Origin: Marinifilum caeruleilacunae
Lineage (GTDB): Bacteria > Bacteroidota > Bacteroidia > Bacteroidales > Marinifilaceae
Length of the DNA: 64,000 nt
Reading direction: 5' to 3'
Assembly (NCBI RefSeq): GCF_013141825.1
Contig: NZ_RZNH01000010.1
Coordinates: 1 to 64,000, forward strand
A program made the position numbers and the translations under genes. The notes beneath the pieces are model-generated. The model saw nothing but the letters and a program-made list of their open reading frames with translations. It did not search any database and was not told where the DNA came from. Shown here in pieces: positions 1 through 64,000 of this stretch; within the stretch, counting starts at the first letter, position 1; each line of letters begins with the position of its first letter.

Positions 1-562
1 GATAAATACAGAAATAGAGTCAAACCAAAGGTTACTAAAAATCAGCGTGATGCTTTGTGAAATAACCTTAACTTAATGACATTGGGCGCGAGCTTGTAGC
101 TCGTGTCCTGTGAATACAGGCAATTACAACAATTCAACATCAAGTTGCACCTCGAAACTGCACATACCCAGTTTACGAGATTAGTGAAACTAACCCTTTC
201 GTGTGGCTTCTACCAAATTCAAATTACCCCTCAAAAATTCTTTTTTACACTCCCACTAACCCAACTTACAGCTCCCACTCAGCCTGTACACAGGGCTTAC
301 ACTCCAAAACACAAGGCACAACTAGTGCTCTACAAATGGCTTGTTTTTTTCTTTTATTTTCTTCAAAACAGGTACGAGTGAAACTCTCGCACCAGCAAAT
401 AATGCAAAGTCGCGCCATCTGGAGTTTCATCTTTAATATCAACACCTTACAGCTCTACTTTATCCATATCAGTCAATTTTATGCATTACCAATATTGTGG
501 TTTTATAAAATTATAAAATCAACATGTTTGATGCATTACCCATTTTATGCATTACCCTGTGT
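1..562. other. gene-free stretch left of the RHS block
   Basis: No convincing gene is seen on either strand; the open frames here have no family features and poor composition. The stretch holds a small hairpin (cgagct-tgt-agctcg, about 88-102), one copy of a ~95-bp repeat shared with 3720-3814, and three copies of the 10-mer atgcattacc at 481, 531 and 547. It probably represents degenerate sequence at the end of an RHS locus. Confidence 0.6.
258..350. repeat. direct repeat copy A flanking the RHS toxin block
   Basis: This copy resembles 3720-3814 in the same orientation. Both begin aacccaacttacagctc, share cagggcttacac and then (a)atggcttgt followed by a T run. Identity is imperfect, with small gaps. 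Copy A lies beyond the last immunity gene and copy B lies at the broken 5' end of the RHS core, so the pair brackets about 3.4 kb of toxin/immunity genes. No transposase is present. Confidence 0.65.
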
Positions 563-1096
563 CTATTTAATTTTATTATTAGCAATCTTATATTTCTGCT
601 TTAAAGAGTTGGTCAAGGCTTTTTCATTTACCTTTTCTAAATAACTTATTACCTTTCGATAATCTTGTAATTTCCAAGCTCTTTCAGCAGCTTCAATATT
701 CTGTTTATCAATTAGATTTTCTGTATATTCAGAACTTCGCCGCTCTCTATAATTAGTTATTTTACTTATAAAAGATTCTTTTGCACAAAATAATTCATGC
801 CCTCTTTCTTTAAAAAAGAGATACACATTATTTAAAAATACCTCGATAGGTAAATTACTGATTTTTATATTCGAGTTAAACACATCAGACATCACTTGAT
901 TATTAATTTCAATCTCATGAGTATGCTTTCCTTTTACCCACAACACGTTTGACTTTTCACGAGGATTATGACTCAATACAATCACTATTTCTTGTGAAGA
1001 AAATTCCACTTGAAACTCTGATTGTCTCTGGAGTAACAAGCCATATTCTTTTAATATGGCTTGTATCTTATTTATTATTTCTTGATTAAATAGCAT
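563..1096 (-). CDS. probable immunity protein for the orphan RHS toxin tip
   Basis: This is a 177-residue soluble protein without signal peptide or membrane segment. I do not recognise the family. Its last ~50 residues (IEAAERAWKLQDYRKVI, then SYLEKVNEKA) look like a short helical repeat, as in TPR-like folds. It starts 12 bases after the stop of the orphan toxin tip on the same strand, the standard toxin-then-immunity order of polymorphic toxin loci. Its role as the cognate immunity protein is therefore inferred from position only. Confidence 0.55.
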   Translation of the reverse strand: MLFNQEIINKIQAILKEYGLLLQRQSEFQVEFSSQEIVIVLSHNPREKSNVLWVKGKHTHEIEINNQVMSDVFNSNIKISNLPIEVFLNNVYLFFKERGHELFCAKESFISKITNYRERRSSEYTENLIDKQNIEAAERAWKLQDYRKVISYLEKVNEKALTNSLKQKYKIANNKIK

Positions 1097-1108
1097 AGTG
1101 AAAATTGA

Positions 1109-1687
1109 TTAAAAACCAGGAGGCATCCACGCTCCTTTACTTGGATTATAAATCCATCCTCTAGTTTGAAGTGTAAATCTTTCAGCTCCTAAAAACCCTT
1201 TAGATGGAATAAGATTACCATTTGGTAGTCTATAAGAATCAAAAATAGGTTTACCTAAATTCATTTCTCTTCTTAACGAGCCATAGTTAGCTTTCCAATT
1301 TAATTTAGGAGTTCCTTTGTTTGGTAAATAGAGCATATAGTCTCCTGTTTTCCATCCAATATCTTTCCCTGTTTGCGGTGCTCCCCACTTGAAAAGGTTT
1401 AAACCACCTTGCGTGCTTGACTTAGCGGCCGATTTACTACTCCCAGTTCTAACAGCAACCCTAACAGCTAATTTTCTACCACCATTCAAAAATGCTTTTC
1501 CTATTCCAGCACCCAACATATAATCAATTGGGCTATCGGTTATTTCAACTCTTCCACTATAACGTTCATACCATTGATTAAATATTACTTGTTCTAATGT
1601 CTGATTAGCCGAAAACCAATCGTTCGGATCGTAAGTCCATGCGCCATTAAAAATTAAAGGATCTACAGTAATGTAAGGAAACTTTCT
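1109..1687 (-). pseudogene. orphan RHS C-terminal toxin tip without its own start
   Basis: The reading frame is open from directly after the TAA at 1688-1690 to 1109, about 192 codons, but the first ATG (1519) falls well inside it. The part before the ATG still reads as protein (PYITVDPLIFNGAWTYDPND, then WFSANQTLEQVIF), so coding sequence begins upstream of any start. The end (residues like GFLGAERFTLQTRGW then NPSKGAWMPP) resembles tails I know from RHS-type toxins, though I cannot name the toxin class. The RHS core is missing. This is the usual look of a displaced tip, silent unless recombined onto a full RHS gene. Confidence 0.7.
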
Positions 1688-1909
1688 TTACCAAATCACA
1701 TACTCAAGATACATGACACCTATTACTATAACAATAAACCCAATGCCAATAATCGAATAAACAGTATCATTTGAATACCCCTCGATAATATCATGTGCAT
1801 TATGTCTTCTTGTATAGATATTACGAATTGACGTTTTTTCTTTTATAAAGAAAAAATGAAATAAACACCATAAAATCAACCCTATTAATTCAAAAAGTGG
1901 CCACAACAT
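1688..1909 (-). CDS. small two-helix membrane protein, probable RHS immunity
   Basis: This 73-residue protein has two hydrophobic segments (about residues 3-24 and 49-71) around a charged loop rich in Arg, His and Asp. It starts two bases after the stop codon of the RHS toxin gene, the position expected of an immunity gene. A membrane-embedded immunity protein would suit a toxin that acts at the inner membrane, but that is inference. Its stop codon directly abuts the in-frame orphan toxin tip downstream, so the junction between the two toxin/immunity units is exact. Confidence 0.55.
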   Translation of the reverse strand: MLWPLFELIGLILWCLFHFFFIKEKTSIRNIYTRRHNAHDIIEGYSNDTVYSIIGIGFIVIVIGVMYLEYVIW

Positions 1910-1911
1910 AA

Positions 1912-3753
1912 TTATTCTTGTCTTTCAGTAAAAAAATAAGGAACATATCCCATATAATTAGCGTAATCATAAGCTCTCTCCATCCCAATATTCTGTTTTA
2001 CAACATTATTAAATTGTCTTAAATATAATCCTCCTTTTTTAGATGCATAAATTCCCGTTCCTTTATATGCTGAATTAAAAAAACCAACACTAAAGGTACT
2101 TTTTGCAATATTAAGTTGTCTTCCAATTTTTGATGCAGGTAGAAAATTGGACATAGTCCCAATACCAGCATCAACAATCTCAGTGCGATTTACACCGGAG
2201 TTATCTAAATGAGTAATCCTACTAGGAAGTCTTTGTAATACAACTCTTTGTCCAACTATATTAACCTCATCGGCTATTTGATATCCCGCTCTACCTAAAA
2301 ACCCATTATCATCTCTAACTTCTGCCCAAAAGTTTGGTTGATATGCCCTTATTGTATGAGCAACACCATTTGAATTTTTAATTGGGCCTCTCATACCACG
2401 AATAATCATTTCAAGAGTATAGTTATGAAAATTGTACTCTCCGTCTAAAAATCCATTAAGAATTGCTAGATCAACATGAATATCAGGTATCCAAGCTCTA
2501 CCTAATGATCGATAATTTGACTTTTGACTTGGTAAAGAGGCCAATTGCCCTGCTAGTGAATTGTGAGCCTGATTAATTCCAGTATTTATGTTACCATAAT
2601 TAAAATCAACCTTCTGCCCATTAACATTTACAAGCGGATTAACTTGTCCACCAGAATTCATCCCTACTCCAAAACTAGCATCGGGGATTCCATTTTGCTG
2701 TGCCCATTTTGCAAACTGGTTGCCTTTGTCCCAGGCCCAGTCCCAGGCATTGCCTATGGCTTTAAATATGCCCCAGGTCATCCCATCCTCATCCACCATC
2801 ATCATTGGGTTATTCCCCATCGCCAGGTAAGGACTCGAAGCCTGCAAGGCCGGGTCAATGGCAAACCAACGGCCTACCTCCGGGTCGTAATAACGAGCAT
2901 GGTGGTCGTACCAATTTATCCCCAAACTATCAATGAACTCTTTGCCTGTATAAAGGTAATTATATTTTGTTTTGCTACTTAGCTCGGCAATTATTCCGCC
3001 GTAAGGATAATAGGCTGTTTCCTGTATTACATTTTCTTCCTCATCAACCACTACACGGGTGTGCCCCAAGTGGTCTTTTAAGGTGTAGTAATAGGTGCCG
3101 TAGTCGCTTTTCTTGGTTTTAGTAGCTGCTGTTGGTTGGTAATATCCTTCTTCGGTAAATATTTTGTTTAGCTTGTCGTTTACAAACAGGAACTCACCCT
3201 GGTAGTCTATGCGTTTTACTTCGTTTTCATCTTCATCAAAATAGCTTCTTCTTAGTAGTGTTCCATCGGCCAAATATTGGTTTACTATTTTGCCATTCTC
3301 GGCTTTTATGGTATCGGGTAAATTCAGCAGGTTGTAGCTAATGTGTAGCTTCTTGTACTCATCGTACACCATATTGCCGTTTTTGTCGTACTCGTATTTA
3401 AATGGTGCTGTGGCCTTGGGTTCTGCTACTTCATGAGTTTTCAAAAGGTTTCTGTGCATGGCAATGGTATCGAGTTCGTTTACCATTCCATCGCCATTGG
3501 CATCGCTAAATACCAAATCGTCGCCTTTGCGTTGTATATTTACATAGGCTTTCCATTCTATACTGCGGCTATCTCGTGGGCGTACTGCCAGTTTGTAGTT
3601 GTAGCCTACAGGGTGCTGGTCGTCTACCTCTACCTTGCCGTCGTTATTGGTGTCGCCGGGCCATACTTCTACCAATTCGGTATTCTTGCGCCATAACTTT
3701 TTCAGTTGGTTGCCCTGGTAACCCAACTTACAGCTCACACTCTGCCTATACAA
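1912..3753 (-). pseudogene. N-terminally truncated RHS/YD-repeat toxin protein
   Basis: The frame codes about 613 residues. Two EF-hand/dockerin-like calcium loops (DTNNDGKVEVDD at ~34, DANGDGMVNELD at ~84) come first, then a few YD repeats (KYEYDKNGNMVYDEY), then the RHS-associated core (about 225-330, with YTGKE, ARYYDPEVGRW and GNNPMMMVDEDG). The unique C-terminal ~280 residues are the presumed toxin. There is no signal peptide and most YD repeats of the family are missing. The only possible start near the N-terminus is a TTG, and the first residues are translated from flanking repeat B. It is probably a broken or displaced RHS gene end; an upstream partial start cannot be excluded. Confidence 0.75.
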
Positions 3754-3814
3754 CAGGGCTTACACCCCAATAATACAAGCCACTAACAGTTCTCTGCTAA
3801 TGGCTTGTGTTTTT
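3720..3814. repeat. direct repeat copy B at the broken RHS 5' end
   Basis: This is the partner of 258-350. It contains a perfect 8-bp hairpin stem (acaagcca at 3775-3782, tggcttgt at 3801-3808) followed by a run of T on the plus strand, terminator-like although no plus-strand gene ends here. The truncated RHS frame reads into it and stops at a TAA around 3760. The copy therefore marks the recombination junction where the upstream part of the RHS gene was lost. Confidence 0.6.
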
Positions 3815-3865
3815 AATTTATTATTTTTCTGGCAACAAGTTACAAACTTGAGGCAGTTAAAGGAA

Positions 3866-4360
3866 CTATACAGCAGCCAACTTTCCTATTTCTTTATCAA
3901 CCAGGTATAAACCTCTGCCATCGAGGCCAATTACACTTATTTTATCGACAATCTGCTGAAAGAGAGCTTCCTCTTCATGTTGTTCACTCACATACCATTG
4001 CAAAAAATTAAAGGTTGAATAATCCTTCTCTTTTAGAGCTAAATCTACAAGTTCATTAATTTTTCCGGTAATAAATACTTCATGTTTCATAGTGCTTTCG
4101 AAGAGCTCTTTAATATTTGCGAACTCTGATTCAGGCTCCTCAATTGCAGATATTTTTGCCTGGGCACCCGAATCATTTACATAATTAAAAAGCTTGCGCA
4201 TATGGTCCAATTCTTCTAAACTATGCTTTAGTAAAAAATCTGCGGCACCATCTAAGCCTTGTGCTTTACACCATGATGACATTGACAAATACAAATTTGA
4301 TGCAAAGTGCTCTAACTTGATTTGCTCATTTAATTTGTTTAAAATACTTGAATTTAACAT
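3866..4360 (-). CDS. ftnA: bacterial non-heme ferritin
   Basis: This cytoplasmic ferritin stores iron and oxidises Fe2+ in a 24-subunit shell. The 164-residue protein fits the family length. It carries the ferritin pattern: LNEQIKLEHFASNLYLSMSSW near the N-terminus, the E..H pair of the ferroxidase site (HSLEELDHMRKLF) and the second half FLQWYVSEQHEEEALF. I chose the ATG at 4360; the in-frame start at 4399 would add 13 residues (MITKIYIQLKFKS) foreign to ferritins. It is monocistronic, with a long upstream gap. Confidence 0.93.
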   Translation of the reverse strand: MLNSSILNKLNEQIKLEHFASNLYLSMSSWCKAQGLDGAADFLLKHSLEELDHMRKLFNYVNDSGAQAKISAIEEPESEFANIKELFESTMKHEVFITGKINELVDLALKEKDYSTFNFLQWYVSEQHEEEALFQQIVDKISVIGLDGRGLYLVDKEIGKLAAV

Positions 4361-4399
4361 GGATTTAAATTTTAATTGAATATAAATTTTGGTTATCAA

Positions 4400-4881
4400 T
4401 AATCACTCAAGAAAAGAAATCAAGAATGATTTATTTGGAATAAATATAAATAGAATTATATTCATATCAAATATCCTCTCAAATTTAAATCCCCTCACTA
4501 TACTAAGGCATGATCATTTATTTCCTCATATCAAGAGTTGTCACATGGTATTTTTTTTGTTAAAAAAAGATTAGTGAAACATTTAGCACACCTCCTGACA
4601 AGAGCTTATAAATCATGACACATAGACATAGGAATCGTTTCGAACCAAAAAAAAGTCAACAACAGTTCACTTCAATTGGTTTGGATTTATTTTTTCTGTA
4701 GTCGAAAACCATAGGTTTTGCTTGGGCTAAATATGATTATATCATTAAATATAATTATTTATGATTATGTTTTTATCAACAAGATTATGATGAAAAGTAT
4801 TTATTGAATATAAAAATGAAACGAGCAAGAACTCTTCTTTACAGGCAAAAGAAGTTCGTATGGAGAAATTCGGCACAATAC
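4400..4881. other. gene-free intergenic region between ferritin and the KDG kinase
   Basis: No convincing gene is seen in this very AT-rich stretch. It holds the ferritin upstream region and the 3' end of the minus-strand kinase transcript. Around 4829-4857 an imperfect inverted repeat (gaactcttct / agaagttc) could form a terminator-like hairpin, but the match is weak. Confidence 0.5.
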
Positions 4882-5913
4882 CTACCAATCAATTTTACCA
4901 TGCAGGTGGCCCTGCATTAGTTTTTCTACCTCGGCAATGCTGGCCAGGTTTACATCGCCGTATACGGTATGTTTGATACAGGAAGCTGCTACTGCAAAAT
5001 CGATAATTTGCTGGTCGTTTTCAGGATAATTCAGGAATCCGTAAATGAGTCCAGCCATTAAGGAATCGCCTCCTCCCACTCTATCTACAATATGAGTCAT
5101 TTGATAGACTGGCGATTGCAAAACCTGCTTTCCCTCTGAAATAATGCCCAGCCAGCTGTTGTGGTTGGCACTAATTGTACCTCTCCTGGTGGTAATTATC
5201 TTTTTCACCCTGGGGTATTTTTTCATGAGCTCTCGTGTTGTTTCCAAAAAGCTTTGATTGGTAAATTCGCCTTTTGCCACAATATCGGTATCAACACCCA
5301 GCACTTTTTCGGCATCGAATTCGTTCCCGATTAGAATATCGGTTTTGGCAATGAGTTTGGGCATAATCTCTTCTGCCTTTGCACCCTCGCGCCAAAGTTT
5401 ACTTCTGTAATTCACATCACAGGAAACTGTAATGCCATAAGATTCTGCTTTTTCCAAAGCTTCGAACAATACCTCTGTTGCTCCTTCGGATATGGCAGGA
5501 ATAATTCCGGTCCAATGAAACCAGTTGGCGTCTGCAAAAACCTCATTCCAGTTGATATCGCCTTTTTTGAGCTGGCTAAAGGCCGAATTGGCCCTGTCGT
5601 ATACAACTTTTGAGCCTCGAGAAACGGCACCTGTCTCCAGGAAATAAATTCCCAACCTTTCACCCCCAAAGCTGATATGATTGGTTTCGACTCCCAATTC
5701 GTTCAAGCTTTGCTGACAGGCCTTCCCGATATCGTTATTCGGCAGTTGGGTAACAAAGGAAGTGGGGATTCCAAAATTGGCCAGGGAAACAGAAACATTC
5801 ACCTCTCCACCTCCAAAAGTGCCGCCAAATTTATGGGTCTGCGAAAATCTTTTGTATTCGGGTGTTGCCAATCGCAGCATTACTTCTCCAAATGTTATTA
5901 CTTTCTTACTCAT
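4882..5913 (-). CDS. kdgK: 2-keto-3-deoxygluconate kinase, PfkB family (copy 1)
   Basis: It phosphorylates KDG to KDPG in the cytoplasm, the step before the aldolase. The 343-residue protein has the PfkB/ribokinase fold: substrate-binding GGTFGGGEVNVSVSLANFG near residue 30-48, and the ATP/anion-hole signature DRVGGGDSLMAG near 282 with the catalytic Asp. I chose MSKKVITFGEVMLRL at 5913 because it aligns with copy 2 and lies 31 bases after the upstream permease stop; the longer frame would overlap that gene. It is a close paralog of 8622-9659. Which of KDG or a related keto-deoxy sugar each copy prefers cannot be told from sequence. Confidence 0.88.
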   Translation of the reverse strand: MSKKVITFGEVMLRLATPEYKRFSQTHKFGGTFGGGEVNVSVSLANFGIPTSFVTQLPNNDIGKACQQSLNELGVETNHISFGGERLGIYFLETGAVSRGSKVVYDRANSAFSQLKKGDINWNEVFADANWFHWTGIIPAISEGATEVLFEALEKAESYGITVSCDVNYRSKLWREGAKAEEIMPKLIAKTDILIGNEFDAEKVLGVDTDIVAKGEFTNQSFLETTRELMKKYPRVKKIITTRRGTISANHNSWLGIISEGKQVLQSPVYQMTHIVDRVGGGDSLMAGLIYGFLNYPENDQQIIDFAVAASCIKHTVYGDVNLASIAEVEKLMQGHLHGKIDW

Positions 5914-5944
5914 ATCAGAATATCTTAAGCTTAGGAAATACAGA

Positions 5945-6694
5945 CTAAAAAAACCACAATTTAATGGCAAGGGCCACTATCGTTACAAGGAGAATGCCTT
6001 TGATCCACCCATCGCCTTTTTTAACAGAAAAAACAGAGCCCAGGTAGCCACCCAGGGAATTTCCTGTAGCAAGAATGAGTGCATACTTCCAGCTAATGGC
6101 ATCTTTATACACAAAAACAGCCACTGCAGCTATTGTATACACCAAGGCTACGGTTACCTTAATGCTGTTGGTTTTTACCAGGGAAAAGCCGTTGAGTTTG
6201 GTCAGTGCCAAAATGATGATAAAGCCAATTCCGGCATGTAGGAATCCGCCATATATGCCAATAAAAAAGAAGCTGATTACGCCCCACAACTGGTTTTTAA
6301 AGGCCATTTTTTCACCCTTTACCAGGTTGGCAGCTTTGCTATTGAAAAATAGTAATGCAGCTACGCCAATCATCACGATAGACAGAATTCGTTTGAACAG
6401 TTGTTCGTCGAGATCGACCACCAGGAGGGCACCCAATACAGATCCGGACAAAGCCGATAAACCCAGGTAAATACTATAGGGATAAGAGCTTACACCATCT
6501 TTGTTGAATTTGGCCACCGCAAAAGAGTTTTGCGCCAGAATTGCAATTCGGTTGGTTCCGTTGGCTATGGTGGGCGGAAGCCCTAAAAAGATGAGCAATG
6601 GCAAAGTAATTAAGGAACCTCCACCTGCTACAACATTCAAAAAGCCGGCAAATATACCGGCAACAACAATAAAAATTGGTTCAAAATACTCCAT
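5945..6694 (-). CDS. TauE/SafE (TSUP) family membrane permease
   Basis: This is a 249-residue inner-membrane protein with about eight hydrophobic helices. The N-terminal motif (AGFLNVVAGGGSLITLPLLI) and the second-half repeat (GIYGGFLHAGIGFIIIL) are hallmarks of the TauE/SafE family, which exports or imports sulfite, sulfoacetate and other organic anions. Here it precedes kdgK copy 1 with only 31 bases between them, so they are probably co-transcribed. Given the alginate setting, a role in moving a carboxylated sugar or its product is possible, but the substrate is unknown. Confidence 0.85.
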   Translation of the reverse strand: MEYFEPIFIVVAGIFAGFLNVVAGGGSLITLPLLIFLGLPPTIANGTNRIAILAQNSFAVAKFNKDGVSSYPYSIYLGLSALSGSVLGALLVVDLDEQLFKRILSIVMIGVAALLFFNSKAANLVKGEKMAFKNQLWGVISFFFIGIYGGFLHAGIGFIIILALTKLNGFSLVKTNSIKVTVALVYTIAAVAVFVYKDAISWKYALILATGNSLGGYLGSVFSVKKGDGWIKGILLVTIVALAIKLWFF

Positions 6695-6819
6695 TACTTA
6701 TTCCATATCATTTGCAGAAATACAAGTGCAGACCATGCCTTGTACCACTAGTTACAAGTACACAAGCGCTTTTTCAAAAGTTGAAAAATGCTTATTACAA
6801 TCAATTTAATAGTGAAGCA

Positions 6820-6842
6820 GGATCAGTTTAGCTGATCTTGTA
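6820..6842. terminator. small hairpin downstream of fadR-like gene 1
   Basis: The stem gatcag/ctgatc (extended by a G-U and two outer pairs) with a five-base loop sits about 85 bases after the stop of the regulator gene. No clear U run follows on the minus strand, so it is only a candidate transcript end. Confidence 0.35.
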
Positions 6843-6924
6843 ATGGAAAGTATATCAGATCAAATAAATGTATGGAATTGTTTTATTTGAAGACTTAGTG
6901 CGCATTACACGCACCAGTCATTTG

Positions 6925-7632
6925 TTATAAAATTCTTTTGCTGAACTCAAGAACATCACTCAAATGGTTCTTCATCAATTCAGCTGCCTTTTCGGAATCT
7001 TGATTTTTAATGGCATCCAAAATTTCACGATGCTCTTTTAAGGTTTTCGCAAAAGCATCTTTGGTACACACTTTTTCGCGACGATAAATTGCCAGGATAT
7101 CCGGCAGGATAATCAACATCATGGTTTTTATCACCGAATTATGAGATGCCTCGGCAATTTTCAGATGGAACAAAAAATCTTCGTTTTCCGCAGGAATATT
7201 GCTGTTGATTTTCTTCTCATATTCAAGCAATGCCTCTTCAATAATTTTCAGATCCTCTTCGGTTCTTCTTTCGGCAGCTTTTCTTACCGAGAAAATTTCC
7301 ATGGTCACCCTGGTCTCTACAAGAGAAGCAAAATCGGGACGTTCAATTTTCATGATATTCGAGAACAATCCTTCCATTGCCGTGATATCGGTTCCATTCA
7401 CAACCACACCACTTTGCGGATGAGTGGTTAAAATTCCAAAGAATTCCAATTTTTTGATGGCATCGCGGATGTAGGTTCTTCCAACACCTAATTTTTCAGA
7501 TAACTTTCTTTCCGAAGGCAATTTATCTCCCGGATTCAAGTATCCTGAAACGATCAGACTTCTAATTTGTCTTATAATTTTATCAACGGGTGTTTCAACC
7601 TCGATTGCTTTAAAATTATCTAGTAATTCCAT
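6925..7632 (-). CDS. FadR-subfamily GntR transcriptional regulator (copy 1)
   Basis: It is a 235-residue regulator. The N-terminal winged helix (about residues 8-75, with GDKLPSERKLSEKLGVGRT) binds DNA. The C-terminal FCD domain (about 95-230) has the His/Asp residues that usually bind a metal and a carboxylate ligand (FHLKIAEASHN, EHREILDAI). FadR relatives in uronate loci respond to pathway intermediates such as KDG or KDPG. The start at 7632 (MELLDNFKAIEV) matches its paralog at 25883-26596. The two flank the alginate run. A promoter and a palindrome lie just upstream, suggesting autoregulation. Confidence 0.9.
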   Translation of the reverse strand: MELLDNFKAIEVETPVDKIIRQIRSLIVSGYLNPGDKLPSERKLSEKLGVGRTYIRDAIKKLEFFGILTTHPQSGVVVNGTDITAMEGLFSNIMKIERPDFASLVETRVTMEIFSVRKAAERRTEEDLKIIEEALLEYEKKINSNIPAENEDFLFHLKIAEASHNSVIKTMMLIILPDILAIYRREKVCTKDAFAKTLKEHREILDAIKNQDSEKAAELMKNHLSDVLEFSKRIL

Positions 7633-7675
7633 ACAATAACTAATTTTATCTCTCAAACCAGCTTAAAACATTCAT

Positions 7676-7716
7676 ACTGGTAGGACAAATTTAGCTACTT
7701 TTAAGCTGTTTGCCAA
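7676..7716 (-). promoter_or_regulatory. candidate promoter of fadR-like gene 1
   Basis: On the minus strand TAAATTTG (7686-7693) matches the Bacteroidota -7 element TAnnTTTG, and TTG (7714-7716) lies about 20 bases upstream as a -33 element. An imperfect operator-like sequence (actggtaggaca, 7676-7687) overlaps the -7 box. Confidence 0.55.
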
Positions 7717-7858
7717 TTATTATCAGGCTTAATACACTTTTCCACACAAAAGCAAGGTTAAATCCCAGATTTAAGGAATTTTGAAAACAGTAATACATGA
7801 TCTAATTTCAATGATTTTGTTAACCTAAACCAAATATAACACACTAACAATTAACAAT

Positions 7859-7868
7859 TGGTTTACCA
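7859..7868. promoter_or_regulatory. FadR-type palindrome TGGTTTACCA
   Basis: The perfect 4+2+4 inverted repeat, TGGT-TT-ACCA, has the half-sites of operators used by FadR/UxuR-type regulators. It lies between the aldolase stop and the regulator gene, about 230 bases upstream of the regulator start. Confidence 0.5.
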
Positions 7869-7915
7869 CTTTCAACAATCAATTCCTTAAACCAGGATCA
7901 ACCTATCACATCACA

Positions 7916-8593
7916 CTACTTCATATCTTTTAATTCCTTCACAATTTCGATGGCATTGGCCACAGATTTTGTTAAAGCATCGTAATTTTCATTTTCAATG
8001 ATATCCTTTCCAATTAATTGCGATCCCATACCAACACAAGTTACGCCGGCATTGAACCATTTTGTAAGGTTATCTTTATCAGGGGTAACACCTCCGGTAG
8101 GCATAATGGAAGACCACGGGCACGGCCCTTTAATGGCCTTAACAAATTCTGCACCTCCTACCGACGAACCCGGGAAAATTTTACAAACCTCTGCTCCCAA
8201 CTCTTCGGCATAGTTAATTTCACTTAGAGTGCCACAGCCTGGCGACCATGAAACTTTTCGCCTGTTACACACTTTGGCCATATCGGCATTTAGCACAGGT
8301 GAAACCACAAAGTTTGCCCCCAGCTGAATGTACAGAGAAGTGGTTCCTGCGTCTACAATCGAGCCAATACCAATAATCATTTCAGGTGTATTTTGCTCCG
8401 CCCATTTGATCAATTCAGCAAACACTTCATGAGCAAAATCTCCCCTGTTTGTGAATTCAAAAACGCGAACTCCTCCATCGTAACAAGCCTTTACAACCTT
8501 TTTACAAATCTCAATATCCTGATGAAAAAACACGGGAACAATCCCTGTTTCTGCCATTTTTAAAGCGACTTCAATTCGAGAAAATCTTGCCAT
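7916..8593 (-). CDS. eda: KDPG aldolase
   Basis: It splits 2-keto-3-deoxy-6-phosphogluconate into pyruvate and glyceraldehyde-3-phosphate, the last step of the pathway. The 225-residue TIM-barrel protein has the Schiff-base lysine in CKIFPGSSVGG (about K135), the general acid/base Glu in VFEFTNRGD (about 46) and PTGGVTP near 167. The usual PGVATPTE stretch is SPGCGTLSEI here, a variant seen within the family but worth noting. It starts 28 bases after kdgK copy 2 and is the last gene of the alginate run. Confidence 0.92.
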   Translation of the reverse strand: MARFSRIEVALKMAETGIVPVFFHQDIEICKKVVKACYDGGVRVFEFTNRGDFAHEVFAELIKWAEQNTPEMIIGIGSIVDAGTTSLYIQLGANFVVSPVLNADMAKVCNRRKVSWSPGCGTLSEINYAEELGAEVCKIFPGSSVGGAEFVKAIKGPCPWSSIMPTGGVTPDKDNLTKWFNAGVTCVGMGSQLIGKDIIENENYDALTKSVANAIEIVKELKDMK

Positions 8594-8621
8594 TATTTTT
8601 CTATTATGAATTACAATTCAA

Positions 8622-9659
8622 TTATCTTGCTACTCTTCCCGAAGCATCTCCGGTCATTAGTTTTTCAACTTCTTCGACACTTACCTGGTTAAAATCACCA
8701 TAAATGGTATGTTTTAGACAGGAAGCAGCCACGGCAAAATTCAATGCCTTCTGATCATCCTCGGGCCATGTAAGCAATCCGTAAATTAAGCCGCCCATGA
8801 ATGAATCGCCGCCACCCACTCTGTCAACAATATGGGTAATCTGGTAGGTAGGAGATTCGAACAGTGTTTCCCCATCCCAAAGCACACCTGCCCAGGAATT
8901 GTGATTGGCGTTAATCGATCCGCGAAGGGTGGTAATCACCTTCTTGCATCGTGGGTATTGCGCCATAATTTGTTTCGAAACCGATTCGTAAGCCTTGCCT
9001 TCCACATGACCACCAGTTACGTCAACTCCTTCGGGTTTAATGCCCAATACCTTTTCTGCATCTTCTTCGTTTCCAAGAACGATATCGGTACCAGCAACCA
9101 GTTCAGGCATTACTTCGCCTGCCGTTTTACCGTACTTCCAAAGGTTTTTGCGGTAGTTCAAATCGCATGAAACGGTAATGCCTTTTTCGTTGGCTTTTCT
9201 AATGGCTTCCAAACAAACATCGGCAGCTCCTTGCGAAATGGCCGGAGTAATCCCTGTCCAGTGAAACCAGGTCACGCCTTCAAACACTTTGTCCCAGTCA
9301 ATCATTCCGGTTTCGATTTCCGATATGGCCGAATGAGCCCTGTCGTACACCACTTTACTCCCCCTGCTTACCGCACCGGTTTCCAGGAAATAAATTCCCA
9401 AACGATCGCCTCCATACACAATCTGGTCGATACCAACACCATATTTTCTAAGTTCCATGGCACAAGTACGTCCAATATCATTCTTAGGAAGTCTTGTTAC
9501 AAATTCGGATTGAATGCCGTAATTTGCCAATGAAACAGCAACATTCGCTTCTCCACCACCATAAGTGGCAGTAAATTCTGCCGCTTGATTAAATCGCTGG
9601 TAGCCAGGAGTTGCCAACCTCAACATTATTTCTCCAAAGCTTACTACTTTTTGACTCAT
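8622..9659 (-). CDS. kdgK: 2-keto-3-deoxygluconate kinase, PfkB family (copy 2)
   Basis: This 345-residue PfkB kinase makes KDPG from KDG. It has the substrate loop TYGGGEANVAVSLANYG (about 30-46) and the C-terminal signature DRVGGGDSFMGGL (about 283-295). It lies in the main alginate run between the SDR reductase and the aldolase, so it is the more likely housekeeping kinase of this pathway. Copy 1 sits in a separate two-gene unit 2.7 kb away. The two copies are alignable along their whole length. Confidence 0.9.
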   Translation of the reverse strand: MSQKVVSFGEIMLRLATPGYQRFNQAAEFTATYGGGEANVAVSLANYGIQSEFVTRLPKNDIGRTCAMELRKYGVGIDQIVYGGDRLGIYFLETGAVSRGSKVVYDRAHSAISEIETGMIDWDKVFEGVTWFHWTGITPAISQGAADVCLEAIRKANEKGITVSCDLNYRKNLWKYGKTAGEVMPELVAGTDIVLGNEEDAEKVLGIKPEGVDVTGGHVEGKAYESVSKQIMAQYPRCKKVITTLRGSINANHNSWAGVLWDGETLFESPTYQITHIVDRVGGGDSFMGGLIYGLLTWPEDDQKALNFAVAASCLKHTIYGDFNQVSVEEVEKLMTGDASGRVAR

Positions 9660-9782
9660 GACTCTTTTTTGTTTTGCTAATTTGAATATCCGGGAAGGGA
9701 TTGGGAATTCAAACCTCCCCGGAATCCGCTAACCAAAGGATTTATGAGAAGGCCTGGCCTTCCTTTTAATCATTTTTACTAC

Positions 9783-10544
9783 TTAAATTCCCAAAGCTTG
9801 TCCGCCACCAATCTGAATGGTTTCGGCAGTAATAAAAGATGCATCTTTACTTGCCAGGAAGGATACAACAGAAGCAACTTCTTCTGGCTGACCCAATCTG
9901 CCCAACAAAATGTTGTTTTTCCAGGATGCAAAAACTTCAGGTTTTGTAGATTTAATCTGAGCATGGAATGGTGTATCGATTGTACCCGGAGATACTGCAT
10001 TTACACGAATTCCATATTCTGCCAAATCTTTTGCCAATGCTCTTGTAATGGCATGAACACCCGCTTTCGAAGTGCCATAAATTCCTGCACCCGGTCCGCC
10101 TGCGTTCCAACCTGCATTCGACGTATAATTAATAATAGAGCCATTTTCCGATTTTTTTAAGAATGGAATGGCTGCTCGCGAAGCAAAGAATACCGAATCA
10201 AGATTCAATGCCATCACAAATCGGTAGAATTCGGTAGTCATCTCCTCGAATCTCGATCTACCACCTAATCCTCCTGCATTGTTCACAAGAACATCAATCT
10301 GGCCATATTTTTCGCCAATTGCAGTGATATTTGAAGTTACAGCTTCGTCGTTTGTTACATCGAATCTGTAATATTCAGCAGTAATTCCCTCTGCACTTAG
10401 CTCTTCAACTCTTTTTGCTCCTGCTTCATCTTCAATACCGTTTAGAATCACAGTATATCCGTCTTTACCTAATCGTTTTGCCACCTCGAAACCAATTCCT
10501 CCTGTTGCACCGGTTACTACAGCTACTTTTTTATCTAAACCCAT
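9783..10544 (-). CDS. SDR oxidoreductase, probable DEH reductase
   Basis: It probably reduces 4-deoxy-L-erythro-5-hexoseulose uronate (DEH), the ring-opened product of exolytic alginate lyases, to KDG with NAD(P)H. The 253-residue classical SDR has the cofactor motif TGATGGIG (12-19), NNAGG (~88), catalytic Ser (NYTSNAG), and YxxxK (YGTSK, about 157-161). The family is broad, so the substrate is assigned from its place between the uronate transporter and the KDG kinase, as in known alginate loci. Confidence 0.85.
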   Translation of the reverse strand: MGLDKKVAVVTGATGGIGFEVAKRLGKDGYTVILNGIEDEAGAKRVEELSAEGITAEYYRFDVTNDEAVTSNITAIGEKYGQIDVLVNNAGGLGGRSRFEEMTTEFYRFVMALNLDSVFFASRAAIPFLKKSENGSIINYTSNAGWNAGGPGAGIYGTSKAGVHAITRALAKDLAEYGIRVNAVSPGTIDTPFHAQIKSTKPEVFASWKNNILLGRLGQPEEVASVVSFLASKDASFITAETIQIGGGQALGI

Positions 10545-10572
10545 TTTCTTTGTTTTATTATTGTTTATTAGA

Positions 10573-11862
10573 CTATTTTTCTACTGATTTAATGTTTCTT
10601 GCGAAATAATAGATCGCACCTACTCCTAGAGGCACAAATACAGCAATCGCAATAAATATTGGGGTGTATGAAAGTTTATCAACCACTACAGGAACCAGGA
10701 AGTTCATGATGATTACCGAAAATACACCAATCATGCCACCTAATCCTGCCAATGATCCTACCGACTTGCCGCCAAAGAAATCACTCGGAAGTGTTTGTAC
10801 ATTGCTAATGGCAAACTGGAACCCAAACAGTACGAAGAAGACAATGGCCACAAATTTCTCTGCTGTATCGCCTATAAGAACGGTTGCAATCAGACCCAAA
10901 AGCATGATAATTCCACCAATCAGAATGGTTGTTTTTCTTCCTTTATCAATAGAGTTGGTTTTGGCAATAATTCTTCCGGAAACAAATCCGCCGGCAATAC
11001 TACCAACCGCTGCACCTACATAAGGCACCCAAAGGAACATCCCTACTTCTTTTACATCAAATCCGTAAACATCGAAGAGGTAAATTGGCATCCATCCTAC
11101 AAATAACCACCAGATTGGCTCTAAGAAGAAACGACCAACAACAACTGCCCATGATTCTTTGTGAGATAAAATTTCTCTTAATGATTTTCCTTTTACATCA
11201 TCTGTGTCTTTCTGATCGGCTTCACTCTGACCTTCCAGAATGTATTTTTTCTCTTTCTCGGTAATCCAAGGGTGTTTTTTCGGTCCTGCTTTGTTAATTA
11301 GCAACCATGGAATGATCCAAACAATACCGAATGAACCAATCACCATAAAGGTTACTTTCCACCCAAAGGCTACAAACAGTGCTGCAATAAGTGGAGGTGC
11401 AATTACCGACCCAATAGATGCACCGGCATTGAATAATCCCTGCGCAATGGCTCGTTCCTTAATTGGAAACCATTCAGCATTACTTTTTACTGCTCCTGGC
11501 CAGTTACCTGCTTCAGAAAATCCCAACAAACTACGGAATATACTAAGTGACAAAAAGCCACGAGCCGTTGAATGCAAGAAAGAAGAAAGCCCCCAAATCC
11601 CAATTGATAATACATATCCGATACGAGTTCCTACTTTATCAAATATCTTACCTGTAAACAGCTGCCCCAAGGCGTAAGCCACCATAAAGATGTTCAGGAT
11701 GTAGCTATAGTCATTTTTGCTTAATCCCAACGACTGAGAAATCGATCCATCCAGATCTTCACTTCCCCACATAATTCCCAAAGCACTTCTATCTATGTAA
11801 TTGATAACTGTTGCAATAAAAATCAATGCAATAATTACCCATCTTAATCCTTTTACTTTCAT
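10573..11862 (-). CDS. MFS transporter, hexuronate/ACS-type
   Basis: This 429-residue inner-membrane protein has about 12 transmembrane helices. It has anion:cation symporter features: VINYIDRSALGI in helix 1, GKIFDKVGTRIGY in the first cytoplasmic loop, and SEAGNWPGAVKSNAEWFP around helix 4, a stretch typical of ExuT-like hexuronate transporters. It probably imports unsaturated mono-uronate or DEH from the periplasm. It sits 24 bases from the KdgF gene and 28 from the DEH reductase, consistent with one transcript. Confidence 0.88.
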   Translation of the reverse strand: MKVKGLRWVIIALIFIATVINYIDRSALGIMWGSEDLDGSISQSLGLSKNDYSYILNIFMVAYALGQLFTGKIFDKVGTRIGYVLSIGIWGLSSFLHSTARGFLSLSIFRSLLGFSEAGNWPGAVKSNAEWFPIKERAIAQGLFNAGASIGSVIAPPLIAALFVAFGWKVTFMVIGSFGIVWIIPWLLINKAGPKKHPWITEKEKKYILEGQSEADQKDTDDVKGKSLREILSHKESWAVVVGRFFLEPIWWLFVGWMPIYLFDVYGFDVKEVGMFLWVPYVGAAVGSIAGGFVSGRIIAKTNSIDKGRKTTILIGGIIMLLGLIATVLIGDTAEKFVAIVFFVLFGFQFAISNVQTLPSDFFGGKSVGSLAGLGGMIGVFSVIIMNFLVPVVVDKLSYTPIFIAIAVFVPLGVGAIYYFARNIKSVEK

Positions 11863-11886
11863 AGTTTTAGTATTTAGATTTCACGA

Positions 11887-12255
11887 TTATTTACCGAAAT
11901 AAGAAACACCACTCCCATCAAGAAAATCTTCTCTTACCGGACTAAAAACATCAATAAGAATGCCTTCTTCCAGGCAAATTGCGCTGTGTAATAGATTTGG
12001 CGAGATGTATACACCGTCTCCGGCTTCTACAATTTTCTTTTCTCCATCGATGGTAAATTCGAACTTACCGCTTGCACAATAGGTAGACTGAGTATGAAAA
12101 TGCTCGTGTGGTGCACCTTCTGCTCCCTTGTCAAATTTCACTTTCACCATCATAATTTGGTTGTCGTACCCAAGAAACTGGCGCTGAACACCACCACCAA
12201 GATCTTCCCATTTCATCTCTTTCGACGTAAAGTATTTTTGTCTTACATTTTCCAT
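11887..12255 (-). CDS. kdgF: KdgF-type cupin, uronate ring-opening protein
   Basis: KdgF speeds the conversion of 4,5-unsaturated mono-uronates to the linear ketone form. The 122-residue single-domain cupin has the metal-binding pattern HEHFHTQSTY (about 50-59) and the second-motif His in NLLHSAICL (about 90). There is no signal peptide, so it acts in the cytoplasm. It lies between the PL6 lyase and the uronate transporter, where KdgF is found in other alginate loci. Confidence 0.87.
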   Translation of the reverse strand: MENVRQKYFTSKEMKWEDLGGGVQRQFLGYDNQIMMVKVKFDKGAEGAPHEHFHTQSTYCASGKFEFTIDGEKKIVEAGDGVYISPNLLHSAICLEEGILIDVFSPVREDFLDGSGVSYFGK

Positions 12256-12328
12256 GATTAGCTATATTTTTTTTAGTACATATTTTAATTTCTGAGAGCC
12301 TGTGCCCTCTTCCCATTTTTATTACTGC

Positions 12329-14623
12329 TTAATACATTAACTTTTGAGTTAGAAACTCTTCTGTTACAATCTTCGAATTTCCTTGAATTACATTCCCACT
12401 TTCAAGATTGTTTTTCTCACCCCATAATTTCGCTACCATTCCTGATTTTATGGAACTGAAATTGTTATCTAAAATGTGAACGTTTATAATTCCATGCGTT
12501 TGTAGCAAAATCTCTTTAGAACCGGTTTTTCCTGCGTTTTTAACCTTATTGTTTTCAAACACAAAGTTTCCACCAATAGTAGATTCATCGTATCCACCTC
12601 TATAGAAATCAACAAACTCGTTTTTAATATTATCGATTTGATTGTTCTTTAAAATCAGGAATTCTACATTGTAATCACCTTTGGCATCTACCTCCGAATT
12701 CACAATAAATCCACTGCTTAAATTGCTCATCGATGAGTTAAGCACTTGAATTTTATCAGCAAATGATCCTTTTATAGATTTATAAATCGATTTGAAATCC
12801 TGGATCTCGCAATTCTCTACAAATACATTTGATGCAATTGACATATTGTGCATATCCGGCATCATACAATTCATATTTTTGTTCCCTTTCAGACTTACAT
12901 TTTTAAGATGTAAATCAACACCTGGTCCTAAAATCAATGCAGTTTCAATATCGCTGGCCACAAATGTTACATTCGATTTATTTTCTGATGGAGAAGCAAT
13001 AACTACACTCTTTACAATCTCTAATGGTTTTTCCAACTCGAAAACTTCAGCATCCAATAAAATCGTATCGCCATTGTTAGTATTAGCAAGAGCTTCGTAT
13101 AATTCTTTTGAAGATTTTACTGTAATTTTATTTGCCTTATGATTCTTATTATTAGGAGAAAACCAGGAAGCGCCGTATTTATTAAAATCAAACACTTGCA
13201 TAACATCGAATTGCTCAGAGCAAATTGCGCCTGCTTGATTCTTACTTCTACCATTTGAAAAAATATCAGTCTTTATTGATGCAAAGTTGAATCCATCAAA
13301 CAAGTCAGCACTTTTATCTTTCATACCAACTAATGGCACCAAAGCTTTATCATTTTCAACTTGAATTTCAGAAGCTATAAATCCCTTAAAGTTTACTTCA
13401 GCATTTACATAGTTGTTTTGGAATAGAATATCTCCTTGCTTGTCGTGAAACTTAAGCACATCGCTACCAGAACCATAAATAATATTGTTGGCAATTGTAG
13501 TTCTAATTGGAAGAGCCGATCTAATTTCAGACTTTGGCAAAACATCTATTTTGTCAACATTAGAACCTACACTAAACTGTAAAGGTGTTTCACAATTCAT
13601 CCAGGTATTGTGAGCCACAACAACATCGGTTACCTGATTGTATCTGTTTTGTGGAGATTTTGGAATTCCGTTCATAACAGCCAAAGGACTACGAAACTCT
13701 TTGCCTTTCAGATTGTAGAAATAGTTATTTGTAATCCAGTGTCCCGTATTTATTACCCTTATGCCACCTATATTATTCGAGTTATCATCGCCGATAAACC
13801 AATTTGAATCTATGCTAGCATAATTACCATGCCTAAGAACCAATGATCCTTCGCACTTGTAAAAAACATTGTTGCTAAAACTGTTGTAATTGGTCTTGCT
13901 CGAAATAATCTCAACCTCGCCATTACATTCATAAAACAAATTGTTTTTTACCTGGATATACGATGGAACCATAGACGTATAGCTATCGCCCAATTGCATG
14001 GTTTCACCTCTTGGTCCTCCACGACGCGGACGAGGTCCGAAATAATTATCGGCAATAACGTGATAACAATTGGCATGTTGATTTCCTTTGAGTTCAGCTC
14101 TAACTGTAGGACCGTTATTCGATTTTCCAGCAATATAGCATGAACGCAATTCGTTACGTTGTCCCCAAAATTCAACCCAATGATCTTTTTTGGTTCTGTC
14201 TAACTGTGTAAAGTTTTCAATTACACAATTGATTACCTTACAATCGTAAGCAGCATTCTTTTTATCTTTTTTAAACTGAATTACACTGTTAATTGGCGTA
14301 TACCCATTTTTAAAATACAAATCGCGAACCTCTAAAAACTGACCTGCAATTTTCAGATACGACTGTCCCTCAATACTAACTTCTCCGGCGGTTTCGGCCT
14401 TTAATACAATCGGATTGTTAGCCAAACCATTTGCCACAAATTCAATTTCAGCATTTTTCCAAACACCATTTGACATTACAATTACATCACCTGGCTGAGC
14501 ATTATCAATAGCCGAAGCGAGTTCGGTCATATCTTTTACCTTTACTTCCGAGCTGGTTTCTGCACAAGAAGTAAGAATAAATCCTACAAACAATAGTAAT
14601 GTGAGAGGTTTAAACAATTTCAT
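12329..14623 (-). CDS. PL6 alginate lyase lipoprotein with two beta-helix modules
   Basis: The 764-residue lipoprotein (lipobox LTSC at ~20) belongs to the chondroitinase-B/PL6 family of parallel beta-helix lyases. The first module (~30-450) holds the catalytic site: NGEVEIISSKTNYN with the Brønsted-base Lys (~245) and LRHGNYA with the Arg (~263). The second module (~490-750) is another beta-helix without these residues. It resembles the C-terminal helix of two-module PL6 enzymes that contributes to exo-type cleavage. It probably shortens oligo-alginate in the periplasm or on the membrane. Confidence 0.9.
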   Translation of the reverse strand: MKLFKPLTLLLFVGFILTSCAETSSEVKVKDMTELASAIDNAQPGDVIVMSNGVWKNAEIEFVANGLANNPIVLKAETAGEVSIEGQSYLKIAGQFLEVRDLYFKNGYTPINSVIQFKKDKKNAAYDCKVINCVIENFTQLDRTKKDHWVEFWGQRNELRSCYIAGKSNNGPTVRAELKGNQHANCYHVIADNYFGPRPRRGGPRGETMQLGDSYTSMVPSYIQVKNNLFYECNGEVEIISSKTNYNSFSNNVFYKCEGSLVLRHGNYASIDSNWFIGDDNSNNIGGIRVINTGHWITNNYFYNLKGKEFRSPLAVMNGIPKSPQNRYNQVTDVVVAHNTWMNCETPLQFSVGSNVDKIDVLPKSEIRSALPIRTTIANNIIYGSGSDVLKFHDKQGDILFQNNYVNAEVNFKGFIASEIQVENDKALVPLVGMKDKSADLFDGFNFASIKTDIFSNGRSKNQAGAICSEQFDVMQVFDFNKYGASWFSPNNKNHKANKITVKSSKELYEALANTNNGDTILLDAEVFELEKPLEIVKSVVIASPSENKSNVTFVASDIETALILGPGVDLHLKNVSLKGNKNMNCMMPDMHNMSIASNVFVENCEIQDFKSIYKSIKGSFADKIQVLNSSMSNLSSGFIVNSEVDAKGDYNVEFLILKNNQIDNIKNEFVDFYRGGYDESTIGGNFVFENNKVKNAGKTGSKEILLQTHGIINVHILDNNFSSIKSGMVAKLWGEKNNLESGNVIQGNSKIVTEEFLTQKLMY

Positions 14624-14661
14624 GGTTTTCGTTTTTATTAATCAGTTTTGACTTGTATTCC

Positions 14662-16914
14662 TTATTGGGCAGGCACATAATGGTATGCACCAGTCCACTC
14701 ATAATCAGTTTTATTTATTCTAAGCTGATGTTTCGACTTTTTGCCAGCATCTCTATTGGCAAGAATCAACATCCATTTGTTGTTCTTTTTATCCTCGAAG
14801 GAAACAGCCGTATAATCATCACTATTCAATAGCAATTCAACTTGTGATATGCTGCTGAATGCGTTATCAGCAAATTCGGTCACCCTGTCGTATTTTCCAT
14901 GCGATTCAATCAGCGTTACAAACACTGCCTCTTTTTGCTGATTTTTTTGCACAATAAAGGCTGGATCTCTTCTAAGATTGAAATTTGGATCTTCAGCACC
15001 AGAACGAACCAGTAATAATTTATCTTCAGAATTTACAGCGCTTGTAATGGAATAGAATCGGTCGTTTACAAACCACGATAGCTTGGCACTTCCCTCATCA
15101 GTTAGTCCTTCGGCTTCCAGGCGCAAGTGCTGGTATCCATATGCATCTCCCATTTTTGTAAGAGGTTCTGCTACCTGATATTCGCAATTGGTAGAAATAA
15201 TTTGCCCAAAGAAATGATAAGGCAGCTCCAATTGTTTTTCCTCATCAGATTTCACCTTAAACACATCCAAAACCAGCGGCTTCTCAAACTTATCATCCGA
15301 TATCAGAGCTAAAGTTCTGTGCATTTCTGTTCCAGGATATGCATTCCTTTCTTTAGCACTCACAATTTGAATCTGCTCATTGCCTGCATCAAACAAATAA
15401 GGTTCAGAATGGTATTTATTGCCAGTATCTGTGCTTCCTTTGAAGTGTGAAATTCGATCTACCACAAGCGTATTATGAGCAACTGTTTGTTTCGCCCAAC
15501 TTTTGTTCTCTTTTAGGTAACCACCGCCAAATTTTTGTTCGATATTTACAAATCGTGCAGCTCCGTAATCCTGCAAAACCTCACCTTTATTGTCGTATAA
15601 GGAGAAGGACAGCTTGTCGAAATGACCATGCCCCATTCCTTGCGAGCTGTTCTTCATCACCAAACAAAGTTCTGCATCGGCTTTGCCTGCACGAAGAATC
15701 CCCAATGCGCCTTCTTCTCCCGAAGCTCCATCGCCATAATTGGCTGATTTTTTCTGATAGGCTCTTTGCTTCCCCTCTTTAATAGCTTTGGCTACCGATA
15801 AACCTGTATCGTCCAGCATCACTTCTCCTTGCTTTTCGGCCACCGACAACAATCCTGGATCTTCACCTCCAAAATGGTATACTATATTCACCGACGACAC
15901 CAACTCTCTCGACAAATAAGACATGCCTTTTTGAGCATCGTTAATTGGAAAAAACAATCCATTTACATCGGTAAGGTTGAGTAAGGTTTGAACCGCTTTT
16001 ACCAAAAGAGAATCGCGATATTCGAAGATTTTTACATCGGGACGGCAATTCTCAATTGCTTCAGCAAACATTACGAAAGGATACATTGCGTAACGCTGGT
16101 AATATGGTCCTTCGGTATAATATCCGTCAGGCGAAAACAGGTGATCCAACTGGGCAAAAAATCCAGCTTTTCCATCTCCTTGCATCTTAATTAGTCCGCC
16201 ATCGTTGTCTTTTTGGTCTTCTTTAATGTTATCCGATTTCAATCCGTAAAATGCACGATCGATTAGCTCTTGATCATTCATCACAAAACCAATCATTCCA
16301 ACCGCTGCATTTCCCCAGGTACTGTGGTTGTGTACCCTGTTGTAGAATTGAGGAGAATCAACCGAAAGGTGATCTGCAAAGGGACGGAAAAGGTCTTTTT
16401 CCAGGGTTTTCCTCTCTTTGGCCGACAAGAAATCGTAAACACAATCGTAAGCCTGGCTTGTATACACCAACCAGTTTGCATCGTTCAGGTTTTGCCAAAA
16501 TATTTTACCAGGAGCATAAGAGCGTTTCACAGGATGCACATCAAGTGTTGGGTACATCTTTGCATATTCCAATAACATATCGCGCACAAAAAGCGCGTAT
16601 TTCTCTTCCTGCGTAATCTGGAACAACACGCCAGCCTTTTGCATCAGCATGTAGTTTTTCTTATGGCGATTGTGGGTATAACCGCCAGCCATATCTTTGG
16701 GTACAGGAACATCAATCCCTTTTGCCATTTCCTGATCAACAAAAGCTCTTGCCTTATCCAGCGATGACTGCATAAGTGGCAATTGATCAATTTGCGCCCT
16801 AATTTCTTTGACTCCTTTTTGCGTCAAAATTAATTTAGGATGAGATTGTGAATGTGCCCAATTGCCAATGGCAATGAACATGAATAAGAGAATGTATGTT
16901 TTTACGTTTTGCAT
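14662..16914 (-). CDS. PL17 oligoalginate lyase
   Basis: This is an exolytic lyase releasing unsaturated mono-uronate from alginate oligomers in the periplasm. The 750-residue protein starts with a signal peptide (cut after AHS). It has an alginate-lyase alpha/alpha toroid then a heparinase II/III beta-sandwich. Visible active-site elements are NHSTWG (~195), GPYYQRYAMYP with the catalytic Tyr (~268) and MGHGHFDKLSF with the His (~428), matching the PL17 pattern. It lies 38 bases from PL6 and 13 from the next lyase. Confidence 0.92.
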   Translation of the reverse strand: MQNVKTYILLFMFIAIGNWAHSQSHPKLILTQKGVKEIRAQIDQLPLMQSSLDKARAFVDQEMAKGIDVPVPKDMAGGYTHNRHKKNYMLMQKAGVLFQITQEEKYALFVRDMLLEYAKMYPTLDVHPVKRSYAPGKIFWQNLNDANWLVYTSQAYDCVYDFLSAKERKTLEKDLFRPFADHLSVDSPQFYNRVHNHSTWGNAAVGMIGFVMNDQELIDRAFYGLKSDNIKEDQKDNDGGLIKMQGDGKAGFFAQLDHLFSPDGYYTEGPYYQRYAMYPFVMFAEAIENCRPDVKIFEYRDSLLVKAVQTLLNLTDVNGLFFPINDAQKGMSYLSRELVSSVNIVYHFGGEDPGLLSVAEKQGEVMLDDTGLSVAKAIKEGKQRAYQKKSANYGDGASGEEGALGILRAGKADAELCLVMKNSSQGMGHGHFDKLSFSLYDNKGEVLQDYGAARFVNIEQKFGGGYLKENKSWAKQTVAHNTLVVDRISHFKGSTDTGNKYHSEPYLFDAGNEQIQIVSAKERNAYPGTEMHRTLALISDDKFEKPLVLDVFKVKSDEEKQLELPYHFFGQIISTNCEYQVAEPLTKMGDAYGYQHLRLEAEGLTDEGSAKLSWFVNDRFYSITSAVNSEDKLLLVRSGAEDPNFNLRRDPAFIVQKNQQKEAVFVTLIESHGKYDRVTEFADNAFSSISQVELLLNSDDYTAVSFEDKKNNKWMLILANRDAGKKSKHQLRINKTDYEWTGAYHYVPAQ

Positions 16915-16927
16915 TGTATGTTAATCC

Positions 16928-19189
16928 TTATAATTCAATTCGAACTGATTTTCCTGATAGCAATTCAACTGCATGATCGCCTATGCTTAATTTTATTCTT
17001 GAAATCCCACAATTAGCAATTTCCCATTCTACACCATTTTTCTTAATCAGTAAATCTGATGGATTGCTCAATAAAATTTCCGTATTCTGAATCTTAAGTT
17101 GCGAACAATCAAAAAGTAATGTTATGCCATTTTTACTTAGGCCGGTTTTACAATTACAATCAATTCCTTGACGCTCTGGTTTACTAAAAAAATGCCAACC
17201 TGCTAATTGTAAATCATCATATTTTGAGTTCGCATGTATTCTATTTTCAAAATCCTTAAATGGATACAGTAAACTTGTAAAGCTTGTATTCTTCTGATTT
17301 TCTGCTTCGAATACTATTCTCCCTTTACCTCGAGCAGATTTTTTTCTTAAAAAATCAGGTCGGTGCCCCAATTGTATAATTTCCAAACCAGCGCCATTCG
17401 GAAACACCGACCTAACATGAATATCGTTTTCAGCATCGTAATGTCCTTGCCAAACTTGCTGATAAGTATGTTTATCTTCCTTAGATTTATAATGATCTCT
17501 AACAATCCAGAAACCATCTTTAATAAAAAACACTTGTCTGTAAGTATCTACATTTAGGTCGCGGTATCCATCATGTGAACCAATGAAAATATCCATTTCA
17601 TCAGTTGTTGTCCAATTGATAAGTTTAGGGGTAGGTAACTTTCCCCATTTGCCAAATCCACTACCACCTTTATTTCCTTTCCATTCCCTGCCATGAAGAA
17701 CCGAATCAACTACAGCAACACTTTTCGTCCATGAATTTTTAAACTCTTCCAAATCATTCAAATAATATCTTACCTGGTAATTTGGTAAAAGCATATTCCC
17801 ATAAGCATAGGCTTGCACTCCCAACATATCACCATGCTGATGATCTGGTTTTTCCTCCGATAGTCCTGCACTTATTACCATATACAGATTCTGTTCTTTC
17901 CAGCTGTTACGCATTACGTAATAACCTGTATATGGCAAGTCTGTACTACTCATTTTTGGTTTACTTGCTTTTGCCGTTTTGTACTTTTCTACTTGCTCGG
18001 TACTTAACAACCAATAATACTTTGATGGTATTTTTTTGCCTGCAAAATATTTTAAGTTTTTATCCCCAAACAAAGCTGAGCCTAAAGCCATAATATCTCC
18101 TACCTTATTTACTTCTGCCCAGGGATCTTTTGTATCATCTTGTAGAACAGGCAAGTTCTTGTTTGGCATTGCCAACTGCAACATTGCATTAAACATGCCT
18201 TTTAATCTATTATCCCAAATCGGGTTCAATTCTATTCCATTAATTTTGGCTAACTGATATGGATAGAAATAGTTGTCAATATCATCGATATGGTAGTGAA
18301 CCGATCTTTCGAACTGAAAACCATCGGGATAAATTTCCTTTTCAAGATGCTCTTCCAACCTGGCAATTGCTGTTTGCTGCCACTGGTCTACTCCTATAAA
18401 TTCTCTAAATAAAATGGCGAGCATACTCAGGGCGCTCATTCCCCTGGTTTGATGATTTCCTTCTTTATATTTCTGGTTGTGAACATTTAATTTCGCACCG
18501 GTGTGCAAAAAGGTCTTTATCATTGTTAACTGTTCATTCCAGCTGTATTTTTCGGAGGCTAACAAACAATGGTGCACAAACAACCAGTTGTACATCCTGT
18601 TTCCTGCCCTGTAAGCTTCGTAAACACCATTTCCATCCTCTATCGTTTCAAACTGCTTGTTTTCGAATGCCTCATTTAGCGATTCGGCTTGTTTTGGGAT
18701 ATAGTGTAAATAGCTTTCGTTTTCGGTATAATGAAAAAGCAAAGCAATATCTCCAGCTTTATGCTGTCTTGTTAAATGCCTGTACGGATACGAGCTAACC
18801 TGCTCCCCTTTTAAATTGGTAAATGGAATTTTCCAATGGGTTTTGGCAGGGTACAAATCAAGATGTTGCTTTGCTTTCTTTTGATGATACTCTTTTCTGC
18901 CGGAGTACATTTTGTTGTACATCTCAAATCGCTGACCAAAATTTTTCCAACTGAAAAAGTAACGATCCGATAATTTTTCCTTAAAATATTCAGTCAAAGC
19001 TTGCAATGCCTTCTCTTTCCGACCAGATTGATAATCTGATTGAATTCTTCTCAGTTTGGCATCGGCATCTACATCTAAAAGTTCAATGATCTCATCATTC
19101 CCTAGTATTCGATCATAAGGAACTTTCGACTCTTGAGCTGATAGCCTAAGAGAAAATAGAATAAAGAATATGCAAATAATTCTAGTCAT
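16928..19189 (-). CDS. heparinase II/III-fold polysaccharide lyase, family uncertain
   Basis: The 753-residue exported protein (signal peptide ending LSAQ) has an N-terminal helical region with FFSWKNFG, as in heparinase III-type lyases, then a toroid with GNHQTRGMS (~245) and ERSVHYHIDD (~296). The C-terminal heparinase II/III sheet includes KPDHQHGDMLG (~448). It differs from PL17 next door and looks closer to the PL12/PL39 type of architecture. Its place among alginate lyases suggests it also cuts alginate or a related uronate polymer; the exact family needs a profile search. Confidence 0.75.
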   Translation of the reverse strand: MTRIICIFFILFSLRLSAQESKVPYDRILGNDEIIELLDVDADAKLRRIQSDYQSGRKEKALQALTEYFKEKLSDRYFFSWKNFGQRFEMYNKMYSGRKEYHQKKAKQHLDLYPAKTHWKIPFTNLKGEQVSSYPYRHLTRQHKAGDIALLFHYTENESYLHYIPKQAESLNEAFENKQFETIEDGNGVYEAYRAGNRMYNWLFVHHCLLASEKYSWNEQLTMIKTFLHTGAKLNVHNQKYKEGNHQTRGMSALSMLAILFREFIGVDQWQQTAIARLEEHLEKEIYPDGFQFERSVHYHIDDIDNYFYPYQLAKINGIELNPIWDNRLKGMFNAMLQLAMPNKNLPVLQDDTKDPWAEVNKVGDIMALGSALFGDKNLKYFAGKKIPSKYYWLLSTEQVEKYKTAKASKPKMSSTDLPYTGYYVMRNSWKEQNLYMVISAGLSEEKPDHQHGDMLGVQAYAYGNMLLPNYQVRYYLNDLEEFKNSWTKSVAVVDSVLHGREWKGNKGGSGFGKWGKLPTPKLINWTTTDEMDIFIGSHDGYRDLNVDTYRQVFFIKDGFWIVRDHYKSKEDKHTYQQVWQGHYDAENDIHVRSVFPNGAGLEIIQLGHRPDFLRKKSARGKGRIVFEAENQKNTSFTSLLYPFKDFENRIHANSKYDDLQLAGWHFFSKPERQGIDCNCKTGLSKNGITLLFDCSQLKIQNTEILLSNPSDLLIKKNGVEWEIANCGISRIKLSIGDHAVELLSGKSVRIEL

Positions 19190-19242
19190 GCGATTCGGAC
19201 AGCTTGAGTACTAATTTCTACTTTTTTAGACTTAGCCTGGTG

Positions 19243-19272
19243 AAGAGTCCGCATATTACAGTACGGACTCTT
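19243..19272. terminator. intergenic hairpin between PL7 and the heparinase-fold lyase
   Basis: A perfect 9-bp stem (aagagtccg / cggactctt) with a 12-base loop has no U run on either strand. It could be an mRNA-processing or stability element inside the operon rather than a terminator. Confidence 0.4.
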
Positions 19273-19302
19273 GTGTTCACTGCTAACTTCTAAACTACTA
19301 AT

Positions 19303-19398
19303 CTAATATGCTGTAAACTGTATTGTTACATCATTACCAGGCTCGATCCAAGCTTTAGGACTGAGACCTGCAGTAAAGAATTCATCATCGATTAATGA
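19303..19398 (-). pseudogene. probable C-terminal coding relic
   Basis: In the frame shifted by one base from the PL7 stop, the sequence reads SLIDDEFFTAGLSPKAWIEP then GNDVTIQFTAY and a TAG. It looks like a real protein end but has no start and no body. It overlaps the last codons of the PL7 gene. It may be the tail of a deleted neighbour or of an older, longer PL7 version. Confidence 0.4.
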
Positions 19399-20294
19399 CT
19401 TACTTCCAAGTCAAAATATTTTACTGTTGAGTAAGCATTTTCATCGAGTGATATCAGGTAATTCCCTGCTTTAAAGTAATTTTCGAACACTCCCCATTTT
19501 TCAATGTGGATATCATCGTATACAACCGATTCCTTATCGTTCAGAATGACTTCCATTCTTCCATCGGATACCTTCACTTCCAAAGTGAATTTCCCAAAGC
19601 CAACAGCTTCTGAAAAGGTATAGCCTTCATCATCGCCCCAGGCATCTGTTTCGAGCAGCTCTTCGTATGAATCATTAAGATTTTTAAGCACCTTCGTCTT
19701 TACTCTAACTTCTCCGTTGGTCCAGTATATTTTTAGCATTGGTGGAGCATTGTTATCCTTGGCGCCGATTAAATCTCTCTGCTCATCTGTTAGTCTGCCA
19801 TGAATTTGCATGATAATCACCCTGTGGTATTTATCATTCTCATCTTTCGAAATACCTCCCATGGCTAAAGTTCCTTTCATGTATCCACCCTGGGCAAATG
19901 TCCAGTTTGTTTTCCCTTTATCCTCCGGATTCATCAACTCTCTTAATTCAGTTCTCGAATAAGAAGAGTTAGCAGTTGATGCCTCGGGATAGGTATAAAA
20001 AACCAGTGCTCCTTCGATAGAATCGTTGTACATGAATGGCTTTAAGGATTCGTTGTTTGCATAGTTTAATATCTCGGGAGGTAGCACTTCCGAAGGATTT
20101 CCAATCGGAAGTGTTACTTTCCAGTTACTTAAATCAATATCTGGCAATTTGAAATCATCCTCTTTTTCTTCAGGAGTAATGATTTCAGGTATCTCATCAG
20201 ATGGATCATCAGATGAACCCTGACAGCTAATAATTGTAATTGTCAAAAACAAACTAAGTACTATAGAAATGATCTGTTTTACTGATTTAAGCAT
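19392..20294 (-). CDS. PL7 alginate lyase lipoprotein
   Basis: An endo-acting alginate lyase, probably displayed on the cell surface to start degradation. The 300-residue lipoprotein has its lipobox at IISC (~24), a short acidic linker, then the alginate_lyase2 jelly roll. Family motifs are present: SRTELREL (~113), QIHG (~162, the QIH form associated with activity on guluronate-containing blocks) and YFKAGNYLIS (~276). It follows the PKD lipoprotein by 12 bases. Confidence 0.93.
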   Translation of the reverse strand: MLKSVKQIISIVLSLFLTITIISCQGSSDDPSDEIPEIITPEEKEDDFKLPDIDLSNWKVTLPIGNPSEVLPPEILNYANNESLKPFMYNDSIEGALVFYTYPEASTANSSYSRTELRELMNPEDKGKTNWTFAQGGYMKGTLAMGGISKDENDKYHRVIIMQIHGRLTDEQRDLIGAKDNNAPPMLKIYWTNGEVRVKTKVLKNLNDSYEELLETDAWGDDEGYTFSEAVGFGKFTLEVKVSDGRMEVILNDKESVVYDDIHIEKWGVFENYFKAGNYLISLDENAYSTVKYFDLEVSH

Positions 20295-20306
20295 TTGATA
20301 TCAGTT

Positions 20307-21182
20307 TTATAGTGCCACTTCAATTTCCAATAAATCTGCTCTACACTCAACACCTTCGTTGGTAATCAGGATAGCCACTGTTCCGTTGGTTCCGGTATTA
20401 AATGGAACTGAAACTTTCACATAGGTATCCGGATCGGAAGTATCTGTACCAACATGCTCACCTAAAGTAGCAGCATCTGCCTCAGATAAATCGCTAATTG
20501 TTCCACCCAAAACCTTAACCGTTAAATTACCAGTACCAGATTTCATGGTGTAGTAATAGGTAAGAATGTAGTCGGTATTAGGAGACACAGCAATACCATC
20601 CTGGTAAGCTACTCTATCGCCAGCTGAAGGGAATTTTGCTGCCTGCGATCCATCATATACCGGACTGCCGGTAATTTGAATTACGCCACCAAAATCATTT
20701 CTCCATGAATCTCTACCATCACCTGTACCATCAGGCAAAGTCAAGTCTTCAAAACTGTTCTCTAAAATCACAGGAACAATTGCTTCCGGCTCTTCTGGTT
20801 TAACCACTTCTATGGTTTCTGAGTAAGTGCTGCTTGCCCCAAGTTTATCAGAAGCTGTAAGCGTTACCGTATAGGTTCCTTCACCTGCATAGGTGTTTTT
20901 CCCATCTTTATCGGTTGATGTATTACCATCTCCGAAATCCCAGGCATAGTCTGTTGCACTATTGGATAAATTCGAAAAAGTATAATCTTTCCATTCCTCT
21001 TCGGTACCCTGTCCTTGTGCATAAGTAAAATATGCACTAGGTGGTGTTTCATCTGCCTTCGATCCTTCTTCCGGCAAGTCGTATTCAAAATCACAAGCTG
21101 TAACAGAAAGTGCGAATACCAAGATCATCAACTTCCAAACAGAACTTTGATTTAGCTTTAAATTCAATATGTTATTTTTCAT
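20307..21182 (-). CDS. PKD-domain surface lipoprotein of the alginate locus
   Basis: The 291-residue lipoprotein (ALSVTACDFEYD) has a PKD domain (~50-130, with AWDFGDGNTS and GTYTVTLTASDKLG) and a C-terminal beta-sandwich (~140-291) that looks like a carbohydrate-binding module. Its position directly after susD is where SusE/SusF-type glycan-binding proteins are found. It probably binds alginate at the surface; no catalytic residues are evident. Confidence 0.8.
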   Translation of the reverse strand: MKNNILNLKLNQSSVWKLMILVFALSVTACDFEYDLPEEGSKADETPPSAYFTYAQGQGTEEEWKDYTFSNLSNSATDYAWDFGDGNTSTDKDGKNTYAGEGTYTVTLTASDKLGASSTYSETIEVVKPEEPEAIVPVILENSFEDLTLPDGTGDGRDSWRNDFGGVIQITGSPVYDGSQAAKFPSAGDRVAYQDGIAVSPNTDYILTYYYTMKSGTGNLTVKVLGGTISDLSEADAATLGEHVGTDTSDPDTYVKVSVPFNTGTNGTVAILITNEGVECRADLLEIEVAL

Positions 21183-21211
21183 TTTAAATCAAATTAATCG
21201 TTAAACAAATC

Positions 21212-22648
21212 TTAGTATCCAGGATTTTGTGTTAGCAAGCCATTACTCAAGTTAATTTCTCTTTGAGGGATTGGTAACAATAAATCAGTTGATGAAAAGC
21301 TTCCGCCTGTTTCAGCAGAAAATGCTGATAAAATATCCTGAGCCATTCCGAAGCGCACCAAATCAAAGAATCTGTGATTTTCGAATGCCAGCTCAACTCT
21401 TCTTTCGTTTAACAACTCTTCTTTTGTAATCGAGCTCACCATATCAGTGATTCCTGCCCTGTTTCTTACTTCCATGAAAGAGCTAATTGCTGTAGAGCTT
21501 GAAGTTTCGTTCGTTCCAGCCATAATTGCTTCAACATGCATTAACAAAACATCTGCATAACGCAATACAATCCAGTCGTTTCCTGCTCTCTGAGGATCAC
21601 CTGAAGTAGGATCGATACCTAAATTACTATCCCCGTTAGGAAGGTATTTAACCACCTGGTATTTTTCAGTTTGCAATGCATCCTGACGGTATGAGTACAT
21701 GGTTCTGTCTCCACCCATTGCATCTAAAGCTTCACGAGCATCGGCAGTTACATAGTTTACACCACTGGTTCTACCTACTGCATTTAACCATTCAGCCGAA
21801 AAGTTCTGACTATCATCCACGATATCGCCAATGTATTCAATCGCGAAAATGATTTCGTCGTTCAATTCATTGTAGAAAACATCTTTGAAATTAGATTCCA
21901 AAGCAAAACCACTACTCATTACGTCCTCACATAATCCTTGTGCCAGGTCGTAATTTTCACCCTGTGTTAAATATACTTTCGCCAATAATGCCTGGGCAGC
22001 AGCTTTTGAAGCTCTCCCTTTGTAGGTATTATCAAGATTTGCTACTGCTGTTTGCAAATCAGATTCAATTAAATCATAAATTGTTGCAGTAGCTACACGA
22101 GTGTAGGCTGTTTCAGCATCCGATGGACTAATTACCTTATCTACCAAAGGAATATCGCCAAACAATCTTACCAGGTTGAAATATGCATAAGCCCTTACAA
22201 ACTTTGCTTCACCTTCAAAAGCGCCTTTGGCATCTTCAGAAGCCACTCCAAGATTTTCCAAAACCAGGTTTGCTCTGTAAATAATATTGTAATAACTATC
22301 GTAATAATCAGCAACTCTACCATTTGTAGCTTCTACAGTAAAACTTTCAAATTGTGCATCTTCACCTTCACTACTCTTGGTTTGGGTATTGTCACTTCTC
22401 ATTTCGGTGATATAAAACTCATACATTACACCATGATTATCGCTGGTACTTGTAGAGTTTACGCCTTGTATCCCATCATACATATTAATGATGGCGGCTT
22501 CTAATTCTGTATCATCCGAAAAGAAGTTTGAAGAGGTAATCACCCCCGTAGGGTCTGGGCTCAAAAAAGTGTCTTCACAAGCGGTAAATACTACCATTAA
22601 CAGAAGCACTGCTATTTTGCTTATATATTTGATCATGTCTATCATCAT
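21212..22648 (-). CDS. SusD/RagB-type glycan-binding lipoprotein (alginate locus)
   Basis: This surface lipoprotein caps the TonB-dependent porin and captures oligosaccharide. The 478 residues include a lipobox (VVFTACED), the N-terminal TPR-like region (RAYAYFNLVRLFGDIPLV) and the C-terminal SusD signature (NERRVELAFENHRFFDLVRFG). Several ATGs lie within the first five codons, so the start is uncertain by up to 12 bases. It lies 8 bases after susC, forming the standard pair. Confidence 0.93.
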   Translation of the reverse strand: MMIDMIKYISKIAVLLLMVVFTACEDTFLSPDPTGVITSSNFFSDDTELEAAIINMYDGIQGVNSTSTSDNHGVMYEFYITEMRSDNTQTKSSEGEDAQFESFTVEATNGRVADYYDSYYNIIYRANLVLENLGVASEDAKGAFEGEAKFVRAYAYFNLVRLFGDIPLVDKVISPSDAETAYTRVATATIYDLIESDLQTAVANLDNTYKGRASKAAAQALLAKVYLTQGENYDLAQGLCEDVMSSGFALESNFKDVFYNELNDEIIFAIEYIGDIVDDSQNFSAEWLNAVGRTSGVNYVTADAREALDAMGGDRTMYSYRQDALQTEKYQVVKYLPNGDSNLGIDPTSGDPQRAGNDWIVLRYADVLLMHVEAIMAGTNETSSSTAISSFMEVRNRAGITDMVSSITKEELLNERRVELAFENHRFFDLVRFGMAQDILSAFSAETGGSFSSTDLLLPIPQREINLSNGLLTQNPGY

Positions 22649-22656
22649 TTTTTAGA

Positions 22657-25600
22657 TTAAAAATCTACATTTACACCTACACTAATTGTTCTGTAAACCG
22701 GAGAACCTGCTCTCTGGTAACCATAGGTTGTTGGAGAGGTATTGTCAATAGACTCAGGGTTAAAACCGGTATAATCGTCTGCTTTTAAGTAAAGTAAGTT
22801 TTGTGCAGATACATAAATTCTTGCCTTTTCGATGAATGTTTTACCTAACAATCCTTTTCCGAAAGTGTATCCAAGATTTATATTTCTTAATGAGATGTAA
22901 GAAGCATCCTGAATAATATCATCTGTGAAAATTTTTGCTTTAATAAATTCCTGATCAGGTGTGATTGCTGGATCGAAATCCTGGCTGCTGTTAAACTGAT
23001 TGAAGATGTACTGGTCTCCCATATTTCTCACCTCTGCACCGTGTGATCCCTGGAACATGAAGCTGAAATCGAAGTTTTTATAATTGAACTCACTTGAGAA
23101 ACTCCAAATCAATTCAGGATAAGGGTTACCAAGAACGGCTTTATCTTCATCATCAATAATACCATCACCATTTAAATCTTTCACATAAACATCCTGTGCT
23201 TCTCCACCTACCGGATGGTAAGGATTTTTGATATACTCCAGTGGAATATCTCTATCTACAACCCAACCGTAGAATGATGAAATTGGAAGGCCTTCCATGT
23301 TAATCCATTCTGCTGCACGCTTAGAATCAACACTTTGAATCTGGCCATTTGATTCAGCAAAATCGTTCAACTTGTTTTTGTTCTTCGAAGCCAATAAAGT
23401 ACCTGTCCAGGTTAAATCGTTGGTAATTTTCACTCTCGATCTTAACTCCAGCTCAATACCACTATTTTGTACTTCACCTCGGTTAATTAATGCTGCATCG
23501 AAACCTGTAGTTGAAGAAACCGGGTTTTCCAAAATCAGGTTATCACTGGTTCTTTTATAATACTCGAACGAACCTGAAAGCACGCCATTGAATAACATGA
23601 AGTCAATACCAGGGTTAATTTCTACCGATTTCTCCCATCCTAAATCAGGGTTGGCAATATTCAAGGCATTAAAACCTGTTACTGCTGAACCATTTACAAC
23701 AGATGTAGAGGTTTCCAGCAATGCCAAATAAGGATAATGCTCTTCATATACTGTGCTTGCATCAATTGCATTGTTACCCGTTACACCATAACTAAATCTA
23801 AGTTTCAGGTTATCGATAACAGAACTGTTCTTTAAGAAATCTTCTTCGCTTAGTCTCCAACCCAATGAGAATGCGCTAAAATTACCATACTTCGTATCCG
23901 AACCAAAGCGTGAACTACCATCGCGTCTGAAACTAGCCGATACCAAATACTTGTCTTTATATGCATAATTTACCCTACTTGTGAAAGACAGTAAACGTTC
24001 TTCATATTTTCCCGATTCAGCCGCACTAATTGTACCTGCTGCACTCATATTTTGAATGTAGTCGAATGCATAATCTGTACCCGACATACTTGAAAATTCA
24101 GTTTCCCAGGCTTCAACCGACATCCCTAAAATTGCACTAATATCGTGGTCACCAAATCTTCTGTTGAAGTTAAAGAAGTTGTCATTTACGATATGGAATC
24201 TGTTTTGAGCTGACTCAAACAACTGAGTGTTGTCTGCACCATTTCTGTGTGCCTTTGGTCCTTGCCATCTTCGAACATCTGTATTCTGGAATGAACCACC
24301 AACCGAAGTTTTAAAGCTTAATCCTTTTGTGAATTTATACTTGGCATAAAGACTACCATACATTTTAAACTTCTTGTAGGTATAATCTCTTTCCAAAACT
24401 TTCGCTGCCGGATTCACATTCGAAGTATTACTAATGTCTACTTCCTGACCATCCAGGATGTAATTGTCAAAATGACGTTGATTGGCGTAATCACCTACCT
24501 GTACATCAGGGTAATTGTTTCGATCAACAAACTGAATGGTATGCTCGTCGTGATAAACTGGCAACCAAGGAGTTTGACGCAGGATATCATGAGTAGAACC
24601 ATCGAATCTTCTTCTGTTTGAAAATGAAGGAGACAAATTCACTCCTAAAGAGAAGTTTTTAGAAATTTTTGTATCCAGTTTTAATTTTAAACTGTACTTT
24701 TTGTAATCATCGGTTAAAAGAACACCTTCATCATGCAAATAGTTTAATGAAGTACTAAATTTCGTACTCTCACTTCCACCTCTTGCACTAAACGAGTGAT
24801 TTTGAATTGTACCACCATCAAAAATCACATCCTGCCAGTCTCTGTCAACACCAATCATTTGCTTGTACTGAGTTTTTGCAGAAAGTGCACCTGTAGCAGC
24901 CAATTCGGCAGCTGCAGTTTCGGCAACTGTAAAGTAATAATCATCACTTTGGTGAGCCTCTTTAAAACCGATATAAGAGTTGTAGTTGAATTTGGTTTTT
25001 CCTTCTTTACCTTGCTTCGATGTAATCATGATTACACCATTTGCACCCCTGGAACCGTAAATTGCAGCCGAAGCAGCATCTTTTAATACCTCAAACGACT
25101 CAACATCGTTCATATCCAGGTTGCCCAGGTAATCAGAATCAACAACGATACCATCAACAACAATTAGCGGATCGGAGCTTCCACTAATCGATCCTGTACC
25201 TCTAATTCTAATGGTTGGTGCTGTACCTGCCCCACCATCGGTTGCCTGAATGTTTACACCAGAAACTTTTCCAACCAAAGCGTCATCAACACGAGCTACT
25301 GCAACTTGCTCCATGTCATCGTTCACAACTTTCGAAATTGCCCCGGTAAGGTGTGATTTCTTTTGGGTACCGTACCCAATTACCACCACTTCTTCCAAAC
25401 TTTCGGCATCAACACCCATTACAATATTAATAGCTGTTTCCGATCCTACAAGCTTTTCTATTGTTTCATAACCTACAAATGAATATACCAAAACACTCTC
25501 TGCTCCGGCAACACTTATTGTGTAGTTTCCATTATAATCAGTAACAGTACCATTTGTTGTACCCTTTTCGTATATACTCACACCTATTAAAGGTGAGTTA

Positions 25601-25701
25601 TCTGTTTTATCAACAATATTCCCCGTAATCGTTTGCTGGGCAAACAAATAAGAGGAGAACCCTGTTAATAAAGCTATTAGCATTAGGATTTTTCTTTTCA
25701 T
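22657..25701 (-). CDS. SusC/RagA-type TonB-dependent transporter (alginate locus)
   Basis: An outer-membrane porin that imports oligo-alginate with energy from TonB. The 1014-residue protein has a signal peptide (FAQQ), a carboxypeptidase-D-like regulatory domain (~25-105), a plug (VVVIGYGTQKKS, IRGTGSISGSSDPLIVVDG) and the beta barrel. It heads an apparently continuous minus-strand run down to eda. The 181-base gap upstream holds its promoter, but I see no clear -7/-33 match there. Confidence 0.94.
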   Translation of the reverse strand: MKRKILMLIALLTGFSSYLFAQQTITGNIVDKTDNSPLIGVSIYEKGTTNGTVTDYNGNYTISVAGAESVLVYSFVGYETIEKLVGSETAINIVMGVDAESLEEVVVIGYGTQKKSHLTGAISKVVNDDMEQVAVARVDDALVGKVSGVNIQATDGGAGTAPTIRIRGTGSISGSSDPLIVVDGIVVDSDYLGNLDMNDVESFEVLKDAASAAIYGSRGANGVIMITSKQGKEGKTKFNYNSYIGFKEAHQSDDYYFTVAETAAAELAATGALSAKTQYKQMIGVDRDWQDVIFDGGTIQNHSFSARGGSESTKFSTSLNYLHDEGVLLTDDYKKYSLKLKLDTKISKNFSLGVNLSPSFSNRRRFDGSTHDILRQTPWLPVYHDEHTIQFVDRNNYPDVQVGDYANQRHFDNYILDGQEVDISNTSNVNPAAKVLERDYTYKKFKMYGSLYAKYKFTKGLSFKTSVGGSFQNTDVRRWQGPKAHRNGADNTQLFESAQNRFHIVNDNFFNFNRRFGDHDISAILGMSVEAWETEFSSMSGTDYAFDYIQNMSAAGTISAAESGKYEERLLSFTSRVNYAYKDKYLVSASFRRDGSSRFGSDTKYGNFSAFSLGWRLSEEDFLKNSSVIDNLKLRFSYGVTGNNAIDASTVYEEHYPYLALLETSTSVVNGSAVTGFNALNIANPDLGWEKSVEINPGIDFMLFNGVLSGSFEYYKRTSDNLILENPVSSTTGFDAALINRGEVQNSGIELELRSRVKITNDLTWTGTLLASKNKNKLNDFAESNGQIQSVDSKRAAEWINMEGLPISSFYGWVVDRDIPLEYIKNPYHPVGGEAQDVYVKDLNGDGIIDDEDKAVLGNPYPELIWSFSSEFNYKNFDFSFMFQGSHGAEVRNMGDQYIFNQFNSSQDFDPAITPDQEFIKAKIFTDDIIQDASYISLRNINLGYTFGKGLLGKTFIEKARIYVSAQNLLYLKADDYTGFNPESIDNTSPTTYGYQRAGSPVYRTISVGVNVDF

Positions 25702-25882
25702 TTCACTTTAATTTAGTAAAATTAGTTAGTTATTAGGTTCTATAGATCAATACTTTTTCCGACTCAGCTAATCATCCAGGGCCCAATCTGATAATTAAAA
25801 AGCTTAAAAAGCATTTGAAATTAAATTGATTAATATCCAATCGCATCGTTCCTGCTTAGAGGAGCAACAGGATTAGTTTTGT

Positions 25883-26596
25883 TTACACACTTATTTTTTT
25901 CCTACTAAAATCGAGCACATCCTGTAAGTGCTCTTCCATATATCTGGCAGCCAGGTCAGAATCCTTCTGTCTGATCGCCCTTAAAATGCCTTCATGTTCT
26001 GCCAGTGATTTTTTTAAACCATCACCAGTACATACATTCTCTTTTCTATAAATTTCAAGAATATCAGGCAAGACAATTAACATGAGAGTTTTAATCACAG
26101 AATTATGACTTGCTTCTGCAATTTTTAGGTGGAACAAGAAATCCTCATTCTCGGCAGGCAAGTCATTATCTATCTTTTCTTTTAAGGCAAGGTGAGCTTT
26201 CTCCAAATTTTCAAGATCCTCTTCGCTTCTTCTTACTGCAGCTTGCTGAACCGAAAATATCTCCATGAAACACCTGGTTTCTACCAGTGAGAAAAAGTCT
26301 GGGCGCTCAATTTTCATGACATTGGTAATGAGTCCTTCCATGGCACCAAGGTCTGCCCCATTTACAACAACACCACTTTGTGGATGAGTGGTTAGAATTC
26401 CATAGAACTCTAATTTCTTAATGGCATTACGGATATGAGTTCTACCAATGCCAAATTTTTCAGACAATTTTCTCTCGGAAGGTAATTTGTCTCCTGTTCT
26501 TAAATAACCAGCAACGATCAAATCTCTAATCTGACGGATGATCTTGTCAACCGGACTATCAATTTCAATCGTTTTAAAACTTTCTAATATTTCCAT
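25883..26596 (-). CDS. FadR-subfamily GntR transcriptional regulator (copy 2)
   Basis: The 237-residue regulator is strongly similar throughout to the one at 6925-7632: both have SPVDKIIRQIR/TPVDKIIRQIR, GDKLPSERKLSEK, HPQSGVVVNG and EDFLFHLKIAEASHNSVIKT. The winged helix covers ~8-75 and the FCD ligand domain ~95-235. It sits immediately upstream of susC with its own promoter and a palindromic operator overlapping that promoter. It is likely an autoregulated repressor of the alginate genes. Confidence 0.91.
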   Translation of the reverse strand: MEILESFKTIEIDSPVDKIIRQIRDLIVAGYLRTGDKLPSERKLSEKFGIGRTHIRNAIKKLEFYGILTTHPQSGVVVNGADLGAMEGLITNVMKIERPDFFSLVETRCFMEIFSVQQAAVRRSEEDLENLEKAHLALKEKIDNDLPAENEDFLFHLKIAEASHNSVIKTLMLIVLPDILEIYRKENVCTGDGLKKSLAEHEGILRAIRQKDSDLAARYMEEHLQDVLDFSRKKISV

Positions 26597-26635
26597 ATCT
26601 AAAAACTACTCGACTAACGTCTGTTCGTCCACTAA

Positions 26636-26647
26636 TTGGTTGACCAA
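26636..26647. promoter_or_regulatory. FadR-type operator TTGGTTGACCAA
   Basis: The perfect inverted repeat TTGGT-TG-ACCAA overlaps the -7 element of the regulator promoter and lies about 40 bases before its start codon. This position suits autorepression. The half-sites match those of FadR/UxuR-type regulators. Confidence 0.65.
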
Positions 26648-26674
26648 ATATACGGACTATTTTTTTATTTCAAA
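26645..26674 (-). promoter_or_regulatory. promoter of FadR copy 2
   Basis: On the minus strand TATATTTG (26645-26652) is an exact TAnnTTTG -7 element and TTTG (26671-26674) lies 18 bases upstream as the -33 element, the Bacteroidota sigma-ABfr pattern. Confidence 0.7.
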
Positions 26675-26817
26675 ATATCACACCTTCACAAAGTCTATTT
26701 CAACACGCTCCAACAGGCTTGAATATTAGCAGATACAACACTTTCCGGCAATCGATTTTTTTTTCATTTTTTTTTCATGATTTGGCATAATTTTGGAGAA
26801 TCACAATCCTTTTCGAC

Positions 26818-26827
26818 TGGTCGACCA
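26818..26827. promoter_or_regulatory. FadR-type palindrome TGGTCGACCA
   Basis: This perfect 10-bp palindrome in the context gactggtcgaccaatt closely resembles the classical FadR site (ACTGGTCnGACC). It lies midway between the regulator and the peptidase and could serve either. Confidence 0.55.
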
Positions 26828-27007
26828 ATTTTAAATCAATCCAAAAATTACCATTTTACAGCTTCAAAATTGATTGCCTGACCACTTCAGACCACAAGAT
26901 TTAGTCTTTGATTTGAAATTTTGTGAAGCATGACATTCAACATCTTTCCTGTCGGCGATATTCTTTATCTTGTGCATGAATTAAAACCCGAACAAAAACA
27001 CTATATC

Positions 27008-28417
27008 ATGAAAAAAATTATCGCATTTGCTTTGTTATTGGTGAGCCTTTCATTTGTAGCACAAGCACAATATGCAGACTACTTTACCAACGCAACCATG
27101 CGTTTAGACTACAGTCATATTGGTAATGCCAACGAAGAACACTTTGCCTTCGACCAAATGGTAAACGATGGCGAATGGGCAGGAAGCAAAACAGCTTTGC
27201 TGGATGAACTAAACCTTGGAAAGTATTTCTTTGAAATTAAAGATCCTAAAACCGGCAAATTGCTTTACTCAAGAGGTTACTCGAGCATTTATGGCGAATG
27301 GGAAACCACTCCTGAGGCTGAAAAAGAATGGGGAAGCTTTCACGAATCGGTACGTTTTCCATGGCCTAAACAAAAGGTAGAATTAACCATTCTAAAGAGA
27401 AACATTAAAAATGGTTTCGATCCGGTATGGACTTATATGGTTGATCCTAAGCACCACAGGGCATTCCCTTCTGCAGTTAAAAATCATTACAATACCATTG
27501 ATATTGTTGTGAATGGTGCTCCTGAAAAGCAAGTGGACATCGTTGTGTTAGGTGAAGGTTATGCGAAAGAAGATATGCCAAAATTCAAGAAAGATGCAGA
27601 GCGATTTGCCGAAGTTCTTTTAAACACTGAGCCTTTCGCTGCATTTAAGGATAAATTTTCGATCAGAGCAGTAGAAACACCTTCTCCTGATTCTGGCGTA
27701 AACCACCCTCACCAGGATATTTACACACGATCGGCTCTATCGGTTACCTACGGAGCTTTTGGTTCGGAGCGTTATGCTTTGGGTTACGACAATAAAAAAA
27801 TTAGAGATGCTGCAGCTGCTGTTCCTTACGAGTTTACTGCCATTTTAATGAACGATTCAATTTATGGTGGTGGCGGTATATACAACTTGTACATTACTGC
27901 TGCGGTTGATAATGCATTCCAGGAGTATTTGTTTGTTCACGAGTTTGGTCATCATTTTGCCGATTTGGCTGATGAGTATTACACCTCGGCAACGGCATAC
28001 GAAATGGATGCTGAACACCTTGAGCCATGGGAATTGAATGTGACTGCTAACACCGATCCGGAAACCATTAAATGGAAAGACATTCTAACACCTGGCACTC
28101 CGATGCCAACGCCTTGGGAAAAAGAAAAGTACGACAAACACAGTATCGAAGTACAGAAAAAACGTGTTGAAATGCGTAAGGCTAAGGTTGAAGAAAAGGT
28201 GATGGAGGAATTCTTTATCAAGAAGCGCGCCTGGGATACTGAACTACTGTCGAATATGGAACACAGTGGTAAAGTTGGTGCTTTTGAAGGTGCACAGTAC
28301 AAATCGAAAGGTTTATATCGAAGTGCTGCCAACTGTATCATGTTTACACGTCACAACCAATTCTGCCCGGCTTGCCAAAGAGCAGTGAAATTGATTATCG
28401 ATCAGACCACAAAATAA
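27008..28417 (+). CDS. exported M64 (IgA peptidase-like) metalloprotease
   Basis: The 469-residue exported zinc protease belongs to peptidase family M64. After the signal peptide (MKKIIAFALLLVSLSFVAQA) comes an N-terminal beta domain (~25-155), then the catalytic domain with HEFGHHFADLADEY (~311), the HExGHxxxxLxDEY pattern of the family. The ATG at 27008 gives the signal peptide directly; the longer frame from 26930 does not. M64 enzymes of gut Bacteroidota cut glycoproteins such as IgA or mucin. Next to hexosaminidase and GH109 genes, a glycoprotein target is plausible. Confidence 0.9.
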   Translation: MKKIIAFALLLVSLSFVAQAQYADYFTNATMRLDYSHIGNANEEHFAFDQMVNDGEWAGSKTALLDELNLGKYFFEIKDPKTGKLLYSRGYSSIYGEWETTPEAEKEWGSFHESVRFPWPKQKVELTILKRNIKNGFDPVWTYMVDPKHHRAFPSAVKNHYNTIDIVVNGAPEKQVDIVVLGEGYAKEDMPKFKKDAERFAEVLLNTEPFAAFKDKFSIRAVETPSPDSGVNHPHQDIYTRSALSVTYGAFGSERYALGYDNKKIRDAAAAVPYEFTAILMNDSIYGGGGIYNLYITAAVDNAFQEYLFVHEFGHHFADLADEYYTSATAYEMDAEHLEPWELNVTANTDPETIKWKDILTPGTPMPTPWEKEKYDKHSIEVQKKRVEMRKAKVEEKVMEEFFIKKRAWDTELLSNMEHSGKVGAFEGAQYKSKGLYRSAANCIMFTRHNQFCPACQRAVKLIIDQTTK

Positions 28418-28456
28418 GCGCTTAGCTTAAAACCTGAGTTCGATTAAAACATATAA

Positions 28457-28492
28457 ACGGTTGTAAGTTGATGCTTACAGCCGTTTTTTTTT
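28457..28492 (+). terminator. rho-independent terminator of the M64 gene
   Basis: An 11-bp stem (acggttgtaag / cttacagccgt, one G-U pair) with a six-base loop is followed by nine T. It lies about 40 bases after the stop codon. Confidence 0.9.
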
Positions 28493-28498
28493 GACAGC

Positions 28499-28536
28499 AA
28501 AAAACCCAAAGATCAGAATGCATCTTCTCTTTGGGT
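28499..28536 (-). terminator. rho-independent terminator of the GH20 operon
   Basis: The stem acccaaaga / tctttgggt is followed on the minus strand by a run of T. It lies 25 bases after the hexosaminidase stop and converges with the M64 terminator. Confidence 0.85.
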
Positions 28537-28560
28537 GTAAAAATTATCACTTAAAACAAA

Positions 28561-30153
28561 CTATTTTTTCTCTTCATCCATTTTCTCATCGGTCCAGGGA
28601 ACCAATTTAGACTGATAGTAATTGATATCCTGAAGCTCAAATCTTGTTTTTTGTTTTCCCAGGCGAACTTTGTATTCATCCCATGAATTGTTTTGATCAG
28701 GCGACCAGCCCAATTCTGCATATCCCAACAAGCGAGGGAAAATCAGGTATTCAATATCGTCCATGGTCTCGATGGTTTCAGCCCAAAGCGGAGCTTCAAT
28801 TCCTAGAATATCTTCCTTGTCAATGCCTTCTACATTGCCTTCCAATGTCCAATTGTAAGCTTTATCAACTTCAAGGTAACCTGCCCAATGTAATCCTAGC
28901 GGAGAAATGGAATCGTACTGCATATCCATGTATGCACGAGTTGCCGGCGACATTAATATTTTTACATTTTGCTCAACTGCTTTTAGTGCATTTGTAGGTT
29001 TGGTTTGCCAGAACTGCGCAACTGCTGTTTCGTTTAATTTCGCTGCCGCGATATCGGCCCAACCCATTACTTTTTTGTCGTGAGCTTCAACAATTTTCTG
29101 TACTCGTTCTACAAACTTGATGTAATCCTTCTTTTTGGTTACATGCGATTCATCTCCACCAATATGAATGTACTCACCTGGTGTTAAGGCAGCCAATTCT
29201 CGAATTACATCATCGATAAATTGGTAGGTAATTTCTTTATTGGTAGCCAAAGTACTGAAACCAACCTTTGTTCCGGTATATGGCTTTCTTGCTTTTCCAT
29301 CGGCATTTAATTCGGCATAAGAAACCAAAGCTGCATTGGTATGGCCCGGCATATCTATTTCAGGTACAATGGTAATAAATCGGTCGGCAGCATATTGCAC
29401 AATCTCTTTGTATTGCTCCTGTGTGTAGAATCCTCCTTCTCCTCCACCTACTTCAGTTTTTCCACCAATTTCAGTTAGTTTAGGCCACGATTTAATCTCA
29501 ATTCTCCATCCCTGGTCATCGGTTAAATGCAAATGCAAAACATTCATTTTATAAGCTGCCAGGTAATCAATGTATTGCTTCACCTCATCTACATCGAAAA
29601 AATGGCGAACTACGTCCAACATCGCACCACGATATCCATACTGAGGATGGTCTTCGATTGTTCCACTGGCAATTAGCCATGGACCTTCTTGTGTTTCTTT
29701 TGCCTCAATTTTTGCCGGCAACAACTGACGAAGGGTCTGAATTCCCCTGAACAAACCTTCTGCAGTAAACGCCTGTAATGAAATTTTTCGGGCATCAATC
29801 ATTAAATGATACCCCTCTTTTCCTAAGTTTTTATATTTTTCGTCAAGAATTAAGGAGATACCGCGACTTCCCAGTGGTGTTTTCAGCTCCTTAATTTTAG
29901 GTTGAAAACCAGTGGCTGGCTGAATCATTTCAATCAAATGATTGGCAATCTTTTTCGTTTCCTCATTTCCTTTTTGGATATGAATTTGAGTATTCTTCGT
30001 CCATTCGAATGAGCTTCCTGTAGCTTCTAGTTTTACTGGCTTTGGAATCAAATTTTCTTTTGCTAAATCCATAGGAACCGGTTCTTTACAAGATGTAAAC
30101 ACCAATCCAATGAGCAGTGCAAACATCAAATGTTGTAGTTTAGTCATTTCCAT
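28561..30153 (-). CDS. GH20 beta-N-acetylhexosaminidase lipoprotein
   Basis: It removes terminal beta-linked GlcNAc or GalNAc. The 530-residue lipoprotein (lipobox VFTSCKEP) has the GH20b domain (~35-165) and the GH20 barrel with HIGGDESH (~328-335), which holds the Asp-Glu pair for substrate-assisted catalysis. DDQGWRIEIKSWPKL and WGWADI-type elements are also visible (VMGWADI). Its start overlaps the end of the ROK kinase gene by 14 bases (8 if the second ATG is used), so the two are translationally linked. Confidence 0.93.
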   Translation of the reverse strand: MEMTKLQHLMFALLIGLVFTSCKEPVPMDLAKENLIPKPVKLEATGSSFEWTKNTQIHIQKGNEETKKIANHLIEMIQPATGFQPKIKELKTPLGSRGISLILDEKYKNLGKEGYHLMIDARKISLQAFTAEGLFRGIQTLRQLLPAKIEAKETQEGPWLIASGTIEDHPQYGYRGAMLDVVRHFFDVDEVKQYIDYLAAYKMNVLHLHLTDDQGWRIEIKSWPKLTEIGGKTEVGGGEGGFYTQEQYKEIVQYAADRFITIVPEIDMPGHTNAALVSYAELNADGKARKPYTGTKVGFSTLATNKEITYQFIDDVIRELAALTPGEYIHIGGDESHVTKKKDYIKFVERVQKIVEAHDKKVMGWADIAAAKLNETAVAQFWQTKPTNALKAVEQNVKILMSPATRAYMDMQYDSISPLGLHWAGYLEVDKAYNWTLEGNVEGIDKEDILGIEAPLWAETIETMDDIEYLIFPRLLGYAELGWSPDQNNSWDEYKVRLGKQKTRFELQDINYYQSKLVPWTDEKMDEEKK

Positions 30154-31159
30154 GTGTTTTGGTAAGTATTTGTTTTGGTATTAAGTCTTTTTCAAGTGTC
30201 GATGTAATTTTTTCATCGTTCCAAATTATGGCTGCTGCTCCAAAAACCCCGGCATTATCGCCCAATTGTGATGGCAGCAATTTAATCTTATCCTTGTAAA
30301 GGAACAAGAGATTTTCTTCCATTACTTTTTGTACTGGTTCGAATAATAAATCTCCCGCTTTGGCCAATCCACCAAACAGAAAAATTGCCTCTGGTGCTGT
30401 TACCGACGCAACATTCGACAAAGCCTCTCCCAACATCTTGCCCGTATATTTGAAAGTTTCCAAAGCAACCAAATCGCCTTTATTGGCAGCATCGGCAACC
30501 ATTTTTGCATTCAGATCATTGAAAGGAATATCACGCAAAGTGCTATCTCCTAAATGTTTTGCCAACAATTTGTAAACGGTTCTTTTTACACCGGTAGCCG
30601 ACACATAGGTTTCCAGGCAGCCTTTTCTGCCACATGCGCACTCCCTGCCTCCCGGACGAACAATTACATGGCCTACCTCGCCTGCAAAACCTTCGTATCC
30701 GTATAGCAAATCACCATTCACAACTATACCACTACCCAATCCGGTTCCAAGGGTAATTACCATGAAATCGGACATCTCTTTTGCGCCACCAAATATTCTT
30801 TCGCCCAATGCTGCAGCATTTGCATCGTTGGTAACCTTTACCGGAACATTCAATTTTTCCGCAATTAATTGTGCAATTGGAAGGCTTCCTTTCCATCTTA
30901 AATTTGCAGCATTTTCAATTGTTCCAGCCCTGTAACTTCCATTTGGTGCTCCCAGTCCAACTCCTACAATTTTTACCTCCTGCTTCGATTGGTCAATGGA
31001 AGTGCGAATTGCAGCAATCAAATCTTCAATATAATCTTCGAAATCTTCCCTTGTCTGAGTTGGAATACTTCCTTCCGCCACTATATTTCCCAACGAATCG
31101 ATACAGGCAAACACCGTATTTGTACCTCCTATATCTATTCCAATTGCTAATTCAGTCAT
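30140..31159 (-). CDS. ROK-family sugar kinase
   Basis: A cytoplasmic ATP-dependent hexose kinase, probably acting on GlcNAc, ManNAc or glucose at C6. The 339-residue protein has the ATP loop DIGGTNT (8-14), the catalytic Asp region (KVTNDANAAALGE) and the ROK zinc motif CACGRKGCLETY (~173). There is no DNA-binding domain, unlike the ROK protein at 37835. Its overlap with the GH20 gene suggests it phosphorylates the GlcNAc released. Confidence 0.9.
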   Translation of the reverse strand: MTELAIGIDIGGTNTVFACIDSLGNIVAEGSIPTQTREDFEDYIEDLIAAIRTSIDQSKQEVKIVGVGLGAPNGSYRAGTIENAANLRWKGSLPIAQLIAEKLNVPVKVTNDANAAALGERIFGGAKEMSDFMVITLGTGLGSGIVVNGDLLYGYEGFAGEVGHVIVRPGGRECACGRKGCLETYVSATGVKRTVYKLLAKHLGDSTLRDIPFNDLNAKMVADAANKGDLVALETFKYTGKMLGEALSNVASVTAPEAIFLFGGLAKAGDLLFEPVQKVMEENLLFLYKDKIKLLPSQLGDNAGVFGAAAIIWNDEKITSTLEKDLIPKQILTKTHGND

Positions 31160-31198
31160 TCTCTTTCTATCTTATTCTGCAAACAGTGATTGTCAATT

Positions 31199-31837
31199 TT
31201 ACTTCTCCAGATTTAAAACTCCAAACGATGAAGGAATATGAAAATCTGGCTTGGCGGAATCTGGTTTCACCCACGAAATCCACTTGAATCCTGCTCCTCT
31301 ATTTTTATCAGGCAGGTGAGTACAAAATCCTCTGTACAATCCTGCCTCTATCTTATTCTCTTTTAAAATCCCTAAATTCCTAAGCGATTGTAAACTTATC
31401 GCACCTTCTACCACATAGCCCTTACTGTTTTCAGATGCTTTCACATCCAAATCACCAGGCCAATTCCATTCATAATCGAAATCGCGATAGTAATTGGCTT
31501 CATAATCCAAAACCCTGCCTCTTGCATCCATTTCCAGGCAATAGTATGGTTTTAATTGATCATTCTTTCTAAAAAATATCTCTACCCGATCAGAATCAAC
31601 TACTTCCAGCTTATGATCTTGTTCAATAAATGTCAGAACATGATCATCTTCAACATCAAACCTAAAAAAGAAATGTTGATCGTTGTACAAGGCTCTAAAT
31701 TCGGTTGCTTGCGCATGCTCACTATTCCATGCTAAGGAAAAATCTGATAACACCTCTGCCTTGTCCCAAAACAAAGATCTTGCTTCCCCCTTAATTGCAA
31801 GTGTTTCTGTTATCTTGTTTACCTGATATTGTTTCAT
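31199..31837 (-). CDS. CBM9-like carbohydrate-binding protein without signal peptide
   Basis: The 212-residue beta-sandwich protein resembles family-9-like carbohydrate-binding domains (RALYNDQHFFFRFDVEDDH, DSDRVEIFFR, YEWNWPGDLDVKA). No signal peptide or lipobox is present, so as written it stays in the cytoplasm, unusual for a binding module. It lies between the kinase and the deaminase. It may bind sugar or have been recruited as an enzyme accessory; the function is unknown. Confidence 0.75.
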   Translation of the reverse strand: MKQYQVNKITETLAIKGEARSLFWDKAEVLSDFSLAWNSEHAQATEFRALYNDQHFFFRFDVEDDHVLTFIEQDHKLEVVDSDRVEIFFRKNDQLKPYYCLEMDARGRVLDYEANYYRDFDYEWNWPGDLDVKASENSKGYVVEGAISLQSLRNLGILKENKIEAGLYRGFCTHLPDKNRGAGFKWISWVKPDSAKPDFHIPSSFGVLNLEK

Positions 31838-31895
31838 TAAAAAAGGTGGACCGAAGAGCCTAAACTCTCCGATCCTATGGTATTTATGTGTGGTA

Positions 31896-34223
31896 CTAAA
31901 ACGGATTTTCTTCTACTGCTTTCTCCAAATCTTTTGCCATTGCAACAAACTCTTCGGCAGTCATTTCTTTCATGTAAACCAAACCATGAGTTGCACGCAC
32001 CAATGGATGATCGTTCTCGTAGAAGAAGTTTTTACCCAATAAAAGTTGAATTTGCTTTAATTGTTGAACCCAAACTTTCTGAGTCAATTCATTAAATTTC
32101 CCATCGTACTCGTAACTTGGGAAAGAAGCATTTACCTGGCTCATGTAACATTCGGTAAATGAATTTTCCAGTACATCAAGTGCATTTAGCGATACTGGTA
32201 CAATATAATCGGCATCAGCCGGATGGTACTTGAACCAAACATTTCGGTAACCAATAATTCTAAGTTTGGAAAGATCTTCTTCTTCTCCCCACTCCTTAAC
32301 GGCTCCGGCAATGGCCTGTAAAACCTTATAGTGAGTATCAGGACCACTTCCTTCAGGATCCATAGCCAAACTAATGGTACTTGGTTTGTATTTTCTAAAC
32401 TCTTCCAAAACCGGAAGCATATCCCTGTTCTTTTCTGGCAGTTCGGTAAAAATGTCTCCTTTATAGAATCCCAGGCGCAGGTGATGAACATTACGAACAG
32501 GTATTCCAAAGTGAGCCCATACCAGTTCTTCTTCAAACTCGCGCACCATTCCCTTCATTTTCTGCACCTCAGGCGAATTCTTACCTCCATCGTACGAGCT
32601 TTCCAACTCACCAATTACACTGGCAATCACTTTATTCAGGTGATATCTGTCTTGTACTTTCCAGATTCCAACTACCGAACGAATTACACGGTGACAAAGT
32701 CCTCTGCGTTTTCCAATTTCATTGCGCTCTGCAACCGAATTCAGAAAGTGAGAAACATCTTTGTCCCATTTTTTGCTATATCCTTCCTCAAAGAAATCGG
32801 CATAATCGAGCATTTGAATTTCTCCTTGTGCAATGAAAGCCTGGCATTCTTTTAACACACCAATAATGAATCCGTTGGTCACGGCCGTAAAACCTGAAGT
32901 TAGCACCGAAAAGTGAATTTCATTGCTTGCCGAACGCATCTGGCGATTGGTGTATGGCATAATTCCCAACATGATGTCATCGTGGTGAGGTCCTGTATGG
33001 TAAATCACCTCATCATTGTCAGCCTTCATGCCTTTGTCAAGCTTTACTTTTATGGAATCAATTACTGTTTGTACTGTTCCTTCGTTCAAATTCGGGATCT
33101 GGCTGGTGTAAGGATCAGCCTTTAGGTCTTCCAATGTTAGATGATGACCGTATTTGTTGATTTTCTGACACAAATCAATAATCGATTTCTCGGTTTTTGT
33201 ATGTGTCCAATCTCCGGTTTTATAGTATTGATTTACACTATCGGTAAGCTTACAAGCTGCACCTGTTGTCAGGTAAAAACGACTATTTTTCTGGCGCTGA
33301 AGTACCGAAGCCGGGTACACCGCATCGGGTTCTGTCTCCAGCGAACCTTTAACAATATCAGCTTTGGCTTCACCTGCTGCAAATATAATGGACACAGCAT
33401 TTGGATCGTGAGTAATGGTATCCAAACCAATGGTAATTACCAGGCGGTTTCTCGACACTTCGATTCCTCCCAAATCTCCTGCTGCTACAGCCTGGGTTTC
33501 GAAATTTGTTTTGGTTAATCGTGTGGTGGAATAATGATCCGATCCTCGAGTATTAAAGGCAATGTGACCATCTGGGCCAATTCCTCCCAGGAAGAAACCA
33601 ATGCCACCTTTTTCGCGAATCTTTTGTTCGTATTGCGTACACCAATTGTCAATCATAAAGATCGATTCCTGCTGCATTTTCTCAACTTCACTTGTTGCTT
33701 CACGGTAACGAAGCGATAAATCGATATTGTAATCTGGAAAAACCTCCAGGAATGTTTTGTTGTCGGCCAATGGAATTTCATCGGAGTTGATTAGCAAAGC
33801 ATTCTCTTTTTTCAAACCAAATCCTTCGATGTAATATTTCATCACATAGTTGTAGAAACTATTGTGCTGGCGTGGATCAATTGGATAAAACTCATCGATT
33901 TGAACAAATTGCAATCCGCTCAAATCTGGCTTGGCCATTTCACCTAAACCATATTGTTCACGAATTTCAATTCCTTTTTTATTGTCCCAGTTCTCTAATA
34001 AAAACTGCGTATACTTGATAAAATATTCAGGAGTTTTACCCGTAGGCAAACTAATTACTCCCTGAGGGTTTTGCTCCGCCCATTCCAGGAAACGAAGCGA
34101 TGTCAATAATCCTAATTTTGGGAAATTATCAACCGTAACGTAAGGAATTTTGCTTGTAATTTCCTGCACTCCCGATAATTCATAGAATGCTTGCTCTACT
34201 CTTGATTCGAATCTTTTTTCCAT
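31896..34223 (-). CDS. nagB: glucosamine-6-phosphate deaminase fused to PIG-L/LmbE-like domain
   Basis: The N-terminal half (~1-380) is a NagB-type isomerase/deaminase: SLPTGKTPEYF, QIDEFYPID and GGIGPDGHIAFN carry the phosphate loop and catalytic residues. It converts GlcN-6-P to fructose-6-P and ammonia. The C-terminal half (~400-775) has HTGPHHDDIMLG (~409), resembling the HPDDE metal motif of PIG-L/LmbE deacetylases. I chose the ATG at 34223 (MEKRFESRV), preceded by an AGAGA-type ribosome site; 34262 would add 13 residues. No nagA is seen in the window, so the second domain may deacetylate an amino sugar. This two-part layout occurs in other Bacteroidota. Confidence 0.85.
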   Translation of the reverse strand: MEKRFESRVEQAFYELSGVQEITSKIPYVTVDNFPKLGLLTSLRFLEWAEQNPQGVISLPTGKTPEYFIKYTQFLLENWDNKKGIEIREQYGLGEMAKPDLSGLQFVQIDEFYPIDPRQHNSFYNYVMKYYIEGFGLKKENALLINSDEIPLADNKTFLEVFPDYNIDLSLRYREATSEVEKMQQESIFMIDNWCTQYEQKIREKGGIGFFLGGIGPDGHIAFNTRGSDHYSTTRLTKTNFETQAVAAGDLGGIEVSRNRLVITIGLDTITHDPNAVSIIFAAGEAKADIVKGSLETEPDAVYPASVLQRQKNSRFYLTTGAACKLTDSVNQYYKTGDWTHTKTEKSIIDLCQKINKYGHHLTLEDLKADPYTSQIPNLNEGTVQTVIDSIKVKLDKGMKADNDEVIYHTGPHHDDIMLGIMPYTNRQMRSASNEIHFSVLTSGFTAVTNGFIIGVLKECQAFIAQGEIQMLDYADFFEEGYSKKWDKDVSHFLNSVAERNEIGKRRGLCHRVIRSVVGIWKVQDRYHLNKVIASVIGELESSYDGGKNSPEVQKMKGMVREFEEELVWAHFGIPVRNVHHLRLGFYKGDIFTELPEKNRDMLPVLEEFRKYKPSTISLAMDPEGSGPDTHYKVLQAIAGAVKEWGEEEDLSKLRIIGYRNVWFKYHPADADYIVPVSLNALDVLENSFTECYMSQVNASFPSYEYDGKFNELTQKVWVQQLKQIQLLLGKNFFYENDHPLVRATHGLVYMKEMTAEEFVAMAKDLEKAVEENPF

Positions 34224-34269
34224 TTCTCTCTTTAAAATCTTTTTCGGCTGAATCTCCACCACACAAGGA

Positions 34270-34302
34270 GAAAAAGCTCGTTATCTATGAGTTAGCTTTA
34301 TT
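34270..34302 (-). terminator. possible weak terminator after the NahK-like gene
   Basis: A 6-bp stem (aaagct / agcttt) followed by five T on the minus strand lies between the anomeric kinase stop and the deaminase start. The short stem suggests partial termination at most. Confidence 0.35.
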
Positions 34303-34316
34303 ATTTTACACATTTT

Positions 34317-35420
34317 TTAGGCCGACAATTCTTTGCAAAACTGCATTACCTCTTCATTCATCTGATCGAACTGATCTTCCATACTTCGCAATAATTTGTA
34401 TTGAGCATGGGTTCTGATCAAATTGTGCTGAGGCGATTTGGTTTTGTAGTAATTGTCGCCATCTATATAATCCATAAGGAATCGTAAGACCTGTTCGAAA
34501 GTGATGTATCTTGCCGAAAAGGCCAGGTACTCAATTTCCTTTTCGGATAAGAATGCCATACTTTCCTCCAAATATCCTTTGGTATAGGCTTTAAACATTT
34601 CCATATCCATACTTACCTGTTCCAGGTTTTCATCATCTTCTAATCCGGTATTGGTATAAGATCTAATTGCGTCTCCAAAATCGTTTAGCACAGTGCTATT
34701 CAGAACTGTATCCAAATCAATAACGCAAAGATCTTTTCCATCCCTATCGAAAAGGATATTGTTGATTTTGGTATCGTTGTGAGTCACGCGTGCTGGAATT
34801 ATTCCTTCTTCCACCAATTCCCAAAACTCCAGCATCTCGTTTCTTCTCTCTTCGATCCACGAAATTTCCTCTTCAAGGTCTTTCTTTCGCTTAAGCGGAT
34901 CTCTATCCAAAACTTCATCCCATTGTTCGAAACGAAAACGGATATTGTGAAAGCCCGGAAGAATATCGGTAAGCGGCTCTTTCAAATCTGCCAACATGGC
35001 CTGGAATTTCCCGATTCCCTTACCGCCGGCATAGGCCAGTTTTGGACTATCCGCATCATCATAACTGATATTGTCCTTAATAAAAAGGCACAAGGTCCAG
35101 TAGTCATCCTTGCTATCTGTAAAGTATGGATTTCCTTCTTCAGAAAGTATAATCGTCATGGCTTCCCTGTTTGGATCGCCACCATTTTTCTTTATTTTTT
35201 CTTTCAGATGAGAAGTAACACTAATGATATTTTGCATCATTCCCGGAACATCTTTAAAGATGCTCTTGTTCTTTCTTTGCAGGAGATAATCTGGTGTACT
35301 TTCCAATTTGGTTTTTACCAGGAAGGTATCGTTGATAAAACCCTCTCCCAGCGGACGAACCGAAGCTATTTCTCCAACAATCTGAAATCTTGATGCAATG
35401 TTTCGTAATTCAAGTTCCAT
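34317..35420 (-). CDS. NahK-like N-acetylhexosamine 1-kinase (APH family)
   Basis: The 367-residue protein of the aminoglycoside-phosphotransferase/choline-kinase fold resembles bifidobacterial NahK, which phosphorylates GlcNAc and GalNAc at C1. Motifs: the catalytic loop RVTHNDTKINNILFD (~211) and the metal-binding VIDLDTV (~231), with NDFGDAIRSY following. The start is the ATG at 35420; the longer frame begins at a TTG. It lies 8 bases after a sugar permease and near a nucleotidyltransferase and galE, suggesting a salvage route through sugar-1-phosphates. Confidence 0.82.
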   Translation of the reverse strand: MELELRNIASRFQIVGEIASVRPLGEGFINDTFLVKTKLESTPDYLLQRKNKSIFKDVPGMMQNIISVTSHLKEKIKKNGGDPNREAMTIILSEEGNPYFTDSKDDYWTLCLFIKDNISYDDADSPKLAYAGGKGIGKFQAMLADLKEPLTDILPGFHNIRFRFEQWDEVLDRDPLKRKKDLEEEISWIEERRNEMLEFWELVEEGIIPARVTHNDTKINNILFDRDGKDLCVIDLDTVLNSTVLNDFGDAIRSYTNTGLEDDENLEQVSMDMEMFKAYTKGYLEESMAFLSEKEIEYLAFSARYITFEQVLRFLMDYIDGDNYYKTKSPQHNLIRTHAQYKLLRSMEDQFDQMNEEVMQFCKELSA

Positions 35421-35428
35421 GATCAAAA

Positions 35429-36739
35429 TTACTTGCTTGTTACCGTCTCTGCTTCAACACTCTTTGTTCCTGGTTTCCAGGATCTGATCTTGTATCCTCT
35501 TAATGCATAAAACAGGATAAACAGGTAACATGGCACCATGATCCAGTATGCTTGCTGAGTTGAGAATACATCAGACATTCTACCCCAAATTAGTGGTAAA
35601 ATTGCCCCTCCCGAAATGGCCATAATTAACAAGGCTGAACCTGTGCTAATAAAGCTTCCCAAACCGGATAAAGCCAGCGGCCAGATTGCCGGCCAAACCA
35701 AAGCATTTGCCAAACCAAATAGTGCCACAAATATCACGGAAGTGATACCTGTTGTAAAAATGGCACCCATTGCGAAAACCAAACCCAGTATAGCCGATGC
35801 TTTTAATGCGAAACGTTGAGTAATTACGTTTGGAATTAATGCCACTCCTAACAAATACCCCACAACCATGGTTACCATTGTGTATGAAGTAAATGCCTTT
35901 GCTGTGTTCAGTTCAATGCCCAGTGACAATCCGTAGTTAATGATGGTATCGCCTGCAATTACCTCTGCTCCCACATAGAAGAAGAGTGCCAACACACCCA
36001 AAATAAGGTGAGGGAAATCGAAAATGCTCTTTTTAACTGTGGTGCTTTCTTCCACTTCGTTTTCTTCTTTGTCTGTATCAATTTCTGGTAGCGGCGCCAA
36101 ACGAACACCAATTCCCATTAAAATCAGAACAACAGTCATCACAATGTATGGATTGATTACCCTGGCAGCCAATGAATCGAGTGCAGCCAATCTTGCTGTT
36201 GCATCCATTGCCTTCAAGCTTTCTACAAAGGCATCACCATCGTTCAGAATGTAGTAAGCAAGAATTAGTGGAGCCATTGCACCTGCAAACTTGTTACAAA
36301 TTCCGAGTATACTGATTCTGCGGGCAGCACTCTCTTTTGGCCCAATAATAGTTACATACGGATTGGATGCAGTTTGCAACAAGGCCAATCCAGTACCCAT
36401 TACAAATAAACCGGTTAAGAACACTGCGTAAGTTCTCGACATTGCTGCCGGAATGAAAATAATGGTCCCGATGGCCATTACCCACAAACCTACCATCATT
36501 CCATTTTTAAATCCTGTCTTTTTTAATACCCAGGCCGATGGCAAAGCCATTACCGTATAGGCAATGTAAAAAGCAAATGCTACAAACAGGGCTTGAAAAT
36601 CTGTTAATTCGCAAGCTATTTTTAGGTAAGGAATTAAAATTCCATTCAACCACGTTACAAAACCAAATATGAAGAACAGTGCACCAATAATAATCATTGG
36701 TAAAATAAAGTTCTTAAACGAAGTTTTAGAAGTACTCAT
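35429..36739 (-). CDS. MFS sugar permease, FucP/GluP type
   Basis: This 436-residue inner-membrane symporter has about 12 helices. Family features: FVTWLNGILIPYLKIACELT in helix 1, QTASNPYVTIIGPKESAARR in helix 4, and an N- and C-half internal repeat. Relatives move fucose, glucose, galactose or GlcNAc with protons. Its gene is tightly followed by the NahK-like kinase, so it probably imports the hexosamine that kinase acts on. Confidence 0.9.
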   Translation of the reverse strand: MSTSKTSFKNFILPMIIIGALFFIFGFVTWLNGILIPYLKIACELTDFQALFVAFAFYIAYTVMALPSAWVLKKTGFKNGMMVGLWVMAIGTIIFIPAAMSRTYAVFLTGLFVMGTGLALLQTASNPYVTIIGPKESAARRISILGICNKFAGAMAPLILAYYILNDGDAFVESLKAMDATARLAALDSLAARVINPYIVMTVVLILMGIGVRLAPLPEIDTDKEENEVEESTTVKKSIFDFPHLILGVLALFFYVGAEVIAGDTIINYGLSLGIELNTAKAFTSYTMVTMVVGYLLGVALIPNVITQRFALKASAILGLVFAMGAIFTTGITSVIFVALFGLANALVWPAIWPLALSGLGSFISTGSALLIMAISGGAILPLIWGRMSDVFSTQQAYWIMVPCYLFILFYALRGYKIRSWKPGTKSVEAETVTSK

Positions 36740-36756
36740 GTTGTCTTTTTTTTAGG

Positions 36757-36785
36757 TCATGAAATGTACAAACTGTATTTCATGA
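36757..36785. promoter_or_regulatory. 9-bp inverted repeat upstream of the permease gene
   Basis: TCATGAAAT (36757-36765) and ATTTCATGA (36777-36785) form a perfect inverted repeat with an 11-base spacer, 18 bases before the permease start. The two-turn geometry suits a dimeric regulator such as the nearby ROK protein; a transcript hairpin is the alternative. Confidence 0.5.
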
Positions 36786-36810
36786 TATGTTTCTTAGAAA
36801 ATAGTTCGGT

Positions 36811-37710
36811 TTAACTCCACAAATTATTAGGATATTCTCCCTTATCAATCAACTGTTTTATGGCTTGTACAGCTTTTTCTTTATCCTCTTTATAAGTCAC
36901 TCCAAACCATTGTGAATCGGATCGTAAAACTTTGAATTGTGTTTCGTCCTGATCAATCAGCTCTGCAACAACCGATGGGATATAAAACTCAGACTTTAAT
37001 TCGCTTCCACTTTTGGCAAGGAAGGTTTTGAATTGAGTATTCAAATGCTCAAATACGTTTGGTGTAAATCCCCAAAAGTTCATCGATACCGTTGATTCAT
37101 CGGCCAATGGATACCACTTCTCATCTTCGAGATAGGCAATATGTTCAGGCAACTTTTCGATATGCGTTCTTTCAACCACAGTAAGCAAATGGTCATTCTC
37201 GTTGGCAGTACAAATACCTCTCGAAACTGATCCGTTTTCCGAAATGGTGTTTTTCAGGAAGTAAGCCAACATGCAATTTTCTTTCTCACTGGCTCCATCT
37301 TTCAGGAAGTCTGCCATGGTTTTAAAAGCTGAGGCTCCATAAAAATCATCAGCATTAATCACAGCAAATGGTTCTTTAATGCAGTCTTTTGCCATTAATA
37401 TTGCATGACCAGTTCCCCATGGTTTTTCTCTTTCGGGAGTGTAAACTGCTCCTTCAGGCACTTTAAAAATTTCCTGGTTCACAAACTCAAGTTCGATTTT
37501 GCCTTCCAGTTTTTCAACAAATCGCTTTTTAAAATCTGCTTCGAATTGTTCGCGAATCACGAATACAATTTTTCCAAAGCCGGCTTTTATTGCATCAAAT
37601 ATTGAGTAATCGATAATTGTCTCGCCCGATGGCCCTATTGGATCAACTTGTTTTAAGCCTCCATAACGGCTTCCCATTCCTGCTGCTAATACTAATAATG
37701 TTGGTTTCAT
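36811..37710 (-). CDS. sugar-1-phosphate nucleotidyltransferase
   Basis: The 299-residue cytoplasmic NTP-transferase has the signature LAAGMGSRYGGLKQ (8-21) and a metal-binding Asp pair in VINADDFYGASA (~117). It should join a nucleotide to a sugar-1-phosphate. Beside a NahK-like kinase and galE, it could make UDP-GlcNAc/UDP-GalNAc from the 1-phosphates, taking the place that GalT holds in the bifidobacterial galacto-N-biose pathway; this is inference. Confidence 0.85.
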   Translation of the reverse strand: MKPTLLVLAAGMGSRYGGLKQVDPIGPSGETIIDYSIFDAIKAGFGKIVFVIREQFEADFKKRFVEKLEGKIELEFVNQEIFKVPEGAVYTPEREKPWGTGHAILMAKDCIKEPFAVINADDFYGASAFKTMADFLKDGASEKENCMLAYFLKNTISENGSVSRGICTANENDHLLTVVERTHIEKLPEHIAYLEDEKWYPLADESTVSMNFWGFTPNVFEHLNTQFKTFLAKSGSELKSEFYIPSVVAELIDQDETQFKVLRSDSQWFGVTYKEDKEKAVQAIKQLIDKGEYPNNLWS

Positions 37711-37757
37711 GTGTCTGTCTTTAGTATTTGTTATCTAATCGTTCACCTATAAGAAGA

Positions 37758-37828
37758 AATTGATTCCCGCAAAACACTACTACTACAATTAAATATTGAA
37801 CCAAAGTTCAACCATGCGGGAATCAATT
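37758..37828. promoter_or_regulatory. 14-bp inverted repeat with nested hairpin
   Basis: AATTGATTCCCGCA (37758-37771) and TGCGGGAATCAATT (37815-37828) pair perfectly across a 43-base loop that contains a second hairpin (ttgaac-caaa-gttcaa). It lies between the ROK repressor stop and the nucleotidyltransferase start. It could be a transcript terminator, an attenuator or a looped operator. Confidence 0.55.
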
Positions 37829-37834
37829 ATTCCT

Positions 37835-39064
37835 CTATTCATCTAAACTTAACACGCATTTCATTACATTGGCCATGGTTCCCATTAGGGCCGAATTATC
37901 CAGCAAATCGGAACAAACCAATTCGGTTTCTGAACTAATTCTACTCATGGCATATTTATTCATTGACATGGCAACCGGATCCAACACAATTTTCCCTGTA
38001 TGTGCCAGTTTCCCTCCTATAATTACCATTTCCGGATTCAGCAAGTGAATCAGAGTTACCAGGCCTTTTCCCAAATATTCACACATTTGGTTCAGCTGGT
38101 CTATCGCAAATTGATCTCCGGCCTGTATGGCCTCAACCACTGCTCTCAAATCTATTTTTTTCCCTTCTTCGTGGTATTGTGCCAATATGGTAGGTTGTCC
38201 ATTTTCAATGGCCTTCTTCACATTTCTTACCAGGATTTTACCAGAGGTAAGCGTTTCCAGGCAACCAATTTTACCACAATGGCAAAGCTCTCCTTTTGGA
38301 TCGATAAGAATGTGTCCAAACTCACCGGCAAATCCATTTTTTCCGGAGTGAAGCTCACCATTCAAAATCATTCCCAAACCAATACCATTACTTAGGTTCA
38401 AACAAAGTACATTTTCCTTGTCTATGGCTTTCCCGAATGCCTTCTCTCCCAATGCCATAATCCTGGCATCATTGTCGAGCTGCACACTCATTCCCAGTTT
38501 TTCGCTTAAGTATTGAGCCAATCCATTTTCCGCAACCGAAAGGTGGGTATGACTTAAACCATGCCTGGCATCAACCAAACCGGGTATCGAAATTCCAACA
38601 GAAAGATATTTTTCGCGCGCTATTCCCAATCGGGAAATCATTCGTTCGATTTTCTCCAGTAGAGCCGTTAGGTATTCTTCACTATTTTCAAGGTCGAAGT
38701 ATTTAATTTCTTCCCTGTGAATCTGTTTGTTCGACAGATCAAAAACTGCCAGGTTCAAGGAATGTAAATTGATATCAACACCTATTACATACTGATATTC
38801 GGGATTGATACAAAACAGATTCGGGCGTCGTCCACCTATCGACTCTCCAATACCATTGTCCAGCAGCATTCCATAGCCCATTAAATCATCGACCAAAGAA
38901 GCAACAAGCGGTTGGCTAATTTTTACTGCTTTTACAATTTCGGCAATCGATGCTGCTCCATTGTAATATAGGTGTCGAACAATTTTAAGATATTGTTCTT
39001 GTTTCCTCTTTACAGAGTTTGCTACACCTGTAAGATTCTTTTCGTATAGAAATTGAGTTCTCAA
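37835..39064 (-). CDS. ROK-family transcriptional repressor (NagC/Mlc-like)
   Basis: The 409-residue protein has an N-terminal winged helix (~18-75, GAASIAEIVKAVKISQPLV) followed by a ROK sugar-binding domain with GVDINLHS and the zinc motif CHCGKIGCLETL (~260). Such repressors sense a sugar or sugar phosphate and regulate aminosugar or galactoside genes. The start appears to be a TTG at 39064, preceded by an AGAAGAG ribosome site; no ATG is available near the N-terminus. It probably regulates the surrounding hexosamine genes. Confidence 0.88.
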   Translation of the reverse strand: MRTQFLYEKNLTGVANSVKRKQEQYLKIVRHLYYNGAASIAEIVKAVKISQPLVASLVDDLMGYGMLLDNGIGESIGGRRPNLFCINPEYQYVIGVDINLHSLNLAVFDLSNKQIHREEIKYFDLENSEEYLTALLEKIERMISRLGIAREKYLSVGISIPGLVDARHGLSHTHLSVAENGLAQYLSEKLGMSVQLDNDARIMALGEKAFGKAIDKENVLCLNLSNGIGLGMILNGELHSGKNGFAGEFGHILIDPKGELCHCGKIGCLETLTSGKILVRNVKKAIENGQPTILAQYHEEGKKIDLRAVVEAIQAGDQFAIDQLNQMCEYLGKGLVTLIHLLNPEMVIIGGKLAHTGKIVLDPVAMSMNKYAMSRISSETELVCSDLLDNSALMGTMANVMKCVLSLDE

Positions 39065-39133
39065 ACGTTTCTCTTCTAGTTAGTTTTTTGTATTACGAAT
39101 GTAAAATTAAAATATTTTTTCTTTTTACCGAAT

Positions 39134-39155
39134 ACTTTTATAATATTTTTTAAAA
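39134..39155. promoter_or_regulatory. 22-bp AT-rich element shared with the second susC promoter
   Basis: Twenty-two consecutive bases beginning acttttataata are identical to 51580-51601. Both copies lie about 70 bases upstream of a minus-strand start codon, here the ROK repressor's. This suggests a shared operator or promoter element. Confidence 0.5.
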
Positions 39156-39193
39156 GATTATTCATTCTGATTTTCTGACTGAAATGCATACTG

Positions 39194-42430
<3,237 letters not shown>

Positions 42431-42465
42431 TCACTCCTACCGTTCCCCTCTCACAAAAAGTAATC

Positions 42466-43491
42466 TTAAAAATTTTTCAGATTTACCTGCCACTTCCAGG
42501 CCGAAAGTAAAGTTTCATCCAGGCTGCTCTCTGCCTTCCAATTCAATTCCTGGTTGGCATATGCGGTATCGGCATATATCTGTTCAATATCGCCCTCTCT
42601 TCTGCCAGTGATTTTGTGAGGCACTTTTTCTCCCGTCGATCTTTCAAAAGAATTGATAATTTCCAATACCGACACTCCATTCCCTGTTCCAACATTAAAG
42701 AACTCACAGTTTTCTTTGTTTTGATTATCGAGCAATCGTTCTATGGCAACAACATGTGCTTTTGCCAAATCAACCACATGAATGTAATCGCGAATGGCCG
42801 AACCATCTGGCGTATTGTAATCGTCGCCAAACACACTTAATTCTTTACGGATACCTGCAACGGTTTGGGTAAGGAATGGAATCAGGTTGTTTGGAACACC
42901 CAAAGGCAACTCGCCAATCAAAGCACTTTCGTGAGCTCCAATTGGATTAAAATATCTAAGGGCAATTCCCTTCAGTTGTGGATTTGCCTTGCACACATCG
43001 CGAATGATATCTTCACAAATGCTTTTGGTATTTCCGTAAGGCGATTCAGCCTCTTTTCTTGGCGTTTGTTCGGTTACAGGCAATTGGTCTGGCTGACCGT
43101 AAACTGTACACGATGAAGAGAATACCAAATTCTGCACATCAAATTCCTGCATGCATTCCATCAAATTCATTAAAGAATTCAAGTTATTGTGGTAATACAT
43201 CAATGGTTTTTCAACCGATTCCCCAACAGCTTTCGATGCGGCAAAATGGATAATAGCCTCTAGTTTTTCCTGCTTCTCAAAAAATTGTATTGTTTTTTGC
43301 CTGTCGGTTAAATCGAAACACTCAAATTCGGGTTTTGTTCCTGTAATCTTCTCGATCTGATCCAACACCTCCACTTTCGAATTCGAAAGGTTATCTACAA
43401 TTACCACATCAAATCCGTTATTCTGTAATTCTACCACTGTATGCGAACCGATAAATCCTGTTCCGCCTGTTACCAAAATTTTCTTACTCAT
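42466..43491 (-). CDS. galE: UDP-glucose/UDP-hexosamine 4-epimerase
   Basis: It interconverts UDP-Glc and UDP-Gal, and possibly the N-acetyl forms, in the cytoplasm. The 341-residue extended SDR has TGGTGFIGSH (8-17), SSSCTVYG and the catalytic YGNTK (~150). The start is at 43491 (MSKKILVTGG); the longer frame adds an unlikely leader. Together with the NahK-like kinase and the nucleotidyltransferase it would complete a Leloir-type salvage route. It may have its own promoter (43580-43610). Confidence 0.93.
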   Translation of the reverse strand: MSKKILVTGGTGFIGSHTVVELQNNGFDVVIVDNLSNSKVEVLDQIEKITGTKPEFECFDLTDRQKTIQFFEKQEKLEAIIHFAASKAVGESVEKPLMYYHNNLNSLMNLMECMQEFDVQNLVFSSSCTVYGQPDQLPVTEQTPRKEAESPYGNTKSICEDIIRDVCKANPQLKGIALRYFNPIGAHESALIGELPLGVPNNLIPFLTQTVAGIRKELSVFGDDYNTPDGSAIRDYIHVVDLAKAHVVAIERLLDNQNKENCEFFNVGTGNGVSVLEIINSFERSTGEKVPHKITGRREGDIEQIYADTAYANQELNWKAESSLDETLLSAWKWQVNLKNF

Positions 43492-43526
43492 CACTTTTTT
43501 TCTTGAATTCATTTACGATAGATAAA

Positions 43527-43570
43527 ATAATAGTGAAGATCGTTCGACTTAACGACATCTTCACTATTAT
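43527..43570. terminator. strong hairpin between GH109 and galE
   Basis: A perfect 14-bp stem (ataatagtgaagat / atcttcactattat) has an inner cgtt/aacg pair in the loop and only a weak U run on the minus strand. It probably reduces read-through from the GH109 gene into galE. Confidence 0.65.
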
Positions 43571-43579
43571 GTACAACTA

Positions 43580-43610
43580 CAAATGTATCTATTTTTTAAT
43601 GAACATTCAA
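43580..43610 (-). promoter_or_regulatory. candidate promoter of galE
   Basis: On the minus strand TACATTTG (43580-43587) fits TAnnTTTG and TTG (43608-43610) lies about 20 bases upstream, inside the end of the GH109 gene. Transcripts would carry the 14-bp hairpin in their leader. Confidence 0.45.
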
Positions 43611-45080
43611 CTGTCCCTTCGAATCTGCTTTTTTCAGGTTACGAACGCTTGTACTTCCTGCCCCTTCCATACTCAAATCGATTGGTTTGTTTGTTTTCCA
43701 GGCTCCTCTTGTAAAATCAGGAATATCGATTGGGCGAGACTTGTTGGCGATAGACCATTCGCTCAATGGCGTGATACAACTCCATGCTGCAGCATCGTAT
43801 ACATCCATATCCATTGGCAACCCATTTCTTAAACAGTCAATCAATCTCCAGTCCATCACGAAATCCATTCCTCCATGGCCTCCAACTTGCTTGGCCATTT
43901 CTCCAACTCGACGGATAATTTCCGGCGTGTATTTATCCTGCAATTCTTTAAACTGCGCCTCATCAATTACGTTGTGCCCAAATGCGATGTGCTGTTTCGG
44001 CCATTTCTGTGCGAAACATTTGGTTCCACTCAACATGTGAATTCTTGAGTATGGGCGAGGCGAACTGATATCGTGCTGAATCATGATGGTTCTTCCCTTG
44101 TTGGTACGAATCATTTGCATGTCCATATTACCACGCATTTCCCATCCTACAAACTGCTCGAAGAACGGATCTTCCTGAGCCATCTCCTTAATTCTGTGCT
44201 TTAAGGTGAAATCATCAGACATCATCGCCGTAAGGTAATCCATTTTATCGCCCCGGTTAATATCCATTGCCTGGCAAATTGGACCCAAACCATGTGTTGG
44301 ATATACATTTGCCTTGCGTTTATTTTCGTGTAAGCGCCACATTTTTGTGTAAGCCCCATCGCTCATTTTATCATCTTTTGGCTTGTTGAAATGCCAGTAA
44401 TCCAAATCGTGGATGTATGCTCCTTCGCCATGAACCAAATCTCCAAATACCCCTTGTTGCGCCATGCTAATGGTCAACATCTCGAAGAAATCGTAGCAAC
44501 AGTTTTCAAGAATTACACAGTGCTTACGGGTTCTTTCCGAAGTTTCGACCATTTGCCAGCATTCATCCAATGTTTTTGCTGTTGATACCTCAACTGCTGT
44601 ATGCTTATCGCCTTCCATAGCAGCAATGGCAACAGGTACGTGCCATTCCCAAGGTGTAGCAATGTATACCAAATCAACATCACCACTTTCGCAAAGGGCT
44701 TTAAAACCCAAATCTCCATTTACATACTCTTTGGCTTTTGGCAAACCAGCATCGGAAAGAATTTTCTGAGCGCCATCAACAGCTGCCTGACGGATATCGC
44801 AAAGGGCTGTTACTTCAACTCCTTCGATATAGGTCATTCTTCTGACTGCCCCTGAACCACGATCTCCAATTCCCACAAATCCTACACGTACAGTTTCCAA
44901 TTTTGGAGCGGCATAACCACACATGTTGAAATTCATTTTTGGCAGTTTCCCAGCCAATTCTTTGATATGTGGTAGCGCACTTTCTTCCTTTGTTCCTGCA
45001 CACGATGCCAGCGGTGCAGCTGCAAGTACTCCGGCACCCAGGGCCAGGTTACTTAAAAATGATCTTCTGTTAGTTGCCAT
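43596..45080 (-). CDS. GH109-type Gfo/Idh/MocA protein, Tat-exported
   Basis: The 494-residue protein begins with a twin-arginine signal (NRRSFLSNLALGAG) and a possible lipobox (PLASC). The Rossmann fold follows (VGFVGIGDRGSGAV, ~66-79), then the GH109 region (YPTHGLGPICQAMDINRGD). GH109 enzymes such as alpha-N-acetylgalactosaminidase use a tightly bound NAD+ for transient oxidation. Export by Tat fits, since the cofactor binds before transport. In this locus it would release terminal alpha-GalNAc. It starts 118 bases after a terminator-like hairpin. Confidence 0.88.
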   Translation of the reverse strand: MATNRRSFLSNLALGAGVLAAAPLASCAGTKEESALPHIKELAGKLPKMNFNMCGYAAPKLETVRVGFVGIGDRGSGAVRRMTYIEGVEVTALCDIRQAAVDGAQKILSDAGLPKAKEYVNGDLGFKALCESGDVDLVYIATPWEWHVPVAIAAMEGDKHTAVEVSTAKTLDECWQMVETSERTRKHCVILENCCYDFFEMLTISMAQQGVFGDLVHGEGAYIHDLDYWHFNKPKDDKMSDGAYTKMWRLHENKRKANVYPTHGLGPICQAMDINRGDKMDYLTAMMSDDFTLKHRIKEMAQEDPFFEQFVGWEMRGNMDMQMIRTNKGRTIMIQHDISSPRPYSRIHMLSGTKCFAQKWPKQHIAFGHNVIDEAQFKELQDKYTPEIIRRVGEMAKQVGGHGGMDFVMDWRLIDCLRNGLPMDMDVYDAAAWSCITPLSEWSIANKSRPIDIPDFTRGAWKTNKPIDLSMEGAGSTSVRNLKKADSKGQLNVH

Positions 45081-45171
45081 TTATGAATGTTTTAATAGTC
45101 TGTTTTTCAATCTAGTTTTCTCGACTAAATTTAATCTTTTATTTTACATTTTGATTATCAAAACCACAATT

Positions 45172-45197
45172 AAAAAGAGGAGACACTCCTCCTTTTA
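45172..45197 (-). terminator. terminator after the DUF3472 lipoprotein gene
   Basis: On the minus strand an 11-bp stem (AAAAGGAGGAG with CTCCTCTTTT, one G-U pair) ends in five T, directly after the stop at 45199. It should limit read-through from susCD into GH109. Confidence 0.75.
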
Positions 45198-45198
45198 A

Positions 45199-46524
45199 CT
45201 ATGGTAGATCGATAAAATCAATATCTGGTTGTGTTTGTGTTTTCTCTCTTTTATATTCGGTATCGAATTCCACTCTATCGCTAAAAAAGCCGCAATTTCT
45301 CAAGAAGAATTTTCCGTTTTGAATTCCTCCTGCATAATCTCTTCTTGCATCTTTTCTGGCTGTTGCATCAGCAGTAAATGTAGCTTCGTTTAGTTCGTAC
45401 CAAACTCCATTTTTATCTATTACCCACTGATTGGTATAGTAGGCCATTCGATCGACCGGCCCCATCTCGGTCATAAAATTTTCCAAAAACGAATGTGGTC
45501 TTTTCAGATAAGTATCTGTTTTAGGTCGTCTGAAACTGGCAATTAATTCCCATTTGCCTTTTTCGGGAGCATAAAACCATGCCGTATAATCGGTGCAGTC
45601 GTCTTCTTCGGCAGGATGTCCTCTCAATAAAAATTTGTAAGTATTCCCTGCTTTCCAATTGTACACCTTATAACTCTGTCCTCCGGAACCTTCGTTTCCA
45701 AATTCACCGGTAGTAACGCCCTCTCCTTTTCGTAACAATTTAATCTTGTATTCATCCGGAATACTATTTGGATCATCGGTTTGATAAGGACTCCAAACCG
45801 AAAATAGAATCCTTCGTTCTGTTTCTGAATTTACCTGTATCCCAAAGTATCCTTCGGCAAATCCATTGGCCATAAAATAAGATCCCAATACATCCTGACC
45901 TTCAGGTACTGTGATCTCATTGTAAAACCACTCCACATCTTCAAGCTCTTCAGGAATTTTGTATCCCAAATGAACCGAAGGTCCTCTTCTTCCCCAATAA
46001 AAATCATCTTTCACACAAATTACTGGTTGAGCTGTAACTTCACCACCCAAAAGGATATCGCTAAATGAGCCAAAGCTTGAGGCTGTTTTTTCAATTCCTT
46101 GTGCTTGCAGGAAATAATATCCAGGTTTGGAAACCATAAAACTTCCAATTTCAATTTTAGATGCCGTAGCATTTGTCAGGTCTACATCAATATCTTGATT
46201 CTCGAATGTAAATCTGATTTTCGACTCCCCTTTCGAAACCTGTGCTTTTACACCGATATGAATTTCACCTGCCCGTTCAACCCAAAACCATGTTCTGATT
46301 ACTGTTTCGGGATTGTTCCATTGGCTAATTCCATTTTCGCTAATCATTGTATGGTTTAACAATGGATTGTTTACCACCCACGAATTGCCGGCAACCGGTA
46401 CTGAAACCGTATAGCTAATCGCTTTCTTTTTGATTTCTTCGCTATCGTTACTTTTACTACAAGCACTGGAAGAAAGCATAACGAAGCTTGTGCAAACCAA
46501 TAATAATATGAATTGTTTTAGCAT
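45199..46524 (-). CDS. DUF5077/DUF3472 surface lipoprotein
   Basis: The 441-residue lipoprotein (lipobox SSSACSK) has an N-terminal beta-sandwich of the DUF5077 type (~40-150) and the DUF3472 domain (~195-330, with FYNEITVPEGQDVLGSYFMA and GYFGIQVNS). The remaining ~110 residues are another beta-rich segment. Proteins of this kind are common in glycan loci and probably bind carbohydrate; none is biochemically clear to me. It follows susD after a 234-base gap. Confidence 0.78.
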   Translation of the reverse strand: MLKQFILLLVCTSFVMLSSSACSKSNDSEEIKKKAISYTVSVPVAGNSWVVNNPLLNHTMISENGISQWNNPETVIRTWFWVERAGEIHIGVKAQVSKGESKIRFTFENQDIDVDLTNATASKIEIGSFMVSKPGYYFLQAQGIEKTASSFGSFSDILLGGEVTAQPVICVKDDFYWGRRGPSVHLGYKIPEELEDVEWFYNEITVPEGQDVLGSYFMANGFAEGYFGIQVNSETERRILFSVWSPYQTDDPNSIPDEYKIKLLRKGEGVTTGEFGNEGSGGQSYKVYNWKAGNTYKFLLRGHPAEEDDCTDYTAWFYAPEKGKWELIASFRRPKTDTYLKRPHSFLENFMTEMGPVDRMAYYTNQWVIDKNGVWYELNEATFTADATARKDARRDYAGGIQNGKFFLRNCGFFSDRVEFDTEYKREKTQTQPDIDFIDLP

Positions 46525-46758
46525 TTTTTTCTTGTTTAAACTTTGTGTCCTCGTTATTCATTCCCTATCTAACGAGGAACACAAAGCATTTGCCTTTTAA
46601 TTGAATTCACCATTCATTGCATAATTAAATTCAAGGCTTTGTTAAAGGATAACCGCAGATGGAAACGGCTTAATTTACCAAATGTATGTACTGACTGTCT
46701 ACTACTGAATACCAAAAACTGCCGTCTCCATCTAACTGTTAATCACTAACTATTAAGA

Positions 46759-48462
46759 TTATGGATTTTGTTGTAAATCGATAGGATATGCATCAATTTC
46801 ACGCTGTGGGATAAAACAAACCACTTCATCTGCAGTGTATGGCACTTCCAAACGAACAGCTGTTGCAGATCCTAAATCATGTGTTCCAGGATATCTTCTA
46901 TTCAAAGTCAACTTATTACGGAAAACGTCATATTTTCTGTGTCCTTCATAAGCCAATTCAACTCTACGTTCCTGTAATACAATATCTAATAAACTCTTAC
47001 CTGCAGGAATTGCAGTATAAGCAGGAATATTGGCACGTTCTCTTATCACATTAAGATCAGCCAAAGTATTGGCTTCATCATTTTTCTTTGCAAAACTTTC
47101 AGCACGATTCAGGTACATCTCTGCCAGGCGAGATACGATAGGCGACCAGTTTTGAGTCTTTCCTTCCTGACGTGAACACTTCACTACAAAGTATTTTGGA
47201 TAACCGTTTCTGGCTTTCATTTGATAGGTCAACTCAACGTATTGCTTATCACTTCCTAACATGATATAATTGCGAGTAATATCACCATCAACTTCTGTTT
47301 CTACATAAGTTTTACTTCCATCTTCTTCGTAAAAGTATTTCATTGTACCGCTTACATCTTCTTGATCCACATCCTTAATCACATAACGATATCTTTCGTG
47401 TCCCTGATTGGCATCATCATATTCTTCAGCCCACTGAATGGTTCTTGTTTTATTACCATTTTCATCTTCTACAAACTGAGGCTCAATAAAAGCGTGACGT
47501 AAATCTTGTGGGTACTGCATCATTACATCTCTTAGTGATTTTGATGCGTACATCTCTCCCCATCCCATACCATCAATATGAGAGTACATCGCTCCAACGG
47601 TTAAATAAGCATTCCACTGTCCCCAACCTTGAGGCAAATCAATTTCTGTTAAGTGACGTAATGCGAAAATAGTTTCAGCATTATCCTCAGGTAAATGTTG
47701 TGGATATTTTTGATAATAATCTCCTTCTACCAAATCATATCTGCCTGAGTTAATTACTTTATTTGAGTATTCAATACATTGATCATGATTCTCCATATAA
47801 AGGTAAACACGGGATAATAAAGCCTGGGCTACTTGCTTGGATGCATAAGCCGAATTTTTAACTTCTCCTAACAAAGCTTCAGCTTTTAAAAGATCTGCTT
47901 CAATTTGAGCATACACTTCAGAAACCTTAGCTCTTGGTGGAAATTCATCCACATTCGAACTTGTTTTCAAAGGTACACCAAGGCTTGCTCCACCATCCTG
48001 TGCGTATGGTCTACCAAAAGCATTTACCATAGTGAAATAAAGGAAAGCTCTTAAGTAATAGTTTTCACCGATAAGGTTGTCCATTTCTTCAGATCGTCCT
48101 TCCTCAGCTTTCTCGATCACCTTATTACATGCAATGATCACCTTAAAAGAGTTGGCCCAAAGACCCGACAAATGATAGTTATCTTTGTTACGCTGTAGGT
48201 TGTACAGATAGAACAATCCATCTGTTGTAGATCCACTCAAAGCAACATTATCGCTACCAAATTCAGGGATATAGTGGAATGGTTTCACAAAATACTCTGA
48301 TTTAAGGAAAGAGTAGTTCCCCAGTGTTGCAGCATAAAGACCTTCTTCGGTACTTAAAGCTACTTCATCGTTCATCGACTCGTATGGCATTTTCTCCAAA
48401 TCGCATGAAGACAGAATACCAAGCGTCATTAACGACAATAATATATATGTAAGTTTTTTCAT
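46759..48462 (-). CDS. SusD/RagB-type glycan-binding lipoprotein (locus 2)
   Basis: The 567-residue surface lipoprotein has a lipobox (GILSSCDLE), helical TPR-like regions (YYLRAFLYFTMVNAFGRPYA) and the C-terminal SusD signature (QERRVELAYEGHRKYDVFRN). It is 18 bases after the cognate susC. It should capture the N-acetylhexosamine/galactose-containing glycan of this locus. Confidence 0.93.
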   Translation of the reverse strand: MKKLTYILLSLMTLGILSSCDLEKMPYESMNDEVALSTEEGLYAATLGNYSFLKSEYFVKPFHYIPEFGSDNVALSGSTTDGLFYLYNLQRNKDNYHLSGLWANSFKVIIACNKVIEKAEEGRSEEMDNLIGENYYLRAFLYFTMVNAFGRPYAQDGGASLGVPLKTSSNVDEFPPRAKVSEVYAQIEADLLKAEALLGEVKNSAYASKQVAQALLSRVYLYMENHDQCIEYSNKVINSGRYDLVEGDYYQKYPQHLPEDNAETIFALRHLTEIDLPQGWGQWNAYLTVGAMYSHIDGMGWGEMYASKSLRDVMMQYPQDLRHAFIEPQFVEDENGNKTRTIQWAEEYDDANQGHERYRYVIKDVDQEDVSGTMKYFYEEDGSKTYVETEVDGDITRNYIMLGSDKQYVELTYQMKARNGYPKYFVVKCSRQEGKTQNWSPIVSRLAEMYLNRAESFAKKNDEANTLADLNVIRERANIPAYTAIPAGKSLLDIVLQERRVELAYEGHRKYDVFRNKLTLNRRYPGTHDLGSATAVRLEVPYTADEVVCFIPQREIDAYPIDLQQNP

Positions 48463-48480
48463 TATATTTTTCTTTATTGA

Positions 48481-51400
48481 TTAAAACTGAACGTTAACTC
48501 CGAATAAGAATTTGCGAGACATTGGATACAAAGCTCCAGCAGTACCTTCTGAATAATAAGCACCTGAATTATTTCCTGTTTCTCCAACAACAGCCACTTC
48601 AGGATCCGTACCAGAGAAATCGGTCCATGTATAAAGGTTTTCCCCAGTCACGAAGAACTTAACTGAATTCAACTTTATTTTTTCTAATACTGATTCTGGC
48701 AAGTTGTAGCTCAGTGTTACATTACGCAATTTCAGATAAGAACCATCCTCCAAATATCTTGAAGAAGGTTTGTATGCCTGGTTGTTACCACCTTCAATTG
48801 CTTTTGGATGAGTAGCCTTATCTCCTGGATTTTCCCATCTTGACCATCCATCATGCATTTTCATATTGTTAAAGGTTGGGTAACCTCCATCACTATCAAA
48901 GGTTTCACGAGCACTGTGATAAATGTAGTTACCATAAGCGTAACCAAAGTTAGCAGATAAGCTTATATTCTTATAACTCAGAGAAGTAGAGAAACCACCA
49001 AAGAAGTCAGGAGCTGAAGATTTATCTAATAATTCACGAGTTGCACTTGCATAGTCACTTGTCGTTTCCTTTGTTCCATCTTCATTGTGAATGTACCACA
49101 AAGGAGCACCTGTAGCTTCATCAACTCCTGCCCACTCTCTCATGAACCATTCATTCATGTCATGTCCTTCAGTATACTTCTTCTTCCCAATAATCTGCGG
49201 TTGCCCATTGTACATTTCTTTGATTTCATTCTTATTGAAACCAATATTGAAATCGAAATCCCAGTTGAAATCATCTCCTCGAACGATATCAGTATTTAAA
49301 CTAATTTCAATACCACGGTTATTTAATTCACCAACATTTTGCCATTGGCCTTCAACTCCTGTTATCGATGTTAATGGCACGTAATACAACAAGTCAGAAG
49401 TATTCTTATCGTACAGGTCAATGCTTAGATTTACACGATTAAACAAACGAGCATCGATAGCAAAGTTGCTCATGTATGATTTTTCCCATGTTAAATCCTT
49501 ATTTTCCAATTGTGATGGAAATGCCGCTGGAATACCTACATAATGGCGATTGATAGCGTACAATCCGTAAGCACCATAATAAGATGTTGGCATATTACCA
49601 ACCGAACCATAACTTGCTCTCACCTTCAAGGTATTCAACCAGTGAAGATCTTCCATAAAACTTTCTTCATGAACAGACCATCCACCACTAACGGTAAAGA
49701 AATTACCAAAACGTTTGTTCTCACCAAATCTTGATGAACCATCTCGACGGAAGGAGAATTGAGCCATATATCTGTTCTTGAAAATGTAGTTTGTATTGAA
49801 CAAATAGGATTCCATCGCCCATTCTAATTTTGTCCCTTTCACTGATTTTGGCTCAGCTGCTACATTTAAGACTTCAGTTCCTTGAGGGATTCCTTTACCT
49901 ACTGCTGAAGTGCTTTCGTATTTGTAGTCGGTATACTCATAACCTGCCAAAGCAGTTAAAACATGGTCATCACCAAAAGATTTGTTGAATTTCAACATTT
50001 GATTGGTAAATCTCTTGGTTACCGAAGAGTGACTATTACTCAAAGAACCTTTGTCTGATTCTCCTGAAGTAGATCTGGCATCAGTATAGCTCTCTCCAAA
50101 GTAATGCTTATAATTATAGTTATTCGTTGATTCAAAAGTCAAAAATGGAGCAATTTTGTACTCAAGGCCCATATTTACATCTCCTCCTACATTTCTTGAT
50201 TGTGACCAGTTCCATTGAAGGTTATACATATAGTTTGAACCATCTCGACCAATCCAGAAATCACCATCAGTTCCATTTTCCAAACTTGCTGTTCCTTCAT
50301 CACCTTTTCTAACCGAACCATCTAAGTTATATGGACTGTCCCAAGGCAGATAGTGATACATTGCATATACTGAATGTTGTTTACTATCGGTGGTACGAAC
50401 AAAACCTGATAATTTGGTTTTCAATGTTAATTTATCGTTCACCTTATAATCAAGGTTTACTCGCATTGTGTATTTGTCCAGATCATAACCTTTAACAGAA
50501 CCTGTTTCGGTATAGTAATCACCCATGATAAAAGTGCTTACTTTACCTGATGTCCCCGAATATGACATGTTATAATTCTGAACGGTTCCAGTTTGCGTTC
50601 CAAGGTCGAACCAATCAGTATCAGTTTCCAATAGCTTCTCAGAGAACCAAGGCTTGGTGTTCCAACTCTTGTGATAATCATACAATTCCTGAGAGTTCAT
50701 TACCTCAAAATTCCCAAGCGATAGAATATTCACACCATAGTTAGCATTAACAGTAAGAACTTCTCTTCCCTTCTTGGCTGTTTTCGTTGTCACAATGATT
50801 ACACCATTGGCCCCACGCGAACCGTACAATGCCGTTGCTGAAGCATCTTTTAAAATAGAGATGTTTTCAATTTCATTTGGACTAATCGCAGATCCGTCCG
50901 CTCCAACAACACCATCAACAACCCAAAGTGGATCTACTTCGGAACTTAATGACCCTTTACCTCGAATACGAATTTTTGCCTTACTACCAGGTTGACCACT
51001 GGCGGTTGAAACATATACACCAGAAGCTTTCCCCTGTAGTAGATTTTCAACTCGAGGAGTTGTCACATCTTTTAACTTATCACCTTTAACGGAAGCAACA
51101 GATCCTGTAAGGTTCGACTTTTTCTGAGTTCCATAGGCAACAATCACCACCTCATCCAAACTCTCAGTATCCGATTCTAATTTAAAATCGATAAGGGTTT
51201 GGTTCGCAACTGTAATTTCCTGTGATTGATATCCAATAAACGAAACAACCAATACATCCGATTCTTTTTCGGATTCGATACTATATTTACCATTAAAATC
51301 GGTAGTGGTACCAATAGTTGTTCCTTTAATCCACAGGTTTGCACCAATAATGGTTTCGCCCGATGCAGCATCGGTTACAATACCTGTAATCGTCTTTTTG

Positions 51401-51507
51401 TTGCCACTCTGTGCGACCGCTGTTGCCGCAAACAGAACAAGAACCAGTGCAATACTTAATACTCGACTAAGATTCTTACACGTTTTCTTCATGTTTTTCA
51501 TTAGCAT
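48481..51507 (-). CDS. SusC/RagA-type TonB-dependent transporter (locus 2)
   Basis: The 1008-residue outer-membrane porin has a signal peptide (ending AVAQ), a carboxypeptidase-D-like domain (~35-115), a plug with VVIVAYGTQKKSNLTGSV and IRGKGSLSSEVDPLWVVDG, and the barrel. Three in-frame ATGs lie in the first six codons; the first has an AAGGA ribosome site close upstream. It is divergent from the HTCS gene, with 542 bases between their starts. Confidence 0.94.
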   Translation of the reverse strand: MLMKNMKKTCKNLSRVLSIALVLVLFAATAVAQSGNKKTITGIVTDAASGETIIGANLWIKGTTIGTTTDFNGKYSIESEKESDVLVVSFIGYQSQEITVANQTLIDFKLESDTESLDEVVIVAYGTQKKSNLTGSVASVKGDKLKDVTTPRVENLLQGKASGVYVSTASGQPGSKAKIRIRGKGSLSSEVDPLWVVDGVVGADGSAISPNEIENISILKDASATALYGSRGANGVIIVTTKTAKKGREVLTVNANYGVNILSLGNFEVMNSQELYDYHKSWNTKPWFSEKLLETDTDWFDLGTQTGTVQNYNMSYSGTSGKVSTFIMGDYYTETGSVKGYDLDKYTMRVNLDYKVNDKLTLKTKLSGFVRTTDSKQHSVYAMYHYLPWDSPYNLDGSVRKGDEGTASLENGTDGDFWIGRDGSNYMYNLQWNWSQSRNVGGDVNMGLEYKIAPFLTFESTNNYNYKHYFGESYTDARSTSGESDKGSLSNSHSSVTKRFTNQMLKFNKSFGDDHVLTALAGYEYTDYKYESTSAVGKGIPQGTEVLNVAAEPKSVKGTKLEWAMESYLFNTNYIFKNRYMAQFSFRRDGSSRFGENKRFGNFFTVSGGWSVHEESFMEDLHWLNTLKVRASYGSVGNMPTSYYGAYGLYAINRHYVGIPAAFPSQLENKDLTWEKSYMSNFAIDARLFNRVNLSIDLYDKNTSDLLYYVPLTSITGVEGQWQNVGELNNRGIEISLNTDIVRGDDFNWDFDFNIGFNKNEIKEMYNGQPQIIGKKKYTEGHDMNEWFMREWAGVDEATGAPLWYIHNEDGTKETTSDYASATRELLDKSSAPDFFGGFSTSLSYKNISLSANFGYAYGNYIYHSARETFDSDGGYPTFNNMKMHDGWSRWENPGDKATHPKAIEGGNNQAYKPSSRYLEDGSYLKLRNVTLSYNLPESVLEKIKLNSVKFFVTGENLYTWTDFSGTDPEVAVVGETGNNSGAYYSEGTAGALYPMSRKFLFGVNVQF

Positions 51508-52049
51508 TTTTCCTTAGATTAGTTATTAAAACGGGTTAAATGATTCTCATTTATCAAAACTTCTATAATACTTATCGGAACTTTTATAATATTTTTTAAA
51601 ACAATTATAGTCTACTTCATCGGTTCCGATCCTGAATCACTTCAAATTTGTAAAATCCCAACATGAATGAGGGGTAAATATTCTGCGATAAGGTGGAGAT
51701 TTTACTTTGGGATAAGATTTCTGAAATTGTCGGTTTTACAGTACACACAGCTTAAATAGTCCCCGTGCAGCACGATTAGGGTAATATAGAAGGCTCTAAA
51801 AAATCATTTCAACTTCATTTTTGACTTATTTTTTCTCTTTTCACCCATTTGGTGGATATTTTAAGCAATTGGGTGCACTTTTTCTGCATTCTACTAACAA
51901 CTAGGCAATTCCCTACCTGGGAATAGCAATTTAAATGTACCTTGTAATACTTTTTAAAAGTCTGCCCGAAAAAAGAGCACTTCAGGATTTGACAGGCTTT
52001 GCAGGGATACGTATTTTTGATAACAACTGAAGAAAGAGAAAGATTGATT
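51508..52049. other. divergent regulatory region between susC and the HTCS gene
   Basis: No gene is seen. Near susC lie two direct copies of a 16-base AT-rich element spaced 21 bases apart, partly coinciding with the 22-bp element shared with the ROK promoter. The short plus-strand frame preceding the HTCS start lacks a protein-like sequence. Confidence 0.65.
51558..51601. promoter_or_regulatory. candidate HTCS or ROK operator: tandem AT-rich repeats
   Basis: aacttctataatactt (51558-51573) and aacttttataatattt (51579-51594) match at 14 of 16 positions and are spaced 21 bp, two helical turns, as expected for AraC-type dimers. The second copy extends into the 22-bp identity with 39134-39155. 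The element lies 50-95 bases upstream of susC. Confidence 0.55.
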
Positions 52050-55000
52050 ATGTGCCTCATCAATAAATACAATTCTATCATTTTAGGTTTGATGTTACTC
52101 TTAACATCACTCCATGCATTGGCGGATGAAACCACAAATTTCATTCACATGCAAGCCAAGTTTGAAGGACAACAAACCAATGCAAACAATGTGGTTGAAG
52201 ATTCGAAAGGTTATCTTTGGATTGAATCCTATTCAGGTTTGATTCGCTACGATGGATATGATTTTGAACCAATCATCAACTCCAAAATATTCTCGCAAAA
52301 TGCGAATTCACAATCCTTATTTAAGTTGCTAAAGCAAAAAGATGAGAGCATTTGGGCTGTTTCCAGAAAAGGAGATATTTCAAAATTGCTTGAATCAGGT
52401 AAATTTCAGGATTACGCAGGTTCAAACATCAAACAAGGAGAGAATTTTCAGGTGCAGTCAGCGCACTTAACCGACACTACTATATGGATGGGCTCTAACA
52501 ATGGAGCTGTTATTGGTCAATCAATCGTGTCAAAATCCTTCATACAGTTTGACATCGAATCCGAGGAAGATATCACCTCCATCTCGCAAGACAATAGAAA
52601 CACAATTTGGTTCAGCACAAGCAGAGGGCGAATTTTTAAAGGCAATATCAAAAGCAAAGATCTGGAAGAAATCAAAGGCCCATTTAATAACCCGTTTAGC
52701 ACAATTATTCTGAGCACCGACAATAACAATAACCTTTGGATAGGAACAGAATTGTCTGGTTTCTTTTTCTACAATACAAAAAACGGTGAGTACATTGACT
52801 ATCGAGTAAGAAATGAGAAGCTTGACTTCGTACCTTCAAATATGATTATTCGGATTTTTAGAGATAGTCGTGGATTGATTTGGATGGGAACCGATGGCGG
52901 TGGTTTGTATAAAATAGATCCGAAAAGCAAGGAGGTGAAAAGATTCAACCATTCGAAAACCAACCGCTTTTCTCTTCAGAGTAAAACCATTATTGGCATA
53001 GGGGAAACCAACAACAAAGACATCTGGGTGTTTACCAATTATGGCAATATCAATATCATTCCAAATGAATCGAATACAGTTGGCTACCACAGTGGCAGCC
53101 TAGATGGCTCGCCAACAAGAGTTCTCTCCATACTCAAAGCCAAAGATGGAAAGCTCTGGATTGGAACCGATGGCGAAGGCCTAAGCATGCTTAATCGTAA
53201 AGGCGAAACCATTCAACAATTTATTGCCAACACAAAATCAGCCAAAGGCATTCCAGGCAACTACATTCAGGCCATAGCCGAAGATCAGAATGGGAATTTA
53301 TGGATTGGAACTTACCTAAATGGATTGGCTTTTTATAATCAGAAAGAGAATCGTTTTCGCCGGATTAAAACATCAAACAAATATGTACAAAATGGTAGCG
53401 ATATCCGATCGATTTACATTGATCGAAAAAATAGAATTTGGATTGGCAGCAATATCGGTTTATTCGTATTCAATACAGATGGTAGGCAGTTGGCCTACTT
53501 CCAACATAACAACCAGGATTTACAGGGCAGCATAGCCGAATTCTTTCTTGAAGACGAACTCGGTCAATTTTGGATTGGAATGTTTAATGGTGGAATCTGC
53601 TTGATGGAAGAAGCCGAAGATTTTCAGAATTCGAGGTTTATTACTTACAAGCTATCATCATCAAACAACATTTCGGAAAGTAGTGTTATTCACGGAACAA
53701 GCAATAATGATGGTTATTTGTACCTGGTAAACAGCTATTCGAAATTGGTGAAGTTCGATATAAAAAAGAAAGAAGTAGTGAGCATGTCTGGATTCACAGC
53801 TGATCAAATACATGGGTGTGTAGCTGTAATTTCAAGCGATCCAAACAATCTTTGGCTTTCCAAAAACAATGGAATAGCTCATCTGGATTTACAATCGAGA
53901 GAGGAATATTTTTACACCTGGAAAAATGGAACAATTAAAGGGAAATTCCTCTCTGGAAGTTCTTACCTTGATAAAAATGGCCTGATTTACTTTGGTGGCA
54001 TAGAGGGTGTCAATTATTTCAATCCCAACAACATGCAAACTCAGAAAAAGGATCTAAACCTGTATATCAACCATATGGAAATTGTGAATCGGGATGCCGA
54101 TGAAATTATTCCAGACCAACTCGTAAATGGAATTGAGCAAACCAGGCATTTGAAGCTGAATCACCATCAAACTTCATTCTCTTTTAAATTTGCCGTTGTT
54201 AACGATCACCTGGATCCCAATTACACCTACGCGTACCGATTGAAAGGTTTCAACCATAAGTGGATCAGTAGCACAAACAATCGAATTGCAACCTATACCA
54301 ATATCCCTTACGGTGATTATACTTTTGAAGTAAAGGCCGGAACAAAGCTCAACGATTGGAATATTGATGCAAAATCGATTGAACTAAGCATTTTGCCACC
54401 ATTTTGGAAAAGATGGTGGGCCTACACCATTTATGCCATCCTGTTTATTGTGATTGGCTTTTTTATTATCAGGTATTACCTGATGTGGGCAAGCTTGAAG
54501 AAAAAGCTATTGTTGGAAGAGTTACAAAACGAAAAAAACAAGGAATTGTATGCCATGAAAATGAATTTCTTTGCAAAAATGTCGCACGAAATTCAAACTC
54601 CGCTAACGCTCATTTTATCGCCTATCGATAATATGATTGAGCGGGCCGAAGGAAACCTTTTACTTTCGCAGCGTTTGCAGGTGATCAAAAACAATGCCAC
54701 CCGCCTGTCGCGCATTGCCATGGAACTTATGACTGTTCGGAACAAAGAGATGGGTAAATTGAAAATCCGAGCCAGCGAAAATAATGTGGTAAATCACCTG
54801 AACCAGGTAGCCCTTTCCTTTATGGAGCAAGCACGATTTAAGCAAATCGATTTAATCCTGGAAAGTGAATCGAAAAAGATGATGCTTTGGTACGATCGCC
54901 AAAAGCTGGAGCATATCATATACAACCTATTGGCAAATGCATTTAAGTTTACGCCACGCGATGGGAGAATTACACTGGCAATAAAAGAGGATATTTCGGC

Positions 55001-56144
55001 ACATAAGATATTAATTACAGTTTCGGATACCGGTATTGGCATTCCGAAATATGACCTTGAAAATATCTTTAATCTGTTTTATCAATCGAAAGATGGAAAG
55101 AGTGTGGGAGGAACCGGAATTGGTCTTGCACTCACCAAAGAACTCATCCTGCTGCACAAAGGCGATATTAAAGTAGCATCGGAAATCGACAAGGGAACAA
55201 GCTTCTCCATTTCGCTTCCATTGGGCAATAATCATTTTAAACAGGAAGAAATCCTTGTACAGGATATCGTTCAAAATAGAGAACCAGTTACAAAGCCTGA
55301 TTCTATTGCTGAAAAGGAAATAAAGGAAGAGATTGTAAATGATGCCGATAATTTGAAAAAAACTTTACTGATTGTTGAGGATAATTACGAAATGTTAATG
55401 TTTTTGGAAGATAGTTTCAAAGCTCATTACCAGGTGATGACCGCACAAAACGGACAGGAAGCGATTGATAAAATCAAAGATCTAAAACCTGATATTATTC
55501 TGAGCGATGTAATGATGCCAATTATGGACGGAATAAGCCTTTGCAAACATCTTAAAGAAAAACGATCGACCCGACATATTCCTATTATTTTGCTAACCAC
55601 CAAAAACGCTACTGCATCAAAGCTGGAAGGTCTTCAGTTTGGTGCAATCGAATATATAAACAAACCTTTCAATGTAAAGGAGCTTTTACTGAAAGTGAAT
55701 AACATCCTGGATGCTCAGCAAAAATTAATTGAGCAATACAGGTCGGAAGTACTAACCGAAAGTAAGGAGATTGAGGTAAAATCGCCAGATGAGAAATTCA
55801 TCGAATCAGTAATTGTTGAAATGGAACGAAATTTCGACAATCCTGATTTTAGACTGGAAGATTTGGCCGAACCATTAAACATGAGCTACTCCAATATTTA
55901 CCGAAAATTCCAATCCTTAACCGATAAAACCCTGGTTGATTTCATGCGTAATTTCCGTTTAAAAAAGGCCATTCCGCTTTTAACGCATCACAATTTTACC
56001 ATTTCGGAAATTGCCTACCAGGTTGGTTTTAACGATCCGAAGTATTTCTCGAAATGTTTCAAAAAGGAGTATGGACAAACACCAAAACAATACAAACAGC
56101 AAAACGAATCAAGAACCGATAAAACGATTGAAAATTCCCAATGA
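52050..56144 (+). CDS. hybrid two-component system sensor/regulator (HTCS)
   Basis: The ~1364-residue inner-membrane regulator carries all parts of a two-component system. Domains in order: signal peptide, two seven-bladed Reg_prop beta-propellers in the periplasm (WIGTDGEG-type blades), Y_Y_Y domain (~690-760), one membrane helix (~788-812), HisKA with phospho-His in KMSHEIQTPLTL (~843), HATPase (ANAFKFTPRDG), receiver with Asp in DIILSDVMMP (~1151), and AraC-type HTH (~1265-1364). It should sense an oligosaccharide and activate the divergent susCD run. The stop overlaps the next gene's start (ATGA). Confidence 0.95.
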   Translation: MCLINKYNSIILGLMLLLTSLHALADETTNFIHMQAKFEGQQTNANNVVEDSKGYLWIESYSGLIRYDGYDFEPIINSKIFSQNANSQSLFKLLKQKDESIWAVSRKGDISKLLESGKFQDYAGSNIKQGENFQVQSAHLTDTTIWMGSNNGAVIGQSIVSKSFIQFDIESEEDITSISQDNRNTIWFSTSRGRIFKGNIKSKDLEEIKGPFNNPFSTIILSTDNNNNLWIGTELSGFFFYNTKNGEYIDYRVRNEKLDFVPSNMIIRIFRDSRGLIWMGTDGGGLYKIDPKSKEVKRFNHSKTNRFSLQSKTIIGIGETNNKDIWVFTNYGNINIIPNESNTVGYHSGSLDGSPTRVLSILKAKDGKLWIGTDGEGLSMLNRKGETIQQFIANTKSAKGIPGNYIQAIAEDQNGNLWIGTYLNGLAFYNQKENRFRRIKTSNKYVQNGSDIRSIYIDRKNRIWIGSNIGLFVFNTDGRQLAYFQHNNQDLQGSIAEFFLEDELGQFWIGMFNGGICLMEEAEDFQNSRFITYKLSSSNNISESSVIHGTSNNDGYLYLVNSYSKLVKFDIKKKEVVSMSGFTADQIHGCVAVISSDPNNLWLSKNNGIAHLDLQSREEYFYTWKNGTIKGKFLSGSSYLDKNGLIYFGGIEGVNYFNPNNMQTQKKDLNLYINHMEIVNRDADEIIPDQLVNGIEQTRHLKLNHHQTSFSFKFAVVNDHLDPNYTYAYRLKGFNHKWISSTNNRIATYTNIPYGDYTFEVKAGTKLNDWNIDAKSIELSILPPFWKRWWAYTIYAILFIVIGFFIIRYYLMWASLKKKLLLEELQNEKNKELYAMKMNFFAKMSHEIQTPLTLILSPIDNMIERAEGNLLLSQRLQVIKNNATRLSRIAMELMTVRNKEMGKLKIRASENNVVNHLNQVALSFMEQARFKQIDLILESESKKMMLWYDRQKLEHIIYNLLANAFKFTPRDGRITLAIKEDISAHKILITVSDTGIGIPKYDLENIFNLFYQSKDGKSVGGTGIGLALTKELILLHKGDIKVASEIDKGTSFSISLPLGNNHFKQEEILVQDIVQNREPVTKPDSIAEKEIKEEIVNDADNLKKTLLIVEDNYEMLMFLEDSFKAHYQVMTAQNGQEAIDKIKDLKPDIILSDVMMPIMDGISLCKHLKEKRSTRHIPIILLTTKNATASKLEGLQFGAIEYINKPFNVKELLLKVNNILDAQQKLIEQYRSEVLTESKEIEVKSPDEKFIESVIVEMERNFDNPDFRLEDLAEPLNMSYSNIYRKFQSLTDKTLVDFMRNFRLKKAIPLLTHHNFTISEIAYQVGFNDPKYFSKCFKKEYGQTPKQYKQQNESRTDKTIENSQ

Positions 56145-57529
56145 GTAAGTTAAAGAAATACAAATTCCCATTATTGATTCTGATTGCGTTCCTGTTTGCT
56201 TTTCTGTTTACATCTGGCTTAAAAGGCGTTGATAATTACACTTCCAAAGATGAATATTGCATGTCGTGTCATGTTCATACCGAAGCCGATAATTCCTGGA
56301 AGTATGCGAGTCATTACAACAACAAAAGTGGCGTAGTTGTGCATTGTGTCGATTGCCATTTGCCTCCTAAAAGTCACAGCAGTTACTGGCCACAGAAATT
56401 AAAGGCTGCTTCAAAAGATGTATATTCTTTCTATTTCAAGGATCATTCCGAAATCAATTGGAATGAGAAATCGAAGGCAAAACAGGCCAAAAACTTCACT
56501 TACAATGAATCATGTACCAACTGCCATGATAACTTATTTCCCCTACATCTTTCTAAAAAGGGCGATAAGGCCCACCTTTACTACAAAAACAACAAGGAAA
56601 AACTGGATTGCATCAACTGTCATTTAGATGTTGGGCATGGCGGAAAGAAAATGCATAAGCCTAATCAAATGTTTATGCGAAAAGTGAAGTCGGATGAGCT
56701 ATTTACGAGCTCAACAAGAGTATCGAAATTCGAAAATTTCACAGAACAAATCCCAGGAACAGATGTCTCATTTGATCTAATGGCCATTCCAGCTACCGAT
56801 TCTATCCCCCGTTTTTTTATGGGGAAAATTGAAGTTTCATGGAACGAATACAAAGCCTTTCTGGCCGAAACCGAATCGGAAGGAAGAGTAGAAAAGAACA
56901 CAGAAGATCTTGATGCCATAAGTGGCGCAACACCTCCTTTCGGAGATCCTTCACAGGCATGGGGCATGGGAAAAAGACCAGCCATTACAATGACCTGGCA
57001 TGCTGCCAACATCTATTGCAAATGGTTGTCTGAAAAAACGGGAAAAACCTATCGCCTTCCTACACAAAAAGAGTGGATGTATGCCTGCAATGCCAATGGC
57101 AAAGAAGATTTTTTCTTTGGTGGTAGTTTAAAAAATTACAAGCAGAAAAACTTTCCGATGAACCTATTCAAGCAAGCAAATGAAAGGATTAATGAATATG
57201 TGATCTGGATGGTGAACAGTGAAGAAAAAACCGCTCTTCCCGATCGAGTAAAGGCCAATCCTTTTGGTTTGCTCCACATGCTGGGCAATGTGAAAGAGTT
57301 TTGTTCCGATCAAATCACGGTAAATGGAAAAACAGAACATGTTCTTATGGGCGGATCATTCAACAGTGAGTTAAAAGACTTACGATACAACAAAACAGAT
57401 CACACCCAACACGATGCATGGATGCTAACAGATCCTCAAATTCCGAAAAGCATATGGTGGTATTCCGATTGTACCGATGTTGGATTCAGAGTCGTTTGCG
57501 AATTTCCTAAAATCAAGAGTCATGAATAA
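56141..57529 (+). CDS. tetraheme NapC/NrfH-like cytochrome fused to FGE-like domain
   Basis: The 462-residue membrane-anchored protein has one N-terminal helix (~6-26), then four CxxCH heme motifs (C40-H44, C69-H73, C125-H129, C157-H161), as in quinol-oxidising NapC/NrfH-type cytochromes. Residues ~190-455 form an FGE/SUMF1-like domain with RLPTQKEW, LGNVKEFCSD, MGGSF and DVGFRVVCE. The two catalytic cysteines that follow GGS[WFY] in true formylglycine enzymes are absent (GGSFNSELKDLRY), so FGE activity is unlikely. The start overlaps the HTCS stop by four bases, and the stop overlaps the next gene. The periplasmic partner is unknown. Confidence 0.85.
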   Translation: MSKLKKYKFPLLILIAFLFAFLFTSGLKGVDNYTSKDEYCMSCHVHTEADNSWKYASHYNNKSGVVVHCVDCHLPPKSHSSYWPQKLKAASKDVYSFYFKDHSEINWNEKSKAKQAKNFTYNESCTNCHDNLFPLHLSKKGDKAHLYYKNNKEKLDCINCHLDVGHGGKKMHKPNQMFMRKVKSDELFTSSTRVSKFENFTEQIPGTDVSFDLMAIPATDSIPRFFMGKIEVSWNEYKAFLAETESEGRVEKNTEDLDAISGATPPFGDPSQAWGMGKRPAITMTWHAANIYCKWLSEKTGKTYRLPTQKEWMYACNANGKEDFFFGGSLKNYKQKNFPMNLFKQANERINEYVIWMVNSEEKTALPDRVKANPFGLLHMLGNVKEFCSDQITVNGKTEHVLMGGSFNSELKDLRYNKTDHTQHDAWMLTDPQIPKSIWWYSDCTDVGFRVVCEFPKIKSHE

Positions 57530-58871
57530 ATCATACGAACAGAGTCGCAGAAAATTTATCCGTAATGCAGCCGCTGCAGGCATTATTGGTGCTGTTAGTT
57601 TCAACTCCATTTTTACTTCGTGCAGACAGTCCAATCAAAAAGATTATCGTTTTCCTACCATGCTTCCACAAGCTCCTGACGGACCACTTTTAAAAGCCGG
57701 AATTGTAGGTTGTGGTTATCGTGGAACCGGCGCAGCCCTCAACTTTCTAAATGCCGGTCCTAATTTGGAAATTGCTGCTCTGGCCGATGTTTTTCAAGAT
57801 CGGGTTGAAGCCTGCCGCAAACAGATTCTGGAACAAAAAAATGTTGAGGTTCCTAAAGACAATTGCTTTGTTGGCATTGATTCTTTTGAGAAGTTAATGG
57901 AATGCGATCTGGATGTGGTCATCCTGGCTACTCCTCCTCACTTTCGACCACAACATTTCGAAGCATGTGTAAAAGCACAAAAGCATGTTTTCATGGAAAA
58001 GCCTGTAGCTGTTGATCCTGTTGGAGTACGTTCGGTAATGGTATCGGCCGAAAAAGCAAAAATGCTTGGTTTATCCGTTGTAACGGGAACCATTAAACGC
58101 CATCAGCAAGACTATATCGAAACTTTTAAGCAGGTAAATCGGGGTGCTATTGGCGAGATTGTTTCGGCTAACAGTTACTACAATGTAGGCAAATTATGGC
58201 ATCGAAACCCACGTGCCGACTGGTCTGAATTGGAAAACATGATTCGCAACTGGGTGAATTGGTGCTGGCTATCGGGCGATCATATTGTGGAGCAACACGT
58301 TCACAACCTGGATACCATCAACTGGTTTGTTGGCAAACATCCCGTGAAAGCTTTGGGCTTTGGTGCACGCCATCAAAGGGTCTCAGGTGATCAATACGAC
58401 ATGTTTAGTGTCGATTTTGTGTACGATAACGACATTCATTACCACAGCATGTGCCGTCAAATTAACGAGTGCTCAAACTCCGTTTCCGATCGAATACAGG
58501 GAACAGAAGGTTTCACCAATTGCGAAAACAGCATTTATGAATTGGATGGTTCATTAAAATGGTCATTCGATTACCCAAAGAAAGGAAGTGGTAAGAACAT
58601 CAGCCGATTGGCCACGAACCCATTCGATCAGGAACACATCGATTTGGTAACAGCAATTCGAACCAGAAAACCTGTTAACGAAGCCTTCCAGATTGCAGAA
58701 TCGAGCATGACTGGAATTATGGGAAGAGTTTCGGCATACACAGGCAAAGAAGTGAGCTGGGATGAGATGATAAATTCGGATTTGTATTTGGGACCAAAAA
58801 CTTATGATATCGGCCCTGTTGACATCTCCAAAGAGATAGCCAAACCCGGAAAAGCTCCTGTGCAAAAATAA
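57522..58871 (+). CDS. second exported Gfo/Idh/MocA oxidoreductase
   Basis: The 449-residue protein carries a twin-arginine signal (SRRKFIRNAAAAGIIG) ending in a possible lipobox (IFTSC). The Rossmann fold (AGIVGCGYRGTGAA, ~60-73) has the EKP motif (FMEKPVAV, ~160) and the C-terminal Gfo/Idh domain includes HIVEQHVHNLDTINW. It is not closely similar to the GH109 protein at 43596 and could be a sugar dehydrogenase or an NAD-dependent glycosidase. The ATG at 57522 overlaps the cytochrome gene stop by eight bases, indicating translational coupling. Confidence 0.87.
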   Translation: MNKSYEQSRRKFIRNAAAAGIIGAVSFNSIFTSCRQSNQKDYRFPTMLPQAPDGPLLKAGIVGCGYRGTGAALNFLNAGPNLEIAALADVFQDRVEACRKQILEQKNVEVPKDNCFVGIDSFEKLMECDLDVVILATPPHFRPQHFEACVKAQKHVFMEKPVAVDPVGVRSVMVSAEKAKMLGLSVVTGTIKRHQQDYIETFKQVNRGAIGEIVSANSYYNVGKLWHRNPRADWSELENMIRNWVNWCWLSGDHIVEQHVHNLDTINWFVGKHPVKALGFGARHQRVSGDQYDMFSVDFVYDNDIHYHSMCRQINECSNSVSDRIQGTEGFTNCENSIYELDGSLKWSFDYPKKGSGKNISRLATNPFDQEHIDLVTAIRTRKPVNEAFQIAESSMTGIMGRVSAYTGKEVSWDEMINSDLYLGPKTYDIGPVDISKEIAKPGKAPVQK

Positions 58872-58896
58872 ATGAGCCCGGTTCATAAAAAAGAAA

Positions 58897-58917
58897 AAGG
58901 GTCTACACCAGACCCTT
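58897..58917 (+). terminator. hairpin after the Gfo/Idh/MocA gene
   Basis: A perfect 8-bp stem (aagggtct / agaccctt) with a five-base loop lies 26 bases after the stop. No U run follows on the plus strand; the T-rich side faces the minus strand, so the direction is ambiguous. Confidence 0.5.
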
Positions 58918-59137
58918 AATCAAAGAAAACCAATTAATTATGCTATTAAAACCAAAATCCCGGGACACCACTCCCAATTTTTGGGAAACCATTATAAAAT
59001 GATTTCGCTATTATCTTTACAAGCAGCAGGCCAAAAAATTCTTTTTACTGATTATCTGTCACTTACATAATTTTAGCTTTCAATCAATTGTTTAAAAGTG
59101 TACGATAGCATCACAATGCTTGTTCGCATTCGAACAT

Positions 59138-59164
59138 AAAAAAGAGGATTCGTTCAAATCCTCT
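59138..59164 (-). terminator. rho-independent terminator of the DUF4097 gene
   Basis: The stem agaggatt / aatcctct with a six-base loop is followed on the minus strand by six T. It lies 31 bases after the stop. Confidence 0.85.
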
Positions 59165-59194
59165 CATTTTAATACAATCTCTATGAAGTGATCT

Positions 59195-60172
59195 CTAATA
59201 AGTCTGATCTCCCGAGCTACTTTTTCCGTGAATCCATATTTCACCATTTTTAATGTAGAGTCGCTTATCGCCTCGTTTGTTGAAGGCGCGTAAATTACCC
59301 GATGAAGCAACCAGGTCAAAACTTAATTGCTCAGGATCGTTTCTCAACTCCATATCTACATTCCCCGAAGTGGTATTGAAATAACTTTCGCCAAGCAGTA
59401 CGATATTATTTCCCTGGATATCGCCCGATGATGTGGTAAGATGAAGATATACCTTAGAGTTATCGATTTCTGTACTGCCCGAACTGGATACATTTTTCAA
59501 TCGTCCAACAAGATTGTCAATTTCTACATCACCCGAAGTTGTTCTCGAAGCAACATCACCTTTGATATAGCTCAATTCCAAATCGCCTGATGAAGCTTGC
59601 GTAGTCACATTCCCAACGATTTCCTTAATTTCCTGGTCGCCTGAGGTTGACACCAATTCAAGATTACCGGTAAGATTCTTTACCGAAATCTCGCCAGAAG
59701 AAGTATTTATTCTAAGATCACCTTTCATATTCTGAGCACTAACATCACCCGAACTTGCGCTTAAAGAGGTATATTTTGCCACTAGTTTCTCACAATACAG
59801 ATCGCCAGAAGAATTTTTTACTTTCACCTGCAAATCAGAAGGAACCTTAAATTGTAATTTGGATTCAATTCTTCCGCTAAATGAGAATGGTGAATCAATC
59901 CAAACACTCAAAACATCTCCATCCACATCATATTTAATCTCAAAATTCTTGCTTTTAAAGGATGATCCTTTGATAACTCCATCGAACTTTACATTGCTTC
60001 TATCGGAGCCAATAATTTCGACATCGCAAAAAGAACCTTTTACTTCAAGTTTGTTGATGCCACTAAATTCTTTGTGAACTTCCGCGAAAATGGTCTGCGA
60101 ATATGAACTCATTGAGCAAATCACAAACAAACTGCTCAATACGATTTGGATAAATCTCTTTTTTGTTTTCAT
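59195..60172 (-). CDS. DUF4097-type exported beta-helix protein
   Basis: The 325-residue protein has a signal peptide (ending SYSQT) followed by a right-handed beta-helix/solenoid. About eleven copies of a [ST]SG[DNE] turn occur roughly every 20 residues (SSGDLYC, SSGDVSA, TSGDVEI, SSGDIQG and so on). Members are common Bacteroidota envelope proteins of unknown function, sometimes called putative adhesins. It is monocistronic with its own terminator. Confidence 0.85.
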   Translation of the reverse strand: MKTKKRFIQIVLSSLFVICSMSSYSQTIFAEVHKEFSGINKLEVKGSFCDVEIIGSDRSNVKFDGVIKGSSFKSKNFEIKYDVDGDVLSVWIDSPFSFSGRIESKLQFKVPSDLQVKVKNSSGDLYCEKLVAKYTSLSASSGDVSAQNMKGDLRINTSSGEISVKNLTGNLELVSTSGDQEIKEIVGNVTTQASSGDLELSYIKGDVASRTTSGDVEIDNLVGRLKNVSSSGSTEIDNSKVYLHLTTSSGDIQGNNIVLLGESYFNTTSGNVDMELRNDPEQLSFDLVASSGNLRAFNKRGDKRLYIKNGEIWIHGKSSSGDQTY

Positions 60173-60310
60173 TTCTAGTATGATTTTATGGAATGAATGA
60201 GTAAATTCAAGAATATAATATAGGACGCTTGTTGAATAAGTTTAGTTACACATTGCACCTACCAGATATAAATAGATAATCGCTATTTAGAATCTTTTTA
60301 AATTAATTAG

Positions 60311-60318
60311 TATATTTG
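60311..60318 (+). promoter_or_regulatory. -7 element of the reductase-rlmN unit
   Basis: TATATTTG is an exact TAnnTTTG match 19 bases before the start codon, giving a short leader. An AT-rich tract with TTT lies about 20 bases upstream as a likely -33 element. Confidence 0.6.
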
Positions 60319-60337
60319 CCGACTCAAAATGTAATAT

Positions 60338-61009
60338 ATGAATTCAAATACAGATCAACAAAACAAACTTCACACTACCAACATCCTCGAAAACAATGAA
60401 ATATCACCAGGAGTGTATGTGTTGAAATTCAAAAAAATAAAGGAATTTAAAGCCGGACAATATGTAGGTTTAACAACTGATTTAAGTGTTACACCCAGAC
60501 TGTACACCATAGCTAGTGGCGTTCATGATGACGAAGTCCAAATTCTTTACAATTTAAAGGATGATGGGTGGCTTACGCCAAGATTGAGTGAAATTAAACC
60601 AGGAACTGAACTGTTTGTTAGCGATCCCGATGGAGACTTTATTGATGATAAATCGCCTGCCTGGTGGATTGCATCAGGTACAGGAATTGCCCCTTTTGCC
60701 TCTATGTTCCGATCGGGATTAAAGGAAAACAAAATGCTGATTCATGGTGGCAGACATACACATTCTTTCTATTTCGAAAATGAATTTTCGCCTGAACTGG
60801 GTGAAAATTATATCCGCTGTTGCTCACAAGAATCTGGAGATGGTTTGTATAGTGGAAGATTAACCCGATATTTGCAGGAAATTTCGGTGTTGCCAAAAAA
60901 TTGCAGGTTCTTTTTATGTGGTAGCCCTGAAATGGTTGTCGAGGTGCGCGATTTGTTAATCAACCGTGGTGTTGAATACAATAGAATTGTGGCTGAGATT
61001 TACTTTTAA
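60338..61009 (+). CDS. ferredoxin/flavodoxin-NADP reductase-like flavoprotein
   Basis: The 223-residue FNR-like protein has the FAD motif PRLYTIAS (~53), the NADP-binding ASGTGIAPFASM (~112) and a C-terminal CGSPEMV with IVAEIYF. It transfers electrons between NADPH and ferredoxin or flavodoxin in the cytoplasm. It ends 18 bases before rlmN, which needs an electron source for its radical-SAM cluster, so the pairing makes sense. Confidence 0.88.
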   Translation: MNSNTDQQNKLHTTNILENNEISPGVYVLKFKKIKEFKAGQYVGLTTDLSVTPRLYTIASGVHDDEVQILYNLKDDGWLTPRLSEIKPGTELFVSDPDGDFIDDKSPAWWIASGTGIAPFASMFRSGLKENKMLIHGGRHTHSFYFENEFSPELGENYIRCCSQESGDGLYSGRLTRYLQEISVLPKNCRFFLCGSPEMVVEVRDLLINRGVEYNRIVAEIYF

Positions 61010-61027
61010 TTCGAATAATACTGAAAG

Positions 61028-62074
61028 ATGGGGAAAGAGATTCTATTGGGAAAAAGTCTTGATGAATTAACGCAAGTAGTTAAGGACATAGGATTGCCGA
61101 AGTTTACCGCCAAACAGATTGCTGATTGGCTGTACAAAAAAGATGTGAACGAAATTGATGAGATGACAAATCTTTCTTTAAAAGCACGAACTGCTTTAAA
61201 GGAAAAATTCGATTTCGGAACAACTGCAACTACCAAAGTGCAAGAATCGGTTGATGGCACAAAGAAATATCTTTACCCAACCAATCACGACAATAAATTT
61301 ATCGAAGCTGCCTATATTCCTGATAATGACAGAAACACTTTATGTGTTTCATCACAGGTAGGTTGTAAAATGGGATGTTTGTTTTGCATGACCGGAAAAC
61401 AAGGATTCCAGGGACAATTGTCAAGCGGTGAAATTATCAATCAGATTCGAAGTTTGCCTGAAAGAGAAAAGCTGACCAATATTGTATATATGGGCATGGG
61501 CGAGCCCCTTGATAATGTTCCGGAAGTTCTGAAATCACTGGAAATTCTTACTTCAGATTATGGAATGGCAATGAGCCCAAGAAGAATTACAGTTTCCACC
61601 ATTGGAATTATTCCTGGAATGGTTGAATTTCTGGATCAGAGCGAATGTCATTTGGCCGTTAGTTTGCACACCCCATTCGACGATGAAAGAAAGAAGTTAA
61701 TGCCAGTTCAAAATGTGTATCCGATTAAGGATGTTTTGAAAATTATTAAAGATTTTGATTTTGGACGACAGCGTAGAGTTTCATTCGAATACATCATGTT
61801 CAAAGGCATTAACGATACAGCGAAACATGTAAAGGAACTTTGCAGAATTCTGGATGGAATCAAATGCAGAATCAATTTAATTCGCTTCCATCCTATCCCT
61901 AATACACCTTTGGATGGATCAGATGATCAGACCATTGAATTCTTCAAAGATCAGCTTAATAAAAAGGGAATTACAACAACCATTCGCCGATCGAGAGGAT
62001 TAGATATTTTTGCAGCTTGTGGTCTACTATCCACAAAGGAGTTGCTAAAACAACAAGAGGAAAAAGATTATTAA
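61028..62074 (+). CDS. rlmN: dual-specificity 23S rRNA/tRNA adenine-C2 methyltransferase
   Basis: The 348-residue radical-SAM enzyme methylates A2503 of 23S rRNA and A37 of some tRNAs. It has the cluster motif CKMGCLFC (~113, CxxxCxxC), the glycine-rich MGMGEPLDN (~155) and the catalytic cysteine near the C-terminus (IFAACGLL). The length is normal. It is co-transcribed with the upstream reductase. Confidence 0.95.
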   Translation: MGKEILLGKSLDELTQVVKDIGLPKFTAKQIADWLYKKDVNEIDEMTNLSLKARTALKEKFDFGTTATTKVQESVDGTKKYLYPTNHDNKFIEAAYIPDNDRNTLCVSSQVGCKMGCLFCMTGKQGFQGQLSSGEIINQIRSLPEREKLTNIVYMGMGEPLDNVPEVLKSLEILTSDYGMAMSPRRITVSTIGIIPGMVEFLDQSECHLAVSLHTPFDDERKKLMPVQNVYPIKDVLKIIKDFDFGRQRRVSFEYIMFKGINDTAKHVKELCRILDGIKCRINLIRFHPIPNTPLDGSDDQTIEFFKDQLNKKGITTTIRRSRGLDIFAACGLLSTKELLKQQEEKDY

Positions 62075-62096
62075 GCTTAAAGCTGATACAAACAAA

Positions 62097-62124
62097 AAAT
62101 CCTGCCAATTGGCAGGATTTTTTT
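62097..62124. terminator. bidirectional terminator between rlmN and the LacI gene
   Basis: The stem aaatcctgcc / ggcaggattt with a four-base loop is flanked by A and T runs. It serves the plus-strand rlmN and the minus-strand lacI-type gene, which converge here. Confidence 0.9.
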
Positions 62125-62141
62125 ATATCATAAACTTCAGT

Positions 62142-63161
62142 TTATTTTTCACTTGATGTTCTCACCAAAAGATCGGCGTGAACTACTACTTCCTTCACAT
62201 CCTTAGCTCCTGGCTTGTCTTCCAACTGATCGAACAACAACTTCGCAGCTTCGCGACCAACTTGTTTCGGGTTTTGATCCATGGTTGACATTGATGGTTC
62301 CATATAACGAGAACGGCGGCTGTTTGAAAAACCAACTACTGCAACTTCTTCAGGAATCTTAAGCCCCAACTCTTTTGCAGCTGCAATGGCTCCAATGGCC
62401 AATTCATCATTAATGGCAAAGAAAGCATCCGGACGATTTGAACGTTTAAGTAATTCCAATGAAGCATTCTTGGCATCTTCAACTGTAAAATCACATCTCG
62501 AAATCAAGGTTTCATCAATGGTCATATCCTTGTCTTTCAAAGCCTTTTTATAACCTCTCATACGGTTTCTACCAAAAAGCATGTATTCAGGACCCGTTAA
62601 GAAAGCAATTCTTTTGGCACCACCATCGATCAAATGACTTACTGCAGAATGAGCTGCTGCAGCATCATCTGCCACAACTTTTGAAACCTCTAACTCTTTC
62701 GATGTTCTATCGAAAAGAACCATAGGTACGCCCATGTCTTTAATTTTCTGAATATGATCGTAGGTATTAGTCGCACGCGATAAAGAAAGAATAATTCCAT
62801 CCATTCTCATGTTCAGGAATCCATTCACGTTCTTTTCTTCTTTCTCCATTTTTTCGTTCGAAGAACTCACAAAAACCTGGTATCCGAATTCATCAGCAAC
62901 CTGCTCTATCCCTTTTACAACCGATGCATAAAATGAGCTCACAATTTGTGGTACTACAACCCCGATTGTATTCGACTTCTGAGTTTTCAACGCTACTGCC
63001 AATGGATTTGGCTGGTATTTAAGCTCTTTTGCTAACTTCTGAACAGCCTCTCTTGTTTGCAGGCTAATTTCAGGGTTATTTTTTAGGGCACGAGATACGG
63101 TTGAAACAGAAATATTCAATTTTTCTGCAATGTCCTTAATGGTTACAGGTCGGTTTGCCAT
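62142..63161 (-). CDS. LacI-family transcriptional regulator
   Basis: The 339-residue regulator has the LacI helix-turn-helix (residues 6-30, TIKDIAEKLNISVSTVSRAL), the hinge helix (PNPLAVALKTQKS) and a periplasmic-binding-type sugar domain (IGVVVPQIVSSFYASVVKGI). The ligand is not clear from sequence. It is monocistronic; a possible -7 box (TATCTTTG, 63244-63251) lies about 85 bases upstream. Confidence 0.9.
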   Translation of the reverse strand: MANRPVTIKDIAEKLNISVSTVSRALKNNPEISLQTREAVQKLAKELKYQPNPLAVALKTQKSNTIGVVVPQIVSSFYASVVKGIEQVADEFGYQVFVSSSNEKMEKEEKNVNGFLNMRMDGIILSLSRATNTYDHIQKIKDMGVPMVLFDRTSKELEVSKVVADDAAAAHSAVSHLIDGGAKRIAFLTGPEYMLFGRNRMRGYKKALKDKDMTIDETLISRCDFTVEDAKNASLELLKRSNRPDAFFAINDELAIGAIAAAKELGLKIPEEVAVVGFSNSRRSRYMEPSMSTMDQNPKQVGREAAKLLFDQLEDKPGAKDVKEVVVHADLLVRTSSEK

Positions 63162-63520
63162 AGTACAAAATTTAATCTTATTTCAGTAAATCAGATAAGC
63201 GATCATTAATATAATGACTTTTATCAGTTTATCCAACAACATACAAAGATAGTATAATTTAAATAGGACATGTGATTGCCAGCTTACTTTTTCACCCAAA
63301 TGACATAAGTATTTTTACTCATTCTGAAATTATAATGATCGATTAACTTAACCAATCGACAATCAGCCTCCAAAAGCACGATTAAATGTGACTCTTAGAA
63401 GGTATTTATATTAGACCTTCAGGAATAGACTAATTATTATGATATTTATATCCTAAAAACAATAATGCCTACCAGTTGACACTAGTAGGCATTATTTTAA
63501 ATACTGAATTTGATCTTTAA
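63162..63520. other. intergenic region upstream of the LacI gene
   Basis: No gene is seen. It holds the LacI promoter region (candidate -7 at 63244-63251 on the minus strand) and the terminator of the aldehyde dehydrogenase gene. Confidence 0.6.
63461..63496 (-). terminator. rho-independent terminator of the aldehyde dehydrogenase gene
   Basis: A perfect 12-bp stem (aataatgcctac / gtaggcattatt) with a 12-base loop is followed on the minus strand by a T run. It lies 25 bases after the stop. Confidence 0.88.
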
Positions 63521-64000
63521 TTACAAATGTGATGATTTGATCACCATCAATTTTTCACGTGTCATTTCGTGCATCGAATATGGAATTCCTCCCACTCCAA
63601 TTCCAGACTCATCTCTTCCGCCAAATGGCATCCAATCTACTCTAAAAGCAGTATGATCATTCACCATTACCGTTGCTGCATTGAATTGATTCACTGCATT
63701 CAATGCTTTATCGATATTGCTTGTAAATACTGCCGATTGAAATGCCAGTGGTAAAGAATTTGACAAATCGATAGCTTCCTGCATTTCCTTATAAGTATAC
63801 ACGCAAATTACCGGGCCAAACACCTCATGCTGAGAAACTTTTGAACTCTGACAGGCATTGAGCAAAACAGTTGGCTCATAACATGTGTCAGATATTTTAT
63901 GACCTCCCCACAACAATTTGGCACCGTCAGCAACAGCTTCCTTCACCCATTCGTCTACACGATCTACTTCGTAGGTTTCGATCAAAGGACCCACTTCGGT
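63521..64000 (-). CDS. aldehyde dehydrogenase, C-terminal part (cut by window edge)
   Basis: Only the last ~160 residues are in the window; the frame stays open to the edge, so the apparent GTG start is not real. The segment has the ALDH C-terminal features HEVFGPVICVYTY, SAVFTSN and MPFGGRDESGIGVGGIPY. The ending NDHTAFRVDWMPFGG with EMTREKLMV resembles NADP-dependent glyceraldehyde-3-P (GapN) and lactaldehyde dehydrogenases. The catalytic Cys lies outside the window. Confidence 0.88.
   Translation of the reverse strand, partial: TEVGPLIETYEVDRVDEWVKEAVADGAKLLWGGHKISDTCYEPTVLLNACQSSKVSQHEVFGPVICVYTYKEMQEAIDLSNSLPLAFQSAVFTSNIDKALNAVNQFNAATVMVNDHTAFRVDWMPFGGRDESGIGVGGIPYSMHEMTREKLMVIKSSHL

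Follow-up and report, generated by a model that had tools for sequence, protein, structure and literature searches.

Membrane-linked oxidation of glycosides in the periplasm is carried out by the LacABC/glucoside 3-dehydrogenase systems, which have DUF1080 neighbours (excerpt of PMC9007349). A Gfo/Idh/MocA gene is also found with sugar isomerase and DUF1080 neighbours in BT2156-2158, judging by the gene names in an excerpt of PMC10434189. Flavinylation by ApbE takes place at a seven-residue motif, D-x-x-[S/T]-G-A-[S/T] (excerpt of PMC12052999). No paper describing a module of the kind reported here was found in literature searches, part of which covered top matches only, and FGE and Gfo gave no matches in the two surveys searched. 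To our knowledge, many exported Gfo/Idh/MocA enzymes operate in a compartment that has no known NAD(P) pool to re-oxidise them.

Domain architecture of the fusion protein and its neighbours

The window, i.e., the whole stretch analysed, comprises 64,000 nucleotides from Marinifilum caeruleilacunae, and all features given below with their positions lie on its forward strand. A 462-residue protein encoded at positions 56141 to 57529 (ORF list, Pfam and motif scan) fuses a tetraheme cytochrome to a domain resembling formylglycine-generating enzyme (FGE). The NapC/NrfH-type cytochrome domain (residues 6-167; 56156 to 56641) was recognised by Pfam PF03264 (Cytochrom_NNT, E 4.4e-29), by alignment and by a significant profile match to NrfH of Desulfovibrio (2j7a_C, E 2e-8). 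Its CxxCH motifs, at residues 40, 69, 125 and 157, are CMSCH (56258 to 56272), CVDCH (56345 to 56359), CTNCH (56513 to 56527) and CINCH (56609 to 56623). The single N-terminal membrane helix (residues 8-33; 56162 to 56239) was located in the structure model, the cytochrome part of which is unreliable (pLDDT mostly below 50). Four heme motifs behind one helix had been noticed in an earlier sequence-only reading of this DNA, and motif scan, Pfam and structure model bear this out. Chance occurrence of the motifs was rejected, as four appeared in none of 20,000 shuffles of the fusion protein. CxxCH was absent from the other 43 ORFs of at least 100 residues that the script kept in the window, and no further heme protein was found there.

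His46, Lys86 and Asp93 of the cytochrome domain are invariant in 16 of 16 aligned sequences. The first heme motif is followed by V-H46 where aligned NrfH has I-M, and that Met of NrfH is presumably the heme-1 ligand; Lys86 and Asp93 align with a Lys and an Asp of NrfH/NapC that we take to be quinol-pocket residues. The NrfH-type domain makes a link between the fusion and the quinone pool plausible. The protein scores below the NCBIfam cut-offs for NrfH (an equivalog model; 78.4 against 134.2 bits) and NapC/NirT (63.9 against 310.6 bits). NrfA is not adjacent: a single NrfA match was found in the genome, on a different contig, where a separate NrfH-like match lies about 0.3 kb away. A NrfHA partnership was rejected on this basis, and the earlier statement that no NrfA-type reductase is nearby holds.

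The FGE/SUMF1-fold domain spans about residues 199-457 (56735 to 57511; Pfam, conservation and Foldseek) and carries the signature TDPQxPKSxWW. Pfam FGE-sulfatase matched residues 219-407 (E 2.6e-23), and the Foldseek matches were TvpA, PvdO and FGE. The fold is therefore that of FGE, but the catalytic cysteine pair is missing. The two cysteines of FGE fall in the segment corresponding to residues 389-443, which in the window protein contains no Cys; titles of FGE structure entries name C336 and C341, five apart. A single Cys, mostly at position 416, occurs in this region in 22 of 85 fusions and 25 of 60 relatives lacking the NrfH part (non-NrfH relatives), and a C-x4-C pair in none of either set. 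The earlier observation that the domain of the window protein lacks both catalytic cysteines is confirmed.

Directly downstream, positions 57522 to 58871 encode a 449-residue Gfo/Idh/MocA oxidoreductase (hereafter Gfo), a Tat-exported protein and probable lipoprotein (Pfam and homologue alignment). It has a Rossmann domain, a C-terminal domain and the EKP lysine. The Tat signal region (SRRKFI ... SIFTSC; 57522 to 57623, by alignment) includes the motif SRRKFI, and R9 and R10 are invariant among 23 homologues, as are E159-K160-P161, H259, H261 and D264. The overlap of the Gfo start with the cytochrome stop, also claimed previously, amounts to 8 bases (ATG at 57522; stop at 57527-57529). Upstream lies a hybrid two-component system (HTCS) regulator (Reg_prop, Y_Y_Y, HisKA, HATPase, receiver and AraC HTH by Pfam; 52047 to 56144). 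Its stop overlaps the fusion ATG (ATGA at 56141-56144), an overlap that the sequence-only reading had not recorded; in 14 of the 78 loci with a fusion ORF, the gene immediately preceding the fusion (-1, same strand) encodes an HTCS regulator.

The window neighbours are catabolic in appearance (GH20, GH2 and SusCD). Xylose-isomerase-like TIM barrels are among the neighbours in 30 of the 85 fusion loci, and a DUF1080/3-keto-disaccharide hydrolase label occurs in three fetched loci (L155, L253 and L110), one of which was checked by Pfam. NAD-dependent glycoside cleavage, one of two activities proposed earlier, gained no support for Gfo; the keto-sugar-type neighbours (TIM barrels and DUF1080) fit sugar oxidation better. 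A GH109-type hydrolase role was rejected, since Gfo matched no GH109 model at E <= 1 and the window holds a separate GH109 gene.

Genomic coupling of the fusion and Gfo

Of 85 fetched loci, 83 have a member of this Gfo subfamily no more than 5 kb from the fusion. These neighbour counts are six-frame, as counting by ORF undercounts in G+C-rich loci; by ORF, Gfo is directly next to the fusion on the same strand in 71 of 78 loci, a total that includes two contig ends. The 85 exclude two contig-end loci without the FGE part (L139 and L140) and retain others at contig ends, such as L088, L127 and L141; one partial site of 32 (G663) was left out of the fetched loci. Among 393 genomes of the order, with at most four candidates scored per genome, the fusion was found in 53, Gfo in 52 and both in 51. 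Two genomes have a fusion or FGE match without Gfo (G209 and G428), and one has Gfo without the fusion (G215).

In several genomes a single fusion is accompanied by at least three to four Gfo copies, most on other contigs (G094, G372, G390, G324, G070 and G231). Two types of module coexist in single genomes, and over 69 pairs in which both proteins exceed 400 residues, for one type both FGE and Gfo resemble their counterparts in different genomes more closely than they resemble the other type in the same genomes; in the second type the FGE likeness is 0.63 across genomes and 0.62 between types. Chance neighbourhood was rejected on the 83 of 85 count. The fusion and Gfo are well supported as partners, and the neighbourhood part of the earlier one-module proposal stands, in loci and in the 51 shared genomes alike.

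Heme-free relatives, ApbE and a flavinylation motif

FGE relatives without hemes, in Bacteroidota and PVC bacteria, also adjoin the same Gfo subfamily, and the FGE-Gfo pair is therefore wider than the cytochrome. Relatives and controls came from one search; one scan kept the best 80 of at least 343 matches. Gfo of this subfamily lies within 5 kb of 48 of 65 non-NrfH FGE loci and of 0 of 38 other FGE loci; the latter (L184-L221) scored lower in the same search and are not a random FGE sample. ApbE, a flavin transferase that serves other systems too, lies within 5 kb of 29 of the 65 and of none of the 38 controls (Fisher p 1.1e-7, the loci not being independent). At six non-NrfH loci the 5-kb range contains ApbE but not Gfo, so ApbE follows FGE and not the FGE-Gfo pair. 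In some Verrucomicrobia the FGE domain is fused to hemes of another kind, PSCyt1 (L150, L160, L164 and L170); in L160 Gfo follows, and in L164 and L170 ApbE is next door. No ApbE was found within 5 kb of the fusion in 85 loci (six-frame), and the two ApbE genes of the window's own genome lie outside the fusion cluster.

The FGE-like domain of the window protein, which is exported, holds an exact match to the ApbE motif, D258-A-I-S-G-A-T264 (56912 to 56932), with T264 as the putative FMN site. The match lies in a low-confidence loop (residues 247-265, pLDDT below 50) and is the sole D-x-x-[ST]-G-[AP]-[ST] among 44 ORFs of the window. All 85 fusion sequences, that of the window among them, have T264; Pro replaces the motif Ala (GPT, not GAT) in 47 of them. 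G262 is present in all 85 fusions versus 4 of 60 non-NrfH relatives. The strict GA motif occurs in 34 of 181 FGE-labelled ORFs versus 3 of 1977 others, and fusion ORFs of other loci carry the strict form in 32 of 84 and the [AP] form in 79 of 84. In 29 loci with an ApbE-labelled ORF the strict motif was absent from every kept ORF, and no recurrence of [ST]GA[ST] was seen in another candidate family; both results count in favour of the best explanation given below.

The main weakness of a flavin reading is that in most FGE proteins adjacent to ApbE the corresponding stretch is D[AT][VI]T[RK]P[TS], which lacks the Gly and Ala of the motif. The Asp and the Thr/Ser of the motif may be structural. 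Docking or glycan binding, as first proposed for the FGE-like domain, is still compatible with these data; the ApbE neighbours, the fusion to unrelated hemes elsewhere and the exact motif suggest instead a redox part, possibly carrying FMN.

Proposed function and alternatives

The best explanation, to which we give a probability of about 0.5, is that the pair forms an electron-transfer arm and a periplasmic sugar dehydrogenase. Gfo, exported in folded form by Tat, would oxidise a hydroxyl of a sugar or glycoside by means of an NAD(P) of its own; the fusion, anchored by one helix, would contact Gfo, accept the electrons and pass them via four hemes to menaquinone, with the FGE-like domain as the coupling part between Gfo and hemes. 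In the fullest version ApbE would attach FMN covalently to T264, and this FMN would link the two-electron donor NAD(P)H to the one-electron hemes, so that electrons would run from sugar to NAD(P) in Gfo, possibly to covalent FMN on the FGE-like domain, to the four hemes and to menaquinone. A wider generalisation is put forward tentatively, at less than even odds: an FGE fold turned covalent-FMN carrier (T264, SGAT loop), whether standing alone or joined to NrfH-type or PSCyt1 hemes, may be the shared re-oxidation partner of nicotinamide-containing periplasmic Gfo/Idh/MocA sugar dehydrogenases in Bacteroidota and PVC bacteria.

The near-exclusive distribution of ApbE, beside non-NrfH loci and never beside NrfH-fused ones, could also mean that heme replaces flavin, i.e., that other lineages use an ApbE-dependent flavoprotein and Bacteroidales a fused tetraheme cytochrome, with T264 bare and the FGE-like domain only a docking adaptor for Gfo. 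The frequent GPT form agrees with this. However, the conservation of G262 makes the motif more ApbE-like exactly in the fusions, and L164 and L170 adjoin ApbE while fused to hemes; we consider the replacement unlikely, if worth keeping in view. Electrons might alternatively flow outwards, with the fusion carrying them from menaquinol either to a keto-sugar, which would be reduced, or to a Gfo-bound nicotinamide, which would be reset, as NapC/NrfH cytochromes usually oxidise menaquinol and several Gfo proteins can accompany one fusion per genome. By redox potentials the step from menaquinol to NADH is uphill, and the neighbours in the window look catabolic, making this direction improbable.

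That the FGE-like domain is itself an enzyme, PvdO- or EgtB-like, fed by the hemes and with a glycan or small molecule as its substrate, would suit its closest folds and the PvdO model (E 2.4e-12, below cut-off, for the window protein; 4.8e-24 for L155 and 1.2e-30 for L164). Its genomic coupling is to Gfo and ApbE, though, and no constant third gene for a substrate was seen; this is quite improbable. Co-regulation within an ordinary polysaccharide utilisation locus, without joint action, has HTCS and SusCD genes near the window's family in its favour, yet the pair is also found in other phyla and in many loci that carry no HTCS or SusCD label, and the neighbour count and genome co-occurrence disfavour it so strongly that it is barely credible.

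If the electron-transfer reading is correct, a dedicated and widely inherited partner would answer how exported Gfo/Idh/MocA enzymes turn over, glycan breakdown would be tied directly to respiration in Bacteroidota, and a protein group matching only the FGE-sulfatase family would gain a function.

Comparison with known systems

The proposed module would resemble LacABC in periplasmic glycoside oxidation and in its occasional DUF1080 neighbours, whereas its dehydrogenase is a Gfo/Idh/MocA protein and LacA is a GMC flavoprotein. It also differs from BT2156-2158, which has neither a cytochrome nor an FGE partner in the excerpt of PMC10434189; Gfo scores 25.2 bits against a cut-off of 750 on the equivalog model for glycoside 3-dehydrogenase (BT_2158). 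The FGE-like domain shares its fold and Pfam FGE-sulfatase with FGE/SUMF1, PvdO and GldK, but lacks the FGE cysteine pair and has the [ST]G[AP]T loop and the TDPQxPKSxWW signature. Like the ApbE-flavinylated carriers NqrC, NosR, PplA, DUF2271 and DUF3570, the fusion is exported and holds an exact motif, and its relatives adjoin ApbE; unlike them, it has an FGE fold, and its flavinylation is putative. With the NrfH/NapC tetraheme quinol dehydrogenases it shares one helix and four CxxCH motifs, and it is set apart from them by the C-terminal FGE domain and by having Gfo, rather than NrfA, as its neighbour.

Organization of the module

The fusion gene (56141-57529, plus strand) encodes a 462-aa protein in which an FGE-fold domain is joined to a single membrane helix and four CxxCH motifs. 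It is followed on the same strand by the gene for a Tat-exported Gfo/Idh/MocA protein of 449 aa (hereafter Gfo; 57522-58871), the fusion stop and the Gfo start overlapping by 8 bases. The sequence-only reading of a tetraheme cytochrome-FGE fusion ahead of a Tat-signal Gfo/Idh/MocA protein, with overlapping ends, was borne out by both ORFs. The fusion ATG likewise shares bases with the stop codon of the preceding gene, for a hybrid two-component regulator (52047-56144), and, because of these two overlaps, the three genes look like a single transcription unit. Divergent from them lie genes for SusC/SusD, DUF5077/DUF3472, GH109, GH2, a nucleotidyl transferase, an APH-type kinase, a glucosamine-isomerase-like protein, a CBM9 protein, ROK and GH20, a set that reads like one for the use of amino-sugar and galactose glycans.

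The same region holds a GH109-type protein of Gfo fold (Glyco_hydro_109_C; 43596-45080) with a twin-arginine start; it and the respiratory-type Gfo are exported proteins that share a fold and probably differ in chemistry. A 788-aa protein (31896-34262) has a weak, below-cut-off glucosamine-isomerase match at residues 203-325, the rest being without a match, and is possibly a two-domain amino-sugar enzyme. Another glycan locus lies on the minus strand at 4882-26596. Named by eye from ORF sequences, it contains sugar kinases, a KDPG aldolase-like protein, an SDR, an MFS protein, two GntR-type regulators, SusC/SusD and secreted lyase-like proteins, and looks like an alginate utilization locus.

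Pairing of the fusion with Gfo

In 57 genomes of the window's family, the fusion query gave some match at E <= 0.001 in 39, and 20 of the 57, by a count made by eye, carry the fusion itself. Across the order, 53 of 393 genomes matched at E <= 1e-20 (including G428, with an FGE match only, and G209, with a cytochrome at a contig end), and 80 regions were fetched. The proposal that the fusion and Gfo form one module was followed by counting the neighbors of the fusion: Gfo lay within 5 kb at 83 of 85 fusion loci (six-frame profile count), and a window-type Gfo was the next gene downstream on the same strand at 71 of the 78 loci in which a fusion ORF was picked (ORF count). Eight of the 85 come from named genomes and were found by a profile search (best 80 of at least 343 matches). 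The two loci lacking Gfo within 5 kb were L104, in whose genome Gfo lies ~9 kb further on, and L137; contig ends truncate L088, L127 and L141, the fusions that show fewer than four CxxCH motifs. Gfo was found in 52 of the same 393 genomes, 51 of which also carry the fusion; only G215 had Gfo without the fusion, and only G209 and G428 a fusion-query match without Gfo. The fusion and Gfo are paired in position and co-occur.

Four genomes (G094, G372, G390, G324) hold one fusion each with at least four Gfo copies, and G070 and G231 one fusion each with at least three, these numbers being lower bounds because no more than four candidates were scored in any genome. The extra copies lie mostly on other contigs, and none of the nine fetched adjoins a fusion. 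At L121 and L123 the adjoining Gfo sits on the opposite strand, a rearranged version of the usual pair, and an in-frame TAA is counted for the fusion match G224:C37 (L034, L083).

Some genomes hold two module types, X and Y, together. Type X shows greater similarity between genomes (FGE 0.74, Gfo 0.78) than it does to type Y (0.62 and 0.54), and type Y is looser (0.63 and 0.65); by these sequence comparisons, co-inheritance of FGE with Gfo is clear in X but weak in Y. Distance correlations (FGE-Gfo 0.57; cytochrome-Gfo 0.74) may be explicable by species history alone. In one type of fusion module (L076, L085, L086, L087, L090, L100, L105, L133), the first Gfo is immediately followed by another, distant Gfo and then, in six of these eight, by a ThuA-type protein; the best NCBIfam score of the second Gfo in L090 is to BT_2158, below cut-off.

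The FGE subfamily without NrfH-type hemes

Besides eight further fusions, the best 80 of at least 343 matches in the named-genome search comprised more distant FGE proteins and NrfH-less FGE relatives, the latter spanning Bacteroidota, Verrucomicrobia, Planctomycetes and others. A set of 247 Bacteroidota genomes contributed 31 fetched sites, from 29 of them (32 were listed, one partial site being left out), which brought the NrfH-less subfamily to 65 loci. Gfo lay within 5 kb at 48 of these, a xylose-isomerase-like TIM barrel at 21 and a gene for the flavin (FMN) transferase ApbE at 29 (14 of 34 plus 15 of 31; identity checked by Pfam on five of the genes). None of the 38 more distant FGE loci had any of the three within 5 kb. 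L150, L160, L164 and L170 have PSCyt1 heme domains joined to the FGE domain in place of NrfH-type hemes, and in L160 a Gfo gene comes after the fusion. The FGE-Gfo pair extends beyond cytochrome-bearing proteins and, from the fusion types and ApbE neighbors, the FGE subfamily accompanies three redox kinds: NrfH-type hemes, PSCyt1 hemes and a flavin transferase.

The same FGE proteins also occur in another setting, in L158, L175, L258 and L265, where a YceI-type gene (Pfam on L158 only) follows the FGE-subfamily gene and Gfo is not nearby. ApbE comes next in L158, L175 and L265, and a protein of ~780 aa with two CxxCH motifs lies further along in L158, L258 and L265.

Proposed electron transfer and the FMN question

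Most likely, Gfo would act in the periplasm, oxidizing a glycan-derived sugar, and the fusion would carry its electrons to menaquinone. A putative FMN at T264 would bridge the two-electron to the one-electron step. Transfer from NAD(P)H through flavin and heme to menaquinone is downhill; the reverse is not. Twenty-three Gfo homologues share E159-K160-P161, H259, H261, D264 and both Tat arginines. The structures nearest to the Gfo model (pLDDT 85) are YjhC, RgNanOx, inositol dehydrogenases and aldose-aldose oxidoreductase; glucose-fructose oxidoreductase ranks lower. Oxidation at position 3 of the sugar is a guess, because Gfo scored far below cut-off with the model of the glycoside 3-dehydrogenase BT_2158. 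Two TIM-barrel neighbors score with keto-sugar epimerases and isomerases, below cut-off.

In the motif D-x-x-[S/T]-G-A-[S/T], the final residue receives FMN from ApbE; G-to-A or A-to-V changes lower the reaction to about half and D-to-A matters little (available portion of PMC12052999). The window's fusion reads D258-A-I-S-G-A-T264. Residue 264 is T in 85/85 fusion sequences (84 loci and the window) and T or S in 60/60 relatives, and residue 258 is D in 85/85 and 57/60 (E in the other three). G262 is present in 85/85 fusions versus 4/60 relatives, most of which (37) have R there; at position 263, 38 fusions have A and 47 have P. Among ORFs of the fetched loci, D-x-x-[ST]-G-[AP]-[ST] occurred in 85 of 181 labelled FGE versus 4 of 1977 others, and the strict GA form in 34 versus 3. 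Residues 247-265 are modelled at pLDDT below 50, the domain core above 90. Against the FMN reading count the lack of ApbE near any fusion locus and the TRP[TS] carried by most FGE proteins adjoining ApbE. In 29 loci with an ApbE-labelled ORF, the strict motif was absent from all kept ORFs; in the 29 loci with ApbE within 5 kb by the six-frame count, [ST]GA[ST] matched 11 times (four Gfo, in the signal or Rossmann region, two ApbE, and five unlabelled ORFs of five loci), both scans resting on ORF picks that can miss genes in G+C-rich loci. That T264 carries FMN is a tentative proposal, somewhat more doubtful than probable.

Comparison with known systems

Text searches of two flavinylation surveys gave no occurrence of FGE, Gfo or sulfatase, nor of NapC (PMC8238504) or NrfH (PMC11334425), respectively, and the FGE-Gfo pair is not described in the available portions of PMC10434189 or PMC5673643. 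Among the openly available papers listed by literature searches, none deals with the fusion-Gfo module.

Foldseek ranked TvpA, PvdO and FGE at the top for the FGE domain. The fold is thus common to FGE and the fusion; however, C-x4-C spacing is missing from all 85 fusions and 60 relatives, so none looks, by sequence, like a working FGE. As the sequence-only reading had it, both catalytic cysteines are lacking: the window's protein has no Cys in residues 389-443. A Cys within residues 404-430, mostly at 416, occurs in 22/85 fusions and 25/60 relatives.

The cytochrome profile matches Desulfovibrio NrfH (2j7a_C, E 2e-8), and the invariant K86 and D93 align with the Lys and Asp of the NrfH quinol pocket. 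Unlike NrfH, where the heme-1 ligand is Met, the fusion has H46 at that position (invariant, 16/16 aligned), and its domain scores below the NrfH and NapC cut-offs; a separate NrfH-like match lies beside NrfA elsewhere in the genome. A DUF1080 label was given to L155 (Pfam) and to L253 and L110 (single-sequence profile), and LacABC with DUF1080 offers a functioning example of glycoside oxidation in the periplasm, at the membrane (available portion of PMC9007349).
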